Origin: Chitinophaga pinensis
GTDB lineage: Bacteria; Bacteroidota; Bacteroidia; Chitinophagales; Chitinophagaceae
Direction: 5' to 3'
Assembly (NCBI RefSeq): GCF_007896845.1
Contig: NZ_VOHS01000027.1
Span: 1-64,000 of the forward strand
Length of the DNA: 64,000 nucleotides
Numbering within the stretch: the stretch's first letter is position 1; every line of letters starts with the position of its first letter. Positions 1-64,000 of the stretch are shown one piece after another. Both the position numbers and the translations under genes were made by a program. The notes below the pieces were generated by a model. That model was given only the letters and a program-made list of their open reading frames with translations. It made no database searches and was not told where the DNA came from.

Positions 1-127
1 ACAGATATCCATAGGGGATGTTTGATTTACTAAAACGGCCAAATTAATGCATTTAAAAATACTTTAATAAAATACTCATTATTGAATCAATTTAATCCCC
101 TATCTTAGCCTTATCTTAAGATTTCCA

Positions 128-839
128 ATGAATTACATCAGGTTTTCTCTCTACCTATAATCACCAGCAGCTCTGTGCTGAACTGGAAAACGTGCTCCAC
201 AGGACTGGCCGCTCCATTTTAATACACGGGACTTTAATGGAGAGTGGCGCAGTATATCCCTGCGTCCGTCAGCGGAAACAGCCATGATATATTCGCACAT
301 CCGGATGCACAGTATCAGGATACCCCTGTACTCGCTGAGATGCCCTATGCGAAAGAGATCATAGATTCGTGGCAGTGCGAAAAAGAAGCCATCCGGTTAC
401 TCTCTTTATCTCCCGGCAGCGAGATCAAACCACATAAAGACCCTGGCTGTGGATACGAAGATGGTGTGTTCAGAATACATATTCCGATCATGACCCAATC
501 CGATGTATACTTTATGCTGGAAGAGGAAAATTACAGCTGCAGCCAGGCGAATGCTGGTACATGGATTTCAGCCGTACACATGCTATCGTAAACAGGGGCT
601 ATACCGCAAGAGTGCACCTTATCATGGACTGCATCCGGAATGAATGATGACCAGCTATTTGCGGCAAATGGATATGATATCGCTGTAAAAAAGCAACCTG
701 CTGCAATGGATGCTGCCACCCGCGCTGCAATGATAGCAGAACTGGAAAGAATGGATACGATGCCGCCAGACAGCTCATTGCCCGTTTAAAGAAGATCAAT
801 AATGCAATATACCCCGATCAACAACTGGATTCCCTATAA
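128..839 (+). pseudogene. Aspartyl/asparaginyl beta-hydroxylase-like gene, frameshifted
   Basis: Read across several frames, this stretch gives one continuous protein of about 235 residues resembling the aspartyl/asparaginyl beta-hydroxylase (cupin, Fe(II)/2-oxoglutarate) family. Recognisable pieces are LCAELENVL near the start, DWPLHFNTRDFNGEWRS, SHDIFAHPDAQ, the iron-ligand region IKPHKDPGCGY, FRIHIPI, and the distal histidine region FSRTHAIVNRGYTARVHLI. At least five frame changes are needed, at about 140, 210, 265, 530, 640 and 756. Almost all are explained by loss of one or two bases from a run of identical bases (for example AGG for AGGG at about 210, AAAA for AAAAA at about 530), and the repaired frame has no nonsense codon. 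It overlaps the 5' end of the sulfotransferase that follows. The family name is inferred from motifs. The gene is dead if the sequence is right, intact if these are consensus errors. Confidence 0.6.
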
Positions 840-1741
840 ACTCACATATAGACAGGCAGAATGGATGGTGCAATGGCTGGATCTCAGCGATCACGCATGG
901 ACCTGCCCTTCTTTGATGAAACTATTCAGGCCTGCAGAATAAAACAGCTGGAAAGATCACGTCTGAAGAGTACTTCCACTGCCGGTTTTCTGATGGAGGC
1001 CTGCAAAGACCTGCCGGACTACAACCCTCCGCTTTTGTATTCATGTATCGCGTTGTGGATCCACACTGGTATCTCAGGCATTCAGCACTTCTGCAGAAAA
1101 TATCGTAGTGGCAGAAGCTCCCCTACTGGATGAAATACTACGCAGCACTGAACAACAGACCGATCTTGATCCACAGACCGTGAAGCATGGTTCAAAGCGG
1201 CGGTTAATCTGATGGGACAACACCGCAATGCAGAGGAGACCGATTATATTATCATTGGATAGCTGGCATATTCATTTTTACGAACTACTGAGAGAATGGT
1301 ATCCGGAGACACCTTTTTCTTCCTCTACCGCCGGCCCGATCAGGTAGTAGCCTCTCATGATAACGCAGAGGATTACAGGCTGTGCCCGGACTGATCAACC
1401 CTGCCTTGCTGAAGTAGGTGATGTTACACGTTTTGGCAGCGATTTCGACCGTTATACTGCTACTGTACTGTTGGAGTACTTTATCAGGTTACAGGCAATT
1501 CATGGACTTAATAATCCACTTAACGGATTCTTTGACTATGCAGACGGTGCGTTTGAAATGATGGAGGCTTTCAGTGCATTCTCCCGCATTCCTATAAAAG
1601 ATGCCGCGCAGTTGAGCGAACGGTTAAATATCACAGCAGTATAAAGGAGACGTATTCAAACCGGATACCGCTGCTGATGTAAAGTATTTTTATGAAGATT
1701 GTCATGCTGCTTACGAACAGCTGAAAGCACGGATAAATTAA
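802..1741 (+). pseudogene. Sulfotransferase-like gene, multiply frameshifted
   Basis: The fragments join into one sulfotransferase-like protein of about 310 residues. The clearest piece is HVSRCGSTLVSQAFS at about 1040-1090, which matches the 5'-phosphosulfate-binding loop of PAPS-dependent sulfotransferases. It is followed by EAPLLDEILRS, DSWHIHFYELLREWYPETPF, then FLYRRPDQVVASH, typical of the region where the 3'-phosphate of PAPS is bound. The reading frame changes at about 902, 1040, 1180, 1257, 1320, 1362, 1411 and 1645. Most changes are repaired by adding one base to a homopolymer: C at 902, 1040 and 1180, T at 1320, A at 1362. The reading frame then ends at the TAA just before the APS kinase gene. 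The next gene would make the PAPS precursor substrate, so the two would form a sulfation unit. Start at 802 is a guess; there may be another start slightly upstream. Confidence 0.6.
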
Positions 1742-1745
1742 CGAG

Positions 1746-2305
1746 ATGGGGCAGATTATTCAGTTCACGGGCCTTTCAGGCGCCGGGAAAACGACGCTGT
1801 CAGCCGCCTTGCTGACATGGGGACAACAACATAATATTTCAATTAAACTGGTAGACGGAGACGTATACAGACAAACACTCTGTAAGGATCTGGGGTTTAG
1901 TAAAGCTGACCGCCTTGAAAATATCGCCCGGCTGGGCGCTTATGCGGCATCAATTGCTGCGGAATACGATTTCGTCATTATTGCTATCATCCGTATGAAG
2001 AAGGGAGGAATAAGCTGAAACAGCTTTATAATGCTGCTTTGGTCTGGTTACGATGTGACCTTACAACGTTGATCAACAGAGATCCGAAAGGCTTGTATAA
2101 AAAAGCATTGTTACCGGATGATCATCCTGAAAAGATCCATAATCTCACCGGACTGAATGATACGTTTGACATACCTCTCAGTCCGGATCTGATCATTGAT
2201 ACAGGCCATACAAACGCCGGTGAAGCGCTTGCTGCGGCAGTTGCTTTTCTTAATCAACTGTTACACCGGCAGGTCCCTGCAACTGATAGCCCTTCCCCCA
2301 TTTGA
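1746..2305 (+). pseudogene. cysC: Adenylylsulfate (APS) kinase, single frameshift
   Basis: APS kinase phosphorylates adenylylsulfate to PAPS, the sulfate donor for sulfotransferases. The N-terminal half has the P-loop GLSGAGKTT at residues 8-16 and the substrate-binding stretch DGDVYRQTLCKDLGFSKADR, both characteristic of CysC. The C-terminal half, in another frame from about 1995, has DPKGLYKKA, also a family motif. One base added to CC at about 1990 (ATC CCG TAT GAA) joins the halves into a protein of about 187 residues, near the usual CysC length. It starts four bases after the sulfotransferase stop, which supports co-transcription. Its 3' end overlaps the convergent gene by 45 bp. No cysD/cysN or sulfate-reduction genes lie in the window, so a role in sulfation rather than assimilation is inferred from the neighbour. 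Confidence 0.75.
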
Positions 2306-3197
2306 AGACATAACGTCTCGCAAGGGTGAAAGTGCCTTCTTATTTGTTTTTGCGTAAGGTCTTACTTCATCCGGCAGACTTTCCAGATCGGTAGCCGTAT
2401 ATTTCCCTTTGATCGTTACGATGATATCGCGGAAGAAACGTTTGTCGCTTTCCGGCGAACTGTACGTACAATCCCATGAAGCCAGTCCTTCTTCTTCTGA
2501 TACCTCCGTACGCTGCGCGTCATATATGGCCATCACTTGTTTATAAGTACCTCCGGTACCTGCTATCAGGTATAATACACCTCCGAATGGTCCGCCGGCA
2601 GGACCGTTCACCACCTTCAGCATAAATGCATACTGATCATGTCCGATCATGAGCGCCTTTGGATCCGGGCAATTGGAGAATGCGCCATAGGCACCAATAG
2701 CAGGCTGAAAGAACTTCATAGACCATACCTTGCCCGTCAGCGCGAACTTCGCAATACCCAGTGTGCCGCCGGTAAAACGGGATACCTGTGCACCATCCGC
2801 ATCATATTCAGAATGGTTAAAGGTCAGCATTTTGTATTGCGTGCCCGAAGAGTCCTTATAGCTGATCACATTCAGCAAACGGGTGGCAACACCTTCCGCA
2901 TATGGAAAGTCATACGCAGCGTCTTCATTTGCATCAATGTAAGCTTTGGCTTTACAGGTTTTACAATCCCAGTTGATCATTTCATTGATATAATCACCCG
3001 AAACGATTTTATAGTGTTTGCCCGGAAAGAGTTTTAACAATGCTTTTTGTCCGTCGAAAGGTTCCGGGATTTCACAATACGCGTGTGGGAGATAACATTG
3101 TGTCGCTGATATTCGCTTTCAATAATTCTCCGTCCTGTGCAAAGCAGCCTGTCGCGACGCCCAGACTGCACAGTAATCCAATAAATAATTGTTTCAT
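2261..3197 (-). pseudogene. Exported protein of unknown function, frameshifted near N-terminus
   Basis: I do not recognise this family. The main frame (2261-3040) encodes about 259 residues with no stop. The natural start is an ATG at 3197, which gives a signal peptide (MKQLFIGLLCSLGVATGCFAQ) in a different frame. Adding one A at about 3095 and one A at about 3070 joins the two, giving a protein of roughly 312 residues. Visible features are a Cys pair (WDCKTCKAK) about 25 residues into the main frame and a Gly-rich central part (GPAGGPFGGVLYLIAGTGG). The product is probably periplasmic or surface-attached. The gene runs convergently into the APS kinase, with its stop inside that gene's 3' end. 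Confidence 0.5.
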
Positions 3198-3264
3198 AAA
3201 GTTATACTAGCAGGACTAAAGATAGCAGATTTTGACAGATTCTATTCTCCCTGAAATCTGTGAT

Positions 3265-3733
3265 TTACATGATTGGAATCTGCCTTCTCCGGATATAAAT
3301 CCGGGGAGCTATTCTGATAAAACCATAGTAATTCCTGTATTGCCTGTATTCATTCACCGCCTGCTCCACCGCCGAAAAATCATAAATGATCTCCCTGACA
3401 CCCAATAGTATACTGGTATGTTCAAAGACGACAACACTGTCACAGGGTTCATCCTTCGGTAGGGGTAGTTTTCCTGAAAACTCACCGTCGCCTCCTCTCC
3501 CAGTGTGGCGGCTTTTTTACGCAGCTGCTCCGGCAGACTATTTATGGGAAATCGTTGCGTGGGATTGCCGGCCATCTGACGTAAGTATCAGCTGCGGCAG
3601 ATACATCTCCGAGGTGCTTATTTACATAACGGGTGATATGTCTGTCATTCATCCTTTTCAATGCCACACAGGCACAACATTGAAAGGTAATACAGGCCAT
3701 AAGGCCCATGAGGAAAAAACAGATCTTTTTCAT
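3265..3733 (-). pseudogene. Small exported protein, two frameshifts
   Basis: Starting at the ATG at 3733, the first frame encodes a hydrophobic export signal (MKKICFFLMGLMACITFQCC) and then ALKRMNDRHITRYVNKHLGD. It hits a stop at about 3543. One C added there continues the protein as INSLPEQLRKKAATLGEEA, and one G added at about 3435 continues it as VVVFEHTSILLGVREIIYDF, ending with a basic tail at the TAA at 3265. The repaired protein is about 156 residues. Cysteines at the end of the signal could be a lipobox, but the match is not clean. No family is recognised. The two repairs follow the same homopolymer pattern as neighbouring genes. Confidence 0.45.
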
Positions 3734-3882
3734 CGGGTAAGAGGTGGATAAGTGTCCCTTCCGAATTTAAGCATTCATACCGGACCCGGCTAAATTTCCC
3801 TGTCAAATACTCTAAAAAGTGCTCAATTTCCACTCATTATGTACTTTTTCAGTATATTGATTTAACTTATGAAAGTTTGATC

Positions 3883-4017
3883 ATGTACAATTCCATAATT
3901 ATGAATTCCACAACAGCTAATGCTACCGTTCAGCAGCAGCGGATGGCACGTAAAATCACGATTGAAGTAGTATTAACCATTATCCTGGCAGGAGCTGCGG
4001 TATTGCTTACCATTTAA
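3883..4017 (+). CDS. Small single-span membrane protein (44 aa)
   Basis: A short open frame of 44 codons begins at ATG 3883, with a second in-frame ATG at codon 7. The N-terminal half is polar (Thr, Asn and three consecutive Gln). The C-terminal half starts with the basic stretch MARK and then forms one hydrophobic helix (VVLTIILAGAAVLLTI) that ends the protein. This is the shape of a small tail-anchored or single-pass inner-membrane peptide. It lies between two leftward genes. An A-rich spacer and a promoter-like AAAGTTTG sit just upstream. I recognise no homologue, and a chance frame cannot be excluded. Confidence 0.35.
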   Translation: MYNSIIMNSTTANATVQQQRMARKITIEVVLTIILAGAAVLLTI

Positions 4018-4033
4018 GGTCACAAAGAAAGAA

Positions 4034-4904
4034 TTAACGAAGGCTTTTCCTGAACTCTTCGGGGGTTTGTCCTGTGTACTTCTTGTAAAATTTCGTGAAA
4101 TAAGAATTATCTGCAAATCCCAGCTGATAGGCTATTTCAGAGATAGTAGAATCTTTGTTCACCAACAATCTTTTTGCCTCCAGTATGATCCGTTCCGGAT
4201 CAGCTCTCCTGCAGACATGCCCAGTGTACTATTACACAATGCATTTAAATGGTTAGGGGTAATAAAGAGTAATTCTGCATACTCTCTGGGCAATTTCAGC
4301 GTAGTAAAATTCTTCTCTATCAATTTCTGAAAATTCTTCAGCAGAATATAATTGTAGTTATTCGACTGGACAGGTGATTTTTCAAAACTGAGTCTTCCGA
4401 TAAGAATAAATGCCTGTAACATCAGCACCTGTATCATATCTACAGACATATCAGCGGACTGCTCACTCTCCCTGATCAATTCTTCAAAGATCCTTATAAC
4501 AGGTGTATGTAGCTGTTCCGGCAGATTGATAACAGCTTCATCTACATCTCCCGTGAAAAAAGGAAACTGCTCAAGATAATCGGGTTTCTGTAAGAGCGAT
4601 TGCAGGAAATTAAATGAGAAGTTGATAATGTAACCATCTACTTTCCCTTCAAACTGCCAGCTATGCACCTGACCGGGAATCATGAAATAAATCTGGTAAG
4701 GCTTTACAGTAAAGGTTTTGAAGTCGATCGTATGTGTACCGGCGCCTTCGGTGAATAAAGTAACGTGATAGAAATTGTGTTTATGCGCCGCACGGAGATT
4801 CTCATGTACACTGAGGTAGGATGCAAATCTGCTGATCTGAATATCATCGTGTTTATACCCCGTGAGTGTACTTACATCGTATACCGGAAATGCCTTTTTA
4901 CCAT
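4034..4904 (-). pseudogene. AraC-family transcriptional regulator, frameshifted
   Basis: The main frame encodes an N-terminal cupin-like sensing domain, including HKHNFYHVTLFTEGAGTH and the MIPGQVHSW segment, followed by a helical linker. The C-terminal AraC helix-turn-helix domain is split: MSAGELIR ends the main frame, and RIILEAKRLLVNKDSTISEI, LGFADNSYFTKFYKKYTG and TPEEFRKSL follow in the next frame to the TAA at 4034. One C added at about 4198 (AACGG to AACCGG) restores it. At the other end the only plausible ATG (4904) needs one A added to a run of five. The repaired length is about 290 residues, normal for the family. With the sequence as given, both DNA-binding helices are lost. Confidence 0.7.
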
Positions 4905-5103
4905 CCTGACAGCTTAATATGATCTGAAATTGAGTTGACCTGTCGCAGCGATCAACGACAGGCTAAATTAATAAATTCATTGGGGAAGCTGCCCCTGAAT
5001 CAAAACCGGCCTTCCCCGGGAATTAGCTGTGTATAAACAGATCATTCCTGAGAAAGGCCGGTAATATTTATACGGGCATACGGTGATGCACCAGAAGATG
5101 TAA

Positions 5104-5601
5104 TCAATAATCGAAGAACTCAACCTCTCCGCTCATGTAGAGGTAAGCCTCTGCTTTACGTCTGCGGGTCAGGCCATCCAGCACTTTACCACCAGACATG
5201 TTCCATTTCAGGAACTCCATTACTACAGAAGGATCTTTAGGATCAGCTTTCACTACTTTCAGCAGGGTGCTATCACCCAGACCTTCCGCAATACCGTTTT
5301 TATTCATGTCGCTACCAACGTTGTAAGCGAAACATACCAGCGCGTCAAACTGCTGTTGTTTCAGTCCTTTTACACCCGCAGTAAGCTTGTTAACATCGGC
5401 TACAAAACCCTTTTTGATGTTGGCAAACAGTGCATCCGCACGTTGCTGTGTAATAGTATCTCCCTTTTTAACTGCTTTTCCGTCTTCATATACGGTATTG
5501 CCCCAACCGATTGTCCAGATGCCTTTGCTGTCCTGATATGCTGCCAGACGGCATTTCTCGAAATGTTTAATGAGCTTTTCCCCTTTTTCGCCTAATTCCA
5601 T
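5104..5601 (-). CDS. GH24 phage-type lysozyme
   Basis: A T4-like muramidase that hydrolyses the beta-1,4 bond between MurNAc and GlcNAc. The catalytic region FEKCRLAAYQDSKGIWTIGW places Glu15, Asp24 and Thr30 with the same spacing as Glu11-Asp20-Thr26 of T4 lysozyme. Other family blocks are LVCFAYNVG in the middle and DGLTRRRKAEAYLY near the C-terminus. At 165 residues the length is normal. There is no signal peptide, which is usual for phage lysozymes that depend on a holin, but no holin, structural or integrase gene is nearby. It is therefore a stand-alone lysozyme, perhaps a remnant of a phage or contractile particle, or used in interbacterial competition. It is the first intact gene after the frameshifted segment. 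Confidence 0.88.
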   Translation of the reverse strand: MELGEKGEKLIKHFEKCRLAAYQDSKGIWTIGWGNTVYEDGKAVKKGDTITQQRADALFANIKKGFVADVNKLTAGVKGLKQQQFDALVCFAYNVGSDMNKNGIAEGLGDSTLLKVVKADPKDPSVVMEFLKWNMSGGKVLDGLTRRRKAEAYLYMSGEVEFFDY

Positions 5602-5800
5602 AGTTTGAGATTAAATATTATAACTGTGAGATGATAAAGATATAATTTTTCTATTATTTATCAAGAATAAGAGGATCAATGAAGGTATATATTAGTGAAT
5701 TGAGATATTTTTATCAGCCGGGTTTACCGGATATACTGTCTACATAAGGCAGGAGCTCTGTTTTGCCACCTATATCACGACAACTGTTAATATTTTAGTA

Positions 5801-6115
5801 ATGAGAAAGGCTTTTTTATTGATCCCCGTACTGCTATGCACGTGGCTGGTTTCCTGTGAAGGCTATAGTTGTGCTTCAGGGGTTATACTTGACAAAGAGA
5901 CAAAGTTGCCGCTGGATAGTGTGTACATCCGGGTACTGAGCGATGATGATAAATCAATGTATACAGATAGTACAGGAAAATTCTCCATGTGCAATGGTAT
6001 GGGAGCTTGTTTTCCCGACTGCAAGGATATTGTAGTAGAATTTTCAAAAGCAGGATATGGAACGGTAGCGTTCAAAGAACCGCATGACTCTATATTTTAT
6101 CTGGAACCTTTGTGA
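5801..6115 (+). CDS. Small lipoprotein with carboxypeptidase-regulatory-like fold
   Basis: The N-terminus MRKAFLLIPVLLCTWLVSC is a lipoprotein signal with lipobox LVSC, so the mature protein begins at Cys19 (or close to it) and is lipid anchored. The mature part of about 85 residues reads like a single carboxypeptidase-regulatory-like (CarboxypepD_reg) beta-sandwich: GVILDKETKLPLDSVYIRV, then YTDSTGKFSM, then VVEFSKAGYGTVAF. Such domains are common in Bacteroidota surface proteins. Several extra cysteines (CNGMGACFPDC) may form disulfides. It stands alone, and no function can be assigned. Confidence 0.7.
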   Translation: MRKAFLLIPVLLCTWLVSCEGYSCASGVILDKETKLPLDSVYIRVLSDDDKSMYTDSTGKFSMCNGMGACFPDCKDIVVEFSKAGYGTVAFKEPHDSIFYLEPL

Positions 6116-6719
6116 GGAGATGAAGGGATTAAGTTAAAATCGTACAGACTCCTCACTTGTAAGGCTTCTGGCATTAGTCTGATAGTACTCATCCTTCGTT
6201 AATGCTACGTATTTAACGTAGCATTAACGAAGGATGAGTATAGTCTGAGTACCTTTTAATCAAAAAGAAGACAAGTATCTGATAGCAATATGTATCAAAA
6301 AAAGGAGCCGGACTAAACCAGTTTCTTCCTGTGTCAAAAAAACAATTCATACCTGTTACATACATGGTGAATATACGAAGCATCTCATGAAATCTGATGG
6401 CAATTGCCCGCTAACAATAAGTCCGGCAATTACCACTACAGCCTATTTAAGACATGTCTTCGGTTTTTTGATGCAATATGAAGGAAGCCGGTATTCCGTT
6501 GAAGCAGTGCTCCCTTGTTTTATGCTGATTATGAAGGTTATACATTTCAGGGTTTTCATGTTATTTTTTGAACAAAGCCCCTATTAAATTACCGTGGCAA
6601 CACTTTTTTTTGTACAATTGTATAGAATTCAGGGACAAACTTTTCAGCACTACCCCAGTAGATAATCTGTCAGTCAGCTATTAAATTTTACTATTTATAT
6701 CCTCTTATTTCTCTGTACT
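6116..6719. other. Gene-free stretch, AT-rich
   Basis: About 600 bp without a convincing gene. It holds the 55-bp palindrome described separately, several poly-A and poly-T runs (for example eight T at about 6605) and only a 66-codon frame with atypical composition. The last 60 bp before 6720 are probably the promoter of the two-component pair, but no clear -7 box is visible. Confidence 0.6.
6186..6240. repeat. Perfect 25-bp inverted repeat with 5-nt loop, flanked by 8-bp direct repeats
   Basis: Arms 6186-6210 and 6216-6240 are exact reverse complements, separated by ATTTA. The sequence TAGTCTGA occurs directly before (6175-6182) and directly after (6241-6248) the structure, like a target-site duplication. 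There is no GC-rich core or following T-run, so it is unlike the ordinary terminators elsewhere in the window. Confidence 0.85.
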
Positions 6720-7586
6720 ATGAGCGAGGAAATATTGACGCACCTGATCCCCTCAATAACGGTTACCCAGGAACCGATCATGTACTCTTTACGGCTTACC
6801 CATCCCGTAAGCAGTTATCTTTTATCCACGGGTATTCTACCGGCTACCTGCTGGGGAATTGCGGCGTTATGGATTATCGTCATGATAAAGCGACTGGATA
6901 TATATGAGAAAAAACAACACGATCTGCTATTGCAACTGGAACGGCAACAGACGATGATGGCCATTCAGGAAGTCAGCATACAGGAAGCAGAACGTAAAAG
7001 GATCGCGGCCGATATTCATGATGAAATAGGCAGTAACCTCGCCGCTATCCGGGTCAATCTGCAAAGTCTCCATTACAGAACCGCTCAGGATGAGCAGCAG
7101 GCGAGTAATCTGCTGCAACTGGTAGACCAGACCAGTCAGAATGTAAGAAGAGCCGCACATAATCTCGTTCCCCCTCTTTTCGGACACATTCCCTTAACAG
7201 ATATTCTCCAGTCATACTTTAGCTTGCTGAGGACTCCGGAGGTACTTTTTCACTTTTGCAACAACAAATACCAACCCTGCTTCGATGCCCGGCAGGAACT
7301 GATGTTATACCGGATCGTGATGGAACTGACGACCAATATTATCAGACATTCAAGGGCTTCCGCAGCAACCATTCAACTGCTTTACTATCCCGAATACCTG
7401 GAGATACTGGTAGAGGACGATGGCATCGGCTTACCACTTAATGGCCGTCCATCGGGTATCGGACTTTCAGGCGTGAAAACAAGGGTAAAATCCCTTGGAG
7501 GAAAATTGCACATTGATTCAGGCATTTCTGGCACAACCTTTATCATTCATATTCCCGTAATTCCACAACATGCAGCCCCCTGTTAA
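6720..7586 (+). CDS. Membrane sensor histidine kinase, NarL/DegS type (HisKA_3)
   Basis: Autophosphorylating kinase of the two-component pair with the gene that follows. One membrane helix (about residues 36-56, LLSTGILPATCWGIAALWII) is followed by a coiled-coil-like linker rich in Gln and Glu. The HisKA_3 H-box ERKRIAADIHDEIGSNLAAI places the phospho-acceptor at His100. The ATP-binding domain shows the N-box variant ELTTNIIRHS and the G-boxes VEDDGIGLP and GIGLSGVKTRV. There is almost no extracytoplasmic domain (about 35 residues before the helix), so the signal is probably sensed in the membrane or brought by a partner. The stop overlaps the regulator start by 17 bp, indicating translational coupling. 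Confidence 0.9.
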   Translation: MSEEILTHLIPSITVTQEPIMYSLRLTHPVSSYLLSTGILPATCWGIAALWIIVMIKRLDIYEKKQHDLLLQLERQQTMMAIQEVSIQEAERKRIAADIHDEIGSNLAAIRVNLQSLHYRTAQDEQQASNLLQLVDQTSQNVRRAAHNLVPPLFGHIPLTDILQSYFSLLRTPEVLFHFCNNKYQPCFDARQELMLYRIVMELTTNIIRHSRASAATIQLLYYPEYLEILVEDDGIGLPLNGRPSGIGLSGVKTRVKSLGGKLHIDSGISGTTFIIHIPVIPQHAAPC

Positions 7587-8193
7587 TATCATCCTTGCGG
7601 ATGATCACACCCTCTTTGCTGATGGCATCCGTTCACTGCTTGAGCAGACGCCACATATTACTGTCCAGGGTATCGCTTCCAACGGACAGGTACTCATCGA
7701 AATGTTGCAACGGCATCAGCCGGATCTTGCGATACTGGATATCAGTATGCCGATGCTAAATGGTCTGGAAGCGACAAAAATCATCCGGAGAGATATGCCA
7801 CATATCCGGACCATCATTCTCTCCAGCTACAGCGATCCTCACCTCGTATCTCTGTCCCGTAGTTACGGTGCAGATGGCTACCTGATGAAGACCTGTAATC
7901 AATATGACCTCCTGCAGACAATCAGCCGGGTGCTCAGGGGAGAAAGCTGTTTTCCACAATTACCCCGGATGCAGGAGCCGGAAATTGATCACTCTTTCCG
8001 GGAATTCAATCTGACCCGCCGGGAATTGGAAATCTTACATCTTATCAATCAACAATTTACAAATCAACAAATTGCCACACACCTATATCTGAGCATTTAT
8101 ACGGTCGAGACCCACCGGAAAAATATTATGCAGAAACTACAGTTGAAAAGTCCCGCCGCGCTTACCCGTTTTCTCCTCGAAAAAGGGCTGTAA
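7570..8193 (+). CDS. NarL/FixJ-family response regulator
   Basis: DNA-binding partner of the preceding kinase. The receiver domain (about residues 5-120) has the acidic pair Asp11/Asp12 in LADDH, phospho-acceptor Asp57 in LAILDISMP and Lys107 in YLMKTCN. The C-terminal LuxR-type helix-turn-helix (about residues 145-205) contains FNLTRRELEILHLINQQFTN and SIYTVETHRKNIMQKL. Length (207 residues) is standard. It begins within the 3' end of the kinase gene and ends about 50 bp before the miaB promoter. Targets are not evident from the sequence. Confidence 0.92.
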   Translation: MQPPVNIILADDHTLFADGIRSLLEQTPHITVQGIASNGQVLIEMLQRHQPDLAILDISMPMLNGLEATKIIRRDMPHIRTIILSSYSDPHLVSLSRSYGADGYLMKTCNQYDLLQTISRVLRGESCFPQLPRMQEPEIDHSFREFNLTRRELEILHLINQQFTNQQIATHLYLSIYTVETHRKNIMQKLQLKSPAALTRFLLEKGL

Positions 8194-8246
8194 CCGGTAG
8201 CCACAGTACCTGCCATGTCATTCTGTCATTTTCGGATTTTATTGCT

Positions 8247-8254
8247 TAGTTTTG
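8247..8254 (+). promoter_or_regulatory. -7 box TAGTTTTG ahead of miaB
   Basis: Exact match to the Bacteroidota -7 consensus TAnnTTTG, 25 bp before the ATG at 8279. A clear -33 TTG is not seen. The position favours the ATG at 8279 over the in-frame TTG at 8270 as the start codon. Confidence 0.5.
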
Positions 8255-8278
8255 CTTTCCTAAAATTACTTGAAAAGG

Positions 8279-9700
8279 ATGCTGGAACAGGTTACAAAAG
8301 TGCATGACGAAAGTCGCCAGGGCGAGGCTTACACGCCTGTGGCCGGAGAATCACAGACTTATACAAAAAAATTCTATATAGAGAGCTATGGTTGCCAGAT
8401 GAACTTCAATGATAGTGAGATCGTGGCATCCATCCTGAAAGAAGAAGGCTTCGGTCCTACCCGTAATGTGGAGGAAGCGAGTCTGGTATTATTAAATACC
8501 TGTTCGATCCGTGAAAAGGCGGAGACAACCGTACGCAAACGCTTAACAGAATTCCGTAAAATAAAACAGCGTAACCCGGAACTCCTGGTGGGAGTATTGG
8601 GCTGTATGGCTGAACGACTGAAGGCCAAACTGCTGGAAGAGGAAAAACTGGTAGACATGGTAGTAGGCCCGGATGCCTACAGAACCCTGCCGGCCCTCAT
8701 CGAGGAAGCAGAAACCGGTCAGAAAGCCGTAAACGTACTGCTCAGCCGCGAGGAGACTTATGGCGATATCAATCCGGTAAGACTGGACAGCAATGGCGTT
8801 ACTGCCTTCGTATCCATTATGCGTGGCTGTAACAACATGTGTTCTTTCTGCGTAGTACCGTTTACCCGCGGACGTGAACGCAGCAGGGACAAGTCGTCCG
8901 TTATACAGGAAGCAACCGATCTGTTTAACAGAGGCTACCGTGAGGTGACCCTGCTGGGCCAGAACGTGGATTCCTACTACTGGGTAAGTCCGGAAAATGA
9001 CAATGATATCACCACCTTCGCCAATCTGCTGGAAGCGGTTGCCCTGATCAGCCCACTGCTCAGAGTACGCTTCAGTACCTCTCATCCGAAAGACATTACC
9101 GATGATGTGCTGCATACTATGGCGAAATACGAGAACATCTGCAAATACATTCACCTGCCTATGCAGAGTGGAAGTACCCGTATACTGCAACTGATGAACC
9201 GTACCTACACCAGAGAATGGTACATGAAAAAGGTTGACCGCATCCGCGAAATACTGCCAGGTTGTGCATTGTCTACCGACGTGATCACCGGTTTCTGTAC
9301 AGAAACAGAGGAAGATCATCAGGATACCATGACCCTCATGGATTATGGTAAATACGATCTGGCCTATATGTTCTTCTATTCCGAACGCCCGGGTACACTG
9401 GCTGCACGCCGTTATCAGGATGATGTTCCGGAAGAAGTGAAGAAACGCAGGCTGTCTGAAATAGTAGACCTGCATCGCGCACAATCACTGAAAAGTATGC
9501 AGGAGGATGTTGGTAAAACGTTTAAAGTGCTGATCGAAGGCGTTTCCAAACGTTCAGAAGATCAACTTTTTGGCAGAACAGATCATAATAAGGTAGTGGT
9601 ATTCCCGAAAGAGGATTTCCGTAAAGGGGAATACATATGGGTGAAGGTAGCCGATTGTACTGCCGGCACTTTACTGGGAACTTCGACAGGGCGAGTTTAA
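8279..9700 (+). CDS. miaB: tRNA-2-methylthio-N6-dimethylallyladenosine synthase MiaB
   Basis: Radical SAM methylthiotransferase that adds the 2-methylthio group to i6A37 in tRNAs reading UNN codons. The N-terminal UPF0004 domain carries three cluster-binding cysteines in [19 protein letters not shown] and GVLGCMAER. The radical SAM CxxxCxxC motif is in [22 protein letters not shown]-terminal TRAM domain follows ([17 protein letters not shown] to the end). Length of about 473 residues fits MiaB. miaA, which makes the i6A substrate, lies at 61.9-62.8 kb. I chose ATG 8279 over TTG 8270 because of the promoter position. The gene is followed by a sigma-54 activator, an arrangement I believe is common in this phylum. 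Confidence 0.96.
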
Positions 9701-9772
9701 AAGACAAATTAATTGGATCACAGCACCATCTGCAGATTTCACAAGTCTGTAAATGGGTAAATTGAGGATGAT

Positions 9773-11032
9773 ATGGATAATAACATTCAGTCCATTAAAA
9801 ACAGGTTTGGCATTATAGGAAACTCACCGGCATTGAATTATGCATTGCAGGTGGCAGCACAGGTGTCCAACACGGACCTTACTGTGTTGATAAATGGGGA
9901 AAGTGGCGTTGGTAAAGAGGCGTTTTCAAATGTTATCCATTCATTGAGTGCCCGTAAACATAACCCTTTCATTGCCGTTAACTGCGGCGCCATTCCTGAA
10001 GGGACTATTGACTCAGAACTTTTCGGCCATGAAAAAGGCTCCTTCACAGGCGCTGTAGACAGCCGTAAGGGATATTTTGAAACCGTAAACGGTGGTACGA
10101 TCTTCCTCGATGAGATCGGAGAAATGCCACTGGGTACACAGGCCCGCCTGCTGCGCGTACTGGAAACAGGCGAGTTTATCAGAGTGGGTTCTTCCAAAGT
10201 ACAAAAAACAGATGTACGCGTTGTAGCAGCCACCAACAGAGACCTGCTGGAACATACACAACAAGGTAAATTCAGGGAAGATCTGTATTACCGTCTGAAT
10301 ACCGTGCCTATCCGCGTACCGGCACTGAGAGACAGGAAAGAAGATATTATTCTCCTGTTCCGTAAATTCTGTGTAGACTTTGCTGAACGTTATAAAACAC
10401 CCGCCATCCAGCTGGATGAGGAAGCGCGTAATATACTGATCAACTACACATGGAGAGGTAACGTACGCGAACTGAAGAATATGGCTGAACAGATCTCCGT
10501 ACTGGCGCAGGATAAACTGGTAAACGCAAACGAACTCAGACGCTTTCTGCCTGAGATACCAGAGCCTTCCCGCCTGCCGATGATCGCAGCACCACAAGGC
10601 AAAAGCAATGGCGACTTTGCCAGCGAAAGAGACATCCTGTACAAACTCTTCTTCGATATGAAGAAAGATGTAACAGAACTGAAGAAGATGTTCTTCGACA
10701 TCCTTCAGAATCCGGCCATAGCACATACCGGTAACTTTCAGGACAGCCATGTACTGCACAGTTTCCATCCGCAGCCGGAAGTAACGTCGACAGCAGTACC
10801 GGTACCAACCGCCATTTCGTCGCCACAACCCATTATTTTACAACAGGATAACAACAAGATAGATCACCACGAAGAAGTAGAGGAAACATTATCCATTGCC
10901 GACAAAGAGAAAGAACTGATCGTCAAAGCCTTAAAGAAACACAAGGGCAAAAGGAAAGACGCAGCACTGGACCTGGGCATTTCCGAAAGAACACTGTACA
11001 GGAAATTAAAAGAATACAACATTAACGAATAA
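9773..11032 (+). CDS. Sigma-54 interacting AAA+ transcriptional activator
   Basis: An enhancer-binding protein that remodels RpoN holoenzyme. It has no receiver or sensor domain: the AAA+ module starts almost at once, with Walker A GESGVGKE at residues 42-49, the sigma-54-contacting loop GSFTGA at 89-94 (a Ser variant of GAFTGA), Walker B GGTIFLDEIGEMP, and an arginine-finger region with VRVVAATNRDL. A long linker of about 120 residues, rich in Pro, Gln and charged residues, separates it from the C-terminal Fis-type helix-turn-helix (KGKRKDAALDLGISERTLYR). It sits between miaB and lptE. Lack of an input domain suggests control by level or by a partner. I saw no convincing -24/-12 sigma-54 promoter in the window. 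Confidence 0.92.
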   Translation: MDNNIQSIKNRFGIIGNSPALNYALQVAAQVSNTDLTVLINGESGVGKEAFSNVIHSLSARKHNPFIAVNCGAIPEGTIDSELFGHEKGSFTGAVDSRKGYFETVNGGTIFLDEIGEMPLGTQARLLRVLETGEFIRVGSSKVQKTDVRVVAATNRDLLEHTQQGKFREDLYYRLNTVPIRVPALRDRKEDIILLFRKFCVDFAERYKTPAIQLDEEARNILINYTWRGNVRELKNMAEQISVLAQDKLVNANELRRFLPEIPEPSRLPMIAAPQGKSNGDFASERDILYKLFFDMKKDVTELKKMFFDILQNPAIAHTGNFQDSHVLHSFHPQPEVTSTAVPVPTAISSPQPIILQQDNNKIDHHEEVEETLSIADKEKELIVKALKKHKGKRKDAALDLGISERTLYRKLKEYNINE

Positions 11033-11037
11033 GATGT

Positions 11038-11071
11038 CTGTCCGCCGCTGGCGGACAGCTTTAATTTTTTT
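11038..11071 (+). terminator. Rho-independent terminator/attenuator after sigma-54 activator
   Basis: Stem CTGTCCGCC (11038-11046) / GGCGGACAG (11050-11058) with a three-base loop, followed by TTTAATTTTTTT. It ends only a few bases before the lptE start, so some read-through into lptE is likely. Confidence 0.75.
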
Positions 11072-11074
11072 ACG

Positions 11075-11590
11075 ATGATCAGATTACTTCAGGGGATAGT
11101 TACCATCAGCTTATTGCTTGTATTGGGCGGATGCTCCGTTCATTATTCCGCAACCGGAGCAAGTATCGAACCGGGTGCAAAAACCGTCAACGTAAGATTT
11201 ATCGACAACAGGGCCCCTATCAATAACCCGACACTGAGTCAGAACCTGACCGAACGTCTGCGTAATAAGGTACAGTCCCAGACCAGTCTGGTACAGATCA
11301 ATGAAGATGGTGCGGATTATGAGTTCAAGGGTGCAGTTACCGGTTACTCCTTCAGTAACGCGGCAGTGACGAATGTGGATCAGGCAGCTACCTCGAGGCT
11401 GACTGTGACCGTAAACATTACCTTTGTAAAAAGAATAGGCGATAAAAAAGGTTATTCGCAGTCATTTACCCGTTCTGCTGATTTCTCGGCTTCACAGTTG
11501 CCGACGACAGTAGAAAATGGGTTGCTTGAGAACAATATTCTGCCGCAAATTGTGGACGATATTTTCAACAAAGCATTCGCTAACTGGTAA
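11075..11590 (+). CDS. lptE: LPS-assembly lipoprotein LptE
   Basis: A 171-residue lipoprotein with signal MIRLLQGIVTISLLLVLGGC and lipobox LGGC. The mature part has the features of the Bacteroidota LptE family: VNVRFIDNRAPINNPTLSQ, then LTERLRNKV with an alternating hydrophobic pattern, then YEFKGAVTGYSFS. LptE plugs the LptD beta-barrel in the outer membrane for lipopolysaccharide export. The neighbours miaB - sigma-54 activator - lptE - Pro/Ala-rich protein - secG form a block I believe is conserved in the phylum, which supports the call. lptD is not in the window. Confidence 0.85.
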   Translation: MIRLLQGIVTISLLLVLGGCSVHYSATGASIEPGAKTVNVRFIDNRAPINNPTLSQNLTERLRNKVQSQTSLVQINEDGADYEFKGAVTGYSFSNAAVTNVDQAATSRLTVTVNITFVKRIGDKKGYSQSFTRSADFSASQLPTTVENGLLENNILPQIVDDIFNKAFANW

Positions 11591-11637
11591 GTATTACAAA
11601 AACTTTCGTATTTAACTTTTTTTCATACTTTAGCAGC

Positions 11638-12918
11638 ATGACCGCAAATAGGATCGTCCAACACATATTCCAACAACCTGACATTAAGCAGGTTGATGAG
11701 TCGGCCCTTGAAAGGCTGGTATCCTCTTATCCGTATTTTACAGCTGCCCGCCTGCTGCTGGCGCGCAAACAATACACTGTGAACAAAAACCTGCTGTCCC
11801 CCGCCGTTAAGAAGGCACAGCAGTACAGCAATAACATGCATTACTTTTACCGCTTTGTCACTACAGATGAGAAAAGTCTCGCTGTAGCAGAAGAAGTGCC
11901 GGTAGTGCCTGCTCCTGCTGCACAGCAAGAAGAGAAAGCCGCATTTTCCGGTCAGGAAACAGCACCTGTAGCCGAAACCATTGCATCAACACCTGTAGCG
12001 GAGCCTGCTCCGGTTGCAGCACCGGAAGCACCGGTAACGGCAGCAACGATTGAGACGACACCTGCACCTGTTGCAGAAACGCCTGTACTGCAAGCGGTTG
12101 TGGAAACACCTGTAACAACAGCACCAGCACCTGAGCCGGTATCAGCTGTAGTTGCACCGGAAGCACCGGTAACAGCAGCCAATATCGCAGCAACTGCGGA
12201 TCATCCCGTACAGGCCGCTTATACACCTGCAAGACCAGCTGATGTAACGCCTGTACCAGAAGAAGATACCGAAGAAGAGATCTCCGTGACTGCCAATGAG
12301 GTCGTAGCTTCTCCTGCACCTGAAGCTCCTGTAATGGCCACTCCGGTAACTACGCCAGCTCCTGAGCCGGTACGTGTTCCGGAACCAACGCCAGTTCCAC
12401 AGCCTGTTGCTCAGGTGATGGAAGAGACAGCTGCGCCGGAAGCAGAACCTATTAAGATATTTCCTCTGGACACTTCCTCCGAACCGGAAGGCGCACTCAC
12501 CTTTCAGCCGCTGTACAGCGATGACTACTTCGCTTACAAACGCCTGAAAGATCCTGAGCATGCAGAAGGTCTGAACGAGAAAGGCGCTGCGGAAATGAAG
12601 AGCTTCACTTCCTGGCTCAGAGACATGAAGCAGACCTTTGCTGAAAAAGCCAGCAAGAAATGGTATCATGAGCAGATGCAACGGAGCTATGAGGATTCCA
12701 ATCCTGAGGTATCCGAGAAAGTGGAAAAGATGGCAATGGAGTCTATTACATTAAATAATGACATCGTTTCAGAGACCCTCGCGGAGATCTGGGCACGTCA
12801 GCAACAGTATCAGACAGCCATCCATATATATCAAAAATTAAGTTTGCTTAATCCCAACAAAAGCGCTTATTTTGCGCAAAAGATTAAAGAACTTCAGTTA
12901 CTAACAGAAAAAAGTTAA
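11638..12918 (+). CDS. Pro/Ala/Val/Thr-rich protein with conserved N- and C-terminal helices
   Basis: Conserved hypothetical protein of 426 residues between lptE and secG. Residues 1-75 are helical (VQHIFQQPDIKQVDESALE, SSYPYFTAARLLLARK). Residues about 85-275 are low complexity, made of Pro, Ala, Val, Thr and Glu with near-repeats: APEAPVTAA appears twice about 50 residues apart, with many TPAPVAE-like variants. The C-terminal 130 residues again look folded and helical, ending in SETLAEIWARQQQYQTAIHI and LSLLNPNKSAYFAQKI, which read like a TPR pair. It has no signal peptide, so it is probably cytoplasmic. The linker may be a flexible spacer whose length varies between strains. Function unknown. 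Confidence 0.8.
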   Translation: MTANRIVQHIFQQPDIKQVDESALERLVSSYPYFTAARLLLARKQYTVNKNLLSPAVKKAQQYSNNMHYFYRFVTTDEKSLAVAEEVPVVPAPAAQQEEKAAFSGQETAPVAETIASTPVAEPAPVAAPEAPVTAATIETTPAPVAETPVLQAVVETPVTTAPAPEPVSAVVAPEAPVTAANIAATADHPVQAAYTPARPADVTPVPEEDTEEEISVTANEVVASPAPEAPVMATPVTTPAPEPVRVPEPTPVPQPVAQVMEETAAPEAEPIKIFPLDTSSEPEGALTFQPLYSDDYFAYKRLKDPEHAEGLNEKGAAEMKSFTSWLRDMKQTFAEKASKKWYHEQMQRSYEDSNPEVSEKVEKMAMESITLNNDIVSETLAEIWARQQQYQTAIHIYQKLSLLNPNKSAYFAQKIKELQLLTEKS

Positions 12919-12928
12919 CTTATATACT

Positions 12929-13285
12929 ATGTTATTGATTTTCGGCATTTTAATCATCCTGGCCTGTGTGCTTTTGGGTTTTTTCGTACTGGTTCAGAAC
13001 CCGAAAGGTGGTGGTTTATCCGGTACCTTAGGTGGATTTGGTAACCAGGTGATGGGCGTACGCCAGACTACAGATGTACTTGAAAAAGGCACCTGGGTAC
13101 TGTCAGCCATCATTGCCGTACTGTGTCTGACTTCTTCCCTGTTCATCTCCAGAGGTACTACTTCTGAACAGAGAAAAGCAATCATGGAGCAGAACGCAAC
13201 CGCTCCGGCGCCAACACAGACTCCTGCAACTCCGGTAAATCCAACAACTCCGGCTGGTCAGCAGACTCCTGCGCCGACAAAATAA
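12929..13285 (+). CDS. secG: Preprotein translocase subunit SecG
   Basis: Small membrane subunit of SecYEG. Two transmembrane helices (residues about 2-24 and 53-74) flank the conserved loop QNPKGGGLSGTLGGFGNQ. A Pro/Thr/Gln-rich C-terminal tail of about 40 residues (ATAPAPTQTPATPVNPTTPA) extends past the usual SecG core and resembles in composition the low-complexity region of the gene before it. It starts 10 bp after that gene, so the two are co-transcribed, and a strong terminator follows. Confidence 0.93.
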   Translation: MLLIFGILIILACVLLGFFVLVQNPKGGGLSGTLGGFGNQVMGVRQTTDVLEKGTWVLSAIIAVLCLTSSLFISRGTTSEQRKAIMEQNATAPAPTQTPATPVNPTTPAGQQTPAPTK

Positions 13286-13310
13286 TTTTCCGCTGTTAAA
13301 GCTATTTTTG

Positions 13311-13339
13311 AACCTCGCCGTCACAAGCGAGGTTTTTTA
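13311..13339 (+). terminator. Rho-independent terminator after secG
   Basis: Stem AACCTCGC (13311-13318) / GCGAGGTT (13327-13334), followed by a T-run. It closes the lptE - secG transcription unit. Confidence 0.85.
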
Positions 13340-13353
13340 TTGAATACCACCCT

Positions 13354-14412
13354 ATGGCAAAGAAAAGCAAAGCAAAAAAAAGTCCAACTAAAAATCTGTG
13401 GATCAAACGTCTGCTGGTAGCTGCCGCCGCCATCCTCGCCGGCCTGCTGGTATACGTTGTATATTATGTCTTTGGTCCGAATACAAAAGCTTTCGGCGAC
13501 AGCAAGTTCTTTTACATCCGTACTGGTAGTACCTATGGTACAGTAGAGGAAGGACTTGAAGAACAGGGCATCATCCGCAGCCGGCTCAGTTTCTCAGTAG
13601 TTGCTAAACAACTGGGATACCGCGACCACGTAAAAGCTGGTAAATACAAAATAAGCAGAGGCATGAGCAATTTCGAAATCATAAAACTGCTGCGTGCCGG
13701 TCGTCAGACGCCGGTGAATCTGACCATTACCAAACTGCGTACAAAACAGGATCTGGTCAGAAAGATCTGTTCCAATCTGGAAGCAGATTCTGCTACCTTC
13801 CGTGCCCTCCTGAGCGATCAGGTATATCTGCGCCAGTATGGTCTCGACACCAATACCGTCATGAGTGCCTTCCTGCCAAATAGTTACCAGTTCTACTGGA
13901 ATACTACTGCAGAAAATGCCTTCAAAAAGATGGAAAAAGAAAGCGATGCTTTCTGGAATGATACGCGTAAAGCCGCAGCACAACGACTTGGACTGACACC
14001 TGTACAGGTCATCATCCTTGCCTCCATCGTTGATGAAGAAACCAACAAAAACGATGAGAAACCGCTTATTTCCAGCGTATACCTGAACCGTTTCCGCAAA
14101 GGAATGCGTCTGCAGGCAGATCCTACTGTTAAATTTGCCCTGCAGGACTTCTCCATCAGAAGGATCCGCGAAGGACACATCGCATTTGAATCTCCTTACA
14201 ATACCTATCAGGTGACCGGTCTGCCGCCAGGACCCATCTGTACACCTTCTATCAAATCAATTGAAGCTGTATTGAACACACCTGAAACTGATTATATCTA
14301 TTTTTGTGCGAAGGCCGATTTCTCCGGATATCATGCCTTTGCCGCTACTTACGCAGAGCACATGAAAAATGCACACGCATTCCATCAGGCGCTGAATGCG
14401 AGAGGAATATAA
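13354..14412 (+). CDS. mltG: Endolytic transglycosylase MltG (YceG-like)
   Basis: Inner-membrane murein glycosidase thought to terminate nascent glycan strands. A basic N-terminus (MAKKSKAKKSPTKNLWIKR) precedes a single membrane helix at about residues 18-40. A LysM-like part and the YceG domain follow, with family blocks FLPNSYQFYW, QVIILASIVDEETNKNDEKP, GMRLQADPTVKFAL and SPYNTYQVTGLPPGPICTPS. Length of 352 residues is normal. The position usually read as catalytic Glu in ASIVEKET-type motifs appears here as Asp followed by Glu-Glu-Thr. This may be a lineage-specific alignment shift rather than loss of activity. Confidence 0.93.
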   Translation: MAKKSKAKKSPTKNLWIKRLLVAAAAILAGLLVYVVYYVFGPNTKAFGDSKFFYIRTGSTYGTVEEGLEEQGIIRSRLSFSVVAKQLGYRDHVKAGKYKISRGMSNFEIIKLLRAGRQTPVNLTITKLRTKQDLVRKICSNLEADSATFRALLSDQVYLRQYGLDTNTVMSAFLPNSYQFYWNTTAENAFKKMEKESDAFWNDTRKAAAQRLGLTPVQVIILASIVDEETNKNDEKPLISSVYLNRFRKGMRLQADPTVKFALQDFSIRRIREGHIAFESPYNTYQVTGLPPGPICTPSIKSIEAVLNTPETDYIYFCAKADFSGYHAFAATYAEHMKNAHAFHQALNARGI

Positions 14413-14425
14413 CCAGCAATAAACA

Positions 14426-15397
14426 ATGCCTTTCAGACCAGAAAACATCATCTTCCATTCAAAGCCTTTCCGCAAACTCGTGGATATCAGTAAAACACTG
14501 GTATTACCGGGATTTGAAGGAGTGCCCCTGTATGATGTGATCAAGTTCTTTCTGAAAGAAATGCGTAATCAAAGCCTGGGGGAACGGGCAGCAGCCATTT
14601 CATTCAACTTTCTGCTGGCTATTCCCCCATTCTTTATCTTCCTCTTCACACTCGTACCCTACATCCCTATGCAAAATGTAGAGGCGACGTTGTATGAATT
14701 GGCAGAAGATGTGACACCAAACTACAATACCTACATCATCATACGGGACATGATCCATGACTTCCTGTATACCCATCATAATGGTTTGCTGTCTATCGCA
14801 TTTATCATGGGCTTCTTTACCTCCTCCAATGCGGTGATGGGTATCGCACGGTCATTTAACAAAAAACTCCCCGGATTCCGTCGCAGAAAGTGGTGGCAGA
14901 AACGCCTGATGGCACTCAAGCTGACGCTTATTCTCATCGTACTACTGCTGATCACAGTCATCCTCATCATCGCGCAGGGTACTGTGCTGGGATACATTTT
15001 CAACTATTTCGGTATAACTGATAAACGGATCCTTTCACTCGCCGATGTTGCCAGATGGTTGCTGATCGTATTACTCTTCTTCTCCATGCTATCGGTTATC
15101 TATCGCTTCGTACCGGCCACCGTCAAAAAGTGGAAGTTCATTACGGCGGGATCAACGTTTGCTACTATTCTGATGATATTAGTAACCATCCTGTTTTCAT
15201 TCTTTGTAAATAACTTCGGCAACTACAATAAGATCTATGGCTCCATAGGCACCATTCTCATACTGATGCTGTCGATCTACTTCTACTCATTTATTCTCCT
15301 CATCGGATTTGAACTAAACGCAAGCATCCGCATCCTCAAAGAAATAGCCAACCTGCGGAAAGAAGATCTGCCACTCGAAGTACAGGGACTCTCCTGA
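14426..15397 (+). CDS. YihY/BrkB family inner-membrane protein
   Basis: A 323-residue polytopic membrane protein of the YihY (formerly ribonuclease BN-like) family. About six hydrophobic helices follow the typical N-terminal block LGERAAAISFNFLLAIPPFF. Other landmarks are GFFTSSNAVMGIARSFNKKL, a long hydrophobic helix LTLILIVLLLITVILIIAQG, the YRFVPATVKKWK loop and GSIGTILILMLSIYFYSFIL near the C-terminus. The family role is uncertain (transport or envelope homeostasis); the old RNase BN assignment is wrong. The gene starts 13 bp after mltG and is probably co-transcribed with it. Confidence 0.9.
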   Translation: MPFRPENIIFHSKPFRKLVDISKTLVLPGFEGVPLYDVIKFFLKEMRNQSLGERAAAISFNFLLAIPPFFIFLFTLVPYIPMQNVEATLYELAEDVTPNYNTYIIIRDMIHDFLYTHHNGLLSIAFIMGFFTSSNAVMGIARSFNKKLPGFRRRKWWQKRLMALKLTLILIVLLLITVILIIAQGTVLGYIFNYFGITDKRILSLADVARWLLIVLLFFSMLSVIYRFVPATVKKWKFITAGSTFATILMILVTILFSFFVNNFGNYNKIYGSIGTILILMLSIYFYSFILLIGFELNASIRILKEIANLRKEDLPLEVQGLS

Positions 15398-15761
15398 TCC
15401 GCACATCCGGCATCAGCTACTAAAACCAGTAACACCCACCTCCACTGCCAAAATCTCCGGAACAACGTTCCATAGCAAGGAACTTCAAAGAACTACAGCC
15501 GGATTTACACCTCTCCGCAGCATGGGAAACCCATCACAAAACACTGGATTTCAAAGCCTACAGAGTCCATAACAAAAGGCAGCCGAAACCCCTTACTGTA
15601 ATAGGATTCTGCAACTTTAACCCTGAAAGAACAAGGCTCATAAATTAGAGAAAAACATCACATATTTTGTATCTTTGTAATGGAATCTGAGGTCGGATTC
15701 CCCGCATTGTTTTTTCCCCGGCAAATATGCAGGGGGACTTGTTAACCTGAAACCTATATTT
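15398..15761. promoter_or_regulatory. Intergenic stretch with one promoter-like box (15670-15677)
   Basis: About 360 bp without a recognisable gene. TATCTTTG at 15670-15677 matches the -7 consensus TAnnTTTG and lies about 85 bp before the redoxin start. The remainder is C/A-rich and shows no stable hairpin or repeat that I could see. Confidence 0.45.
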
Positions 15762-16364
15762 ATGAAAACACTATACTGTCTACTTTTTCTCAGTTGCTGC
15801 CTGATGGCCATGCGCAATCCAGCTGATCTGCCGCTGGAAATAGGCGCACCATTGCCAAAAGCAGATCTCGTCTTACAGGATTGCTCCGGTAAGGAAATCA
15901 CTTTGAATAAAGCAAGAATGAATAACGGACTGCTGGTCATGTTCTCCGGCAACACCTGCCCATATATCGAAAGAAATCAGCTAAGAACACAGGAAATCTG
16001 TAAATATGCACTCAGTAATAACATCGGCGTCGTACTGGTTAATTCCAATATCGCGACCACAGATGAAAAAGCAGTACTGGCAGCTATGCAGACCTACGCA
16101 ATGGGCCAGCAATATAACTGGTACTATGTAGCAGATAAAAAAGCGGAATTAGCAGACGCTTTTGAGGCGAATCATACGCCTGAGTGTTATCTGTTCAACC
16201 AACAGGCAAAACTCGTTTATAAGGGCGCTATTGATGATAATCCGGGCAATGCGGAGGCTGTGAAGATGCGGCATCTGCATAATGCTATCAATGATATGCT
16301 GGCAGGAAAAGCAGTAAAGGTGAATTCAACAATGGCAACAGGTTGTAATATCAGGCGTTTTTAA
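15762..16364 (+). CDS. Exported redoxin/thioredoxin-fold protein
   Basis: A 200-residue AhpC/TSA-like redoxin. The N-terminus MKTLYCLLFLSCCLMAM is a short export signal, possibly of lipoprotein type. The fold begins with LPLEIGAPLPKADLVLQDCS, and the active-site region is SGNTCPYIERNQ, with one Cys followed by Pro rather than a CxxC. Further family blocks are VVLVNSN, NHTPECYLFNQQAKLVYKGA and DDNPGNAE. A conserved second Cys lies in the C-terminal tail ATGCNIRRF. This pattern fits the redoxin family that ends in a GCSIK-like motif. Substrate unknown. The gene has its own promoter and terminator. Confidence 0.82.
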   Translation: MKTLYCLLFLSCCLMAMRNPADLPLEIGAPLPKADLVLQDCSGKEITLNKARMNNGLLVMFSGNTCPYIERNQLRTQEICKYALSNNIGVVLVNSNIATTDEKAVLAAMQTYAMGQQYNWYYVADKKAELADAFEANHTPECYLFNQQAKLVYKGAIDDNPGNAEAVKMRHLHNAINDMLAGKAVKVNSTMATGCNIRRF

Positions 16365-16382
16365 AACGCTTATCGGATATAA

Positions 16383-16422
16383 AAAAGCCTGACAGATACG
16401 AACATCTGTCAGGCTTTTTATT
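16383..16422. terminator. Bidirectional terminator between redoxin and M14 peptidase
   Basis: Stem AAAGCCTGACAGAT / ATCTGTCAGGCTTT with a six-base loop, A-run before and T-run after. It serves both convergent genes. Confidence 0.85.
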
Positions 16423-16435
16423 TTATCTGTGTTAC

Positions 16436-18949
16436 CTACCACACCATAAACACCGCATTTCCAAACAGCAGTTTACCATTCTCCCAGAAGCTCCTGAATA
16501 AAGGGTCATCTGCCATCATCACAATCTTCCCTTCTCCTATTTCCTTCACACCGAATATCAGACCATCTTTCAGCTTTTTCCGCATCTCTGCTCCAACAAA
16601 ACCACTCAGATAATTATCTTTTTTGATGATCCCGACATTCCATCCACCCTCTTCCAGATACTCGTATATTCTGCTATCCTGTTTAAGGGTATAATAAACC
16701 GAAGGAAAGCCAAATGCCAGCGGGTGCGTATTATCAAGCTGCACCTTATAGATAGCCCCGGGAATCAGCTGTTTTACCCCTTCACGTTCACGATTGGCAT
16801 AGGTTTTCAGTAACGCATATTCATCCTTCTTTTCGTCTTTATCATCGTCCAGCTTTTTCTGATGAATGCCCCAATCCAGTCCGGCTATCTGCGCCAGCGC
16901 ATCCTGCATAACGATCAGTTTACCACCACCATTTACCCAATCGCGCAATTTGTTCGCAAAGTCTTTATCAGACAGGTACCGATAATTGCCATCAGGTAAA
17001 ATTAACACGTCGAGTGCCTTCCAGTTCACATTGGGCAATTGCTTTACATCTACGACCGTCAGTGGATAATTGATCTGCTGTTCAAAGAAATGCCATACTT
17101 CTCCGGCAGCAAGGGATGAAATACCCTCTCCCATTACGACAGCGATCCTGACGGGTTTGATGAAACGTACTTTCTCAGAACCGAAATCCACCCCTTTTTC
17201 TACAAAGCCGGTAGTAACAGCATCCAACGTAGTTTTGTAAGTATTGGCCAGCGAGACTACCTGCTCATCAAACTGTCCGTTGGTGGCCTCATTGCCGGAA
17301 CGGGTAATGATCAGGGTACCTGCGGGGAAGTTTTTACCACCTGCCATGAATTCACCTTCTGCATATCTCACCCGGATCTTCTTTTGCAGTAATGCGGAAA
17401 GAAAACGTACGTCTTTAATACTGTTCCAACGGGCAAGATAAGCGTATGGACGGGCAGCTGCCAGCGCAGTGTTCACCGTCACCTGCAAACTATCTTTTGC
17501 CGGTGTGAGCGGCTGACGCAATGCGTATGTCTGCAAACCGTATGCATAGGGTAAGGACCATGCGGTGATATCATAAGTCACGGAGTCGGTCAGGCGGGAA
17601 TCTGGTTCAAACAATACTTTCAGGAGATTGGAGCGGGCCTGTGCAGCACTGATCACCATATCTTCTTTATCGATGGTGAAACTTTCCGTCTTACCGTTGA
17701 AATAGTTAAACCCACTGGCTTTGCTGATACCTGCACCATATCCGAAACGGATACCATTTCTATTGAGCAACACACCCAGACTGGCGAGTTTTTCATTATT
17801 ACCTGCCGCCTTGACGACATAAGATTGATAAGGCCCTTCTGGTGAATGAACAGCCTCATAGAAGTATTTAGCATATTCATTCAGCAGCTGCGAAGCCTGT
17901 TGCGAAGCGATTTCTATTGTAGACAAACCCGTTGTACGGTGATGTGCGATACGCTGGGATAAGGTCAGGGTATCACCATCCTGTTTAAGTCCGGCGAGAC
18001 CTGCTCTTCCGCCACCACCCTGTTCGTAGGTCATACCGATAGCGCCATTATAAGTCGGATATGTATCACCATAACTGGGATAAAACATATCGAAGAATTC
18101 TTTTGTGAAATACAACCAGCCTTCTTTATCAAAATAGCGTGCATTATTCTTACCGATCAGCATCTGCATACTGCGCTGCCATGGTTTGATGATATCGTGA
18201 AAAGGCTCAGCTGCAGGTGCAAAATAGTAAGGTGCGTCAATGGATTGTTCATGAAAATCGACATGCACCTGTGGCATCCAGCGGCTGTACTGTGCTACAC
18301 GTTGCTGCGATTCTTTCTGCGTCTGCCATGCCCAGTCTCTGTTCAGGTCAAAGTAATAGTGGTTGGATCTTCCTCCCGGCCACGGCTCATTATGCTCACG
18401 TGCGAAGAGCAGAGGATCTGCAAAACGGGTATGTACCTGATTGTAGAAATTCACATAACGTTCCCTTCCGTCAGGATTCAGACATGGATCGATCAGCACA
18501 ACAACATTCTTCAGCCAGTCCTGTGTTTCCGTATTGGCTTTATTGGCCAGCAGATACAGGGTGATCATAGCGGCTTCCGTAGATACCGCTTCATTACCAT
18601 GTACATTGTAACTAAGCCATACTATAACGGGATCGCCGGTTGCAGGTTTGCCGGTACCAGATGACAGGTCCAGATTGTGTTGTCTGATCTGTTCTGTTTT
18701 ACCCATATTTTCCGGAGATGAAATAACCGCCAGCATCAGTGGACGGCCTTCGTAGGTAGTACCGTATTGGGATAATTGCATGTTGGGTGTAACAGCGGCA
18801 ACGGCTTTGAAATAGTCCAGTACGCGGTGATAGGGTGTGAATTGAGTCCCAAGCGCATAACCGAGGAACTGGTCAGGTGTAGGCAGGGTCTGGGAAAACC
18901 CCATCTGCACGAAGAACAGTATTAGGGATGATAACAGCAATTTGCGCAT
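16436..18949 (-). CDS. M14 family zinc carboxypeptidase, exported
   Basis: A large 837-residue peptidase with signal peptide (MRKLLLSSLILFFVQMGFSQ). The M14 zinc site is visible: His117 and Glu120 in SYNVHGNEAVSTE, then NPDGRERYVNFYNQ, and a second zinc histidine in QVHVDFHEQSIDAPYYF. A glutamate in GMTYEQGG could be the general base. The C-terminal 400 residues lie outside the peptidase domain and include a segment resembling a class I amidotransferase-like fold (VMGEGISSLAAGEVWHFFE, VLILPDGNYRYL). It is probably periplasmic or outer-membrane and digests peptides for nutrition. Transcribed leftward alone, ending at the shared terminator. Confidence 0.9.
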   Translation of the reverse strand: MRKLLLSSLILFFVQMGFSQTLPTPDQFLGYALGTQFTPYHRVLDYFKAVAAVTPNMQLSQYGTTYEGRPLMLAVISSPENMGKTEQIRQHNLDLSSGTGKPATGDPVIVWLSYNVHGNEAVSTEAAMITLYLLANKANTETQDWLKNVVVLIDPCLNPDGRERYVNFYNQVHTRFADPLLFAREHNEPWPGGRSNHYYFDLNRDWAWQTQKESQQRVAQYSRWMPQVHVDFHEQSIDAPYYFAPAAEPFHDIIKPWQRSMQMLIGKNNARYFDKEGWLYFTKEFFDMFYPSYGDTYPTYNGAIGMTYEQGGGGRAGLAGLKQDGDTLTLSQRIAHHRTTGLSTIEIASQQASQLLNEYAKYFYEAVHSPEGPYQSYVVKAAGNNEKLASLGVLLNRNGIRFGYGAGISKASGFNYFNGKTESFTIDKEDMVISAAQARSNLLKVLFEPDSRLTDSVTYDITAWSLPYAYGLQTYALRQPLTPAKDSLQVTVNTALAAARPYAYLARWNSIKDVRFLSALLQKKIRVRYAEGEFMAGGKNFPAGTLIITRSGNEATNGQFDEQVVSLANTYKTTLDAVTTGFVEKGVDFGSEKVRFIKPVRIAVVMGEGISSLAAGEVWHFFEQQINYPLTVVDVKQLPNVNWKALDVLILPDGNYRYLSDKDFANKLRDWVNGGGKLIVMQDALAQIAGLDWGIHQKKLDDDKDEKKDEYALLKTYANREREGVKQLIPGAIYKVQLDNTHPLAFGFPSVYYTLKQDSRIYEYLEEGGWNVGIIKKDNYLSGFVGAEMRKKLKDGLIFGVKEIGEGKIVMMADDPLFRSFWENGKLLFGNAVFMVW

Positions 18950-19026
18950 AATTGATCCTTGGATTTATTTACCTAAGATAATCAATTGCAGCCTTATATA
19001 GTTGGATGATGTATGTTGGGGCGATG

Positions 19027-19431
19027 TCAGGGGGTTTCTACGCTTTCGCCTATCAGACCATAATACTGCACGCATTCCAGTTTGCCATCCTGACGATAAT
19101 AACGGAATTCACCCACCCTGTTATCTTCATGCCAATGACCGCTTTCAGATAGTTTTCCGTTATCATAAAATACATTACGCTGCCCTTCCAACTGTCCCTG
19201 ATAACGGTAAAAGACCTCTCTGATTTTACCATTTGTAAAGTAAAGCTCCACTTTTTCCTTATTAGGATCGTTCCGAAAACCATATACTTTCCAGCGGATA
19301 CAGCCGTTCTCTTCCCGCATCACCTGACGCAACAATTGAGTATCCTGCTCCACGGCATCCGTACAGCCTGACTCCATCTTTGTCAGAGACAGCAACAGTA
19401 ATCCTGAAAGTAATCTGCCGTATTTAGTCAT
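19027..19431 (-). CDS. Small lipoprotein with MORN_2/YwqK-like repeats
   Basis: A 134-residue protein with a hydrophobic N-terminus (YGRLLSGLLLLSL) and a cysteine at MESGC that may be a lipobox, although the residue at -3 is not typical. The mature part carries repeats of the type VELYFTNGKIREVFYRYQG, RNVFYDNGKLSESGHWHEDN and GEFRYYRQDGKLECVQYYG, as in MORN_2/YwqK-like proteins. These repeats form beta-hairpin surfaces, and no enzymatic function is implied. Annotation pipelines sometimes call such genes toxin-antitoxin YwqK family antitoxins, but no toxin is adjacent. Confidence 0.7.
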   Translation of the reverse strand: MTKYGRLLSGLLLLSLTKMESGCTDAVEQDTQLLRQVMREENGCIRWKVYGFRNDPNKEKVELYFTNGKIREVFYRYQGQLEGQRNVFYDNGKLSESGHWHEDNRVGEFRYYRQDGKLECVQYYGLIGESVETP

Positions 19432-19527
19432 AGAAATATGTTCGCAGGGCTATGCCGTGCTGATATTGTCCTCAAAAAAGCCCTATCGAATATAGAGAAT
19501 AATCTTAATATAAAGAAAGGGCAGGTA

Positions 19528-19567
19528 ACAAAAATCGCTTACACATTAGTATAAGCGATTTTTGTGC
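19528..19567. terminator. Strong hairpin between MORN lipoprotein and TonB receptor
   Basis: Perfect 14-bp stem, ACAAAAATCGCTTA (19528-19541) / TAAGCGATTTTTGT (19552-19565). It lies 3' of the leftward TonB receptor and has a T-run on either strand. Confidence 0.8.
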
Positions 19568-19605
19568 CTATTTATTGTGTAGGTTACTATATGATATTCA
19601 TATGG

Positions 19606-22380
19606 TTATAAATTCAACTCCAGTCTTGCGAACAGAAAACGTCCATTGTAACCAAACTGGGTAGCCCTCCGGGAATACCTGAATTGGTTGTTGGTCGTAT
19701 TCGCAGGATTCTCTACCAGGTCCGGATAAACGTCAAAAACGTTATTAGACCCCACACTCAGCTTCAGGGCCGGAGTAAGTTTATAGCCAAGCGCCACATC
19801 TGTCACCACTTTCGCGGAGAAAGTCTGATAGAACTTCGGGTCGTTGGTGGCCTCTTCCACACTGCCAAAATGCACATTACGCAGGAAGGCGTTGAACTTG
19901 CCAATGTTATAAGACAATGTCAGGTTCACCTTCTCACGGGGTACACTCCTCTCCAGATAGATCCTGCTGGCCCGGCTGAAATAGATGCTTTCTTTACCTT
20001 TTAGTTTTTCGGAAGCCTTGATCTCTCCTACTCTTTGCGTATAGCTGTAAGTGCCGGAAAGGTCTGCCCGGAAGGTACCTGCACCCAAGCGGGTACTATA
20101 TGTCAGTACCAGATCCACGCCCTTCGTTTCGGAGTTAATGGCATTAGCGAAGAAAGCAGCCCTGTTGGCATTGGCAAGCGACAACAACTGATATATTTCC
20201 TTATCAATAGCAGACGCTGTATCTGCATTGTTGCCGGAGAACTGGTCCGTATATACGATACGGTCGTTGATACGTGTGAAATAACCATCCAGCGTCAGAT
20301 TGAATTTGCCGAAACTACCGGTAAAACCGGCACTGATACTTTTTGATTTCTCCGGCTTGAGTTCCGGAATACCCAGCAGTTGCGCAGGCCGGCTGTCATT
20401 CGTGAAAGTACCCACTTCATATGGCACACCATCTACAAACAAAGTAGAAGTCGAAGAATAATAACGCTGATGCAGGGACGGCGCTCTGAAACCGGTGCTG
20501 GCAGAAGCCCGGACCGCCGTTTGCTCACTTAGCTTATAACGTGTGGTCAATTTACCATTCAGCGTACTACCGAAATCGTTATAATTCTCAAAACGTAATG
20601 CACCTCCCAGTAAAAAGGCATTTGTAAAATTAGCTTCTATATCCATATAACCGGAGATCGCGCTACGGGTTGCCTTGATAGCATTCTCCGGCCGGAAGCC
20701 CGGGAATACCTGTGCACCACCGGGTCTTGCACTACCATCAGGACCGAAGATCGTATTAACAGCTCCCTGCGGATCAGGGATCAGTATGGGATTGCCATTG
20801 GCATCTGTCCCGATCTGTGAAGCACGGCCATAGTCTGTGTAGGAGTTTTCAGCACCGGCAACCAGCTCATATTGTTCAAAGCGATGTTCCGCACCAAAAG
20901 CGATATCCAGTCCCTGTAATACATCCAGCCGACGGGAGAAATCGAGGTTGGTGGTATTCTGGGTGAAGACAGGCCCACCACAGGTGAAACGTGTCGGAGA
21001 AGCTTTTTGTAATGAGGCATTCAGGGAGTTTTCTACTTTGAAGCCAAACTCATTACGACCGTAAGTATTGCTGAAATCAACTTTCCAGTCACCAAGATTA
21101 CCCCTTATACCAGCAGCCAGCGAACGATCATAAATATCACTTTGTATCATCGGCAGGAAGCCCAGCGGATAGATATCTATGATATTACGACTGTCATGTG
21201 GCAGACGGTATACTCCGGCAGCATCGCCGTTGCGATAACCGATTCCTCCGAAGAAATAAACTTCCGCATTGTTCTCCAGCGGAATATTTGCGTTTACAAA
21301 AAGTTGCGCACTGCGTAATCTGGATTGCCCGGCGCGCATACGGATATCATTACGGGTGATGTTATTGGCCACCAGAAAAGAATCCGTCTTATCAACACCG
21401 CCGGGATATGTTCTATAGATAGCCCCTTCCCATGGACCGGAACGGTTAGTATAATTACGATAGTCATAAGAACCACCGAAGTTGATATAGCCTCCTTTCT
21501 GTCCGACAGGGATACCATAATTCACGCCGGTTTGTACGGTTTGTCCGTCGATATTATCATCCGCCTGTGAAGTTACATTTGCTCCGGTGGTTACATTCAC
21601 CGTCAACCTGTTCACGGAACTTTTCAGAATGATGTTGATCACGCCTGCGATCGCATCAGAACCATATTGCGCGGCTGCGCCATCACGCAGTATCTCCACA
21701 CGATCAATAGCGGATGTAGGAATACTGTTCATATCTGTACCTACGGCGCCACGGCCAAACGTACCGTTTACATTGACAAGGGCTGTATTGTAGCGGCGTT
21801 TACCATTCACCAGTACCAGGACCTGATCCGGACCAAGACCACGCAGGGAAGCAGGATCAATATGGTCCGTACCATCGGCGACAGTCTGCGTCCCGGAGCT
21901 AAACGAAGGCGCTACATAGTTAAGGATCTGGTTGATAGATACCTGTGGTGCATCTGCCGCAATCCTTTTAATATCTATCACATCGACAGGAACAGGCGTC
22001 TCTGTCTGTGTACGGGGCAGATTCCGCGAACCTAACACGACCAGCTCATTCATGGTCGTACTGGCTGTCAGAATCACGTCGAGCGAAGTGGTTTGTCCGG
22101 CGCTTACGGTCACTGTTTTACGCTGGGTGACAAAGCCTACATAGCTGATCTGTACGGTGTGAGTGCCCGGTACTATCTCAAGCGAAAAACGGCCCTGCGC
22201 ATTGGTATAACCGCCTTTATTGGTATGTTCGATATGGACAGTCGCATTCGCCAACGGGGCTCTGCCATCTGTAACGGTACCGGTGATGGTGCCTGTCTGG
22301 GCATACGTAAGGGTTGACAGGCATAAAAATGCAAGCAATGGAAGCACAAAGCTTCTCAGGTGGGTTACCACGTGTAACAT
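19606..22380 (-). CDS. TonB-dependent outer-membrane receptor (CarboxypepD_reg-like N-terminus)
   Basis: A 924-residue receptor. The signal peptide ends at LTYAQ (about residue 28). A carboxypeptidase-regulatory-like domain follows (GTITGTVTDGRAPLANATVH to about residue 110), then the TonB plug (VPVDVIDIKRI, ASLRGLGPDQVLVLVNGKRR, VEILRDGAAAQYGSDAIAGV) and a 22-strand barrel ending RFLFARLELNL. There is no SusD homologue downstream, so it is less likely to be a polysaccharide-utilisation receptor and may import a siderophore, cobalamin or peptide. It is transcribed leftward and diverges from gamma-glutamyltransferase, with a 190-bp shared upstream region. Confidence 0.94.
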   Translation of the reverse strand: MLHVVTHLRSFVLPLLAFLCLSTLTYAQTGTITGTVTDGRAPLANATVHIEHTNKGGYTNAQGRFSLEIVPGTHTVQISYVGFVTQRKTVTVSAGQTTSLDVILTASTTMNELVVLGSRNLPRTQTETPVPVDVIDIKRIAADAPQVSINQILNYVAPSFSSGTQTVADGTDHIDPASLRGLGPDQVLVLVNGKRRYNTALVNVNGTFGRGAVGTDMNSIPTSAIDRVEILRDGAAAQYGSDAIAGVINIILKSSVNRLTVNVTTGANVTSQADDNIDGQTVQTGVNYGIPVGQKGGYINFGGSYDYRNYTNRSGPWEGAIYRTYPGGVDKTDSFLVANNITRNDIRMRAGQSRLRSAQLFVNANIPLENNAEVYFFGGIGYRNGDAAGVYRLPHDSRNIIDIYPLGFLPMIQSDIYDRSLAAGIRGNLGDWKVDFSNTYGRNEFGFKVENSLNASLQKASPTRFTCGGPVFTQNTTNLDFSRRLDVLQGLDIAFGAEHRFEQYELVAGAENSYTDYGRASQIGTDANGNPILIPDPQGAVNTIFGPDGSARPGGAQVFPGFRPENAIKATRSAISGYMDIEANFTNAFLLGGALRFENYNDFGSTLNGKLTTRYKLSEQTAVRASASTGFRAPSLHQRYYSSTSTLFVDGVPYEVGTFTNDSRPAQLLGIPELKPEKSKSISAGFTGSFGKFNLTLDGYFTRINDRIVYTDQFSGNNADTASAIDKEIYQLLSLANANRAAFFANAINSETKGVDLVLTYSTRLGAGTFRADLSGTYSYTQRVGEIKASEKLKGKESIYFSRASRIYLERSVPREKVNLTLSYNIGKFNAFLRNVHFGSVEEATNDPKFYQTFSAKVVTDVALGYKLTPALKLSVGSNNVFDVYPDLVENPANTTNNQFRYSRRATQFGYNGRFLFARLELNL

Positions 22381-22573
22381 AGGGTTCGATTTAGATTTAG
22401 TGTTTAAAGATTTCGGCTATCGGGTTTTTATGGTTATGAGTCGGTCTTCTTATTTTGTTGCTACATGTGTTGGCACTGTTCCTGATCTACATCTAAAATA
22501 CTAATTTGGAAGCGCATTTTATAATAACTTGCAAATATTCCAGTCACGATAACTTAAGGAAAATCCAGCTAAC

Positions 22574-24274
22574 ATGCGCAAGGTTTCATTATTACTGGTT
22601 ATGACCCTCACCAGTACAGCTTATGCTCAGCAGCGTCCTGTAAAGAACGACGCCTATCACTACAAAATAGAGAAAACGATCACTGCCTCACGTGGGGCGG
22701 TAGTATCAGCCCATCCGCTTGCGAGTCAGGCAGGATTACAGATGTTACAACAAGGAGGCAATGCAGTAGATGCGGCCATCGCCACACAGCTGGCACTGGC
22801 AGTTGTATATCCTGCTGCGGGCAATCTCGGTGGAGGCGGATTTATGGTCGCACATCTGAAAGATGGAAAGAATATAACGATCGATTACAGAGAAAAAGCG
22901 CCCGGCGCGGCCTCAAGAGATATGTATATCGACGCGAGTGGTAACGCCAATACCAGCCTGAGTCAGGACGGACATCTGGCAGCCGGCGTACCCGGCACCG
23001 TCGCTGGCCTGTTTGCCTCCCTACCCTATGCAAAACTGACGATACAGCAGCTGATTGCACCAGCCATCCTATTGGCAGAAAAAGGATTTGCCATTACGGA
23101 AAGAGAGGCCATATCACTGAACAGAACACAGGATAATTTCAAGCAACTGAATACACAGGGTAACGCTTTCATAAAAGCCACTCCGTGGAAAGCAGGCGAT
23201 ACACTCCTGCAGAAAGACCTCGCCGCCACCCTGAAAAGGATCAGAGACAATGGCAAAGCAGGTTTTTATGAAGGAGAAACAGCCCGTCTGATCGTTGCTG
23301 AGATGCAACGTGGACACGGCCTGATCACAGCAACGGATCTGAAAACATATGAAGCAAAAGAAAGAACAGCCGTTACCTTCGCCTACAAAAAATATAATAT
23401 CGTGACCATGCCATTGCCTTCCAGCGGAGGTATCGCTTTACAGCAAATGATGGGTATGGTGGAGAAATATCCTCTGCATGACTGGGGCTTCCATTCCGTT
23501 GCAGCTATGCACCTGATGATAGAAGCAGAACGGCGCGCTTACGCAGACCGTGCAAAGTTTCTCGGTGATCCTGACTTCGTGAAAGTACCTGTAAAACAGC
23601 TGACGGATCCTGCTTATCTGCAGACGCGTATGCAGGACTTCGATCTGAAAAAAGCCAGCGTCAGCACCGCTGTTGCTGCCGGCAATATATATGAAAGCAA
23701 AGAAACCACTCACCTCTCTGTGATGGATAACGAAGGCAACGCCGTTGCTGTTACTACCACGCTCAATGGCGGGTATGGCTCAAAGGTAGTGGTAGGTGGT
23801 GCCGGCTTTTTCCTGAACAATGAAATGGATGACTTTAGCGTAAAACCGGGTGTGCCTAATATGTACGGATTGATAGGTGCAGAGGCGAATGCAGTCGCAC
23901 CGGGTAAACGTATGCTCAGCTCCATGACACCTACTATCGTCCTGAAACAGGGTAAACCTTATATCGTAACAGGTACACCGGGTGGTTCCACCATTATCAC
24001 CTCTGTATTTCAGACCCTTCTGAATCTGCTGGAATTTAACCTCTCCGCACAACAGGCGGTTGATGCACCAAAGTTTCACCACCAATGGTTGCCTGATGAA
24101 GTCTATGTAGAACCAGACTTTGATCAGACGCCACTGAACGGTCTGAAGCAAATGGGGTATAAAATCGTACCGGGCAGCCCTATTGGTCGTGTGGAACTGA
24201 TCAGGATCAATGGAAAAGGACAACTGGAAGCAGTGGGCGACAAACGAGGTGACGACAGCGCTGCAGGTTATTGA
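22574..24274 (+). CDS. ggt: Gamma-glutamyltransferase / glutathione hydrolase
   Basis: N-terminal nucleophile hydrolase that cleaves gamma-glutamyl bonds, as in glutathione, in the periplasm. Signal peptide MRKVSLLLVMTLTSTAYAQ. The precursor cleaves itself before the catalytic threonine, here Thr378 in ESKETTHLSVMDNEG, giving large and small subunits. Other family blocks are GGNAVDAAIATQLAL, GNLGGGGFMV, the substrate-arginine region DYREKAPGAA, and RMLSSMTPTIV and GTPGGSTIITSVFQ in the small subunit. Length of 566 residues is normal. It heads a row of closely spaced genes: the next begins 21 bp after it. It may recycle gamma-glutamyl compounds, which is of interest given the GCS2 ligase at 42.8 kb. 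Confidence 0.95.
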   Translation: MRKVSLLLVMTLTSTAYAQQRPVKNDAYHYKIEKTITASRGAVVSAHPLASQAGLQMLQQGGNAVDAAIATQLALAVVYPAAGNLGGGGFMVAHLKDGKNITIDYREKAPGAASRDMYIDASGNANTSLSQDGHLAAGVPGTVAGLFASLPYAKLTIQQLIAPAILLAEKGFAITEREAISLNRTQDNFKQLNTQGNAFIKATPWKAGDTLLQKDLAATLKRIRDNGKAGFYEGETARLIVAEMQRGHGLITATDLKTYEAKERTAVTFAYKKYNIVTMPLPSSGGIALQQMMGMVEKYPLHDWGFHSVAAMHLMIEAERRAYADRAKFLGDPDFVKVPVKQLTDPAYLQTRMQDFDLKKASVSTAVAAGNIYESKETTHLSVMDNEGNAVAVTTTLNGGYGSKVVVGGAGFFLNNEMDDFSVKPGVPNMYGLIGAEANAVAPGKRMLSSMTPTIVLKQGKPYIVTGTPGGSTIITSVFQTLLNLLEFNLSAQQAVDAPKFHHQWLPDEVYVEPDFDQTPLNGLKQMGYKIVPGSPIGRVELIRINGKGQLEAVGDKRGDDSAAGY

Positions 24275-24295
24275 TAACAACAAAAACTATTTATC

Positions 24296-24826
24296 ATGAT
24301 AGGAAAGATATTTCTCGACAGCGTACTGAAAAGATTTGCCTATTATAAATCACTCGGCGATCAGACCATTGGGGCGCTGACAGCAGCACAACTACACTGG
24401 CAACCGGAAGGTGAGCCAAACAGCATCTACCTCATCATTAAACATATGAGTGGTAATATGCGCTCCCGCTGGACGGACTTCCTGACCAGTGACGGAGAAA
24501 AACCCTGGCGTAACAGGGACGTCGAGTTTGAAGCAGATGAGATACCCGAAGCAACGATCAGGCAATTGTGGGAAGATGGCTGGAAATGCATGCTGGATGC
24601 TATTGCGGCATTACAACCGGAGGATCTGGAAAAGACCGTATACATCCGCAGTGAACCACATATTGCACTCGATGCCATCAACAGGCAACTGGCACACCTC
24701 CCCTATCATGTAGGGCAAATTGTGTACATTGGCAAAATGATTAAAAAGAACGACTGGCAAAGTCTGTCTATTCCCAAAGGGAAATCGCAGGACTTCAATC
24801 AGGAAATGTTCGGCAAAAAACAATAA
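24296..24826 (+). CDS. DUF1572 / DinB-superfamily protein
   Basis: A 176-residue cytoplasmic four-helix protein of the DinB-like superfamily. The DUF1572 pattern is visible in LKRFAYYKSLGDQTIGALT, HWQPEGEPNSIYLIIKHMSG, MRSRWTDFLTSDGEKPWRNR, and the metal-binding His near the end in LAHLPYHVGQIVYIGKM. Histidines at IKHMSG and PYHVGQ fit the usual three-His metal site. DinB-like proteins include thiol-dependent transferases, but the function of this subfamily is unknown. It lies 21 bp after ggt and 6 bp before the next gene, so it is in the same operon. Confidence 0.85.
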   Translation: MIGKIFLDSVLKRFAYYKSLGDQTIGALTAAQLHWQPEGEPNSIYLIIKHMSGNMRSRWTDFLTSDGEKPWRNRDVEFEADEIPEATIRQLWEDGWKCMLDAIAALQPEDLEKTVYIRSEPHIALDAINRQLAHLPYHVGQIVYIGKMIKKNDWQSLSIPKGKSQDFNQEMFGKKQ

Positions 24827-24832
24827 TAAAAC

Positions 24833-25276
24833 ATGCGCATTCCATCACGGATCTTCCTGTTCATGGCCCTTTTAGCCATCGTATTCAGCGCCTGCAACAG
24901 CAGCCGCAACAACGAACTGCTCATCCATAAGAAATGGCGTGTATACGATGTAGTAGTGCCTCCGGGCAGTCCGTATGACAACACACAGATCACACAGGCG
25001 ATCGACCTCAAAAGAGGTTATTATACCAATGTGTATTATCAGTTTCTGGATAATAACCTGTTCATTGCCACCATTGACAACAGACCTGATTCCGGCAGAT
25101 ATAAACTGCTGAGTGACGGGAAGATCATATCAGTGACAGCCGCCAACGGACTCCGTTCTGCGGCAGACAAGGTGACCGAAAACCTCGTAACAATAGTAAA
25201 GCTGGACGCTACACATTTTGATATGAAAGTGTATACCGGTGAGTACTATTTTATACTGAAAACAAAAGCTGAATAA
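24833..25276 (+). CDS. Small lipoprotein, lipocalin-like, unknown function
   Basis: A 147-residue protein with lipoprotein signal MRIPSRIFLFMALLAIVFSAC (lipobox FSAC, anchor Cys21). The mature part (LLIHKKWRVYDVVVPPG, YYQFLDNNLFIATIDN, SGRYKLLSDGKIISVTAANG) has the alternating pattern of a small beta-barrel and resembles lipocalin-like stress domains in Bacteroidota, but the match is weak. Spacing of 6 bp on either side places it in the ggt operon. Confidence 0.7.
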   Translation: MRIPSRIFLFMALLAIVFSACNSSRNNELLIHKKWRVYDVVVPPGSPYDNTQITQAIDLKRGYYTNVYYQFLDNNLFIATIDNRPDSGRYKLLSDGKIISVTAANGLRSAADKVTENLVTIVKLDATHFDMKVYTGEYYFILKTKAE

Positions 25277-25282
25277 TTAAGC

Positions 25283-26329
25283 ATGGAGGCACAGTTCACA
25301 CATTCCACGCCCACCAGCACAAGTAATATAGCCGGAAAAGAATATCTCTTCTTTTCCGGCTTTTCTTATCTGGGGCTACATAGTCATCCGGCTTTCAAGG
25401 AACTCCTGAAAGAAGGCATTGACCGGTATGGTACGGTATTCATTTCTTCCAGAATTGCCAATACAAGACTGCATCTCTACGAAGAACTGGAACATGCGTT
25501 AGCTGTGCACCTGCGACAACAAGCTTCGGCCACATTCTCTTCCGGATATCTGGCCTCACAGGCAGCAGCACAATATGCAGCGACACAAGGAGAGTTATTG
25601 TATGCACCTAATGCCCATCCGGCATTAAGAACTAATAAACCGGCCATCCCGACAGATATCTGGGCAGACTGGGCTGCCAAAACAACAGAAAAAGTAAATG
25701 CGCATCCTGATCATACTTTTGTGATCGTTGCGGACGGAGTCAATCCTCTAAGCAGCACTATCAATGATTTCAGCTGGTTAAGTGAAATAAAACGGCAGGT
25801 ATTGGTACTGATCGACGATTCGCATGGCATAGGAATTGTCTCAGATGATGGCAGTGGTATTATCAGTCGCTTACCGCAATTGTCTGCGGTTCGCTATCTG
25901 CTATCCGCGTCACTGGCAAAGGCTTATAGTACGGAAGGAGGCGTTGTGGCCGGACATGCAGGGCATATTGCTGCTATCAAAAAAACAGCCTTATTCACAG
26001 GCGCCACACCGATGATGCCCGCTAATGCGTGGGCATTCCTGCAAAGCTTTCCTTTACATACTGCTCAGCTTACGCTGTTGCAGCAGCAGATCCGGCACTT
26101 TGAAGCGCTGGCAAAGGGAATAGGGTATCTGTATAATCCTTTTCATTTGCCCATTTTTCTGCTGAAGGATCGTGCAGGCATAGAAAAGTACCTGCTGGAC
26201 CATGACATTATGATCTCGTCTTTTGGCTATCCGAATCCTGATAGTCCGCCGGTGAACCGGATCATTATCTCCGCCCAGCACAGTGACAAAGATCTGGAAG
26301 TATTGCACACATTACTCATAAACCAATAA
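25283..26329 (+). CDS. PLP-dependent aminotransferase, BioF/KBL-like (alpha-oxoamine synthase fold)
   Basis: A fold-type I PLP enzyme of 348 residues resembling 8-amino-7-oxononanoate synthase and 2-amino-3-ketobutyrate CoA ligase. N-terminal block EYLFFSGFSYLGLHSHPAF and GTVFISSRIANTRLHLYEEL correspond to NYLGL and GSGGSR-like motifs. LVLIDDSHGIGIVSDDG holds the Asp that binds the pyridine nitrogen. LSASLAKAYSTEGGVVAG has the Schiff-base lysine. It is shorter than BioF (about 385), and the acyl-CoA binding region looks reduced. No other biotin genes are adjacent, so the reaction is uncertain. It is co-transcribed with the lipoprotein before and TraB-like gene after (2 bp gap). Confidence 0.85.
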   Translation: MEAQFTHSTPTSTSNIAGKEYLFFSGFSYLGLHSHPAFKELLKEGIDRYGTVFISSRIANTRLHLYEELEHALAVHLRQQASATFSSGYLASQAAAQYAATQGELLYAPNAHPALRTNKPAIPTDIWADWAAKTTEKVNAHPDHTFVIVADGVNPLSSTINDFSWLSEIKRQVLVLIDDSHGIGIVSDDGSGIISRLPQLSAVRYLLSASLAKAYSTEGGVVAGHAGHIAAIKKTALFTGATPMMPANAWAFLQSFPLHTAQLTLLQQQIRHFEALAKGIGYLYNPFHLPIFLLKDRAGIEKYLLDHDIMISSFGYPNPDSPPVNRIIISAQHSDKDLEVLHTLLINQ

Positions 26330-26331
26330 GT

Positions 26332-27210
26332 ATGTTACTTAAAAAGATCGGTACACTGCTGCTTTGCAGTTTTTCATTGTTAACCGCCAAAGCTCAGCAA
26401 CAACCCAAAGAAAAGTCTTCCCTCTTATGGGAAATCTCCGGTAAAGACCTTAAAAGCCCTTCCTGGTTATATGGTACCATCCATATTGTTTGCCAGGACG
26501 ACCTGCATTTCTCCACCGCTACCAGGGATGCTATTAAACAGGCTAAGTCATTATTCCTTGAGATCGATATGTCTGATCCGCAGGAAATGCAGTCCCTGCA
26601 GGCAGCGATGATGATGCCGGAAGGTTATTCCTTTAAAAGCTTTGTCAGTGAAGCCGAATACAAACAATTAAAAGAATGGTGTCAGGACTCTATGCATCTG
26701 GACGTAGCGGTACTTGACAGATTTAAACCGCTTGTATTGCTGTCGCTGATCACCAGACAGTATTTTACTTCTGTTTGCCAGAACCCGGCTTATTGTGAAG
26801 CAGAACTGGTAAAGCTTGCACAGGAGCAGCAATTGCCTGTTCACGGACTGGAAAAAGCACTTGATCAGGTTGCCATATTCGACAGTATTCCTGATAAGGA
26901 AGAAGCACAGATGATCCTGAAAACCATCGGTGAACCTGAGAAAACACGCGAAACCTATTCTCAGATGTTACAATCTTACCGCGCACAAGATGTGACCGCA
27001 CTCGCCAAACTGATGACCGAAACAGAAGACATGGTACGCTATAAAGATATTCTGCTGGATGCCCGTAACCGTAACTGGGTGCCACTTATTGCAGCAGCAG
27101 CGGCGAAAGAACCTACTTTCTTTGCAGTAGGCGCAGGACATCTGGGTGGTAATACCGGCGTTATTGCATTATTGCGCAAGCAGGGATATACAGTGAAGCC
27201 AGTACAATAA
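26332..27210 (+). CDS. TraB/GumN family protein, catalytic motifs intact
   Basis: A 292-residue exported protein of the TraB/GumN (TIKI-like) family, whose eukaryotic TIKI members are metalloproteases using paired GxxH motifs. The signal peptide ends at about LLTAKAQ. Both motifs are present: GTIH in SWLYGTIHIVC and GAGH in FFAVGAGHLGGNTG. Other family blocks are LFLEIDMSDPQEMQ, QLPVHGLEKALDQVAIFDSI and RNRNWVPLI. The bacterial function is unknown. It begins 2 bp after the BioF-like gene. The gene that follows is a diverged paralogue in which both motifs are altered. Confidence 0.88.
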   Translation: MLLKKIGTLLLCSFSLLTAKAQQQPKEKSSLLWEISGKDLKSPSWLYGTIHIVCQDDLHFSTATRDAIKQAKSLFLEIDMSDPQEMQSLQAAMMMPEGYSFKSFVSEAEYKQLKEWCQDSMHLDVAVLDRFKPLVLLSLITRQYFTSVCQNPAYCEAELVKLAQEQQLPVHGLEKALDQVAIFDSIPDKEEAQMILKTIGEPEKTRETYSQMLQSYRAQDVTALAKLMTETEDMVRYKDILLDARNRNWVPLIAAAAAKEPTFFAVGAGHLGGNTGVIALLRKQGYTVKPVQ

Positions 27211-27324
27211 GCTCCCACCCATCAATGATAGCCGGCATGTCCTGCATGCCTCAGGTCATTCAGGGGGATGACAATTCAATTGTCTATATAGCTGATACAG
27301 CTATGAACTATGGCGCAATTCTGC

Positions 27325-27332
27325 TAATTTCG
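27325..27332 (+). promoter_or_regulatory. -7-like box TAATTTCG ahead of second TraB gene
   Basis: One mismatch to TAnnTTTG. It lies five bases before the AUA that stands where the coding frame should begin, the same distance as in tamB, whose upstream region is homologous. Confidence 0.35.
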
Positions 27333-27336
27333 CCCC

Positions 27337-28320
27337 ATAAAATCCCGCAACCTGAAACGAATACCTAAGAAACCAGCCATTATACTCCTGAGTATATCAG
27401 GGCTTATTGCTTTGACAATTGTCCTGATGAAGATGCCAGCAGTAAAGCTGTTTAAAACGCATACGGAGACAGACCGGCTATCTGCACAACAAACAAAAGA
27501 TACTGCAGTTACATCATCCCTGCTGTGGAAGATATCCGGCAATGACCTGGAAAAACCATCGTGGCTCTACGGGATAATAGATGTATTCTGTTCACAACAG
27601 CCTCACATACCTGAGGCTGTACGCACCGCGCTGAAACAATCACGTTCATTATATCTTCCAACAGATATACTTGTGCCGGGCCCTGAAAAGGAAAAGGCAA
27701 TACGGGCAGCTATAACGATGCCAGAAGGATATTCGTTCAAAAAGCTATTCAGTGAAGCAGAATACAAAGAGCTCCGTGAATGGTTTCCCGACTCTCTGAA
27801 AACGCGCCTGGCATCGATGGACAGAGTCAGACCAGCAATCATAAATGCGCTGATTATATATATGGCTTTCGCACCATTTTGCAAAGAGCAGGTGTATGAT
27901 GGTACAGAACTGGTAAAACTTGCGCAGGCGCAGCAATTGCCCGTATTTGGACTGGAAGAAATAGCCGATGAAATAGCTGTGGCTGACAGTATCCCGGATG
28001 AAGAAGAAGCACAGATGATGCTCAAAATAATCAGAAATCCCCAAAAAATGGATAGCTTATTTCGTGGAATTATCAATGCCTACAAAATACAGGATATTGA
28101 TTCAATTCTCATAGCAATGACGGCTACAGAAGATATGCAACGTCATAAAGCCATGATGCTGGACCACCGTAACTATAAATGGGCACCTCTCATTATCGAT
28201 CAGGCTCTCTGGGCACCTTCATTCTTTGCTATACCAGCCGTTCACCTGGGTGGCAGCACAGGACTGGTCGCATTACTCCGTAAAGAAGGCTATACGGTCA
28301 CTCCTGTGCTCATGCAATAA
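27337..28320 (+). CDS. Diverged TraB/GumN paralogue with tamB-like anchor and no standard start codon
   Basis: The body (from about 27500) aligns with the preceding TraB-like protein, for example SLLWKISGNDLEKPSWLYG and TMPEGYSFKKLFSEAEYKEL. Both GxxH motifs are changed: GTIH is GIID, and GAGH is PAVH although the His remains. Metal-dependent activity is therefore doubtful. The N-terminus is not a signal peptide but a membrane anchor (KKPAIILLSISGLIALTIVL) encoded by DNA homologous to the tamB 5' end. Upstream of TTG 27412 the frame stays open to 27337 without ATG, GTG or TTG. I give 27337 (AUA) as the homologous start position; TTG 27412 or ATG 27421 are conventional alternatives that lose most of the anchor. 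Confidence 0.7.
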   Translation: MKSRNLKRIPKKPAIILLSISGLIALTIVLMKMPAVKLFKTHTETDRLSAQQTKDTAVTSSLLWKISGNDLEKPSWLYGIIDVFCSQQPHIPEAVRTALKQSRSLYLPTDILVPGPEKEKAIRAAITMPEGYSFKKLFSEAEYKELREWFPDSLKTRLASMDRVRPAIINALIIYMAFAPFCKEQVYDGTELVKLAQAQQLPVFGLEEIADEIAVADSIPDEEEAQMMLKIIRNPQKMDSLFRGIINAYKIQDIDSILIAMTATEDMQRHKAMMLDHRNYKWAPLIIDQALWAPSFFAIPAVHLGGSTGLVALLRKEGYTVTPVLMQ

Positions 28321-28464
28321 ACTGTTAAATTCCTGTTACAAACGCCCATTTACAGACGACAAACAGTGATCCCGCGTTCTCATGGGGGTTCTATCAACAC
28401 ATCACCGGATATTAAATCGTTGCATTCATAGACTATTCAGCTATGGACTATGGACTAATTCAAC

Positions 28465-28472
28465 TATTTTTG
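28465..28472 (+). promoter_or_regulatory. -7 box TATTTTTG ahead of tamB
   Basis: Exact TAnnTTTG, five bases before the AUU at 28477. With initiation about seven bases downstream the mRNA would be leaderless or nearly so. Just upstream is a short tandem of CTATGGA. Confidence 0.45.
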
Positions 28473-28476
28473 CCGG

Positions 28477-31400
28477 ATTAAATCTCGCAGCCTGAAAAAA
28501 GTACGCAAAATATTAACTGTAATCCTTCTGAGTTTACTGGGCCTTGTTATCCTGATAAGCGTCCTCGTAAATATTCCGGTGGTACAGAACTTCCTTGTAC
28601 ATGAGGCCACAAGCCGGCTATCCCAACAACTAAAGACGAAAGTTGAAATAGAGCACGTCAATATACGGCTCTTTAACAGTCTGCGGTTGGAAGGAACCCT
28701 GATCGAGGATCGTCATAAAGACACCCTGCTGTATGCCCGTGTACTACAATTGCGTATTACAGACTGGTTCTTCTTTCAGGAAAAGCCCGTACTGAAGTTC
28801 ATAGGACTGGAAGATGCTGATGTGAACCTGATCCGTCACAGAAATGACTCCTTATGGAACTATCAGTTTATCATCGACGAATTCAGTGCCCCACCAGATA
28901 CCACACACAAGAAAAAGGAAGGAAGCGGAGGCATATCCCTTGATCTGCGTAAAACGGACCTGCGCAATGTCCGTATCAATCAGATAGACGCCTGGATCGG
29001 TGAAGACATGCGTGTGGCTGCTAAACGCATTTATCTGGATGCCAAGAATATAGATCTCAATCTGCATAACATTGATATACAGGAACTGACACTGGATAAG
29101 CCTACGTTTATCATTACCCGGTACCCGGCTTCTCCACTTCGCAAGAAGAGACCTGCACCACCCGCACCCGAACTGACAGATACCGCTGCCATACCAGCCT
29201 TACGCTGGAACAGCGCCAACTGGAAGTTGCTCGTAAAAGAGATTTCCATCAAGGACGGTACACTGGGAGTAGATGATCTGGAAGATTCTACAAAGATTGA
29301 AGCAGGCTATTTCGCCCCCAACCATATCCGTTTCAATAGTATCAATCTCTCTCTGGCTAATACAAGTATGGTAAAGGACAGTATCCTCGGCGATCTGACC
29401 ATGAGCACCAAAGAGCGTTGCGGTTTCGAGGTAAAGAAACTGACTGCACGCTTTAAGATGTCGCCGGTGGAAATGGAGTTCTCCCACATGGACCTCATGA
29501 CCAACCGTAGCCATCTGCGGGATTACTATACCATGCAATATGCTGATATCAGCAACATGAATGACTATGTAGATGCCGTTTATATGCGCGCACATATCGT
29601 GAACAGTAAACTGCATTCTGATGATATTGCCTACTTTGCACCGATCCTGTCCGACTGGAAAAAAGAGATCCTGCTGAACGGAGACGCCAGAGGCCCTGTC
29701 AGCAATCTGAAAGCTAACAACATTGAATTACAGGCCGGTACAACCACCCGTTTACTCGGAGGTATTGAACTGCGCGGCCTGCCTGATATCAACAACACCT
29801 CCATTGATTTTCATGCAGATGAACTGCTGACCACCGGTGCAGATATCCTTAGTATCGCGCCGGAGTTAAGGAATACAGATCCATTAAGGCTGGACCGCCT
29901 GACCAACATCCGTTTTGCGGGTAGTTTCACAGGATTCGTAAGTGACTTCGTTGCCTATGGTAAGTTCCAGACCAATCTGGGTAACCTGAACTCGGATATC
30001 AACTTCAAAACGAGCAAGGATATACCGGTGTATTCCGGTAGTCTGACAACAGATGCCTTTAACGTGGGTAGCCTCTTAGGTGTACCTGAACTGACCAGCA
30101 TTTCCCTCAGCGCAAAACTGAACGGCGAAGGCTTCAACTTCAAGACACTGAAGGCCGCAGTAGATGCAGATGTACAACAGATCACGCTTAACGGATACTC
30201 TTATAGCAATATCAAGACGAAAGGCGATATGAACCGCAAGTTCTTCAACGGTTCACTGACTGCCAATGATCCGAACCTCGATATGGATTTTGCAGGTACT
30301 ATTGACTTCAATGAAGAGGTACCCATATTCGACTTTGATGCTGACATCCGTCACAGTAATCTACGCGCCTTACAGCTGACAAAAGATTCCATTATGCTGC
30401 AGGCAAAACTGGCACTTAACTTTGCCGGTAGCAATATTGATAACTTTAACGGTTCTGCGAGAGTATACAACGTATCCCTGTTCAAAGACCAGCGCAGACT
30501 GGAATTTGACTCCCTCAACGTGTCCACTCACTTTGAGAATAATGTAAAAGTACTGGCGATACAGGGTAGTGAAATCGGCGGGTATGTAAAAGGTAATTAC
30601 AGCTTCATGCAGTTACCAGACGCCTTCCGGCTCTTATTGAACAAATACTATCCGAGCTACTTCCCCGATGCGCCAAAAGATAATATCCAGCAGGATTTCT
30701 CTTTTGCATTCAATATGGGACAAGTAGACAAACTGATCCGTGGCTTCTCTAAAGACATTTCTGGTTTTGATAATTCTACTGTAGAAGGCTCACTGAATAC
30801 AATCAAAGGAAATCTGGCCCTGCAGGTGAATGTACCGCTGGCCTCCTACAGAAATTTCCATTTTGAAGACCTGCAACTGAAGAGTTCCGGTAACTTCAAT
30901 AAGATTGATATCAGCACAAGTATCGGAAAAGTCTCTTCCGGCGATCGGGTATGGCTACAGCATCCGCTGATACTGGCAAACTCCGGACGGGATACTTCCT
31001 ATATCAAAGTAGACCTTCAGGCTGGCGACTCTTCCAGTCTGGATGGATTCTATGCCCGCGTGGTGACCGTACAGGAAGGCGTCAAGGTGAGTTTCCTCAA
31101 CAGCGCCTTTACAGTAAACGAGCGACAATGGAATGTGACACCGGGCAACGAGATCTACTGGAGCAAAGACTTCCTGACAATCAATAATCTGCAGGTAACG
31201 AGAAATGAGCAGAGCATTACGGTGGAAACCAATGAGTTCAATCCGGATGAGTCACGGTTCATCGTGAATCTGAAGAACCTTAATCTGACAGACGTAATCC
31301 CTTCCCAGCTAACCGCCTTGCGTATTGAAGGCTTTGCTGACGGGAAAATAGATATTTCCGATCCGATACATAATCTTGCTGTTGATGCCAATATCACAAC

Positions 31401-33309
31401 CAGCGAATTACGTATTGATAACGACTCCATTGGTCTGGTAGCTTTTGAAGGTGGATACAGACAGGAGACTGATGACGTGACCTTTTCAGTACGATCAGAA
31501 AATAAAGGAAAGAACCTCTTCGCAGAAGGCCTGATCGGCGTGTCTGAGACTAATAACAGACTGGAAGCCAATGTAGAGCTAAATGGCACCTCCCTCAGTA
31601 TACTGGACCGTTTTGTCAATGAGTATGTAACTGATCTGAAAGGCAATGTGAGCGGAAAGCTGTCTGTTGCCGGTACTACCAAAGTCCCGTCGGTCCGGGG
31701 GAATCTGCGTATTGACAGTGTGGGGGTCAGGGTATTATACCTTGGTACCCGTTATACCATTCCACGACTGAATGTCAATGTGGACGATAACCTTATAGAA
31801 TTCGGTAACTTCTCTATCGTCGATAAGAATAACAGCAGGGCGAGTGCCAGCGGTTATATCTCTCACGATCATTTCAATAACCTGAACTTCGACTTTGACG
31901 TAACTGCCCGCAACTTTGTCTTCCTTAATACGGGTGCGGCAGACAGCGACCTGTTTTATGGAGATGTAATTTCAGATGGTAAGGTGTATTTCTCCGGTCC
32001 GCTGAATGATCTTCAATTGCGTATTCAGGCCCGACCGGGTAAAGGCACACACTTCTATCTCCCCTTATCAGATAGTAAAGACATTGGCCGTTCTGACTAT
32101 ATCACTTTCAAATCCTATGGTACAGAACTGAAGGAAGAAAAGAAAAAGAAGAAGGACAACGTACGTCTGAACGTGAAACTGGATATTTCGGCTACGCCGG
32201 ATGCGCAGATCGACGTGATTATGGATGCTGCTTCCGGTGATATGATCTCCGCAAATGGTAACGGTAACCTCCAGATTATGGTGAATACTGAGGGAGACTT
32301 CAATATGTTTGGTAACTATGAGATCGTTTCCGGATCTTACAATTTCACCCTGCAAAGGCTGACCAGCTGGAAATTCGACATTGATAAGAGCAGTACCATC
32401 ACCTGGAATGGTGATCCGAATGAAGCCAAAGTAGACGTTCACGCCAAATACACCCTGCCTAAAGTCAGTCTGTACAACCTTGTGGGCACTGCCTCTACTG
32501 CAAGCGACAAACTGGCTACCCGTACTGAAAGAGTGGACATCCTGATCAATCTGCGGAATGAGCTGATGAAACCGGATATTACTTACGAGATCAACCTGCC
32601 GGAAGTAGGGTCACTGGCTTATGAAAGTGGCGTTGCTGCCAAGCTGCGTGAGGTGAATCAGGACCAGAACAAAGCACTGCAACAGATGGCCGGCCTCCTG
32701 TTGTTCAACCAGTTCCTGCCGGAAGATCCTAACTCCGCCGGCGGTGCAAACGTGGCAACTACCGGTAAGAACAGTGTGGGACAGGCATTGAGTGCACAGG
32801 CATCAGCCATCCTGAATAATATTACCGGTGTACTGCTGAAAAACAGTGGTATCGGTATCAACGTGAACTACCGCGCCTATAACATTGGTAATCAGGACAA
32901 TGCCTCGCTTGACCGTAATCAGGTAAGCGCCGGTGTGACCAGTAACCTCTATAACAACAGGATCAGATTATATGTGGGTGGCGACTATGATTGGGGGAAG
33001 GCGAATACATCGGCTAATGCAAACCGTTTCGCAGGTGACTTCCGTGCGGAGTATCTGCTGACACCGGAAGGCCGTGTTCGTATCAATGCGTTTAGCAAAT
33101 CGGATTATGATGTGTATAACCTTGTAAACCGTAACAAGGCTGGTCTGGGTATTTCTTACGTACGTGAGTATAATAAGTTCTCGGAGCTGTTTAATGAACG
33201 GAACAGGCGTCGTATGCTGGATTCTATGCGTAGAGCGGAAGCAGCGAGATTAGAAGAGAAAGAGCGGGAAGACAGAAGGGAAGATTCGATAAAGAGAGTT
33301 AAGAATTAA
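28477..33309 (+). CDS. tamB: TamB-family (DUF490) translocation/assembly module protein
   Basis: A giant protein of about 1610 residues, anchored in the inner membrane and spanning the periplasm to the outer membrane. In Proteobacteria TamB works with TamA in barrel assembly and lipid transport. An N-terminal helix (ILTVILLSLLGLVILISVLV) is followed by IPVVQNFLVHEATSRLSQQL, the usual TamB opening. Then comes a very long repetitive beta-rich middle (TamB taco fold). The C-terminal DUF490 domain has NLQIMVNTEGDFNMFGNYEI, SGSYNFTLQRLTSWKFDID and LLFNQFLPEDPNS. The last 45 residues are charged. The first standard codon is GTG 28579, after the anchor. Upstream the frame is open only to a TAA at 28456-28458 and has no ATG, GTG or TTG, so I put the start at AUU 28477, the position matching the AUA in the previous gene. 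Confidence 0.9.
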   Translation: MKSRSLKKVRKILTVILLSLLGLVILISVLVNIPVVQNFLVHEATSRLSQQLKTKVEIEHVNIRLFNSLRLEGTLIEDRHKDTLLYARVLQLRITDWFFFQEKPVLKFIGLEDADVNLIRHRNDSLWNYQFIIDEFSAPPDTTHKKKEGSGGISLDLRKTDLRNVRINQIDAWIGEDMRVAAKRIYLDAKNIDLNLHNIDIQELTLDKPTFIITRYPASPLRKKRPAPPAPELTDTAAIPALRWNSANWKLLVKEISIKDGTLGVDDLEDSTKIEAGYFAPNHIRFNSINLSLANTSMVKDSILGDLTMSTKERCGFEVKKLTARFKMSPVEMEFSHMDLMTNRSHLRDYYTMQYADISNMNDYVDAVYMRAHIVNSKLHSDDIAYFAPILSDWKKEILLNGDARGPVSNLKANNIELQAGTTTRLLGGIELRGLPDINNTSIDFHADELLTTGADILSIAPELRNTDPLRLDRLTNIRFAGSFTGFVSDFVAYGKFQTNLGNLNSDINFKTSKDIPVYSGSLTTDAFNVGSLLGVPELTSISLSAKLNGEGFNFKTLKAAVDADVQQITLNGYSYSNIKTKGDMNRKFFNGSLTANDPNLDMDFAGTIDFNEEVPIFDFDADIRHSNLRALQLTKDSIMLQAKLALNFAGSNIDNFNGSARVYNVSLFKDQRRLEFDSLNVSTHFENNVKVLAIQGSEIGGYVKGNYSFMQLPDAFRLLLNKYYPSYFPDAPKDNIQQDFSFAFNMGQVDKLIRGFSKDISGFDNSTVEGSLNTIKGNLALQVNVPLASYRNFHFEDLQLKSSGNFNKIDISTSIGKVSSGDRVWLQHPLILANSGRDTSYIKVDLQAGDSSSLDGFYARVVTVQEGVKVSFLNSAFTVNERQWNVTPGNEIYWSKDFLTINNLQVTRNEQSITVETNEFNPDESRFIVNLKNLNLTDVIPSQLTALRIEGFADGKIDISDPIHNLAVDANITTSELRIDNDSIGLVAFEGGYRQETDDVTFSVRSENKGKNLFAEGLIGVSETNNRLEANVELNGTSLSILDRFVNEYVTDLKGNVSGKLSVAGTTKVPSVRGNLRIDSVGVRVLYLGTRYTIPRLNVNVDDNLIEFGNFSIVDKNNSRASASGYISHDHFNNLNFDFDVTARNFVFLNTGAADSDLFYGDVISDGKVYFSGPLNDLQLRIQARPGKGTHFYLPLSDSKDIGRSDYITFKSYGTELKEEKKKKKDNVRLNVKLDISATPDAQIDVIMDAASGDMISANGNGNLQIMVNTEGDFNMFGNYEIVSGSYNFTLQRLTSWKFDIDKSSTITWNGDPNEAKVDVHAKYTLPKVSLYNLVGTASTASDKLATRTERVDILINLRNELMKPDITYEINLPEVGSLAYESGVAAKLREVNQDQNKALQQMAGLLLFNQFLPEDPNSAGGANVATTGKNSVGQALSAQASAILNNITGVLLKNSGIGINVNYRAYNIGNQDNASLDRNQVSAGVTSNLYNNRIRLYVGGDYDWGKANTSANANRFAGDFRAEYLLTPEGRVRINAFSKSDYDVYNLVNRNKAGLGISYVREYNKFSELFNERNRRRMLDSMRRAEAARLEEKEREDRREDSIKRVKN

Positions 33310-33386
33310 TATTCAATTAGTTAAACCTGACATTGTCCTGAAGACCAGCAAATTAAAGACAGGCATAGGACAGTTGTAAGGGTGTA

Positions 33387-33605
33387 GATGAGGTGGATCT
33401 GATACGGGCCTGAGATACTGTAAAGCCGGAGAAAAGGTGGACTTGATCTGGAGATGAGGTGGACTTGATATGAACCTGAGACGCTATAAAGGCGGAGAAA
33501 ACGTGGACTTGATATGGAGATGAGGTGGACTTGATATGGACCTGAGAAGCTATAAAGGCGAAGAAAACGTGGACTTGATATGGAGATGAGGTGGACTTGA
33601 TATGG
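33387..33605. repeat. 66-bp tandem repeat, 3.3 copies, between tamB and ribBA
   Basis: Units begin at 33387, 33453, 33519 and 33585 (partial). Each contains the shorter motif GTGGACTTGATATGG or a variant twice, so the unit is itself composite. Later copies are nearly identical and the first is more diverged. On the minus strand the unit is 22 codons and stays open (33321-33608, 95 codons). Confidence 0.9.
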
Positions 33606-33629
33606 CATTAATGCGATCTATATATAGTT

Positions 33630-33680
33630 AATATAAAAGTGAAGGCGCTTCCGGACCGGAGGCGCCTTCACTTTTATATT
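33630..33680. terminator. Long bidirectional terminator hairpin between tamB and ribBA
   Basis: A 19-bp perfect stem, AATATAAAAGTGAAGGCGC (33630-33648) with its complement at 33662-33680, and a CCGG-containing loop. A/T runs on both ends suit termination of both convergent genes. Confidence 0.85.
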
Positions 33681-33723
33681 AACTTTTGCAACGATCTCCG
33701 CTGCATTTGAATTCCTGCTTGCA

Positions 33724-34926
33724 TTACCCTTTGAGGATCTCATGTCCTAACTTATCACGTTTGGTCTTGAGATAGAACTCGTTATGTGGGTTTGGATGTA
33801 CCTCGATCGCTACATTTTCCACGATTTCAAGACCGTATCCTTTCAGACCGGCTCTTTTACGCGGGTTATTAGTGATCAGGCGCATTTTGGAGATGTTCAT
33901 ATGACGGAGGATCTGTGCTCCGACGCCATAGTCGCGTTCATCCATTTTGAAACCCAGTTCGAGGTTAGCCTGTACGGTATCGCGGCCTTCTTCCTGCAGT
34001 TTATAAGCTTTCAGTTTGTTGAGCAGACCGATACCACGACCTTCCTGATTCATGTACAGGATCAGGCCTTTCCCTTCACGTTCTACCATTTCCATGGCTT
34101 TATGCAGCTGTTCGCCACAATCACAACGGAGGGAATGGAGGATATCGCCGGTTACGCAGGAAGAGTGAATGCGAACCAGTACGGGTTCACCTTTTTCCCA
34201 GGTACCTTTTTTCAGTGCCATGTGCAGGTCACCTGAGTTGAGCTGTTTAAAAGCGACGAGTTCGAAATCACCGTATTCAGTTGGCATGTTTACGGTTACC
34301 TGTTCCTCGATCAGGGTTTCTTTTTCGAGGCGGTATTCGATCAGGTCTTTTATGGAGATCAGTTTCAGGTTAAACTGGTTGGCAATTTCGCGTAATTCCG
34401 GGAGGCGTGCCATGGAACCGTCTTCGTTCATGATTTCCACCAGTACACCAGCAGGTTCGAATCCGGCCAGTCTGGCCAGGTCGATGGTTGCTTCGGTATG
34501 GCCGGTACGACGAAGTACGCCACCACTTTTTGCTTTCAGGGGGAAGATATGTCCCGGTTTGCCCAGTTCTTCCGGACGGGTATTAGGATCAATCAGGGCC
34601 TGTACGGTCTTGGCGCGGTCGTGAGCCGAGATGCCGGTGGTGCAGCCGTGACCCAGCAGGTCAACGGATACAGTAAAGGGAGTCTGGTGCAGAGCAGTGT
34701 TATCACGCACCATCATTTCCAGTTTCAGTTCCTCGCAACGCTCCTCCACCAGGGGGGCACATATTAAACCACGGCCGTAACGGCTCATGAAATTGATGAT
34801 CTCCGGTGTAACGTTCCTTGCTGCTGTAACAAAATCTCCTTCATTCTCCCTGTCTTCATCATCTACCACTATTACCAGCTTACCATTCCTGATATCTTCT
34901 ATGGCTGATTCTATTGTATCTAACAT
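33724..34926 (-). CDS. ribBA: Bifunctional DHBP synthase / GTP cyclohydrolase II (RibBA)
   Basis: Makes both riboflavin precursors. The N-terminal half (residues about 1-200) is 3,4-dihydroxy-2-butanone-4-phosphate synthase, with the acidic metal motif [28 protein letters not shown] and [13 protein letters not shown]. The C-terminal half (about 205-400) is GTP cyclohydrolase II, with the zinc cysteines in [20 protein letters not shown], then [20 protein letters not shown] and the GTP-binding [17 protein letters not shown]. Length of 400 residues is standard. Other rib genes are not in the window, and no FMN riboswitch is evident in the upstream region. Confidence 0.97.
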
Positions 34927-34950
34927 AGAGCTTTATTATAGATTAATGTG

Positions 34951-34958
34951 CAAAGTTA
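34951..34958 (-). promoter_or_regulatory. -7 box TAACTTTG for ribBA
   Basis: On the minus strand, an exact TAnnTTTG about 25 bp before the ribBA ATG. The TSS would leave a short leader, too short for an FMN riboswitch. Confidence 0.5.
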
Positions 34959-35297
34959 TGGTAAAATAAGAACTGTTCACTTTCCTTTCTGCTTACTTTC
35001 AGGTAAGCCGATGCATATATTATTATATGTATATCAATCTCTCATTGATAAAACCGAATAATTTGACAACGTACGCGGCTATAAATAAGGTATTTAAAAG
35101 TTTTCTATTCGATTTTTTAGAAATTACGAAGCAATTTCTTGAACAAACTCAATGAAATGGCTGTTAAAACTGGCAACTGTCCAAAATTGTATCCTATAAG
35201 CCTAATGAGATCAATCGCATAACAATTTGTTAATTTCAAGTTAAAATTCGTTAGGATTTATTCCCCAATTTTGCGTCATAAATCAAACTGCTCTTAT
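34959..35297. other. AT-rich intergenic region between ribBA and a TonB receptor
   Basis: About 340 bp of AT-rich sequence carrying the diverging upstream regions. No gene, strong hairpin or repeat is visible. A CAATTTTG box at about 35265 resembles a -7 element for the TonB receptor, with one mismatch. Confidence 0.45.
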
Positions 35298-38200
35298 ATG
35301 GGATTTAGAAGACTACTATTTACATTCATTGTTCTGTTTAGCACAATCACTTCGTTTGCGCAGGTAACTACCAGTAGTATGATTGGTAAAATTACCGGAC
35401 CTTCGAAGGAGGCGTTACCCGGGGCTACCGTTGTTGTGATCCATCTGCCCTCAGGTACCAAATACGGAACAACCACCGATGCGGAAGGTTACTACCGTAT
35501 CCCCAACATGAACGTTGGTGGTCCTTACAAAGTAACATCTACCTTTATCGGTTACACTGAATTCAACCAGAGCGATATCTTCCTCGCACTCGGTCAGCCA
35601 TTCAGACTGAACATCAGCCTTGGCGAAAAAGCCCAGGACATCAAAGAAGTACAAGTAGTTGGTCAAAGAAGCTCTGTCTTCAATTCCAGCCGTAAGGGTG
35701 CACAGACTACCCTGAACCGTACACAGGTTGAAGCACTGCCTTCAGTAGGTAGAAACCTGACCGACTTTGTACGTTTAACGCCACAGGCGAAACTGACCAA
35801 AGATGGTAGCGGTAACCAGACTATCTCCATCGCAGGTACCAGCAACAAGTACAACGCTACTTTCGTGGATGGTGCGGTACAGAACGATGTATTCGGTCTG
35901 GCTGAAAATGGTACCAATGGTGGTCAGATCGGTATTTCTCCGTTCAGCATCGACATCATTGACCAGTTCAATATCAACGTATCTCCGTTTGACGTTAAAC
36001 AGGGTGGTTTCGCCGGGGGCGCCATCAACGCCGTAACCAAAAGCGGTACTAATGAAATAGAAGGTTCTGCATACTACTTTGTACGTAATGAAAGTCTGGC
36101 TGGTAAAACACCTACCAAAGACGAAAGCAAACGTACCAAACTGGCAGATTTCTCTTCCAAAACATACGGTGCACGTTTAGGTGGTCCGATCATCAAGAAT
36201 AAACTGTTCTACTTCATCAACGCCGAGTGGCAGAAAGAAAACCGTCCGCAGCCATTCATCTACGACACCTATGCGAACGGTCGTGCTACTCCTGCATCAA
36301 GAGCTCAGCTGGATGCACTGGAAGCTAAACTGCGTTCAGCTGGTTACGATCCGGGAGGATACGAGACAACTGAAAATACATTGGATGGCCGCAAATTCTT
36401 CGCAAGAATCGACTGGAACATTAACGAATCCAACAAATTCACTATCCGTCACCAGTATACACACGGTGAAAGCGTAAGCCCTGGTAAATCCAGCGCCTCA
36501 ACTATCACCTTCTCTAACAAAGGTATCTCCTTCCCTTCTACCACCAATGCTACCACTGCTGAGCTGAAAAGCCAGTTTGGTAACAGGGCGTCTAACTCCC
36601 TGTTGTTAGGTGCTAACTTCGTAAGAGACGATCGTGGTATCACCGGTGCTCCATACACTTCAGTATTCATTTCAAGAGAATCTATCAGCTTCGGTACAGA
36701 AGAGTTTTCTGCAGCTAACCTGCTGAAACAGGATGTACTGACCCTGACCGATAACCTGGAACTGTACAGAGGTAAACACACCATCTCTTTGGGTACAAGT
36801 AATGAGTTCTATAATATGACCAACGTATTCATCGGTCAGAACTTTGGTTCTTATACCTTCGCTACCCTGGATGATTTCATGAATGATAAATCACCAACCC
36901 AGTACAACCGTTCATTCTCCGCTGTAGATAAAACTACCGGTGATAACACTAATGGTGCGGCTAAATTCAAAGCACTGCAATTAGGTCTGTATGCACAGGA
37001 CGACTACCAGGTAAGCGATCGTTTACGTTTATCACTGGGTGTTCGTGCTGATCTGCCTATGCTGCTGACTGATCCTGCTGTAAACAACGATTTCAATACC
37101 AACGTACTGCCTCAGGTAGTTGCTGCTGGTAAATGGGATATCAAAGGTGCACAGACAGGTGTTAAGCCAGACGCTAAGATCCTGCTGTCTCCACGCTTTG
37201 CCTTCAACTGGGACGTGAAAGGTGATCAGACTACCCAGATCCGTGGTGGTGCAGGTATCTTCACCAGCCGTATCCCTTATGTTTGGTTAGGTGGTATCTA
37301 TAATAACAACGGTGTTACCCTCGGTGGTATGAGACTCGCCTACGATTCTACCAAACCAACCGGCGGTACCAACAACCCGATTCCTTTTGTATCTGATCCT
37401 TATGCTCAGCCTAGCATTACTGCTGCGCCATCAGGTAAGATCGACCTGTTTGCAAAAGATTTCAAATTCCCACAGGTATTCAGAACCAGCATTGCTGTTG
37501 ATCAGAAATTACCCTGGGGTATGGTGGGTAGCTTAGAAGCAATCTATACCAAGAATATCAACAACGTTGCTTACTACAACCTGTCATACATCCCTGCTGG
37601 TACTAATGTAACCGGTAGCGGTAGTGACAATCGTCCTATGTGGAAGAATGTAGGTAAATCAGTTCTGGGTAACTACACAGATATCATGTATGCTGATAAC
37701 ACCAGCAAAGGTTATTCTTACAACCTGACTGCTCAGTTACAGAAAACCTTCTACGGTGGTTTCAGCGCCATGGCTGCTTACACTTACGGTCGCTCCAAGA
37801 GCATCAATGACGGTCAGTCTTCTCAGAACTCTTCTCAGTGGAGAGTTGCTAACATCAGAGGTCGTAACGATATCGACCTGGGTAACTCCATCTTCGATCT
37901 GGGTTCAAGGATCATCGCTTCTGTAACTTATAAGAAAGAATACCTGAAACACTTCGGTACGACTGTTACCCTGTATTACACTGGTCAGTCCGGCGAAAGA
38001 TTCTCTTATGGTTACAGAGATATTCCTAACACCAACATCGTTGGCGACTACAATGGTTCCAGCAGTGATAAAGGCCTGAACCTGATCTACATCCCAAGAA
38101 GTGCATCAGAGATCAACCTCGTATCTTATCAGGCTAACGGTGCTATCGTTACTCCGGAACAACAGTGGGCTGCATTGGATGCGTTCATCAACGGTGACAA

Positions 38201-38591
38201 ATACCTGAGCAAACACAGAGGTGAATATGCACCGAAGAATGGTCTGAGAACTCCGTTCACACACATCTTCGACCTGCACATTGCACAGGATATCTACATC
38301 ACCCAGAAAAATGGTAAACGTCATACTTTACAGATCTCCTTCGACGTATTCAACCTGGGTAACATGATCAATAATGACTGGGGTCGCGTATACTCTACCC
38401 GTACAGGTATGAGCTACAACAACTACGGTCTGATTGACTTCGTTGGTTTTGCTGCTAACGGAACTACTCCGACTTATAACTTTAAGGCTCCTACCAAATA
38501 TGACAACAAGACTGTTGCCCAGATCGATGATTTCGGTTTACAGTCTGCCCGTTGGCAGGGTCAGCTGGGCTTCCGCTATATCTTCAGATAA
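35298..38591 (+). CDS. TonB-dependent receptor with carboxypeptidase-regulatory domain
   Basis: A 1097-residue outer-membrane receptor. I chose the ATG at 35298, which puts a clean signal peptide at the N-terminus (MGFRRLLFTFIVLFSTITSFAQ); an in-frame TTG at 35271 would add nine unneeded residues. A CarboxypepD_reg domain follows (MIGKITGPSKEALPGATVVV, TTDAEGYYRIPNMNVGG), then a plug (GRNLTDFVRLTPQAKLTKDG, GGFAGGAINAVTKSGTNEIE) and a barrel ending LGFRYIFR. The plug sequence fits the OmpA-like/Oar subfamily of TonB receptors rather than SusC, and no SusD follows. Codon choice is more uniform than in neighbouring genes (frequent GGT, AAC, CTG), suggesting high expression. Confidence 0.94.
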   Translation: MGFRRLLFTFIVLFSTITSFAQVTTSSMIGKITGPSKEALPGATVVVIHLPSGTKYGTTTDAEGYYRIPNMNVGGPYKVTSTFIGYTEFNQSDIFLALGQPFRLNISLGEKAQDIKEVQVVGQRSSVFNSSRKGAQTTLNRTQVEALPSVGRNLTDFVRLTPQAKLTKDGSGNQTISIAGTSNKYNATFVDGAVQNDVFGLAENGTNGGQIGISPFSIDIIDQFNINVSPFDVKQGGFAGGAINAVTKSGTNEIEGSAYYFVRNESLAGKTPTKDESKRTKLADFSSKTYGARLGGPIIKNKLFYFINAEWQKENRPQPFIYDTYANGRATPASRAQLDALEAKLRSAGYDPGGYETTENTLDGRKFFARIDWNINESNKFTIRHQYTHGESVSPGKSSASTITFSNKGISFPSTTNATTAELKSQFGNRASNSLLLGANFVRDDRGITGAPYTSVFISRESISFGTEEFSAANLLKQDVLTLTDNLELYRGKHTISLGTSNEFYNMTNVFIGQNFGSYTFATLDDFMNDKSPTQYNRSFSAVDKTTGDNTNGAAKFKALQLGLYAQDDYQVSDRLRLSLGVRADLPMLLTDPAVNNDFNTNVLPQVVAAGKWDIKGAQTGVKPDAKILLSPRFAFNWDVKGDQTTQIRGGAGIFTSRIPYVWLGGIYNNNGVTLGGMRLAYDSTKPTGGTNNPIPFVSDPYAQPSITAAPSGKIDLFAKDFKFPQVFRTSIAVDQKLPWGMVGSLEAIYTKNINNVAYYNLSYIPAGTNVTGSGSDNRPMWKNVGKSVLGNYTDIMYADNTSKGYSYNLTAQLQKTFYGGFSAMAAYTYGRSKSINDGQSSQNSSQWRVANIRGRNDIDLGNSIFDLGSRIIASVTYKKEYLKHFGTTVTLYYTGQSGERFSYGYRDIPNTNIVGDYNGSSSDKGLNLIYIPRSASEINLVSYQANGAIVTPEQQWAALDAFINGDKYLSKHRGEYAPKNGLRTPFTHIFDLHIAQDIYITQKNGKRHTLQISFDVFNLGNMINNDWGRVYSTRTGMSYNNYGLIDFVGFAANGTTPTYNFKAPTKYDNKTVAQIDDFGLQSARWQGQLGFRYIFR

Positions 38592-38613
38592 GCAGTATTC
38601 AGCTAAAAAATAT

Positions 38614-38649
38614 AAAAAAACGTTCCGCTCAGGCGGAACGTTTTTTTTT
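38614..38649 (+). terminator. Rho-independent terminator after TonB receptor
   Basis: Stem ACGTTCCGC / GCGGAACGT with TCAG loop, flanked by an A-run and nine T. Confidence 0.92.
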
Positions 38650-38753
38650 GCTACCTGTTCACACTGAGCAACTTAACGAACACCCGTTTGCGTTAACCTA
38701 AATTTAGCGCAATTGCAGGCCCACAAAGTGATACACACATTTAAAATAAGACA

Positions 38754-38761
38754 TATATTTG
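38754..38761 (+). promoter_or_regulatory. -7 box TATATTTG ahead of lipoprotein pair
   Basis: Exact TAnnTTTG, 59 bp before the first lipoprotein gene. It indicates that the pair is transcribed separately from the TonB receptor, from which it is also cut off by a terminator. Confidence 0.5.
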
Positions 38762-38819
38762 TACCCTGGACTGTATCTGAGGATACAACCGGGCTATTAT
38801 AAACGGTCCCTATTACCCT

Positions 38820-39680
38820 ATGAGAAAGATCCTGCTAAGCGCAGTACTCCTTACATCATTGTTCGCTTCCTGTAAAAAGGAAGATGCACCCGTTACGGAA
38901 GATCCCATTCCAAAGGACCGGGTATTCTTTACACTCGACGGTGGTAGTATGAGAAATTACACCATGTTACAACTCGATGACAAACAACGGGTTGATTACT
39001 ACATAATAGCCGATCTTGACAAAAATTACTACTTCAGACAGGACCCGATATTCGATGCAGACGGTCGCATGACCGGCATGAACACCAATTCAGAAGCGGA
39101 TCCATCTGCCCTGTTGAAGACAGCCACATTCGCTTACAACAGCAACAATAAACTGATCATTATCAATCATATATCCCCTACTACCTGGAACCGTCTGAGT
39201 TACGACAGTCTGGCATACAATGGAGAGGGAAAACTGTCTGCTATCTATCATAGTAAACCGAACAACGACGTCACACCACAATTCGCCTTTTACAGCAAGG
39301 AGACGATGGTATGGGACAGCAAGAGCAACATCATTGCCAGACACATATTGCCCTTCTCCGGCGATACGGAAGGCAAGGATACCATCAGCACTGCTGCCTA
39401 CACCTATGACGACGCGATCAATTTCATGATAAAACCGGCGGATCTGTTTGTAATGGATCTAAACAATGGTATCACCTGGTTGTCCGCCAATAACCCGCTT
39501 ACGCAGGTAACAAGATACCCTTCGGGTGATTCGGTGGTAACAATCAGCAACTTATACACTTATGACAAAGGTAATTATCCGGATTCGGTCTTTCGCACCA
39601 GAAAGGCTACGCAAGGCGGTGCCGAAGTGTATAACAATACCAACAAATTTGCTATCAAGTATAAAATTCTCGACAAATAA
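38820..39680 (+). CDS. Lipoprotein with YD/RHS-like repeats (DUF4595-like), copy 1
   Basis: A 286-residue lipoprotein: signal MRKILLSAVLLTSLFASC with lipobox FASC, then KKED. The mature part contains repeated strand pairs of the type FDADGRMTGM, FAYNSNNKLIII, LAYNGEGKLSAIYHS and YTYDDAINF, resembling YD/RHS-like repeats and DUF4595-type domains of Bacteroidota. Such proteins sit on the cell surface, with unknown function. It is followed 13 bp later by a paralogue with the same layout, including the WLSANNPLTQVTRYPSGDSV block that corresponds to WMSSNNVLTKTTQYPDGSV in copy 2. The pair is probably one transcription unit that arose by tandem duplication. Confidence 0.78.
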   Translation: MRKILLSAVLLTSLFASCKKEDAPVTEDPIPKDRVFFTLDGGSMRNYTMLQLDDKQRVDYYIIADLDKNYYFRQDPIFDADGRMTGMNTNSEADPSALLKTATFAYNSNNKLIIINHISPTTWNRLSYDSLAYNGEGKLSAIYHSKPNNDVTPQFAFYSKETMVWDSKSNIIARHILPFSGDTEGKDTISTAAYTYDDAINFMIKPADLFVMDLNNGITWLSANNPLTQVTRYPSGDSVVTISNLYTYDKGNYPDSVFRTRKATQGGAEVYNNTNKFAIKYKILDK

Positions 39681-39693
39681 CTGCTCATAATAC

Positions 39694-40539
39694 ATGATTA
39701 GACTTCTACTAACTGCAGCTTTATTTATCACATGCTTTGCTTCCTGTAAGAAGGACGATGGTCCGCAGGGAGAAAGAGCTTTTTCCACCATGGAACCTCA
39801 GAACGATCGTGGTCTGAAAACCAGCTCCTACTCTTATGACAGACGTAACAGAGTAGCGATCTTCCAGACTTCAGATATAACAGCGGAAGATTTTCACTCT
39901 GAAATGATCCGTTTTGACACCGCAGGCAAAATCTCCTTTACATACGTTTCCAATGAGTTAGGTAGTGTAGGTGCGAAGGCGAAAGAAGTAGAGTATGATG
40001 CGGAAGGCAGAGTCGGAAAAGTTATATTATTCTCTTCTTACAGTGGATTGAAAGACGGTTATGACAGTCTTGCGTATGATAATGCCAACAAGATAGTAGG
40101 CATTTATCATTATGAAATAGACGGTGTAATTGCTCCTTATCTGTTGACACGCAAAGACCTCATGGTGAGAGATGCGAGAGGCAGAGTGACTGATCGCCGT
40201 GAGATACCGGTATACAGAAACACTGAAAGCACCCGTATCACGACCATTACCTATACCTATGATGAGAAGCCGAACTATAAAGGCGCGTCTTTTACGCACT
40301 TTATATTCGATACAGAAGAAAGCGCCGGCTGGATGTCTTCCAACAACGTGCTTACAAAAACGACACAGTATCCTGATGGCTCTGTACAGACTATCACGAA
40401 TTCCTATACTTACGATGGTGACAGCTTCGCAACATCCGTTAATCAGAACGAGCAGCTGACAAGAGGTGGCACGATGGTCTCCAACAAAACCACTTCGTAC
40501 AATCTGAAGTATACGTTCCTGCTTCCGAGCGATCTGTAA
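39694..40539 (+). CDS. Lipoprotein with YD/RHS-like repeats (DUF4595-like), copy 2
   Basis: A 281-residue paralogue of the preceding lipoprotein. Signal MIRLLLTAALFITCFASC with lipobox FASC, followed by KKDDG. Repeat units include SYSYDRRNRVAIFQTS, VEYDAEGRVGKVILF, LAYDNANKIVGIYHYE and YTYDGDSFATSVNQNEQ. The two copies are only moderately alike, so the duplication is old. The nearest upstream gene of known class is a TonB receptor, but a terminator and a promoter separate them. Function unknown. A terminator follows 55 bp after the stop. Confidence 0.78.
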   Translation: MIRLLLTAALFITCFASCKKDDGPQGERAFSTMEPQNDRGLKTSSYSYDRRNRVAIFQTSDITAEDFHSEMIRFDTAGKISFTYVSNELGSVGAKAKEVEYDAEGRVGKVILFSSYSGLKDGYDSLAYDNANKIVGIYHYEIDGVIAPYLLTRKDLMVRDARGRVTDRREIPVYRNTESTRITTITYTYDEKPNYKGASFTHFIFDTEESAGWMSSNNVLTKTTQYPDGSVQTITNSYTYDGDSFATSVNQNEQLTRGGTMVSNKTTSYNLKYTFLLPSDL

Positions 40540-40593
40540 TTTACCGCAGGTCAATATCCGCTTTAACCTGTACCAATATATTAAGACAAAGAA

Positions 40594-40627
40594 GAGCGTC
40601 CCGCTGTATAGCAGGACGCTTTTTTTA
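40594..40627 (+). terminator. Rho-independent terminator after lipoprotein pair
   Basis: Stem AGCGTCCCGCT / AGCAGGACGCT (one wobble) with a five-base loop, followed by seven T. Confidence 0.88.
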
Positions 40628-40711
40628 TGCCATAAACCGTCTGTCAAAAACCATGGTATATCAATATGTTGCCGCACGGGTGCTTAATTTTTTTTCCTTA
40701 TATTTATAACC

Positions 40712-41419
40712 ATGCTGGAACAACATTACAAATGGCATTCCCCGCACCTGGGCCATGAATTTGAAATGCTGGTGTATGGAGAAGAGGGCTATCCGCTGAT
40801 ACTCTTCCCTACTTCCATGGGAAGGCATTATGAACACAGGGACAGAGGCGTGATACAGGCATTGGAATGGTTTATCAACAACCAGCTGATCAAGGTATAC
40901 TGTCCGGATACAGTGGACGTACATAGCTGGTATAACATACACATCACCCCTGCTGAAAGAGCCCTTCATCATATCAGATATGACCGCATGCTCCGTCATG
41001 AGATACTGGAAAAAGTAACCGAAGAAACCGGCGTTCAACGCATTGCCGTAGCCGGTTGTAGTTTCGGTGGTTATCATGCAGCCAACTTCGCCTTCCGGTA
41101 TCCTGAAAGAGTGTCTTACCTGTTCAGCCTTAGCGGCGTTTTTGATGTAAAAACCCGGCTGAATGGCCATTATGACGACAATGTATATTATAATAACCCG
41201 GTAGATTTTATGCCGGCTAATCCGCATGAAGCCCTTTGGCGGATGGGAATTATCCTGGGCGTAGCTGAAAAAGACATTACCCGTAGCCAGAATGAGACAA
41301 TGTCCGGCATCCTTCATAATAAAGGCATTATGCACTGGCTGGACGTAAGGCCTAACAAGACACACGACTGGCCCACATGGCTGGAGATGCTGCCTTACTA
41401 CCTGTCCCTGATCAAATAG
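40712..41419 (+). CDS. Alpha/beta-hydrolase esterase, first gene of the ligase cluster
   Basis: A 235-residue cytoplasmic protein of the esterase D/putative-esterase type. The nucleophile elbow GCSFGGYH (about residues 114-121) carries the serine. The early block YGEEGYPLILFPTSMGRHYE replaces the usual oxyanion loop. The C-terminal histidine is probably in NKTHDWPTWLEMLPYYL. There is no signal peptide. It stands 81 bp before the ATP-grasp gene, in the same direction as four biosynthetic genes. In such a setting it might release the product from a carrier, trim an ester or edit mischarged products. The substrate is unknown. Confidence 0.85.
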   Translation: MLEQHYKWHSPHLGHEFEMLVYGEEGYPLILFPTSMGRHYEHRDRGVIQALEWFINNQLIKVYCPDTVDVHSWYNIHITPAERALHHIRYDRMLRHEILEKVTEETGVQRIAVAGCSFGGYHAANFAFRYPERVSYLFSLSGVFDVKTRLNGHYDDNVYYNNPVDFMPANPHEALWRMGIILGVAEKDITRSQNETMSGILHNKGIMHWLDVRPNKTHDWPTWLEMLPYYLSLIK

Positions 41420-41500
41420 CCTCTACTGTTGGCGCGAATATTGATTTTCATCGGCGGCTGTTGTAAACGACGGATAACCAAACAGTAAAACTCTTTACAG

Positions 41501-42622
41501 ATGAAAAAAATAGGACTCCTTTTCGGCCAGGAAAATGGCTTTCCGCAGGCCTTTATCGATCGTGTGAATGACAAACAGATAGACGGAATCACAGCAGAAG
41601 CAATATCCATCGAGAAAGTGATACAGGGTACCCCTTCCGGCTATGCCGTCATCCTTGACCGCATCTCTCAGGACGTACCCTTTTACCGCACCTGGCTTAA
41701 ACAGGCCGCACTTGACGGCACTGCGGTTATCAACAATCCTTTCTGGTGGAGTGCGGACGACAAATTCGTCAACAACGAACTGGCACACCGCACCGGTGTA
41801 AAAGTGCCTAAAACAGCCCTGATCCCTTCCAGAGATCTTCCGCTGAATACGTCAGACCAGTCCTTCAGAAACCTGGTCTATCCCTTTGACTGGGACGCCA
41901 TCTTTGATCACATCGGCTTTCCTGCCTACATGAAACCATACAATGGCGGCGGCTGGAAACATGTGTATAAAATACATGATCGTGAGGAGTTCTTTGCACA
42001 ACATGCCCGCACAGGTCAGCTGGTCATGATGCTGCAGGAAGAGATTAAATATCAATCTTATTACCGTTGTTATTGCATAGGCGGAAGATATGTGCGCGTA
42101 ATACCTTACGATCCATATCAGCCGGAAAATCAGCGTTACCTCACGGAAGATTCCGGAGATACCACTCTGCTGAACACCATTGCCGATCAGGTAGCACAGC
42201 TGAATCAATATCTTGGCTATGATTTTAACTCCGTTGAAATCGCTATCCAGAATGGTGTGCCTTATGTGATTGACTTCTGGAACCCTGCTCCTGAAACAAA
42301 TGAGAAAGTAATCGGTACCGAAAACTTCGAATGGGTGGTAGAAACAGCTGCTACCTACGCCATACAGCGTGCGCAACAGCAAACGTCCGGTACTGATAAC
42401 CTGACATGGGGCAATTTCCTGCAACATGCCATACAGGGACAACAAACCGCTATCGTACCCGGTGCAAAGAGAGTAGCCGCTAAAAAGCCTACTGCTGTCT
42501 CCCCTGCCAAACCGCCAAAAGATACTAAAACACTGAAGGAGCCCAAAGCGCCGAAAGTAGAAGAGAACGAAACACCGGCGAAAAAGACGCCTGTAAAGAA
42601 GACGAAGAAGAAAGAAAGCTGA
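41501..42622 (+). CDS. RimK-like ATP-grasp ligase with Lys/Pro-rich tail
   Basis: ATP-grasp enzymes join a carboxylate to an amine through an acyl-phosphate. Residues 1-320 form the fold: AVILDRISQDVPFYRTWLKQ, then KFVNNELAHRTGVKVPKTAL, the ATP-binding lysine and glycine-rich loop in PAYMKPYNGGGWKHVYKI, and the metal-binding block NSVEIAIQNGVPYVIDFWNP. This last block resembles RimK/carbamoyl-phosphate-synthase-like ATP-grasps. Residues about 325-373 are a disordered tail built from Lys, Pro, Ala and Thr (KKPTAVSPAKPPKDTKTLKE and so on), with strong positive charge, reminiscent of histone-like tails. The tail may bind an acidic partner or nucleic acid. It is followed by a separate promoter for the GCS2 gene. 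Confidence 0.85.
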   Translation: MKKIGLLFGQENGFPQAFIDRVNDKQIDGITAEAISIEKVIQGTPSGYAVILDRISQDVPFYRTWLKQAALDGTAVINNPFWWSADDKFVNNELAHRTGVKVPKTALIPSRDLPLNTSDQSFRNLVYPFDWDAIFDHIGFPAYMKPYNGGGWKHVYKIHDREEFFAQHARTGQLVMMLQEEIKYQSYYRCYCIGGRYVRVIPYDPYQPENQRYLTEDSGDTTLLNTIADQVAQLNQYLGYDFNSVEIAIQNGVPYVIDFWNPAPETNEKVIGTENFEWVVETAATYAIQRAQQQTSGTDNLTWGNFLQHAIQGQQTAIVPGAKRVAAKKPTAVSPAKPPKDTKTLKEPKAPKVEENETPAKKTPVKKTKKKES

Positions 42623-42738
42623 TTCAATCAGCCATCAGGAATTACGCATTAGTAATTGATATTTAAAGCCGTAACCGGCAGTTCCCGATTCTTGTCTCTA
42701 AATTATTCCCCATGTGAATTTCGACAGAAAAGAAAGAA

Positions 42739-42746
42739 TAACTTTG
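42739..42746 (+). promoter_or_regulatory. -7 box TAACTTTG ahead of GCS2 ligase
   Basis: Exact TAnnTTTG, about 100 bp before the ATG at 42844. The leader between them contains the AATTCCTAATT-type repeat. Confidence 0.5.
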
Positions 42747-42795
42747 GGATAATTAGGAAAAGTAATCCGGAATTGAAGTGTCAGCTTATCGAACT

Positions 42796-42834
42796 CAATT
42801 CCTAATTTGTAATTCCTGATTCCTAATTGAATTG
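42796..42834. repeat. Low-complexity AATTCCTAATT/AATTCCTGATT repeat in leader of GCS2 gene
   Basis: Three degenerate copies of AATTCCTRATT within 40 bp. Related runs occur at about 61876-61902 and 62797-62884. An origin as a dispersed intergenic element is likely. Confidence 0.6.
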
Positions 42835-42843
42835 AATCACCGC

Positions 42844-43944
42844 ATGCTCAACAACTTCACCCTCGGTATTGAAGAGGAATACATGGTCATGGACCCTCAG
42901 ACAAGAGAACTGAGATCTCATGAACAAAAGATCGTAGAACAAGCCCACAGGGTGCTCAGAGATAAAGTAAAGGCTGAGTTTCATCAGGCGGTTGTGGAAG
43001 TAGGCACGGAGGTATGCGCCAACATCGATGAAGCCTGCGAAGACGTATCTATGCTACGCAGGACAATTGCCAATATAGCAGGTGATCTGGGATACAGCAT
43101 CGGCGCTTCAGGTACACACCCTTTCTCCAAATGGCAGCTCCAGCATATTACCGACAATCCCCGTTACTTTGAGATCGTCAATGAAATGCAGGATGCAGCA
43201 CGCTCCAACCTCATCTTCGGACTACATGTGCACGTAGGTATGGAAAACAGAGAAATGGCCCTTCACATTGCCAACTCTGTACGCTATTTCCTGCCACACG
43301 TATTTGCACTTAGCACCAACTCCCCTTTCTGGGAAGGCCGTAACACCGGCTTCAAATCTTACCGCACCAAAGTATTTGATAAATTCCCCCGTACCGGCAT
43401 CCCCGATTACTTCGCCAGTATCGAGGAATATGACAGGTATATCCAGCTGCTGGTAAAAACCAATTGTATCGATAACGCCAAGAAAGTATGGTGGGACCTG
43501 CGGGTACACCCCTTTTTCAATACAGTGGAATTCCGCATCTGCGACGTACCGCTCACCGTACTGGAAACCTGTACCCTAGCGGCACTCTTTCAGGCTGTCT
43601 GCGCAAAGATTTACAAACTGCGCATGCAGAACCTCAACTTCATCATCTATAACCGTGCTCTGGTCAATGAAAACAAATGGCGGGCCTCCCGCTATGGTAT
43701 TGATGGTAACCTGATCGACTTCGGAAAAGAAATGGAAGTCAACGCCAGAGCATTGATCCATGAACTGCTCGACTTTGTGGACGACGTAGTGGATGAACTG
43801 GGCAGCCGTCATTATATACAGCGTACCCTTGATATTCTTGAAAATGGTACAGGTGCAGATCAGCAGTTAAAAGTATATACAGACACCAAAGATCTGGTAT
43901 CTGTTACCGACTTCATCACCAATAGCTTTCTGAAAGACTGCTAA
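42844..43944 (+). CDS. Carboxylate-amine ligase, GCS2 / YbdK type
   Basis: A glutamate-cysteine ligase family 2 protein (366 residues). Family signatures are TLGIEEEYMVMDPQT at the N-terminus (acidic metal site), HQAVVEVGTEVC, GASGTHPFSKWQ, FGLHVHVGM and WWDLRVHPFFNTVEFRICD. YbdK of E. coli shows weak glutamate-cysteine ligase activity, and other members join various carboxylates and amines. I chose the ATG at 42844; a TTG at 42832 is in frame but would add only four residues. It is the third gene of the cluster and ends 17 bp before the amidotransferase gene. Confidence 0.93.
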   Translation: MLNNFTLGIEEEYMVMDPQTRELRSHEQKIVEQAHRVLRDKVKAEFHQAVVEVGTEVCANIDEACEDVSMLRRTIANIAGDLGYSIGASGTHPFSKWQLQHITDNPRYFEIVNEMQDAARSNLIFGLHVHVGMENREMALHIANSVRYFLPHVFALSTNSPFWEGRNTGFKSYRTKVFDKFPRTGIPDYFASIEEYDRYIQLLVKTNCIDNAKKVWWDLRVHPFFNTVEFRICDVPLTVLETCTLAALFQAVCAKIYKLRMQNLNFIIYNRALVNENKWRASRYGIDGNLIDFGKEMEVNARALIHELLDFVDDVVDELGSRHYIQRTLDILENGTGADQQLKVYTDTKDLVSVTDFITNSFLKDC

Positions 43945-43949
43945 ACGTG

Positions 43950-43957
43950 TACCTTTG
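43950..43957 (+). promoter_or_regulatory. -7 box TACCTTTG directly before amidotransferase ATG
   Basis: Exact TAnnTTTG ending only four bases before ATG 43962, just after the stop of the GCS2 gene. If used, it would give a leaderless mRNA. Confidence 0.4.
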
Positions 43958-43961
43958 CAGT

Positions 43962-44807
43962 ATGATACCGACTAAGCAGCATTGGAAAATTGCCATCCTC
44001 GATATGTACGAGCAGGTGCCCAACGAGGGTATGCGCTGTATCCGGGAGATATTGACCAGCTATGCTGAAAAGCATGCGCTGGACATGGTATTCCATGAAT
44101 ATGAAGTGCGGATCGCACAAGAGGTACCTGATCTTTCCTATGATATCTATATCTCCACCGGCGGGCCCGGTAGTCCCTTAGACAGCGAAGGCAGCGAATG
44201 GGAAGCCCGTTACTTCCGGTTGATGGAAGAGATCAGGCAATTGAATAAAACAACTGACGATAAGAAACAGGTATTATTGATCTGTCACAGCTTTCAGCTG
44301 ATGTGCCGTTATCTGAAACTAGGTAATGTATGCCGCCGCAGATCACCTGCATTTGGTGTCTTTCCTGTACATAAAACAACAGCCGGTGAAGGCGAACAGG
44401 TGTTCAATGAATTACCTGATCCCTACTTCATCGTAGATAGCCGTAACTGGCAGGTCATAGAACTCGATCAGGAGCAAATGGCGACTACCGGTGCTACCGT
44501 CCTCGCATTGGAAAAAGAAAGACCGCATGTACCACTGGAAAGAGCCACAATGGCTATCCGTTTCAGCGATTATTGCATCGGTACACAGTTCCATCCGGAG
44601 GCAGATGCCACAGGTATGCGGATGTATCTCCTCCAACAGGAAAAAAAGAATCAGGTCATCACCAACTATGGTGCTGAAAAATACTATAGCATGCTGGAAC
44701 ACCTTTCCGATCCGGATAAAATCATGCTCACTCATGATGAATTCATTCCCGCATTCCTCGACAATGCTATTTTTAAACAGTCCGTTTCTGATAAAATTGA
44801 AGCGTAA
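43962..44807 (+). CDS. Class I glutamine amidotransferase-like protein
   Basis: A 281-residue protein with a GATase class I domain, which splits glutamine and passes ammonia to a synthetase. The catalytic cysteine is in VLLICHSFQLMCRY, where the usual GxCxGxQ is changed to ICHSFQ, and the His-Glu pair is in GTQFHPEADATGM. The early part has VPNEGMRCIREILTS and YISTGGPGSPLDSEGSEWEA. The C-terminal 70 residues (LLQQEKKNQVITNYGAEKYY to the end) extend past the GATase domain. It starts at ATG 43962; the in-frame GTG at 43947 would overlap the promoter-like box. Placed among three ligase-fold genes, it may provide ammonia for amide formation; alternatively it may act as a gamma-glutamyl hydrolase. 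Confidence 0.88.
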   Translation: MIPTKQHWKIAILDMYEQVPNEGMRCIREILTSYAEKHALDMVFHEYEVRIAQEVPDLSYDIYISTGGPGSPLDSEGSEWEARYFRLMEEIRQLNKTTDDKKQVLLICHSFQLMCRYLKLGNVCRRRSPAFGVFPVHKTTAGEGEQVFNELPDPYFIVDSRNWQVIELDQEQMATTGATVLALEKERPHVPLERATMAIRFSDYCIGTQFHPEADATGMRMYLLQQEKKNQVITNYGAEKYYSMLEHLSDPDKIMLTHDEFIPAFLDNAIFKQSVSDKIEA

Positions 44808-44847
44808 GAAGTGCAGTGTATCAGCCTATGGACTTTAACTGACAACC

Positions 44848-46047
44848 ATGATCCCTTCAATACGTACCGCATATAACCATCAGTTTACACACAAACAATA
44901 TCAGGATTTCCTTGCAGGTATTGCTGCGGAAGCTGGAGAAGCGCCTGTTTTTAAAGTCGCCGAAACACCTGTATTTATTCCTGCAGCGCTGACAGCCCAA
45001 CTCAAAAAAGCCTGCGATGAAATCATTGCCGTGATCATGCGGCCTGACTTTAAGGAAATGACACGTAATACCATTCCTCACCAGCTGAAAGTACCACACG
45101 AAAATGAGCATCCTCATTTCATAGTGATTGACTTTGCGGTGTGTCGCGATGAACAGGGAGCATTGACACCACGGCTGATCGAATTGCAGGGATTCCCATC
45201 GTTATATGCATTTCAGGAATTAATGGCCAGACAGTTCAGGACACATTTCAATATTCCTGATACAGTTAATAACTTCTTCGGCGGATTAAACGCAGACAGT
45301 TATTTTCAACTGTTGAAAGATGTGATCGTTGGAGAATATCAGCCGGAAGAGGTAGTATTGCTGGAAGTAAAACCACACGAACAGAAGACAAGGATCGATT
45401 TTTATTATACAGAAAAGCAACTGGGTATTCAACCTGTTTGCGTGACAGCACTCATACAGGAAGGAAAGAAACTGTATTATGAAAAAGAAGGTAGAAAAAT
45501 TCAGATCAAAAGGATCTATAATCGTGTGATATTTGATGACCTCCATCGTCAGCACGATAAACTGGGTAAACATGTCAGCCTGTTTCAGGATCTCGATGTT
45601 GAATGGATCACCCACCCGAACTGGTTTTATCGCATCAGCAAATACATATTGCCTTTCATACACAGTGAATACGCTCCGAAAAGCTGGTTCCTCCATGAAT
45701 TGCCTGTGATTCCTGCTGATCTCGAAAACTATGTGCTAAAGCCGCTTTTTTCTTTCGCCGGACAAGGTGTGCTGATAGACGTCACACAAGCAGATATTGA
45801 CAAGATCACTGATCCGGAGAACTGGATCCTGCAACATAAAGTACAATATGCGCCCGCTATAGAAACACCAGAGGGGCCGGCCTATTGCGAAATACGTATG
45901 ATGTATATCTGGCCTGATGGGAGTCCGACACCGATACTGGCTCACAATCTTGCCAGAATCAGTAAAAGTAAAATGATCGGTGTTACACAGGGCAAGCCGC
46001 AAAACTGGACCGGTGGCAGTTGTGCCTTTTTTGAAGATGCTTTATAA
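44848..46047 (+). CDS. ATP-grasp-like protein, last gene of ligase cluster
   Basis: A 399-residue protein without a name that I can assign with confidence. Its C-terminal third has the ATP-grasp signature ENYVLKPLFSFAGQGVLIDV (lysine at residue 298), then WILQHKVQYAPAIETPEG and YCEIRMMYIWPDG. An earlier block, TPRLIELQGFPSLYAFQELM at about residue 105-125, resembles the substrate-domain motif of glutathionylspermidine-synthase-like ATP-grasps. It may thus be a second peptide-bond or amide ligase. It lies 40 bp after the amidotransferase and its 3' end overlaps the convergent FAD oxidoreductase by 6 bp. Confidence 0.72.
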   Translation: MIPSIRTAYNHQFTHKQYQDFLAGIAAEAGEAPVFKVAETPVFIPAALTAQLKKACDEIIAVIMRPDFKEMTRNTIPHQLKVPHENEHPHFIVIDFAVCRDEQGALTPRLIELQGFPSLYAFQELMARQFRTHFNIPDTVNNFFGGLNADSYFQLLKDVIVGEYQPEEVVLLEVKPHEQKTRIDFYYTEKQLGIQPVCVTALIQEGKKLYYEKEGRKIQIKRIYNRVIFDDLHRQHDKLGKHVSLFQDLDVEWITHPNWFYRISKYILPFIHSEYAPKSWFLHELPVIPADLENYVLKPLFSFAGQGVLIDVTQADIDKITDPENWILQHKVQYAPAIETPEGPAYCEIRMMYIWPDGSPTPILAHNLARISKSKMIGVTQGKPQNWTGGSCAFFEDAL

Positions 46048-47670
46048 ACGCTGCTTATCCTTCTGCAGCTGTGCTTTCAATTGATCATAACTGATATCCT
46101 GTATTGCTTTTCTGCTGTCAATAGCCTGAATAGCAGCAGTAGCAGCGCTTTGTCCGAGAATCATGAATACAGGTTCCATCCGCACAGAGCCGTAAGCAAT
46201 GTGTGTACAGGACAGACATACAGGCGCCAGCAGATTGGTACATTCTGTCTTTTTCGGTACAATAGAACCATAGCTGATACGATAAGGAACAGGTATTTCC
46301 ACACCAATATCGCCTTCATTCTGTACAGTACCATCCTCTTTTACATAGCGCTGTGCATTGTGCGAGTCCAGTGTATAAGAACCCATACCGATAGCATCGG
46401 ATACCTTATTCCTGCCTAACACCTCATTTTCCGTCATCGTCTCCAATCCTTTCATACGTCTGGCTTCACGGATATACAGTTGATGTGGCCAGTTACCATT
46501 ATCCTTGAATTCGTCGCGGGAAAGTCCCCACTGTGCCATGCGTGTACGGATGCTGTCAGGTACACGCGGATCTGTTGCAATAAAGTATAACAATCCTTTC
46601 TGATAAGTGGTATGCGCTGCTATGATTGCTTTTCTTCTTTCATAAGAGGCATCCGGATAGTCATAGTTCATCCCGATATAATCCGTGCTGAAAGGCCCAT
46701 GATTATTGACATCCGTCTTATGATTAGGGATAGGATCAAATTTATTGAAGACTTCATTCCAGCCTGTTTCAAACACACGCAGCAGCAATGCATACTGTGT
46801 GGAGTCATAGTCCGCAGGGCGGGTAAATGGGATCCGGTTAGCCGGCAGATCTGTCAGACATAAACGGAAACAATACGCCTGAATACGTTTATCACCACTT
46901 CCCTTTTCACCGGGTGCCTGACCGGCAATCAATGGCAATAATCCACTTTTAGGATCACCGGGTATTTTATATGCGCTGACAGGTTTTTTAAAATGATGAC
47001 CGTGTTGGAATACGTCTGTCTGCACACCTGCCCAGGTTTCATTGAACTCACTACGTGCTTCCCGGCCAACACTATAAGAGATGCCTGCAGCGGCCATAAG
47101 ATCTCCTTCATAGGTAGCGTCTATAAACATCTTCCCTTTGAAGGTCTTTCCGCTAAGTGTTTTAATGGCTGTGATCTGTTGTCCTTTTTTTGTTACGCCT
47201 GTTTCCCTGTCCAGCCATTCATTGCGGTAGACTTTGATCTTATATTCTTTTACAAAGTCTTCAAATACCTTTTCAGCAGCGTGCGGTTCGAAGATCCACA
47301 TCGTGCGATCTGTACCGTCGATAGCAGGTGTTCCCTGCCCTCTGTTACCATAGGCGGATTGTTCCTGCCAGTTCCAGGATGCAGGTTGCTGATAGTGCAT
47401 GTAAATGCGATGATAGAATTCACGGGCGAGCCCTCCTATCACTTCTTTATTACCGGTATCAGTAAAACCGAGGCCGCCGGCTGATAGTCCGCCGAGATGT
47501 TGGTCAGGAGATACCACTACAACAGATTTATGCATTCTGCAAGCCTGTACGGCAGCGGTGATAGCAGCCGAGGTCCCGCCATAGATAACGATATCTGTTT
47601 CGCTGGTAGTCTGGGCAACAGTAGCAGAGAATGTCAGCAGGGAATAGCAGAGGAGCCATATATGCTTCAT
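46042..47670 (-). CDS. Exported FAD-dependent oxidoreductase
   Basis: A 542-residue flavoprotein of the FAD-dependent oxidoreductase type also found in xanthan-lyase annotations. After a signal peptide (to TVAQ, about residue 20), the dinucleotide-binding segment is DIVIYGGTSAAITAAVQACR, with an unusual GGTSAA loop in place of GxGxxG. It is followed by DQHLGGLSAGGLGFTDTG. Other blocks are KMFIDATYEGDLMAAAG and MRMEPVFMILGQSAATAAI-like sequence at the C-terminus (VRMEPVFMILGQSAATAAIQ). Export suggests carbohydrate-related oxidation in the periplasm, but no carbohydrate enzymes are adjacent. Confidence 0.88.
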   Translation of the reverse strand: MKHIWLLCYSLLTFSATVAQTTSETDIVIYGGTSAAITAAVQACRMHKSVVVVSPDQHLGGLSAGGLGFTDTGNKEVIGGLAREFYHRIYMHYQQPASWNWQEQSAYGNRGQGTPAIDGTDRTMWIFEPHAAEKVFEDFVKEYKIKVYRNEWLDRETGVTKKGQQITAIKTLSGKTFKGKMFIDATYEGDLMAAAGISYSVGREARSEFNETWAGVQTDVFQHGHHFKKPVSAYKIPGDPKSGLLPLIAGQAPGEKGSGDKRIQAYCFRLCLTDLPANRIPFTRPADYDSTQYALLLRVFETGWNEVFNKFDPIPNHKTDVNNHGPFSTDYIGMNYDYPDASYERRKAIIAAHTTYQKGLLYFIATDPRVPDSIRTRMAQWGLSRDEFKDNGNWPHQLYIREARRMKGLETMTENEVLGRNKVSDAIGMGSYTLDSHNAQRYVKEDGTVQNEGDIGVEIPVPYRISYGSIVPKKTECTNLLAPVCLSCTHIAYGSVRMEPVFMILGQSAATAAIQAIDSRKAIQDISYDQLKAQLQKDKQRL

Positions 47671-47742
47671 AACAGTGGATTTAACGGGTTAGCGGGAATC
47701 TGGGTTAGCATCAGTTGGCGATGCGGATAAGATGGATAGCTG

Positions 47743-47796
47743 TAAAAAAGCCTTCCGGACACTGACCCGCTGTTGGCGAAGTACAAGCCGGAAGGC
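47743..47796 (-). terminator. Terminator of the ddl - PASTA - rhodanese operon
   Basis: GCCTTCCGG (47750-47758) / CCGGAAGGC (47788-47796). On the minus strand the stem is followed by a run of T. Confidence 0.75.
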
Positions 47797-47821
47797 GTTA
47801 TAATATTGTGCGACTGATCAG

Positions 47822-48130
47822 TTATTTACCGAACTGGTCCTGCCAGGCCAACATACCGCCGGTCAGGTTCTTTACATTCTGGAAACCCATTGTTTCGAGG
47901 ATCATCGCTGCCTGTCCGCTACGGCCACCGCTACGGCAGTAAACAATTACTTCCTGATCTTTCAGATCTTCCAGTTCATCTACCTGCATGGCGCGGATCT
48001 CGCCTAATGGTACCAGCTTACCGCCGATATTGAAATCCTCATGTTCATGCGGTTCTCTTACATCTACAAGGTTCAGTGTTTCGCCGCTGTCGATGCGCTG
48101 TTTCACGTCTGCTGCGCTTATATTTTCCAT
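47822..48130 (-). CDS. Rhodanese-like domain protein
   Basis: A 102-residue single rhodanese domain. The active-site loop is VIVYCRSGGRSGQAA with Cys about residue 65, and the CH2A-like block is LNLVDVREPHEHEDFNIGG. It can bind a persulfide and transfer sulfur, or act as a sulfur carrier; partner unknown. No signal peptide. It is the last gene of a leftward operon headed by ddl, 54 bp after the PASTA gene, with a terminator soon after. Confidence 0.92.
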   Translation of the reverse strand: MENISAADVKQRIDSGETLNLVDVREPHEHEDFNIGGKLVPLGEIRAMQVDELEDLKDQEVIVYCRSGGRSGQAAMILETMGFQNVKNLTGGMLAWQDQFGK

Positions 48131-48184
48131 GGCTGTAAATTTTTATGTTTTTGATTTATACAGCAATATTAAGGTATTGCGTGA

Positions 48185-49009
48185 TTATTTCTGCTCTTCC
48201 TCTACCGGAGCTGCCGGGGTTACGCCACTGTCCTTATCAGGACGCGTATTAGACAACCAGATATCGACGCTTTCACCTGCACGGATCATATTTGTTTCGT
48301 TCAGGCTGTTTTTGCGCAATGGGATCTGTTTTACCACGAAAGCATTAGCCGTATCGGTCACAGAAGGATCTATGATTACGGTACCCAGCCCCAGATTACT
48401 GGCACTAAGGGTTTCTTTTGCTTCCAGATAAGTCATACCAGTCAGGTCCGGAACAGGGTTTTCGGTATTACCGGTACCGCTGCTCAATACGAGGGTGATA
48501 TTGCTACCTTCAGGAATGTCTCTGCCCGGCTTAACAGTTTTACCGTTCAGCAATTGCTGTAGTACGGTGTTGGTAGCGAAGTCGGGTTTATAGATAGTAT
48601 CGCCTACATTCAGTCTGAGACTGTGCAGGGTCATTTCAGCACTACGGAAAGTGAGGCCTGTCAGATCAGGCATCTGTACCATTGGAGGTATTACTTTGTT
48701 AACAGTCAGGTAGATTGTACGACCTACTTTTACAACAGATCCTCTGGCAGGCGTCTGTTCCCATACGGCCAGCCCCGGAAGACTGTCTACATAAATTGAA
48801 TCTCTCACGTCCACGCTGAATCCTTCTTTTTCGAGGATCATAGTGGCTTCCTGTATATTTTTCTTATAAACGTCAGGTACGGTAAGGGTATCCCCGTGTT
48901 TTGTGATAATTCCCAGTAAGGAAAAGAAAAGCAACCCCAGAACGGCAAAGATCCCTATGATTACCAGCAGATTAAAGCCGAAGGAGCGTTTAGTTATTGA
49001 ATTGAACAC
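48185..49009 (-). CDS. PASTA-domain membrane protein
   Basis: A 274-residue protein with one membrane helix (about residues 14-36, NLLVIIGIFAVLGLLFFSLL) and three extracytoplasmic PASTA domains: LTVPDVYKKNIQEATMILEK, VQMPDLTGLTFRSAEMTLHS and NPVPDLTGMTYLEAKETLSA. There is no kinase domain, unlike PASTA kinases of Gram-positive bacteria. PASTA domains bind muropeptides or beta-lactams in some proteins, which suits the neighbouring D-Ala-D-Ala ligase gene. The C-terminal tail is acidic and Pro-rich. It starts 37 bp after ddl, so the two are co-transcribed. Confidence 0.92.
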   Translation of the reverse strand: MFNSITKRSFGFNLLVIIGIFAVLGLLFFSLLGIITKHGDTLTVPDVYKKNIQEATMILEKEGFSVDVRDSIYVDSLPGLAVWEQTPARGSVVKVGRTIYLTVNKVIPPMVQMPDLTGLTFRSAEMTLHSLRLNVGDTIYKPDFATNTVLQQLLNGKTVKPGRDIPEGSNITLVLSSGTGNTENPVPDLTGMTYLEAKETLSASNLGLGTVIIDPSVTDTANAFVVKQIPLRKNSLNETNMIRAGESVDIWLSNTRPDKDSGVTPAAPVEEEQK

Positions 49010-49046
49010 AGATTATATTTTAACGTTAAAATGAACTCAGGTGTTG

Positions 49047-50036
49047 TTATTTCCTCAGGCATTCTTCAATTAATGTGCCGTAAAACTCCTGCAGGGTTTT
49101 ACCTGTGGCTCTTACCTGCTGAGGTACGATGCTGTTTTCAGACTGTCCCGGCATTGTGTTCACTTCGAGAAAGAACAGACGGTTGCTGGCTTCTTCCCAG
49201 ATAAAGTCCATTCTCACAATACCACGGCAGTTCAGTTTACTGTACAGCTTTTTAGCGGTCTCCTGAATCTGGGTGACAATTTCATTGGGAGCTTCTGCAG
49301 GAGTTACCTCTCTGGACACACCAGGTGTATATTTCGCTTCATAATCAAAGAATTCCTTGCTGCTGATGATTTCGGTTACCGGCAGAACGGTGAATTCACC
49401 ATTTGATCTGTAGAGGCCACAGGTGATCTCTCTTCCCTTCACGAACTCTTCTATAAGGATCTGTACGTCTTCATTGAAGGCTTTTTCGATCGCTGGCGCC
49501 AGTTCTTCCGCAGTATTTACTTTGGACATTCCGATGCTGCTGCCACCTTCAGCTGGTTTCACAAACACAGGCAGTTTCAGTTCCTGCAGGATAGCCTGCG
49601 TATCAAAAGGCTGATCTTTAAAAATATGCACCGACTTTGAAACATTTACAACACCAAGAGAGGCTACTACTTTGTTACAATAGCTCTTGTTGAATGTCAG
49701 CGCGGAAGTCACCATGCCACAACTGGTAAATGGAATACCCAGCATTTCAAAATATCCCTGCAGACGGCCATCTTCACCCGGTGTACCATGTATACCAATG
49801 AAAACCGCGTCAAATTTCACTTTATTTCCATTGATAGTCAATGTAAAATCGTTCCTGTCTACGGCGATCAGCTGACCATCGGAACCTGTGTAGTTCCATC
49901 CATCGCGGGTAATAGAAATCTTATAGACATTATACTTGCTGCTGTCAAGATGTTTCTCTATTACGGCTGCACTTTGAACTGAAATTACATATTCACCGGA
50001 GTATCCGCCGGCTACCAGGGCGATGTTCTTTTTCAT
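49047..50036 (-). CDS. ddl: D-alanine--D-alanine ligase
   Basis: Joins two D-alanines for peptidoglycan precursors. It is an ATP-grasp enzyme of 329 residues with N-terminal ALVAGGYSGEYVISVQSAAV, the DAVFIGIHGTPGEDGRLQGY block, SGMSYCNK-like core (TFNKSYCNKVVASLG), the ATP-binding loop VFVKPAEGGSSIGMSKV and the C-terminal metal site VRMDFIWEEASNRLFFLEVN and TMPGQSENSIVPQ. It heads the operon with the PASTA and rhodanese genes. On the minus strand a TAACTTTA box upstream is close to the -7 consensus. Confidence 0.96.
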   Translation of the reverse strand: MKKNIALVAGGYSGEYVISVQSAAVIEKHLDSSKYNVYKISITRDGWNYTGSDGQLIAVDRNDFTLTINGNKVKFDAVFIGIHGTPGEDGRLQGYFEMLGIPFTSCGMVTSALTFNKSYCNKVVASLGVVNVSKSVHIFKDQPFDTQAILQELKLPVFVKPAEGGSSIGMSKVNTAEELAPAIEKAFNEDVQILIEEFVKGREITCGLYRSNGEFTVLPVTEIISSKEFFDYEAKYTPGVSREVTPAEAPNEIVTQIQETAKKLYSKLNCRGIVRMDFIWEEASNRLFFLEVNTMPGQSENSIVPQQVRATGKTLQEFYGTLIEECLRK

Positions 50037-50097
50037 ATATAATTTAATAATAAGCGGATAAAGTTAATAGAAAAATGGTGGATGTCCGCTTTTTTTA

Positions 50098-50140
50098 GGT
50101 TAAAAGAAAAGGGAAGAAAGTTTTGATCCTTTCTTCCCTT
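50098..50140 (-). terminator. Terminator after ferredoxin
   Basis: Stem AAGGGAAGAAAG (50109-50120) / CTTTCTTCCCTT (50129-50140). On the minus strand it is followed by a T-rich run. Confidence 0.75.
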
Positions 50141-50215
50141 CAGGTTCCGGCATGCGTTCCGATATTATCGATGACCAGTTACCGGGTAATTCCTTAAGCT
50201 TCCTGTATGATGATA

Positions 50216-50563
50216 TTACATATGTAATTTTTCTTTCTTAGCCAGCAGTTCATCTACTGTTTCCTGATACATTTCGTCAGGAACGCAGCAGTCTACCGGA
50301 CAAACAGCCGCACACTGAGGCTCTTCATGGAAGCCCTGGCATTCTGTACATTTGTTTGGAACGATGTAATAACTGTCTACAGCAATAGGCGCGTTACGTT
50401 GGTCAGCATCAATAGTAGAACCGTCCATCATCACGAATCCGCCCTTAATGGAAGTACCGTCAGCCATTGCCCATTCAACGCCACCCTCATAAATAGCATT
50501 ATTTGGACATTCAGGTTCACAAGCACCACAATTAATACATTCGTCTGTTATCTTGATTGCCAT
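50216..50563 (-). CDS. 4Fe-4S dicluster ferredoxin
   Basis: A 115-residue ferredoxin with two cluster sites. The first is [20 protein letters not shown]. The second is [20 protein letters not shown], with an insertion in the spacing. Between them is a 45-residue insert with [20 protein letters not shown], longer than in minimal 2[4Fe-4S] ferredoxins. It resembles the Bacteroidota and Alvin-type ferredoxins. It is divergent from the acyl-CoA reductase gene, with promoters that overlap head to head, so the two may be co-regulated; the ferredoxin might supply electrons. Confidence 0.94.
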
Positions 50564-50595
50564 AGTATAAACTTTTTGTTTAAGTAGTAAGCCAT

Positions 50596-50615
50596 TAATT
50601 TTGCAGACAAAAATA
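50596..50615. promoter_or_regulatory. Divergent -7 boxes of ferredoxin and acyl-CoA reductase genes
   Basis: TAATTTTG on the plus strand at 50596-50603 and TATTTTTG on the minus strand at 50608-50615; both are exact TAnnTTTG. The two -7 boxes are separated by four bases, so transcription in one direction would hinder the other. Confidence 0.5.
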
Positions 50616-50657
50616 GAATATCTAGGTTTAAAAAGTTAATTATTTATATAGAGATTC

Positions 50658-51650
50658 ATGAGTAGTACAGAAAAAGTAGCAGCCCTTGTGCGTTTGGGTC
50701 AGTACCTGTCAGGCAACGATCCTGCGTTACAGGCTGTGAAAGACAGGGCATTTCAGGCTAACGGATGGTTCACCCACGAATTCATAGATCTATCCCTGCA
50801 AAATATTTGCCGTTATTACCTCGACGAAACCCGGCTTAACAGCTGGCTCGCGGGTTATCCTGCTCCGTCAGGCAATCCCCGTTCAGTCGGTATCGTAGCA
50901 GCCGGTAATATTCCGCTGGTGGGTTTTCATGACTGGTTGTGCGGATTCCTCAGCGGTCATCAGGTACGTCTGAAGCTGTCTTCCAAGGATGTTGTGCTGA
51001 TGCAGCATGTCATTGATAAAATCAGTGAATGGTATCCACAATATGCGCAACAGACACTTGTACAGGAAATGCTGAAGAATTGTGATGCCTACATTGCGAC
51101 AGGTAGCAACAACTCTGCACGGTACTTTGAATATTATTTTGCACAGTATCCACATATTATCCGTCGTAACCGTACCTCCGTAGCCATCCTCGACGGAACG
51201 GAAACCCCGGAGGAGCTGGAAGCACTGGCTGATGATGTAATGCTGTATTTCGGACTGGGATGCAGAAATGTGACCAAGATCTTCGTCCCGGATGAATACA
51301 ATTTCGAAGCACTGATCAAAGGTCTCCGTAAGTATTCTTATCTCGCAGATCATCACAAGTACAAGAACAACTATGACTATAATCTTGCCCTGATCCTGCT
51401 GAACAGCGGACTATACATGGCGAACGATAATATTATTTTACAGGAATCAGCCTCACTCTTCTCTCCGCTCAGCGTGCTGCATTACAGCCATTATGCAGAT
51501 AAAAACGTGCTGACAGAAGAACTGAAAGTCAATAATGACCTGCAATGTATCGTAGGACATGGCTTTACTCCTTTCGGTACCGCACAGCAACCCAGCTTGT
51601 CCGATTTTGCGGATGGCGTGGACACTATGCAGTTCCTGACAGGTTTATAG
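50658..51650 (+). CDS. Acyl-CoA reductase, LuxC-like
   Basis: A 330-residue member of the acyl-CoA reductase (LuxC) branch of the aldehyde dehydrogenase superfamily. The nucleotide-binding block is SVGIVAAGNIPLVGFHDWLC and the conserved catalytic cysteine is in MLYFGLGCRNVTKIFVPDEY. YIATGSNNSARYFEYYFAQY and IIRRNRTSVAILDG are further family blocks. It reduces an acyl-CoA to aldehyde with NAD(P)H. No lux genes are present. In Bacteroidota a LuxC-like gene next to a ferredoxin is a pairing I believe recurs, of unknown purpose. Confidence 0.9.
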   Translation: MSSTEKVAALVRLGQYLSGNDPALQAVKDRAFQANGWFTHEFIDLSLQNICRYYLDETRLNSWLAGYPAPSGNPRSVGIVAAGNIPLVGFHDWLCGFLSGHQVRLKLSSKDVVLMQHVIDKISEWYPQYAQQTLVQEMLKNCDAYIATGSNNSARYFEYYFAQYPHIIRRNRTSVAILDGTETPEELEALADDVMLYFGLGCRNVTKIFVPDEYNFEALIKGLRKYSYLADHHKYKNNYDYNLALILLNSGLYMANDNIILQESASLFSPLSVLHYSHYADKNVLTEELKVNNDLQCIVGHGFTPFGTAQQPSLSDFADGVDTMQFLTGL

Positions 51651-51957
51651 GCGATATTTCTTCTCCATTATTTACACGGGCAGCTTCCCTACACGGGGCT
51701 GCCCGTCGTCTTTTGATCCCCATCCAGCCACCAGTAACTGTAAGAATGACGGTTTTGGTTATATAAACAGACACAATCTTGTCATGAAAAGCAACAATCT
51801 GTCAGTCCCGGCATTAAGATCATATTAACTATTCATATAAAAATGTGTTAAAGTAAAAGCAGTACCTTACGTACAGTGCTGCGTCCCCTTAAATTTGTGT
51901 CACAAGGCATGTAAATTGTTATTCATTCCTTATACAAACATTTAAACAACGAAACAT
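51651..51957. promoter_or_regulatory. Upstream region of htrA-like gene with -7 box (51890-51897)
   Basis: About 300 bp without a gene. After the terminator the region is AT-rich. TAAATTTG at 51890-51897 is an exact TAnnTTTG 60 bp before the ATG. No repeat or sigma-factor-specific stress motif is evident to me. Confidence 0.45.
51675..51715 (+). terminator. Terminator-like hairpin after acyl-CoA reductase
   Basis: Stem ACGGGCAGC (51675-51683) / GCTGCCCGT (51698-51706), followed by CGTCTTTTG, a short T-run. Confidence 0.7.
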
Positions 51958-53496
51958 ATGAAATTCCGGCAAATTGCGGCAACTGTTCTTATCAGCGCGG
52001 CAACTGCTGTTGCCAGCATCTATGCGTACAACAGGTTCCAACCCCGGCAGACAGGCCCTTATCAAAATGGATCTCAGGACATCCCTGTCAATTACGCCCG
52101 TTATATGCCAGGCGCGGAAGTGAAAAACGCGACACCGCCAACTGATTTCAGTCAGGCAGCAAAAGTGGCTGTTCCCGGCGTAGTGCACATTAAGACAAAA
52201 ATTAATCCAAGGCAGGTTAGCAATAATCTCCAGCGAAGAAGAAGCGTTTTACAGGACCTTTTTGGAGATGATTTCTTCGGAGATGAATTTCAGGGCGAAG
52301 GTGGTGGCCGTAAGTATTATGTACCCGGTCAGATGGCTTCCGGTTCCGGTGTGCTGATCTCTGACGACGGTTATATCATCACTAACAACCACGTGGTAGA
52401 CGACGCTGATGAAATAGCAGTGACGCTGAATGACTACAAGACTTACAAGGCAAAAGTTATTGGTACTGACCCTAATACAGACCTTGCAGTAATCAAGATA
52501 GAAGCGAAGAACCTTCCTTATCTATTGTATGGTAACTCTGATGATATAGAGATCGGACAGTGGGTACTGGCAGTAGGTTATCCTTTAAATCTGGAAACTA
52601 CCGTGACTGCAGGTATCGTAAGTGCAAAAGCACGTACGATCGGTATCAATAAACAAGTAAGAAGAAATGCTATCGAATCCTTCATCCAGACTGATGCTGC
52701 GGTGAATCAAGGTAATAGCGGTGGTGCATTGATCAATACTTCCGGTGAACTGATTGGTATCAACTCTGCCATCGCTTCTCCAACCGGCGCATACGCAGGT
52801 TACTCCTACGCTATTCCGGTAAATCTGGTAAAGAAAGTAGTAAATGACCTGATGAAGTATGGTAATGTACAACGTGCATATCTGGGCATCTACTATCAGG
52901 ATCCGAACAGTATTCCTGAAGAAAGATGGGAAGAAGCAGGTATCAGAAGAGATATCAACGGTGTAGCTGTTACAGGCGTAGTGGAATCTGGTTCTGCAGC
53001 TGCTGCAGGCATCAAAAAAGGCGATATCATCACAGGCATCAACGGTGTATCTACTCCGTCTATCCCACAGATGACGGAACAGATCGCACGCTACAAACCA
53101 GGTGATAAGATCAGCATCAGCTACCTGCGTGAAGGCAAACAGTTTACACAGTCTACTGTATTGAAGAATGCAGACGGTAACACTGAGATTGTGAAAAGCA
53201 GTGTACTCGATGCACTGGGTGCAGACCTCATTACACTGAATAAAGCAGATGCCGCGAAAGTAGGCGTACGCGGTGGTGTATATGTGGATAACATCAGCAG
53301 TGGTATCCTGAAGAAACAGACAAACATGAAGCGTTCCTTCATCATATTGAAAGCCGGCGGACAGCCAGTGAATTCAATTGAAGATCTGAAGAAAATACTC
53401 GACAAAGAGAAGAAAGTCCAGATGGAAGGTGTATACCCTGAATTGAATGGTGTATACTACTACAATATTGATCTGGCCAACGGACAAGAGTTCTAA
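51958..53496 (+). CDS. HtrA/DegP-family (Do) serine protease
   Basis: A 512-residue periplasmic quality-control protease. A membrane helix or uncleaved signal (FRQIAATVLISAATAVASIY) is followed by the trypsin-like domain with catalytic His145 (IITNNHVVDDA), Asp175 (NTDLAVIKI) and Ser254 (NQGNSGGALIN). Two PDZ domains follow: VTGVVESGSAAAAGIKKGDI and VYVDNISSGILKKQTNMKRS. A Gly-rich stretch (EFQGEGGGRKYY) lies in the LA-loop position. Length is usual for Bacteroidota HtrA. It has its own promoter and terminator and is not linked to a regulator. Confidence 0.95.
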   Translation: MKFRQIAATVLISAATAVASIYAYNRFQPRQTGPYQNGSQDIPVNYARYMPGAEVKNATPPTDFSQAAKVAVPGVVHIKTKINPRQVSNNLQRRRSVLQDLFGDDFFGDEFQGEGGGRKYYVPGQMASGSGVLISDDGYIITNNHVVDDADEIAVTLNDYKTYKAKVIGTDPNTDLAVIKIEAKNLPYLLYGNSDDIEIGQWVLAVGYPLNLETTVTAGIVSAKARTIGINKQVRRNAIESFIQTDAAVNQGNSGGALINTSGELIGINSAIASPTGAYAGYSYAIPVNLVKKVVNDLMKYGNVQRAYLGIYYQDPNSIPEERWEEAGIRRDINGVAVTGVVESGSAAAAGIKKGDIITGINGVSTPSIPQMTEQIARYKPGDKISISYLREGKQFTQSTVLKNADGNTEIVKSSVLDALGADLITLNKADAAKVGVRGGVYVDNISSGILKKQTNMKRSFIILKAGGQPVNSIEDLKKILDKEKKVQMEGVYPELNGVYYYNIDLANGQEF

Positions 53497-53529
53497 GGTT
53501 TCATATAGGTTTATAGGTTAAGGATGGAG

Positions 53530-53562
53530 AGTCCCGGGGTAATTACCGGGACTTTCTTTTTG
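53530..53562 (+). terminator. Rho-independent terminator after HtrA gene
   Basis: Stem AGTCCCGG (53530-53537) / CCGGGACT (53545-53552), followed by TTCTTTTTG. Confidence 0.88.
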
Positions 53563-53627
53563 TATAGAAACACAAAAAGACGCCACTACAGCGCCATTCT
53601 TAAAGTGCAGTTCCTAAATACTTTCTG

Positions 53628-54389
53628 TTATAAATTGATTACGCCTTTCAGCTGTGCGAAGAATTCGTCTTTCTTACGGGAAGAAATAGGAATGTTTTTC
53701 TGGTCGCTCATGACAACGGCCGTACCAAGACCTTTGATGATCTTTACGATATGGTGAATATTGATAAGGAAAGACTTGTGCACACGATAGAAGCCCTTAT
53801 CAGACAACATCTCTTCATATTCCTTCAGGGACTTGGAGATGAGGTGAGACACGTTGTTGATCAGCTGTATTTTAGTATAGCTGTCAAATGCTTCGCAGTA
53901 GATAATATCTTTCAGATCGATGACATTGTAACCGTCATTAACAGGGATGACTATCTTGGAGAATGCGTTATCATTGTTCTTAACGTAGTCCTTCAGGATA
54001 GAAGCCAGTTCGTTGAGGCGTCCTTTTTTGCTCTTCTTCACTTTTTCCAAAGCATCTTCTACCTCACTAACCTTGATAGGTTTGAGCAGATAATCTAATG
54101 CAGCAAATTTGATCGCCTGCAATGCATATTCCTGGAAGGCTGTAATGAAGATGACTTCGAAATTCAGGACAGGGAACATTTCCAGTAACTGGAAACCATT
54201 ATGGGGCGGCATTTCAATATCCAGAAACAGTACATCGATCTGGGTATTTTTAATCATTTCCGCCGCGTCATGAATGTTCTGCGCCTCTCCCGCTACCGTA
54301 ACATCTTTACAGTAATTCTCCAGAATATTTCGCAAAATATGGATGTTGCGGACTTCATCGTCTACGATCGCAGCTTTAATATTACTCAT
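53628..54389 (-). CDS. LytTR response regulator
   Basis: A 253-residue regulator. The receiver has the acidic pair in AIVDDEVRN, the phosphorylation site Asp57 in VLFLDIEMPP, and Lys103 in YLLKPIKV. The LytTR DNA-binding domain (about residues 145-250) has IVIPVNDGYNVIDLKDIIYC and FYRVHKSFLINIHHIVKI. It overlaps the end of the kinase gene by four bases (ATGA), so the two are translated in a coupled way. Together they form a LytS/LytTR-like system of the kind that is frequent in this phylum. Targets are unknown. Confidence 0.93.
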   Translation of the reverse strand: MSNIKAAIVDDEVRNIHILRNILENYCKDVTVAGEAQNIHDAAEMIKNTQIDVLFLDIEMPPHNGFQLLEMFPVLNFEVIFITAFQEYALQAIKFAALDYLLKPIKVSEVEDALEKVKKSKKGRLNELASILKDYVKNNDNAFSKIVIPVNDGYNVIDLKDIIYCEAFDSYTKIQLINNVSHLISKSLKEYEEMLSDKGFYRVHKSFLINIHHIVKIIKGLGTAVVMSDQKNIPISSRKKDEFFAQLKGVINL

Positions 54390-57316
54390 AACATCTTAAC
54401 AATGGGAATCAGTATTTCAACCAGGGTACCCTCCTTATTGCCGAAACCAGACTTAAATTTATCAATTATTTCTAACTTTCCAACATTTCCATTAAAAGAT
54501 TTTATAATCTGCAACCTTTCCCTAATCACACTCAAAGCGGTGGATTCGTGCTTTATCAGACGGCCACTTTTGATTTCATTGGCACGTTCCCAACCTATTC
54601 CATCATCGTCTACGGAGCAGTATAACATATCCTCCCGGAGCACTAGTTTCATTTCCAGTCTGCCGCTGCCATTTTTAGGCGCCAGTCCATGTTTGATAGC
54701 ATTTTCCACAATAGGCTGGATAATCATAGGAGGTATATAGATCGTATAATCTTTCAGGTCATCCTGTAAAATAAACTGGTAGGTGAACACATTCGCGAAT
54801 CGGATCTTTTCCAGCTCGATATACCGGGTCAGGAAAGCGATCTCTTCTTCCAGTGAGATATGCGACTTCCGGGAGTTGTTCAACATCTGCCGCATCAGGG
54901 TGGCAAAGTCAGCCAGGAAGTTGAGCGCCTGTTTTTCTTCTTTTTCCATGATCAGGTGTTGCACTGAATTCAGGGAGTTGAAGATAAAGTGAGGGTTCAT
55001 CTGATTGGTCAGGGCTTTAGCTTCCAGTTCAGCGATCCTTCTGTTGTACTCTGTCTTACGCATTTCCGCCCGCTGGATTCGCCTGATCACATCTCTCAAT
55101 ACAAAAGCTACCAATGTCAATCCGAGGAGGATAACAATCCCCCTTGCCCACCACTGCTGATACCAGCGTGGTAGTATCGTTACCGTAATGATTACGGGCT
55201 GGCTCCAGTTGCTTCTATATTTTCTTGCCCTTATCTGCAACTGATAGGTATCTGGCTGCAGGTCCGGGAAAGGTACGATATTGGACATTGTTGTGATCCA
55301 TCCGCTTGAGGTATCGCTGGAAAAGTTGTACTGGTACTCAACGAGATCAGGCAGATCATAGGCGATAGCGCCAAATTCTACCTCAAAAGAGGCTTTCCTC
55401 TGATACAGGAGTACAAACTGTTTACCCGGCAGATAAGTGCTGTCTCCATAGCGTACATGATTCAGATAAATAGCCGGCGGCACTGTATCTACAGGCATCT
55501 TATCATCCTGAAAATAACTGAGACCGTTGGAGGTAGCTATATATAAGATGCCTTGCTGGTAATATACCCCGCGGGTATCATCACTCATCAGGCCATCATT
55601 CGAATTAATATTCCGGATCAGGGTCTGGGTTTTGACATCAATGACGGAAACGCCTTTGTTGGTCGAAACGTACAACCGGCCGATACCATCGTAGTATAAC
55701 TGCTGACAGATATCGCTGACCAGTTTATCTGCAGTACTCAGGTGTTTGATCACCTGATTATTGTGCAGTACATATAAACCATGGTCGCTGGTACCAATCC
55801 AGAGGTTACCATCAATCCATTTCAGGTCCTTAATACTTCTGTGCAGGGAGGAATCTTCTCCGGGTATACGTAAGGTGCGTAAAGCATCATTTCCATACAG
55901 CAGTCCTGCATTTGTACCTACATAGTAAGCGGAATCATTGATACTGGTAATGGAAGTAATCAGATCATCTTCCACCCCTACGCTGTAGTTATCTGTGATC
56001 ACCTGATCTTTGGTCACCAGCCTGATTTTCCCTCCGGGAGCGATATCTACGTCTTTTAAAGCCTTGACTGGTTTCAGCAATGAGGCTTTTTGCTTTAGTG
56101 TATTAAATACAAACAGCCCATTATCTGAGCCGATCAGCATTTCATTGGGCTTATAAGGCAGTATACTGATTATGCTGTTACGGCCACTGGTGGTATCCAG
56201 ATTAAACTGGCGTATCTTATTATTATTGTCGATGGTATTGAGTACCCCGGCGTTTTGTCCGACCAGCAGAGTCTCCGTTTTCGGATCTTTGGCAATACTA
56301 AAAATGGAGTGTGAATATAGTCCGTTGGTATTGTCGAGGTAATTGAAGTAGAAATTCTTGTAGGGGATGTTATATACACCGTCTCCGAAGGTGGTGATCC
56401 AGATGTTACCATCACGGTCTTTAAGGAGTGAGGTGATATAGTGATTCTGCAGCAGCTTAACCGGATTCCTTTCTCCCTTAAAAAACCCTTTCAGATAATA
56501 CAATGCCCGGGGTGTACCAATCCAGAGGTTATCGTTATCGACACAGATATTGCTGATCTCTTCCCGGATACCCCAGTCATCGCCATTGAAAAAGCAGACA
56601 GCTTCTTTATTGCTGTAGGTATAAAGATTATTATCAACGATGATCACCGGATAAGAGCGGGCTCTTTCAACTGCCGCACGTTCCATGGGAAAGCTGCAGG
56701 AGGTGAGAATACGTTGATCGGGGTTGTAACCATCTCTCAGGTTGACCATGTTAAAGTATGGCTGCAACGGCTTGAAGATGGTATCGTTACGGAGAAAATA
56801 AAAAAGGTCAGTACGTTGCGCACCGAGTTTATCGTAGGTCGTCTTTCTACCACTATATTGAATAATCCTGTTATCCGTATTAAGGAACCAGATAAAACCG
56901 GCATAATCTTCAAACATGAACTGCATGTACTGTCCGCGGGCGTCCACGTGCAGGGAAGAGTCATTCTGTCCGGTATGAATAGTAGAGTTCCAGTAGAAAG
57001 AAGGTTGTCCGTTGAGGGTAGAAAACCAGACGCGCCCTTTGGAATCGGCGGAGAGTTTTACGACGTCATTGTCGGTGAGACCGTCTTTTTTAGAATAATT
57101 GCGAAAGCGTTTTCCGTCAAATTTACTGACACCTGTGGGGGTAGCAAACCATATAAATCCTTCCTTATCCTGTACTACAGCGTAGACAGTGGCATTCGCC
57201 AGGCCATCCTTCACGTTGTAGTTACGGATCATGAGCCCCTGAGCAACAGCATGGTAACCTGTGGTCAGGACCATTAACATCCACCATAAGAATATGTAAC
57301 GGACTTTAGGCATCAA
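54386..57316 (-). CDS. Two-component sensor kinase with beta-propeller and Y_Y_Y domains
   Basis: A 976-residue sensor. Signal peptide ends at about HAVAQ. Residues 27-640 form two-component-regulator propeller repeats (DGLANATVYAVVQDKEGFIW, DGLTDNDVVKLSADSKGRVW, DGNIWITTFGDGVY, WIDGNLWIGTSDHGLYV). A Y_Y_Y domain (about 655-715) precedes one membrane helix (about 724-742). The cytoplasmic His_kinase domain has the phospho-acceptor His776 in QMNPHFIFNSLNSVQ, and the ATPase part has QPIVENAIKHG and VDDDGIGWERA. Unlike the hybrid systems that control polysaccharide loci, it has no fused regulator. Its partner is the LytTR gene overlapping its 3' end. The ligand is unknown. Confidence 0.94.
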   Translation of the reverse strand: MMPKVRYIFLWWMLMVLTTGYHAVAQGLMIRNYNVKDGLANATVYAVVQDKEGFIWFATPTGVSKFDGKRFRNYSKKDGLTDNDVVKLSADSKGRVWFSTLNGQPSFYWNSTIHTGQNDSSLHVDARGQYMQFMFEDYAGFIWFLNTDNRIIQYSGRKTTYDKLGAQRTDLFYFLRNDTIFKPLQPYFNMVNLRDGYNPDQRILTSCSFPMERAAVERARSYPVIIVDNNLYTYSNKEAVCFFNGDDWGIREEISNICVDNDNLWIGTPRALYYLKGFFKGERNPVKLLQNHYITSLLKDRDGNIWITTFGDGVYNIPYKNFYFNYLDNTNGLYSHSIFSIAKDPKTETLLVGQNAGVLNTIDNNNKIRQFNLDTTSGRNSIISILPYKPNEMLIGSDNGLFVFNTLKQKASLLKPVKALKDVDIAPGGKIRLVTKDQVITDNYSVGVEDDLITSITSINDSAYYVGTNAGLLYGNDALRTLRIPGEDSSLHRSIKDLKWIDGNLWIGTSDHGLYVLHNNQVIKHLSTADKLVSDICQQLYYDGIGRLYVSTNKGVSVIDVKTQTLIRNINSNDGLMSDDTRGVYYQQGILYIATSNGLSYFQDDKMPVDTVPPAIYLNHVRYGDSTYLPGKQFVLLYQRKASFEVEFGAIAYDLPDLVEYQYNFSSDTSSGWITTMSNIVPFPDLQPDTYQLQIRARKYRSNWSQPVIITVTILPRWYQQWWARGIVILLGLTLVAFVLRDVIRRIQRAEMRKTEYNRRIAELEAKALTNQMNPHFIFNSLNSVQHLIMEKEEKQALNFLADFATLMRQMLNNSRKSHISLEEEIAFLTRYIELEKIRFANVFTYQFILQDDLKDYTIYIPPMIIQPIVENAIKHGLAPKNGSGRLEMKLVLREDMLYCSVDDDGIGWERANEIKSGRLIKHESTALSVIRERLQIIKSFNGNVGKLEIIDKFKSGFGNKEGTLVEILIPIVKML

Positions 57317-57333
57317 GACGGGTCGGATTTTGA

Positions 57334-57376
57334 TTAAAAAACCGGCAGTACCACCTGACTAATGGGTACTGCCGGC
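57334..57376 (-). terminator. Terminator after proS
   Basis: Stem CCGGCAGTACC (57341-57351) / GGTACTGCCGG with an 11-base loop. On the minus strand it ends in a T-run. Confidence 0.85.
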
Positions 57377-57383
57377 AAGTCTT

Positions 57384-58865
57384 TTAATAAGCACGTGCAA
57401 AGAGAACACGCTGAGTAGACGGTTTGCCTGTAAGGATACAGGTACCAGCCTCCTGTTTATTGTTCAAAGGAATGCAACGGATGGTTGCTTTTGTAAGTTC
57501 CTTGATCTTTTCTTCCGTTTCAGTTGTGCCGTCCCAATGTGCAGCGATGAAGCCTGTTTTCTCATCCAGCAGACGTTCGAATTCTTCCATCGTGTCAGCA
57601 GGTGTGATATGCTCATCTCTGAATTTAAGCGCTTTATTGTACATCTCTGTCTGGATATCCTGCAGTAATGTACCGATACGTTCTGCGAGACCGTCCAGAG
57701 ACAGGCTTTCTTTAGTTTTCGTATCGCGGCGGGCTACTTCTGCAACGTTGTTTTCCAGGTCGCGTGCGCCCAGAGCGATACGTACAGGTACGCCTTTCAT
57801 TTCATATTCTGCAAATTTCCATCCCGGACGGGCATTGTCAGAATCGTCATATTTCACACGGATACCAGCCTTTTTCAGATCAGCCATGATCTCATGTACT
57901 TTTGCATCGATCTTGCTTTTCTGCTCATCTCCTTTGTAAATAGGAACGATCACTACCTGCAATGGCGCGATACGCGGAGGCAGTACCAGACCATCATCAT
58001 CACTGTGTGCCATTACCAGCGCACCGATCAGACGGGTGGATACCCCCCATGAGGTGGCCCATACATATTCCTGTTTATTCTCTTTATTGGAGAATTTCAC
58101 GTCGAATGCTTTTGCGAAGTTCTGACCCAGAAAGTGGGAAGTACCAGCCTGCAGAGCTTTACCGTCCTGCATCAGGGCTTCGATACAATAAGTATCCAAT
58201 GCACCGGCAAAACGTTCAGCAGGTGATTTCACTCCTCTTACTACCGGCAACGCCATATAGTTTTCTGCAAAGTCAGCATATACTTCCAGCATCTGTTTGG
58301 TCTCAGCGATCGCTTCTTCAGCAGTAGCGTGCGCTGTATGACCTTCCTGCCACAGGAACTCAGCTGTACGCAGGAACAGACGGGTACGCATTTCCCAGCG
58401 TACAACGTTCGCCCACTGATTAATCAGCAGCGGCAGGTCACGGTAAGACTGGATCCAGTCTTTATATGTATTCCAGATAATCGTTTCAGAAGTAGGACGA
58501 ACGATCAGTTCTTCCTCCAGTTTAGCTTCCGGATCTACCACCAGTCCTTTCACATTCGGGTCCGGATTCTGCATCAGACGGTGGTGTGTCACTACTGCAC
58601 ATTCTTTGGCAAAGCCATCTACGTGCTCAGCTTCTTTACTGAGAAAGCTTTTGGGTATGAATAAGGGGAAATAAGCGTTCTGATGTCCTGTCTCTTTGAA
58701 TTTCGCGTCAAGCACGTCTCTCATGCCTTCCCAGAGGGCAAAACCGTATGGTTTTATCACCATACAACCTCTCACAGCAGAATAATCTGCTAATCCTCCT
58801 TTAAGAATCAAATCATTGTACCATTGTGAATAATCTTCAGAACGGGCTGTGATCTCTTTACTCAT
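57384..58865 (-). CDS. proS: Proline--tRNA ligase (type 3, ProS)
   Basis: Class II aminoacyl-tRNA synthetase of the short archaeal/eukaryotic-like type (493 residues), which lacks the inserted editing domain. Motif 2 and 3 blocks are visible: [60 protein letters not shown] and [17 protein letters not shown]. The anticodon-binding region includes [20 protein letters not shown] and the family ending LFARAY. It is monocistronic and leftward, diverging from the Gly/Tyr-rich lipoprotein, with a 230-bp AT-rich region between. Confidence 0.97.
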
Positions 58866-59097
58866 ATGATAATTGAAATATTTATAATCTTGTCTGGTAC
58901 AATATATTAATTTGGCTTAATATTTGCACTAAATATATTACCAAAAGGTAAAATGTCACAAACCTACATGAAAATCAGAAACGTGCAAACAATTTGATAA
59001 AATATTATGAGTGGTTAGATATTATTGTAGCATTAACCTTTCTTTGAGTTAAAATAGTGTAAATTTACTATAGAAATCAGGCTAAAAAATTCCGACA

Positions 59098-60123
59098 ATG
59101 AAATCAATTCCATACCTTGCTTTGTTGGCTACGCTTATATTAGGCGGTTGCTCCTCAGCATACAAAACCACGCAAACGCCAGATGACGTTTACTACTCTC
59201 CGAGAGTGAAACCCGACTACGGAGGTAACAATAATCGCAACGATGATAACGTTGCTTATGCAGATACAAATGGTGACGGTACCTATGTTACATATGATGA
59301 TGAGGATCAGGGCGATTACTCCCGTCGTATAGACATGTTCAACCGTAATTATAAAGGTTCTTACTACGATTACTATTCTCCGAACGTATACTCATCAGGT
59401 TTCTACGGTAGTCCATACTACGGTAGCGGCTGGGGTATGAGCGGCTTCTATGGTTCTCCGGGCTGGGGCGGTGGATGGGGTTACCCATACTACGGTTCTT
59501 ACTGGGGTCCTTCTCTCAGCATCGGCATTGGCTACGGCTGGGGCGGTGGATGGGGATACAACCCATGGAACAGCTGGGGTTACTATAGCCCATGGTACGG
59601 TGGTTACTACGGTGGCGGATACTACGGTTATCCGGGTTACTGGGGTGGTCATGGAGGTGGATACTACGGTTACTCTTCTCCAGGTCGTCGTACACGCGGA
59701 AGCTTTGGTTCTTCCTACCCTACCAGAGTTGTAGGTGGTACTACTCCTAATCCAGGTGGCCGTACCGGCAGAACTGATTATACACCTTCCAGAAGAACAG
59801 TCGGAACTAATCCTGGTGGTCGTGTTGTAACAGGTGGTTCTAACTCAAACAGTGGTGGCAGAAACAGTGGTGATGGTTATTACACACCAAGAAGATCTTT
59901 CACACCTTCAGCCGGCGAACGTCCTGTAGGTAATGACGGCGGTGGTCGCAGCAGCGGTTCATACAATCCTCCTACAAGATCTTATCAGCCTTCACAACAG
60001 CCACAACGTTCTTATACTCCGGCTCCATCTTATAGCCCGCCTACCAGATCAGTTGGCGGTGGTGGTGGAGGTTCTGTTGGCGGCGGCGGCGGTGGTAGCC
60101 GTGGCGGACGGGGCAGAAACTAA
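59098..60123 (+). CDS. Gly/Tyr/Ser/Arg-rich lipoprotein, low complexity
   Basis: A 341-residue lipoprotein: signal MKSIPYLALLATLILGGC, lipobox LGGC. Residues about 85-200 are extremely rich in Gly, Tyr, Trp, Ser and Pro (for example YGSPYYGSGWGMSGFYGSPG and YGWGGGWGYNPWNSWGYYSP). From about 200 onward the protein turns into Arg/Ser/Gly/Thr/Pro repeats (TPSRRTVG, TPRRSF, PPTRS) and ends in long Gly runs (RSVGGGGGGSVGGGGGGSRG). This is typical of an intrinsically disordered, sticky surface protein. Homologous proteins next to proS are sometimes mislabelled prolyl-tRNA synthetase. No known enzyme domain. Confidence 0.82.
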   Translation: MKSIPYLALLATLILGGCSSAYKTTQTPDDVYYSPRVKPDYGGNNNRNDDNVAYADTNGDGTYVTYDDEDQGDYSRRIDMFNRNYKGSYYDYYSPNVYSSGFYGSPYYGSGWGMSGFYGSPGWGGGWGYPYYGSYWGPSLSIGIGYGWGGGWGYNPWNSWGYYSPWYGGYYGGGYYGYPGYWGGHGGGYYGYSSPGRRTRGSFGSSYPTRVVGGTTPNPGGRTGRTDYTPSRRTVGTNPGGRVVTGGSNSNSGGRNSGDGYYTPRRSFTPSAGERPVGNDGGGRSSGSYNPPTRSYQPSQQPQRSYTPAPSYSPPTRSVGGGGGGSVGGGGGGSRGGRGRN

Positions 60124-60159
60124 TCTTACAAATGATTTGATCATTGATATTCTTAACTG

Positions 60160-60191
60160 TACCCTGGTCTAAAAGCCAGGGTATTTTTTAA
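60160..60191 (+). terminator. Rho-independent terminator after Gly/Tyr-rich lipoprotein
   Basis: Stem TACCCTGG (60160-60167) / CCAGGGTA (60176-60183), followed by six T. Confidence 0.9.
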
Positions 60192-60214
60192 CCCTTACCC
60201 TTTAATTCTACTAT

Positions 60215-61801
60215 ATGATTAAAAGAATGGTGGTTGCCATTGCATTGACAGGGACATGTGTTTCCCTTCATGCGCAAAATATAGACGACGCTTTAAGATT
60301 CAGCACCAGTTCACCTTCAGGTACAACAAGGGGTCAATCGATAGGTAGCGCACTGGGAGCGCTGGGCGGCGAGCCGTCTTCTATGTATGCGAACCCTGCT
60401 TCAGTCGGTTTTTTCAGAACAAATGATTTCTCCTTTACAGTAGGCCTTCAGAATATTAACAACAAAGGTACCTACCTCGGTACTACAGACAGCGACAACA
60501 AGTTTATTCCGCTTGTCTCCAATATCAGCATGATATTCGGTGGCAGGAGAAAAAGACCAGATAGTAAATGGCAGAACTTCAGCTTTGGGCTGGGGCTGAA
60601 CCGTACACAGAATTACAATGAAAGAATTTATTATACCGGCGATAACAGAAGTTCGTCTCTTTCACTGAACTACTACCTTGACGCGGAAGCTGCAGGTGTA
60701 ACTGATCCGGACAATGAACTGGGTGGTTCTTCGACTATCGGCTCACTGGCACATACGTCTGCACTCGCCTATCAGACCGGGCTGATCTCTCCTTACCTGG
60801 ATGGTAATAACCAACCGGATGGTTTCTTCTATTCTGCAGCACAGGCGACAGACAGAAGCATCTATGTTAAACAGGAAAATATCATCAATGCCAGAGGCGG
60901 TTCTAATGAAATATCATTTGCGTTCGGTGCGAACTATGATGATAAAATGTACCTCGGTGGTAGTGTGAATATTCCAACCATCACCTACAAACATGACAGG
61001 ACCTGGAAGGAAACCAATCTGAACACCACTGCTACAGATCTGAATAGCTTCGATGTGACAGAAACGCTGAAATCAGAAGGTACAGGTATTAACCTGAAAA
61101 TAGGTGGTATCTTCAAACCGATCAAATCACTCAACCTCGGTGCGACTTTCCATAGCCCATCCTGGATGACATTCACTGATACTTACAGAACAGATATGAC
61201 TACCTCCACCAAAACATTGGGTGTACGTTCCTTCTCTTCTGTAGATACTTACGACGGCTATTCTGACGAATCCAAATACACGCTCAGAACTCCATGGAAA
61301 GGCATATTAAGTGCGACTTACCTGTTCAGTCCTTCTGCTGATACCAGAAAACCAACAGGCTTCCTTTCCTTCGACTATGAGTATATGGATTATACATCCA
61401 TGAGATTGCGTTTCCGCAATGACCAGTCATTTGACAAAGCTGATTCAGATGCGCGCAATGAGGCGATTAAAGCTACTTACAAAGGTGTTTCTAACATCCG
61501 TGTAGGTGGTGAACTAAAACTGCATGTTATCGCCTTCAGACTAGGTTATTCATTATACGCAAGCCCTTACAAGAACAGCGCGATCGATGGTAAACGTGAA
61601 TTCTATACCGGAGGTATCGGTTACAGAAATCGTGGTTTCTATATGGATCTGGGTCTGGTATGGGGCAATAATACCCGTTCTAACCAGCCATATGTACTGG
61701 CTTCCAATGCTGATCCTGAGGATCATTATACAACTCCGGCAGCAGCTTCTATTAAGAGCCAATCTACTAATGTGAATGCAACTTTCGGATGGAAGTTCTG
61801 A
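60215..61801 (+). CDS. FadL/OMPP1-like outer-membrane protein
   Basis: A 528-residue protein with signal peptide (MIKRMVVAIALTGTCVSLHAQ) and beta-barrel pattern to the end (NVNATFGWKF, a Phe-terminated last strand). The N-terminal region, GTTRGQSIGSALGALGGEPS and SMYANPASVGFFRTNDFSF, resembles the hatch sequence of OMPP1/FadL/TodX transporters, including the NPAS motif. Such proteins transport hydrophobic compounds, and in Bacteroidota related ones (PorV-like) act in secretion. The substrate is unknown. It is likely monocistronic, between two terminators. Confidence 0.88.
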   Translation: MIKRMVVAIALTGTCVSLHAQNIDDALRFSTSSPSGTTRGQSIGSALGALGGEPSSMYANPASVGFFRTNDFSFTVGLQNINNKGTYLGTTDSDNKFIPLVSNISMIFGGRRKRPDSKWQNFSFGLGLNRTQNYNERIYYTGDNRSSSLSLNYYLDAEAAGVTDPDNELGGSSTIGSLAHTSALAYQTGLISPYLDGNNQPDGFFYSAAQATDRSIYVKQENIINARGGSNEISFAFGANYDDKMYLGGSVNIPTITYKHDRTWKETNLNTTATDLNSFDVTETLKSEGTGINLKIGGIFKPIKSLNLGATFHSPSWMTFTDTYRTDMTTSTKTLGVRSFSSVDTYDGYSDESKYTLRTPWKGILSATYLFSPSADTRKPTGFLSFDYEYMDYTSMRLRFRNDQSFDKADSDARNEAIKATYKGVSNIRVGGELKLHVIAFRLGYSLYASPYKNSAIDGKREFYTGGIGYRNRGFYMDLGLVWGNNTRSNQPYVLASNADPEDHYTTPAAASIKSQSTNVNATFGWKF

Positions 61802-61823
61802 TAATTCAGCATCAGGAATGATA

Positions 61824-61864
61824 AAAAGAAACGCGCTTCAAGTAACTTGAAGCGCGTTTCTTTT
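61824..61864. terminator. Bidirectional terminator between FadL-like gene and miaA
   Basis: Almost perfect palindrome: AAAAGAAACGCGCTTCAAGT, and its reverse complement follows with practically no loop. A and T runs at the ends serve both convergent genes. Confidence 0.88.
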
Positions 61865-61894
61865 AGACCAAAATATTGACTTGTAATTCCTGAT

Positions 61895-62785
61895 TTATAA
61901 TTTGCTGACCACGTCCTCCAACAACCCCTCTCCTCCTTCATACCATTTAAAGTCCGTATCTTTTTTAAACCATGTCAATTGTCTTTTTGCATATTGACGG
62001 GTATGAATAATGATCTGCTCAACTGCTTCTGCCCACGATATTTTCCCATCCAGATAATCAAACACTTCTTTATATCCCACCGTCTGCAATGCATTGTGTG
62101 CATGGTAAGGCAATACTGACCGTACTTCTTCCAGCAATCCTTCTGCCACCATCATATGCACCCTACGGGCAATATTATCATGTAGCCTTTCTTTAGGCAG
62201 TGTAATGGCTGTTTTTATGATATTAAAATCGCGTTTTACCACGTTCCCAGTCCGGAAACTGGTAATAGATTGTCCGGTAGCATACAAGACTTCCAGCGCC
62301 CTCATTAAACGATGTGGATTCTGTGTTTCCGCAGTAGCATAGAAACCCGGATCTTTCTCCTGTACTTCCTGTTGCAGCCAGCTCATTCCTTCCTGCTCAT
62401 AACGGGTCTGAATAGACTCACGGACACCGGGAGGGATAGCAGGCATATTATCCATGCCTTCACAAAAAGCTTTAATATAAAGTCCAGTGCCGCCACACAT
62501 AACGGCTACATCATTATCTTTCCAGATTTCAGCTGCATAGCTCAGTGCGAGCTGTTCATAAAGACCTGCATTGACTTCTTCCTGTATGGAGTGGGAATTG
62601 ATAAAATAATGGGGAACTGTCTGTAATTCCTGCGGACTGGGTTTCGCGGTACCAATACTTATTTCCTGATAACATTGACGGGAATCCGCAGAAATAACGG
62701 CCGTATTAAAGTGTTGGGCCACTTCTATTGCTTTGGCCGTTTTGCCCGACGCTGTGGGGCCTGCGACTATAATGATAGACTTCAA
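61895..62785 (-). CDS. miaA: tRNA dimethylallyltransferase MiaA
   Basis: Transfers a dimethylallyl group to A37 of tRNAs that read codons starting with U, the step before MiaB. The protein is 296 residues. The P-loop is VAGPTASGKTAKAIEVAQ. The substrate and tRNA-binding blocks are VISADSRQCYQEISIGTAKP, MCGGTGLYIKAFCEG, NPHRLMRALEV, and LQTVGYKEVFDYLDG with the IIIHTRQYAKRQLTWFKKD tail. Both mia genes thus occur in this window, about 52 kb apart. It is leftward, downstream of the pRiA4b ORF-3-like gene, with a repeat-containing 100-bp spacer. Confidence 0.97.
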   Translation of the reverse strand: MKSIIIVAGPTASGKTAKAIEVAQHFNTAVISADSRQCYQEISIGTAKPSPQELQTVPHYFINSHSIQEEVNAGLYEQLALSYAAEIWKDNDVAVMCGGTGLYIKAFCEGMDNMPAIPPGVRESIQTRYEQEGMSWLQQEVQEKDPGFYATAETQNPHRLMRALEVLYATGQSITSFRTGNVVKRDFNIIKTAITLPKERLHDNIARRVHMMVAEGLLEEVRSVLPYHAHNALQTVGYKEVFDYLDGKISWAEAVEQIIIHTRQYAKRQLTWFKKDTDFKWYEGGEGLLEDVVSKL

Positions 62786-62796
62786 AAACTTCCCTA

Positions 62797-62884
62797 TTGA
62801 AAATCAGGAATTAAAGATTAAGAATTAAGAACGCTGCCAGTTACTGCAATAATCCTTAATTCTTAATTTTCAATTCTTAATTGA
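62797..62884. repeat. AT-rich inverted-repeat segment (AATTAAGAATTAAG type)
   Basis: ATTAAGAATTAAG at 62817-62829 pairs with CTTAATTCTTAAT at 62855-62867, and further AATTCTTAATT copies follow. The motif resembles the AATTCCTAATT runs at 42.8 kb and 61.9 kb. It may represent an intergenic repeat family or a hairpin in the miaA leader. Confidence 0.6.
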
Positions 62885-62885
62885 T

Positions 62886-63461
62886 TTAATACATATCGTC
62901 GTTGCCCTGATCTTCACCGCCATCGTCTTCTGAGTCGGTGTTATCTTCTTCTCCTTCTTCCCCAAAGCCGTCTTCGCTCATGCCCTCTTTATTGAGGTCA
63001 TATTTCTCCTCCATTTCAACGAGTTTATCACCTACGAGACCTTTGGTACCGTACTGGCTTGGTGCGAGACCTTCTTTTCTGGTGCAGAAAGGATAGGCAA
63101 TTTTTGAGTTTTCGTCTTTTGACACACCGATCAGCTCTACAAGGAACGTCCAGTTTTTCGCATAGTCATACAGGTATATGAACTTCTGGTTAGGCGTCTT
63201 TACAGCTGCGGCTATAGGCGTTTCTTCCATCAGGAGCGGTTCAACCTTACGTGCAGCGCCATCCTGTTCAAGAATGATCTCTCTGCCCCGTTGCCAGTTA
63301 TCATTGCTACGGAAAAAAGTCGCTTTATGTTTATTGTCAAATTCGAATGACTGTAAAATAGTTTGATGAAATTGTAAAAATGTCTGGTCCGGTTTAATGG
63401 AAATATCCCTGTACACACTTTCATCTTCTTCCCAGTAAACTCTGAATTTCAAAACAGGCAT
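62886..63461 (-). CDS. pRiA4b ORF-3-like (IS1096 TnpR-like) protein with acidic tail
   Basis: A 191-residue cytoplasmic protein that resembles the plasmid pRiA4b ORF-3 family: LKFRVYWEEDESVYRDISIK, FLQFHQTILQSFEFDNKHKA, FIYLYDYAKNWTFLVELIGV. The last 35 residues are almost all Glu, Asp and Gly (EDGFGEEGEEDNTDSEDDGG). Annotation systems often call this family a transposon passenger, but here it lies in a stable chromosomal setting beside miaA, without transposase or repeats of an IS. Function unknown. Confidence 0.82.
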   Translation of the reverse strand: MPVLKFRVYWEEDESVYRDISIKPDQTFLQFHQTILQSFEFDNKHKATFFRSNDNWQRGREIILEQDGAARKVEPLLMEETPIAAAVKTPNQKFIYLYDYAKNWTFLVELIGVSKDENSKIAYPFCTRKEGLAPSQYGTKGLVGDKLVEMEEKYDLNKEGMSEDGFGEEGEEDNTDSEDDGGEDQGNDDMY

Positions 63462-63581
63462 GACAATAAAGGATTTTATTAATAATCTGGTATTTCAGGA
63501 CTAAGTGATATGTGCAAACATCACACCCAATCCTGAAAAAGGGCAATGTTAACATTAATTAACACTACTAAATTAACATTT

Positions 63582-64000
63582 TTATTTAACTGGTGTCAAA
63601 TCCATTGATTTGGCTTTTTCAAGCAGGAACGCATAAGCGGCATCGTAGGTATTGGGGATTACCCCATCCAGGATTGCTTCACGAATGGCACTTTTAAGGT
63701 CACCCACTACTCTCGACGGCGACAAACCAAAGGTTTCCATGATCATTTCTCCGGTCACCGGGGGTTGCCAGTTACGAATGCGATCACTTTCCTCCACTTC
63801 TTTCAGGCGTTGACGTACCAGTTCAAAATTTTCGAGGTAACGCTTTACTTTTGCCTTATTCTTGGAAGTGATATCCGCTTCACAAAGCATCATCAGTCCC
63901 TCAATATCATCACCTGCATCAAAGAGCAATCTGCGTATAGCAGAGTCGGTTATATTTTCTTTTGTAACACTGATGGGGCGCAGGTGCAATTCTACCAGTT
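63582..64000 (-). CDS. cca: CCA tRNA nucleotidyltransferase, C-terminal part (5' end outside window)
   Basis: The open frame runs from the stop at 63582 to the end of the window without a start, so the gene continues beyond 64000. The visible 139 residues begin [20 protein letters not shown], followed by [20 protein letters not shown] and a helical tail ending in [18 protein letters not shown]. This pattern (LHxRPIxL, TDSAxRRLLFxAG) matches the HD-containing C-terminus of bacterial CCA-adding enzymes. The polymerase domain is not visible. It is leftward, separated by 120 AT-rich bp from the next gene. Confidence 0.8.

Follow-up and report, generated by a model that had tools for sequence, protein, structure and literature searches.

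Several described systems share parts of the locus considered here. The NAGGN osmolyte system comprises a GNAT-ATP-grasp fusion, a class II amidotransferase and an M42 peptidase, and in amine utilisation PuuA gamma-glutamylates an amine from which PuuD later removes the glutamate. A tagging system involving a permuted ATP-grasp and alpha-E was reportedly described by Iyer et al. 2009. In our literature search, no title or abstract opening named the five-gene set presented below, and an earlier description, for example in that study, is possible. Glutathione biosynthesis depends on a GCS2-type GshA and glutathione synthetase, and further relatives are found among the RimK/LysX/ArgX amino acid ligases, the CP_ATPgrasp_2 (PF14403) ligases and the peptide-amine ligases GspS, YgiC and YjfC, of which the last two are cited as peptide-spermidine ligases (PMC12568646). 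The same article presents the fungal E-64 pathway, where Cp1B, an ATP-grasp of the glutathione synthetase fold, serves NRPS-independent amide assembly (PMC12568646), and a polysaccharide locus containing a single RimK-type gene is reported elsewhere (PMC11036162).

Here, we focus on positions 40712-46047 of the window, that is, the whole stretch of 64,000 nucleotides from Chitinophaga pinensis that was analysed. On balance, we favour the view that the five genes found there are one operon, which probably encodes a cytosolic, NRPS-independent pathway in which some three building blocks are linked through amide bonds to give a small, soluble conjugate.

Gene models and enzyme folds

The ORF listing confirmed five intact genes, all on the + strand and free of internal stops, whose start codons are the first in frame according to the ORF program, so that the true starts may differ:

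hyd, 40712..41419, + strand, 235 aa: alpha/beta-hydrolase of the PF00756/PF00561 kind
AG1, 41501..42622, + strand, 373 aa: ATP-grasp ligase resembling RimK, LysX, ArgX and Ddl in alignment and model, below the TIGR00768 cut-off
GCS2, 42832..43944, + strand, 370 aa with a TTG start as listed: YbdK-family carboxylate-amine ligase, gamma-glutamyl type
GAT, 43947..44807, + strand, 286 aa with a GTG start as listed: class I glutamine amidotransferase domain
AG2, 44848..46047, + strand, 399 aa: circularly permuted ATP-grasp with the glutathione synthetase/GspS/YgiC fold (predicted model)

No match to AG2 was obtained from the Pfam or NCBIfam libraries, both of which were scanned. Its predicted model (pLDDT 91) is that of a circularly permuted ATP-grasp with the glutathione synthetase/YgiC fold, for which Foldseek placed a GspS-like protein first (E 3e-14), followed by glutathione synthetases and YgiC, at 12-17% identity in the structural alignments; the profile match to YgiC is weak (E 0.04). 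Residues D95 and E112 are invariant, and a comparison by eye, made with no superposition, against the R-x-D...E-x-N residues of Cp1B (9cjn, among the Foldseek matches) finds the Arg absent and Gln114 in place of Asn, so that the chemistry of AG2 may differ. The predicted fold of AG2 is that of GspS, YgiC and YjfC, from which the protein departs in its low identity, apparently in these residues and in a putative operon that adds two ligases and GAT, while the Cp1B system has other partner enzymes and belongs to other organisms.

AG1 has the fold of the RimK/LysX/ArgX ligases, and its best Foldseek matches (model pLDDT 76) are Ddl, RimK and ArgX. In the NCBIfam scan it matched TIGR00768 with an E value of 4e-8, but the score of 33 bits lies far under the cut-off of 143, and assignment to the RimK family of alpha-L-glutamate ligases was therefore rejected in favour of a similar fold only. 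Its C-terminal tail, from about 42434, is rich in Lys, Ala and Pro, and Lys-rich tails are frequent, though not universal, among AG1 copies. The hydrolase scored barely above the cut-offs of both PF00561 and PF00756 in the Pfam scan; its elbow GCSFGGY (Ser117) and His218 (HDWP) are invariant in nine aligned copies. A second PF00756 esterase is present in many relatives.

GCS2, the sole GCS2 match in the genome, is a YbdK-type carboxylate-amine ligase (PF04107, 214 bits against a cut-off of 21; NF010039, 539 against 371). Plant GshA is a distant relative of GCS2, and the predicted fold of AG2 is that of eukaryotic glutathione synthetase; the operon contains one ligase of each fold used in glutathione biosynthesis. 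A glutathione-like thiol had been among the products suggested originally. We now regard such a thiol pathway, with GCS2 acting as GshA and AG1 or AG2 as GshB, as very unlikely. The YbdK/PRK13515 models describe GCS2 much more closely than do those of GshA, and the second ATP-grasp, GAT and hydrolase would be superfluous. The suggestion loses further weight because the genome carries BshC, on account of which bacillithiol is probably made and a glutathione-like thiol is less to be expected; a survey of thiol genes also places bshA-C within Bacteroidetes but gshA-B outside that group (PMC6282198).

GAT matches PF00117 with 34 bits against a cut-off of 23, and the Cys113/His216/Glu218 triad, as required of a class I amidotransferase, is invariant in 15 rows. 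The nucleophile elbow of such enzymes is usually C-x-G-x-Q. That of GAT is C-H-S-F-Q, and each of the 109 copies from the fetched loci and the window conforms to C-[HY]-S-[FY]-[QE]; because Ser replaces the usual Gly, GAT is possibly no standard amidotransferase. A gamma-glutamyltransferase (PF01019), placed about 18 kb away by the original prediction, does lie at 22574-24274, a distance of 18.1 kb start to start and 16.4 kb gene to gene.

Gene order and co-occurrence in Bacteroidota

The association of the five genes exceeds chance. The order hyd-AG1-GCS2-GAT-AG2 recurs in 13 of 20 long loci taken from other genomes and in 20 of 80 named loci; of these 80, 67 have one or more of the other four genes on the strand of AG2 within the locus. 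AG2 is present in all 60 genomes of the same genus, where GAT was beside it in 30 of 30 short loci and GCS2 in 29. A scan of genome contigs confirmed 586 places, of which the best 80 carry titles of Bacteroidota or of uncultured bacteria; Chitinophaga, Pedobacter and Mucilaginibacter are among the genera with named loci. Against plasmids, tblastn returned no AG1, AG2 or GAT match. With this shared gene order and the genome-wide co-occurrence given below, the conserved linkage on which the earlier interpretation depended has been found, and its three amide-forming ligase folds, class I amidotransferase and hydrolase stand as one conserved system; of its suggested products, the thiol has become less likely, while an amidated peptide or a gamma-glutamyl metabolite would be candidates.

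In a phylum sample of 296 Bacteroidota genomes, AG2 was detected in 92, AG1 in 108, GCS2 in 103 and GAT in 70, at E value thresholds of 1e-3 for AG2, 1e-40 for AG1 and GAT, 1e-20 for GCS2 and family X (see below), and 1e-25 for hyd. Some genomes of the sample also contributed loci to the search profiles, and the p values for co-occurrence are naive in that they ignore shared ancestry. AG1 accompanies AG2 in 89 of its 92 genomes and GCS2 in 87; the three with AG2 and no AG1 are G240, G250 and G316, and the locus of G250 keeps GCS2-GAT-AG2, with no AG1 remnant found there. A small within-genus case is provided by g48 (family f25), in which AG2, GAT and GCS2 occur together in G238, G250 and G314, two of them with AG1, and six listed members have none of AG1, AG2, GAT and GCS2. 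In 51 genomes the hydrolase shares the strand of AG1 and is no more than 3 kb away from it, a count made on 56 hand-picked genomes (strong or linked copies) out of 125 with hyd matches.

In some lineages AG2 is replaced by another permuted ATP-grasp, family X. AG1 and GAT occur without AG2 in 15 genomes, and it is precisely these 15, and no others, in which X matches strongly; in all of them X lies within 3 kb of AG1. Family X matches the CP_ATPgrasp_2 domain, scoring above the PF14403 cut-off in two of four copies scanned, and fills the place of AG2, but its similarity to AG2 is weak (hhalign probability 13%, E 0.002, for a single pair). One AG2 genome, G233, also holds a weak X match (379 bits), which was excluded from the X list in the linkage counts, as were second fragments of GCS2 (G347) and AG2 (G328); for G162, a longer fragment was passed over in favour of the one next to GCS2. 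At its threshold, GCS2 is absent from 5 of the 92 AG2 genomes and from eight of the 15 with X; the copies in the other seven X genomes are unlinked and have lower scores (341-441 bits).

Adjacency of unrelated enzymes by coincidence is barely credible. AG2 does occur with none of the other four genes on its strand in 13 of the 80 named loci, several of them on short contigs, and of the 84 genomes with AG1, GCS2 and AG2, which hold them within 7 kb in 46 cases, 21 have all three apart. These 21 genomes nevertheless retain all three, which argues that the genes are kept jointly even when unlinked, and the mutual exclusion of AG2 and strong X alongside AG1 and GAT is likewise contrary to coincidence.

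AG1 is accompanied by AG2 or X in 104 of its 108 genomes, and 103 of these 104 also have GAT and/or GCS2. The core therefore appears to be AG1 with AG2 or X, a pair present in about a third of the species sampled, since each of GCS2, GAT and hyd is lacking in many genomes where both ATP-grasps are retained (GAT, for instance, in 37 of the 92 AG2 genomes at E 1e-40), although these thresholds may hide divergent copies of GAT or hyd. The same pattern bears on amine or polyamine utilisation, in which GCS2 would gamma-glutamylate an amine and GAT would later take the glutamate off. A GCS2 ligase with a protein of the class I amidotransferase fold suits the logic of PuuA and PuuD, as does the unusual elbow of GAT. 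However, at the thresholds used, GAT occurs without GCS2 in 12 of 70 genomes and GCS2 without GAT in 45 of 103, while the two ATP-grasps stay constant, and no oxidase or aldehyde dehydrogenase was seen among the scanned representatives of ten neighbour families, which makes this explanation decidedly improbable.

Neighbouring genes and flanking signals

Neighbours were identified by Pfam through representatives of ten families, ORFs shorter than 90 aa having been excluded from clustering. Upstream of GAT-AG2, an M42 peptidase is found in 15 of 101 loci and a UbiA-like protein and a lipoprotein in 14; all three were set aside as pathway parts and attributed to local synteny of one group. The NAGGN system was also rejected, as the five genes include neither a GNAT fusion nor a class II amidotransferase and the one M42 peptidase scanned scored 36 bits against 398 for TIGR03106. 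Inserts between GCS2 and GAT in Chitinophagaceae vary between groups of loci, and the family of the upstream outer-membrane receptor, present in 24 of 101 loci, was not counted as a part because its superfamily is large. Sigma-70-like matches were no more numerous than in shuffled sequence (14 vs 15.2). Terminator-like sites numbered 14 (shuffles 6.4, sd 3.1), every one on the minus strand, and none was found on the strand of the operon, the 3' side of AG2 included.

The M42 peptidase could also be accommodated if a protein or peptide tag were modified, with AG1 attaching amino acids to a protein in the manner of RimK, AG2 and GCS2 lengthening or capping the tag, and removal left to GAT or the hydrolases. 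Among the structures closest to AG1 are RimK and ArgX, whose substrates are proteins or carrier proteins, and the Lys-rich tails of AG1 copies could bind or receive the modification. Against this, AG1 falls far under the RimK cut-off, not every copy has such a tail, and the scanned representatives of the ten neighbour families included neither a carrier nor a tag protein, although the exclusion of short ORFs could have left a small tag unnoticed. We consider tag modification unlikely.

Proposed pathway and its significance

For the favoured amide-forming pathway, we infer joint action, reaction types, step order and a cytosolic location; no signal peptides were seen by eye in the proteins. The two core ligases, AG1 and AG2, would convert carboxylates into acyl phosphates and couple them to amines, and the nearest relatives of AG2 with known activity act on the carboxylate of a peptide, coupling it to glycine or a polyamine. 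A gamma-glutamyl unit would most likely be added by GCS2, whereas GAT, through its triad, might either supply a terminal amide with ammonia freed from glutamine or cleave a gamma-glutamyl amide. The hydrolase, along with the second esterase of many relatives, may serve in processing or turnover.

A broader reading, which we offer tentatively, is that about one third of the sampled Bacteroidota species make an unrecognised molecule, plausibly a gamma-glutamyl peptide-amine conjugate in the role that glutathionylspermidine or a peptide osmolyte has in other bacteria; AG2 and X, to the exclusion of each other, would perform the same job in different lineages within the two-ligase core, with GCS2 and GAT as lineage-specific tailoring enzymes. 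If true, a large phylum would possess a widely kept and nearly uncharacterised amide-forming pathway, the core genes of which are held or lost as a set, and AG2 would represent an ATP-grasp family as yet unnamed by Pfam and NCBIfam.

Gene set and gene order

Five open reading frames on a single strand, separated by intergenic gaps of about 80, 210, 2 and 40 bases when the listed starts are taken, encode an alpha/beta-hydrolase (hyd), two ATP-grasp ligases (AG1 and AG2), a carboxylate-amine ligase (GCS2) and a glutamine amidotransferase (GAT) in a 7.1 Mb genome of 96 contigs. The set and its surroundings are as follows:

35271-38591, forward, CarboxypepD_reg outer-membrane beta-barrel receptor
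38820-39680 and 39694-40539, following the receptor, two similar lipoprotein-like genes, about 30% identical
40712-41419, forward, hyd
41501-42622, forward, AG1, RimK/LysX-like ATP-grasp
42832-43944, forward, GCS2, YbdK-type ligase
43947-44807, forward, GAT, class I
44848-46047, forward, AG2, circularly permuted ATP-grasp
46042-47670, convergent to AG2, FAD-dependent oxidoreductase, its end overlapping that of AG2 by 6 bases
49047-50036, D-Ala-D-Ala ligase (another ATP-grasp), 3 kb downstream of the set

The receptor family lies upstream in 24 of 101 loci. The D-Ala-D-Ala ligase sits with rhodanese-, PASTA- and ferredoxin-like genes in a block that recurs across loci of the genus and is presumably housekeeping.

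Of 20 long loci taken from genomes other than this one, 13 show the complete order hyd-AG1-GCS2-GAT-AG2, the rest being GCS2-GAT-AG2 (2), hyd-AG1-GAT-AG2 (2), AG1-GAT-AG2 (1), GAT-AG2 (1) and AG2 alone (1). Eighty named loci, the best of 586 matches, in which only genes on the AG2 strand were counted and several contigs are short, comprised 20 full sets, 11 AG1-GCS2-GAT-AG2, 3 GCS2-GAT-AG2, 32 GAT-AG2, 1 hyd-AG1-GCS2-AG2 (GAT on the opposite strand) and 13 AG2 alone; those nearest to the window's set belong to Chitinophaga. AG2 is present in 60/60 genomes of this genus and in 9/39 others of the order, and the 30 short genus loci, the window's own included, all have GAT beside AG2, with GCS2 within reach in 29. 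In fourteen loci, several from Sediminibacterium, GAT-AG2 is immediately preceded by an M42 peptidase, a UbiA-like membrane protein and a small lipoprotein-like protein (L064, L065, L076, L081, L082, L100, L104 and seven more).

Co-occurrence and exchange of the permuted ATP-grasp

The same 296 Bacteroidota genomes were searched for each family (thresholds E 1e-3 for AG2, 1e-40 for AG1 and GAT, 1e-20 for GCS2), giving AG2 in 92, AG1 in 108, GAT in 70 and GCS2 in 103; p values for their co-occurrence ignore ancestry.

Combinations of families among 296 genomes
AG2+AG1+GAT+GCS2: 50
AG2+AG1+GCS2: 34
GCS2 alone: 9
AG1+GAT: 8
AG1+GAT+GCS2: 7
AG2+AG1+GAT: 4
AG1 alone: 4
AG2+GCS2: 2
AG2+AG1: 1
AG2+GAT+GCS2: 1

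AG1, GCS2 and AG2 lie on one contig within 7 kb in 46 of the 84 genomes holding all three, and all are apart (different contigs or >20 kb) in 21, a count that draft contigs may inflate. That genomes keep the set even when its genes are scattered is a stronger argument for a shared pathway than adjacency. A small within-genus control points the same way: in genus g48 (family f25), AG2, GAT and GCS2 occur together in G238, G250 and G314, two of which (G238 and G314) also have AG1; G119, G123, G154, G164, G180 and G266 lack all four families. G250 is among the three AG2 genomes lacking AG1; a search of its locus, which retains GCS2-GAT-AG2, revealed no remnant of AG1.

AG1 occurs without AG2 in 19 genomes. 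All ten of these inspected have an ORF of about 455 aa adjoining AG1, in nine cases between AG1 and GAT, with a weak to moderate match to Pfam CP_ATPgrasp_2 or CP_ATPgrasp_1 (two of four scanned copies pass a CP_ATPgrasp_2 cut-off). A profile of this family, X, matches strongly (at least 789 bits) in 15 of the 296 genomes, exactly those with AG1 and GAT and without AG2, and weakly in one that has AG2 (G233, 379 bits). X lies within 3 kb of AG1 in 15/15 and of GAT in 14/15. The four remaining AG1 genomes, which lack both AG2 and X (G105, G183, G256, G383), have weak AG1 matches of 232 to 359 bits. Thus 104 of 108 AG1 genomes have AG1 plus a permuted ATP-grasp, and 103 of these 104 (exception G308) also have GAT and/or GCS2; this pair is therefore the constant part, GAT, GCS2 and hyd each being absent or unlinked in many genomes.

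Properties of the enzymes

AG1 is RimK-like (TIGR00768 match below cut-off, NCBIfam); Foldseek finds its model (pLDDT 76, with a disordered tail) similar to Ddl, RimK, ArgX and LysX. Its C-terminal tail, whose median length over 56 measured copies (of 72) is 35 residues, is often Lys/Ala/Pro-rich and histone-like, reaching 48-86 residues in the window (42434-42622) and in L040, L042, L048, L049, L053, L058, L096, L114, L128, L147 and L148; L034 instead has a 131-residue tail, helix-hairpin-helix-like by eye. The AG1 matches G300:C16:18395-19315 and G209:C67:9209-10138 each contain one internal stop and are perhaps decaying copies; G316, of the same genus as G300, has no match.

Pfam and NCBIfam scans gave no family match for AG2, and its sequence profile reaches YgiC at E 0.04 only. 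Its model (pLDDT 91) resembles a GspS-like protein, glutathione synthetases (yeast, human, plant), YgiC and YjfC (Foldseek). X retains R-x-D and E-x-N (R135, D137, E149 and N151 invariant in the alignment); the altered motif of AG2, in which by eye the Arg is absent and Gln replaces Asn, could mean altered chemistry.

GCS2, the only match in its genome, is a YbdK-type carboxylate-amine ligase over the NF010039 cut-off. GAT keeps the class I Cys, His and Glu in alignment, and all 109 copies (window and fetched loci) share the nucleophile elbow C-[HY]-S-[FY]-[QE], with Ser where the classical elbow has Gly. hyd is an esterase-kind hydrolase (Pfam). A second PF00756 esterase, with no signal peptide apparent by eye, occurs in 36/101 loci, in most of them upstream of hyd or AG1, and is mostly divergent from the operon (L052:5217-5975 and L084:4934-5755, both reverse strand); other genes occupy its site in the window.

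Proposed pathway

ATP-grasp and GCS2 enzymes form amides via acyl phosphates. The nearest AG2 relatives of known activity (glutathione synthetase, GspS, YgiC/YjfC) link the carboxylate of a peptide to glycine or to a polyamine; YgiC and YjfC are described as peptide-spermidine ligases (PMC12568646). The favoured product would therefore be a small molecule in which an acid or amino acid (probably a gamma-glutamyl unit) is conjugated to an amine or ammonia. GAT is predicted to act either as ammonia source or as deglutamylase; the 12 of 70 GAT genomes that have no GCS2 speak against reversal of the GCS2 reaction as its sole function. hyd and the second esterase may process or recycle the product. 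Points against this pathway are the altered AG2 motif, the many genomes in which GAT, GCS2 or hyd is absent or unlinked, and the three AG2 genomes without AG1. By-eye inspection of the five protein sequences shows no obvious N-terminal signal peptide, which is why the pathway is taken to be cytosolic. The lack of an exporter, carrier protein or NRPS among ten neighbour families scanned (Pfam) would fit a product that stays inside the cell as an internal metabolite.

The enzyme folds and the concept of ATP-grasp/GCS2/amidotransferase pathways are already known. Literature searches, with the key 2009 survey outside their reach, found no publication naming the five-gene set.
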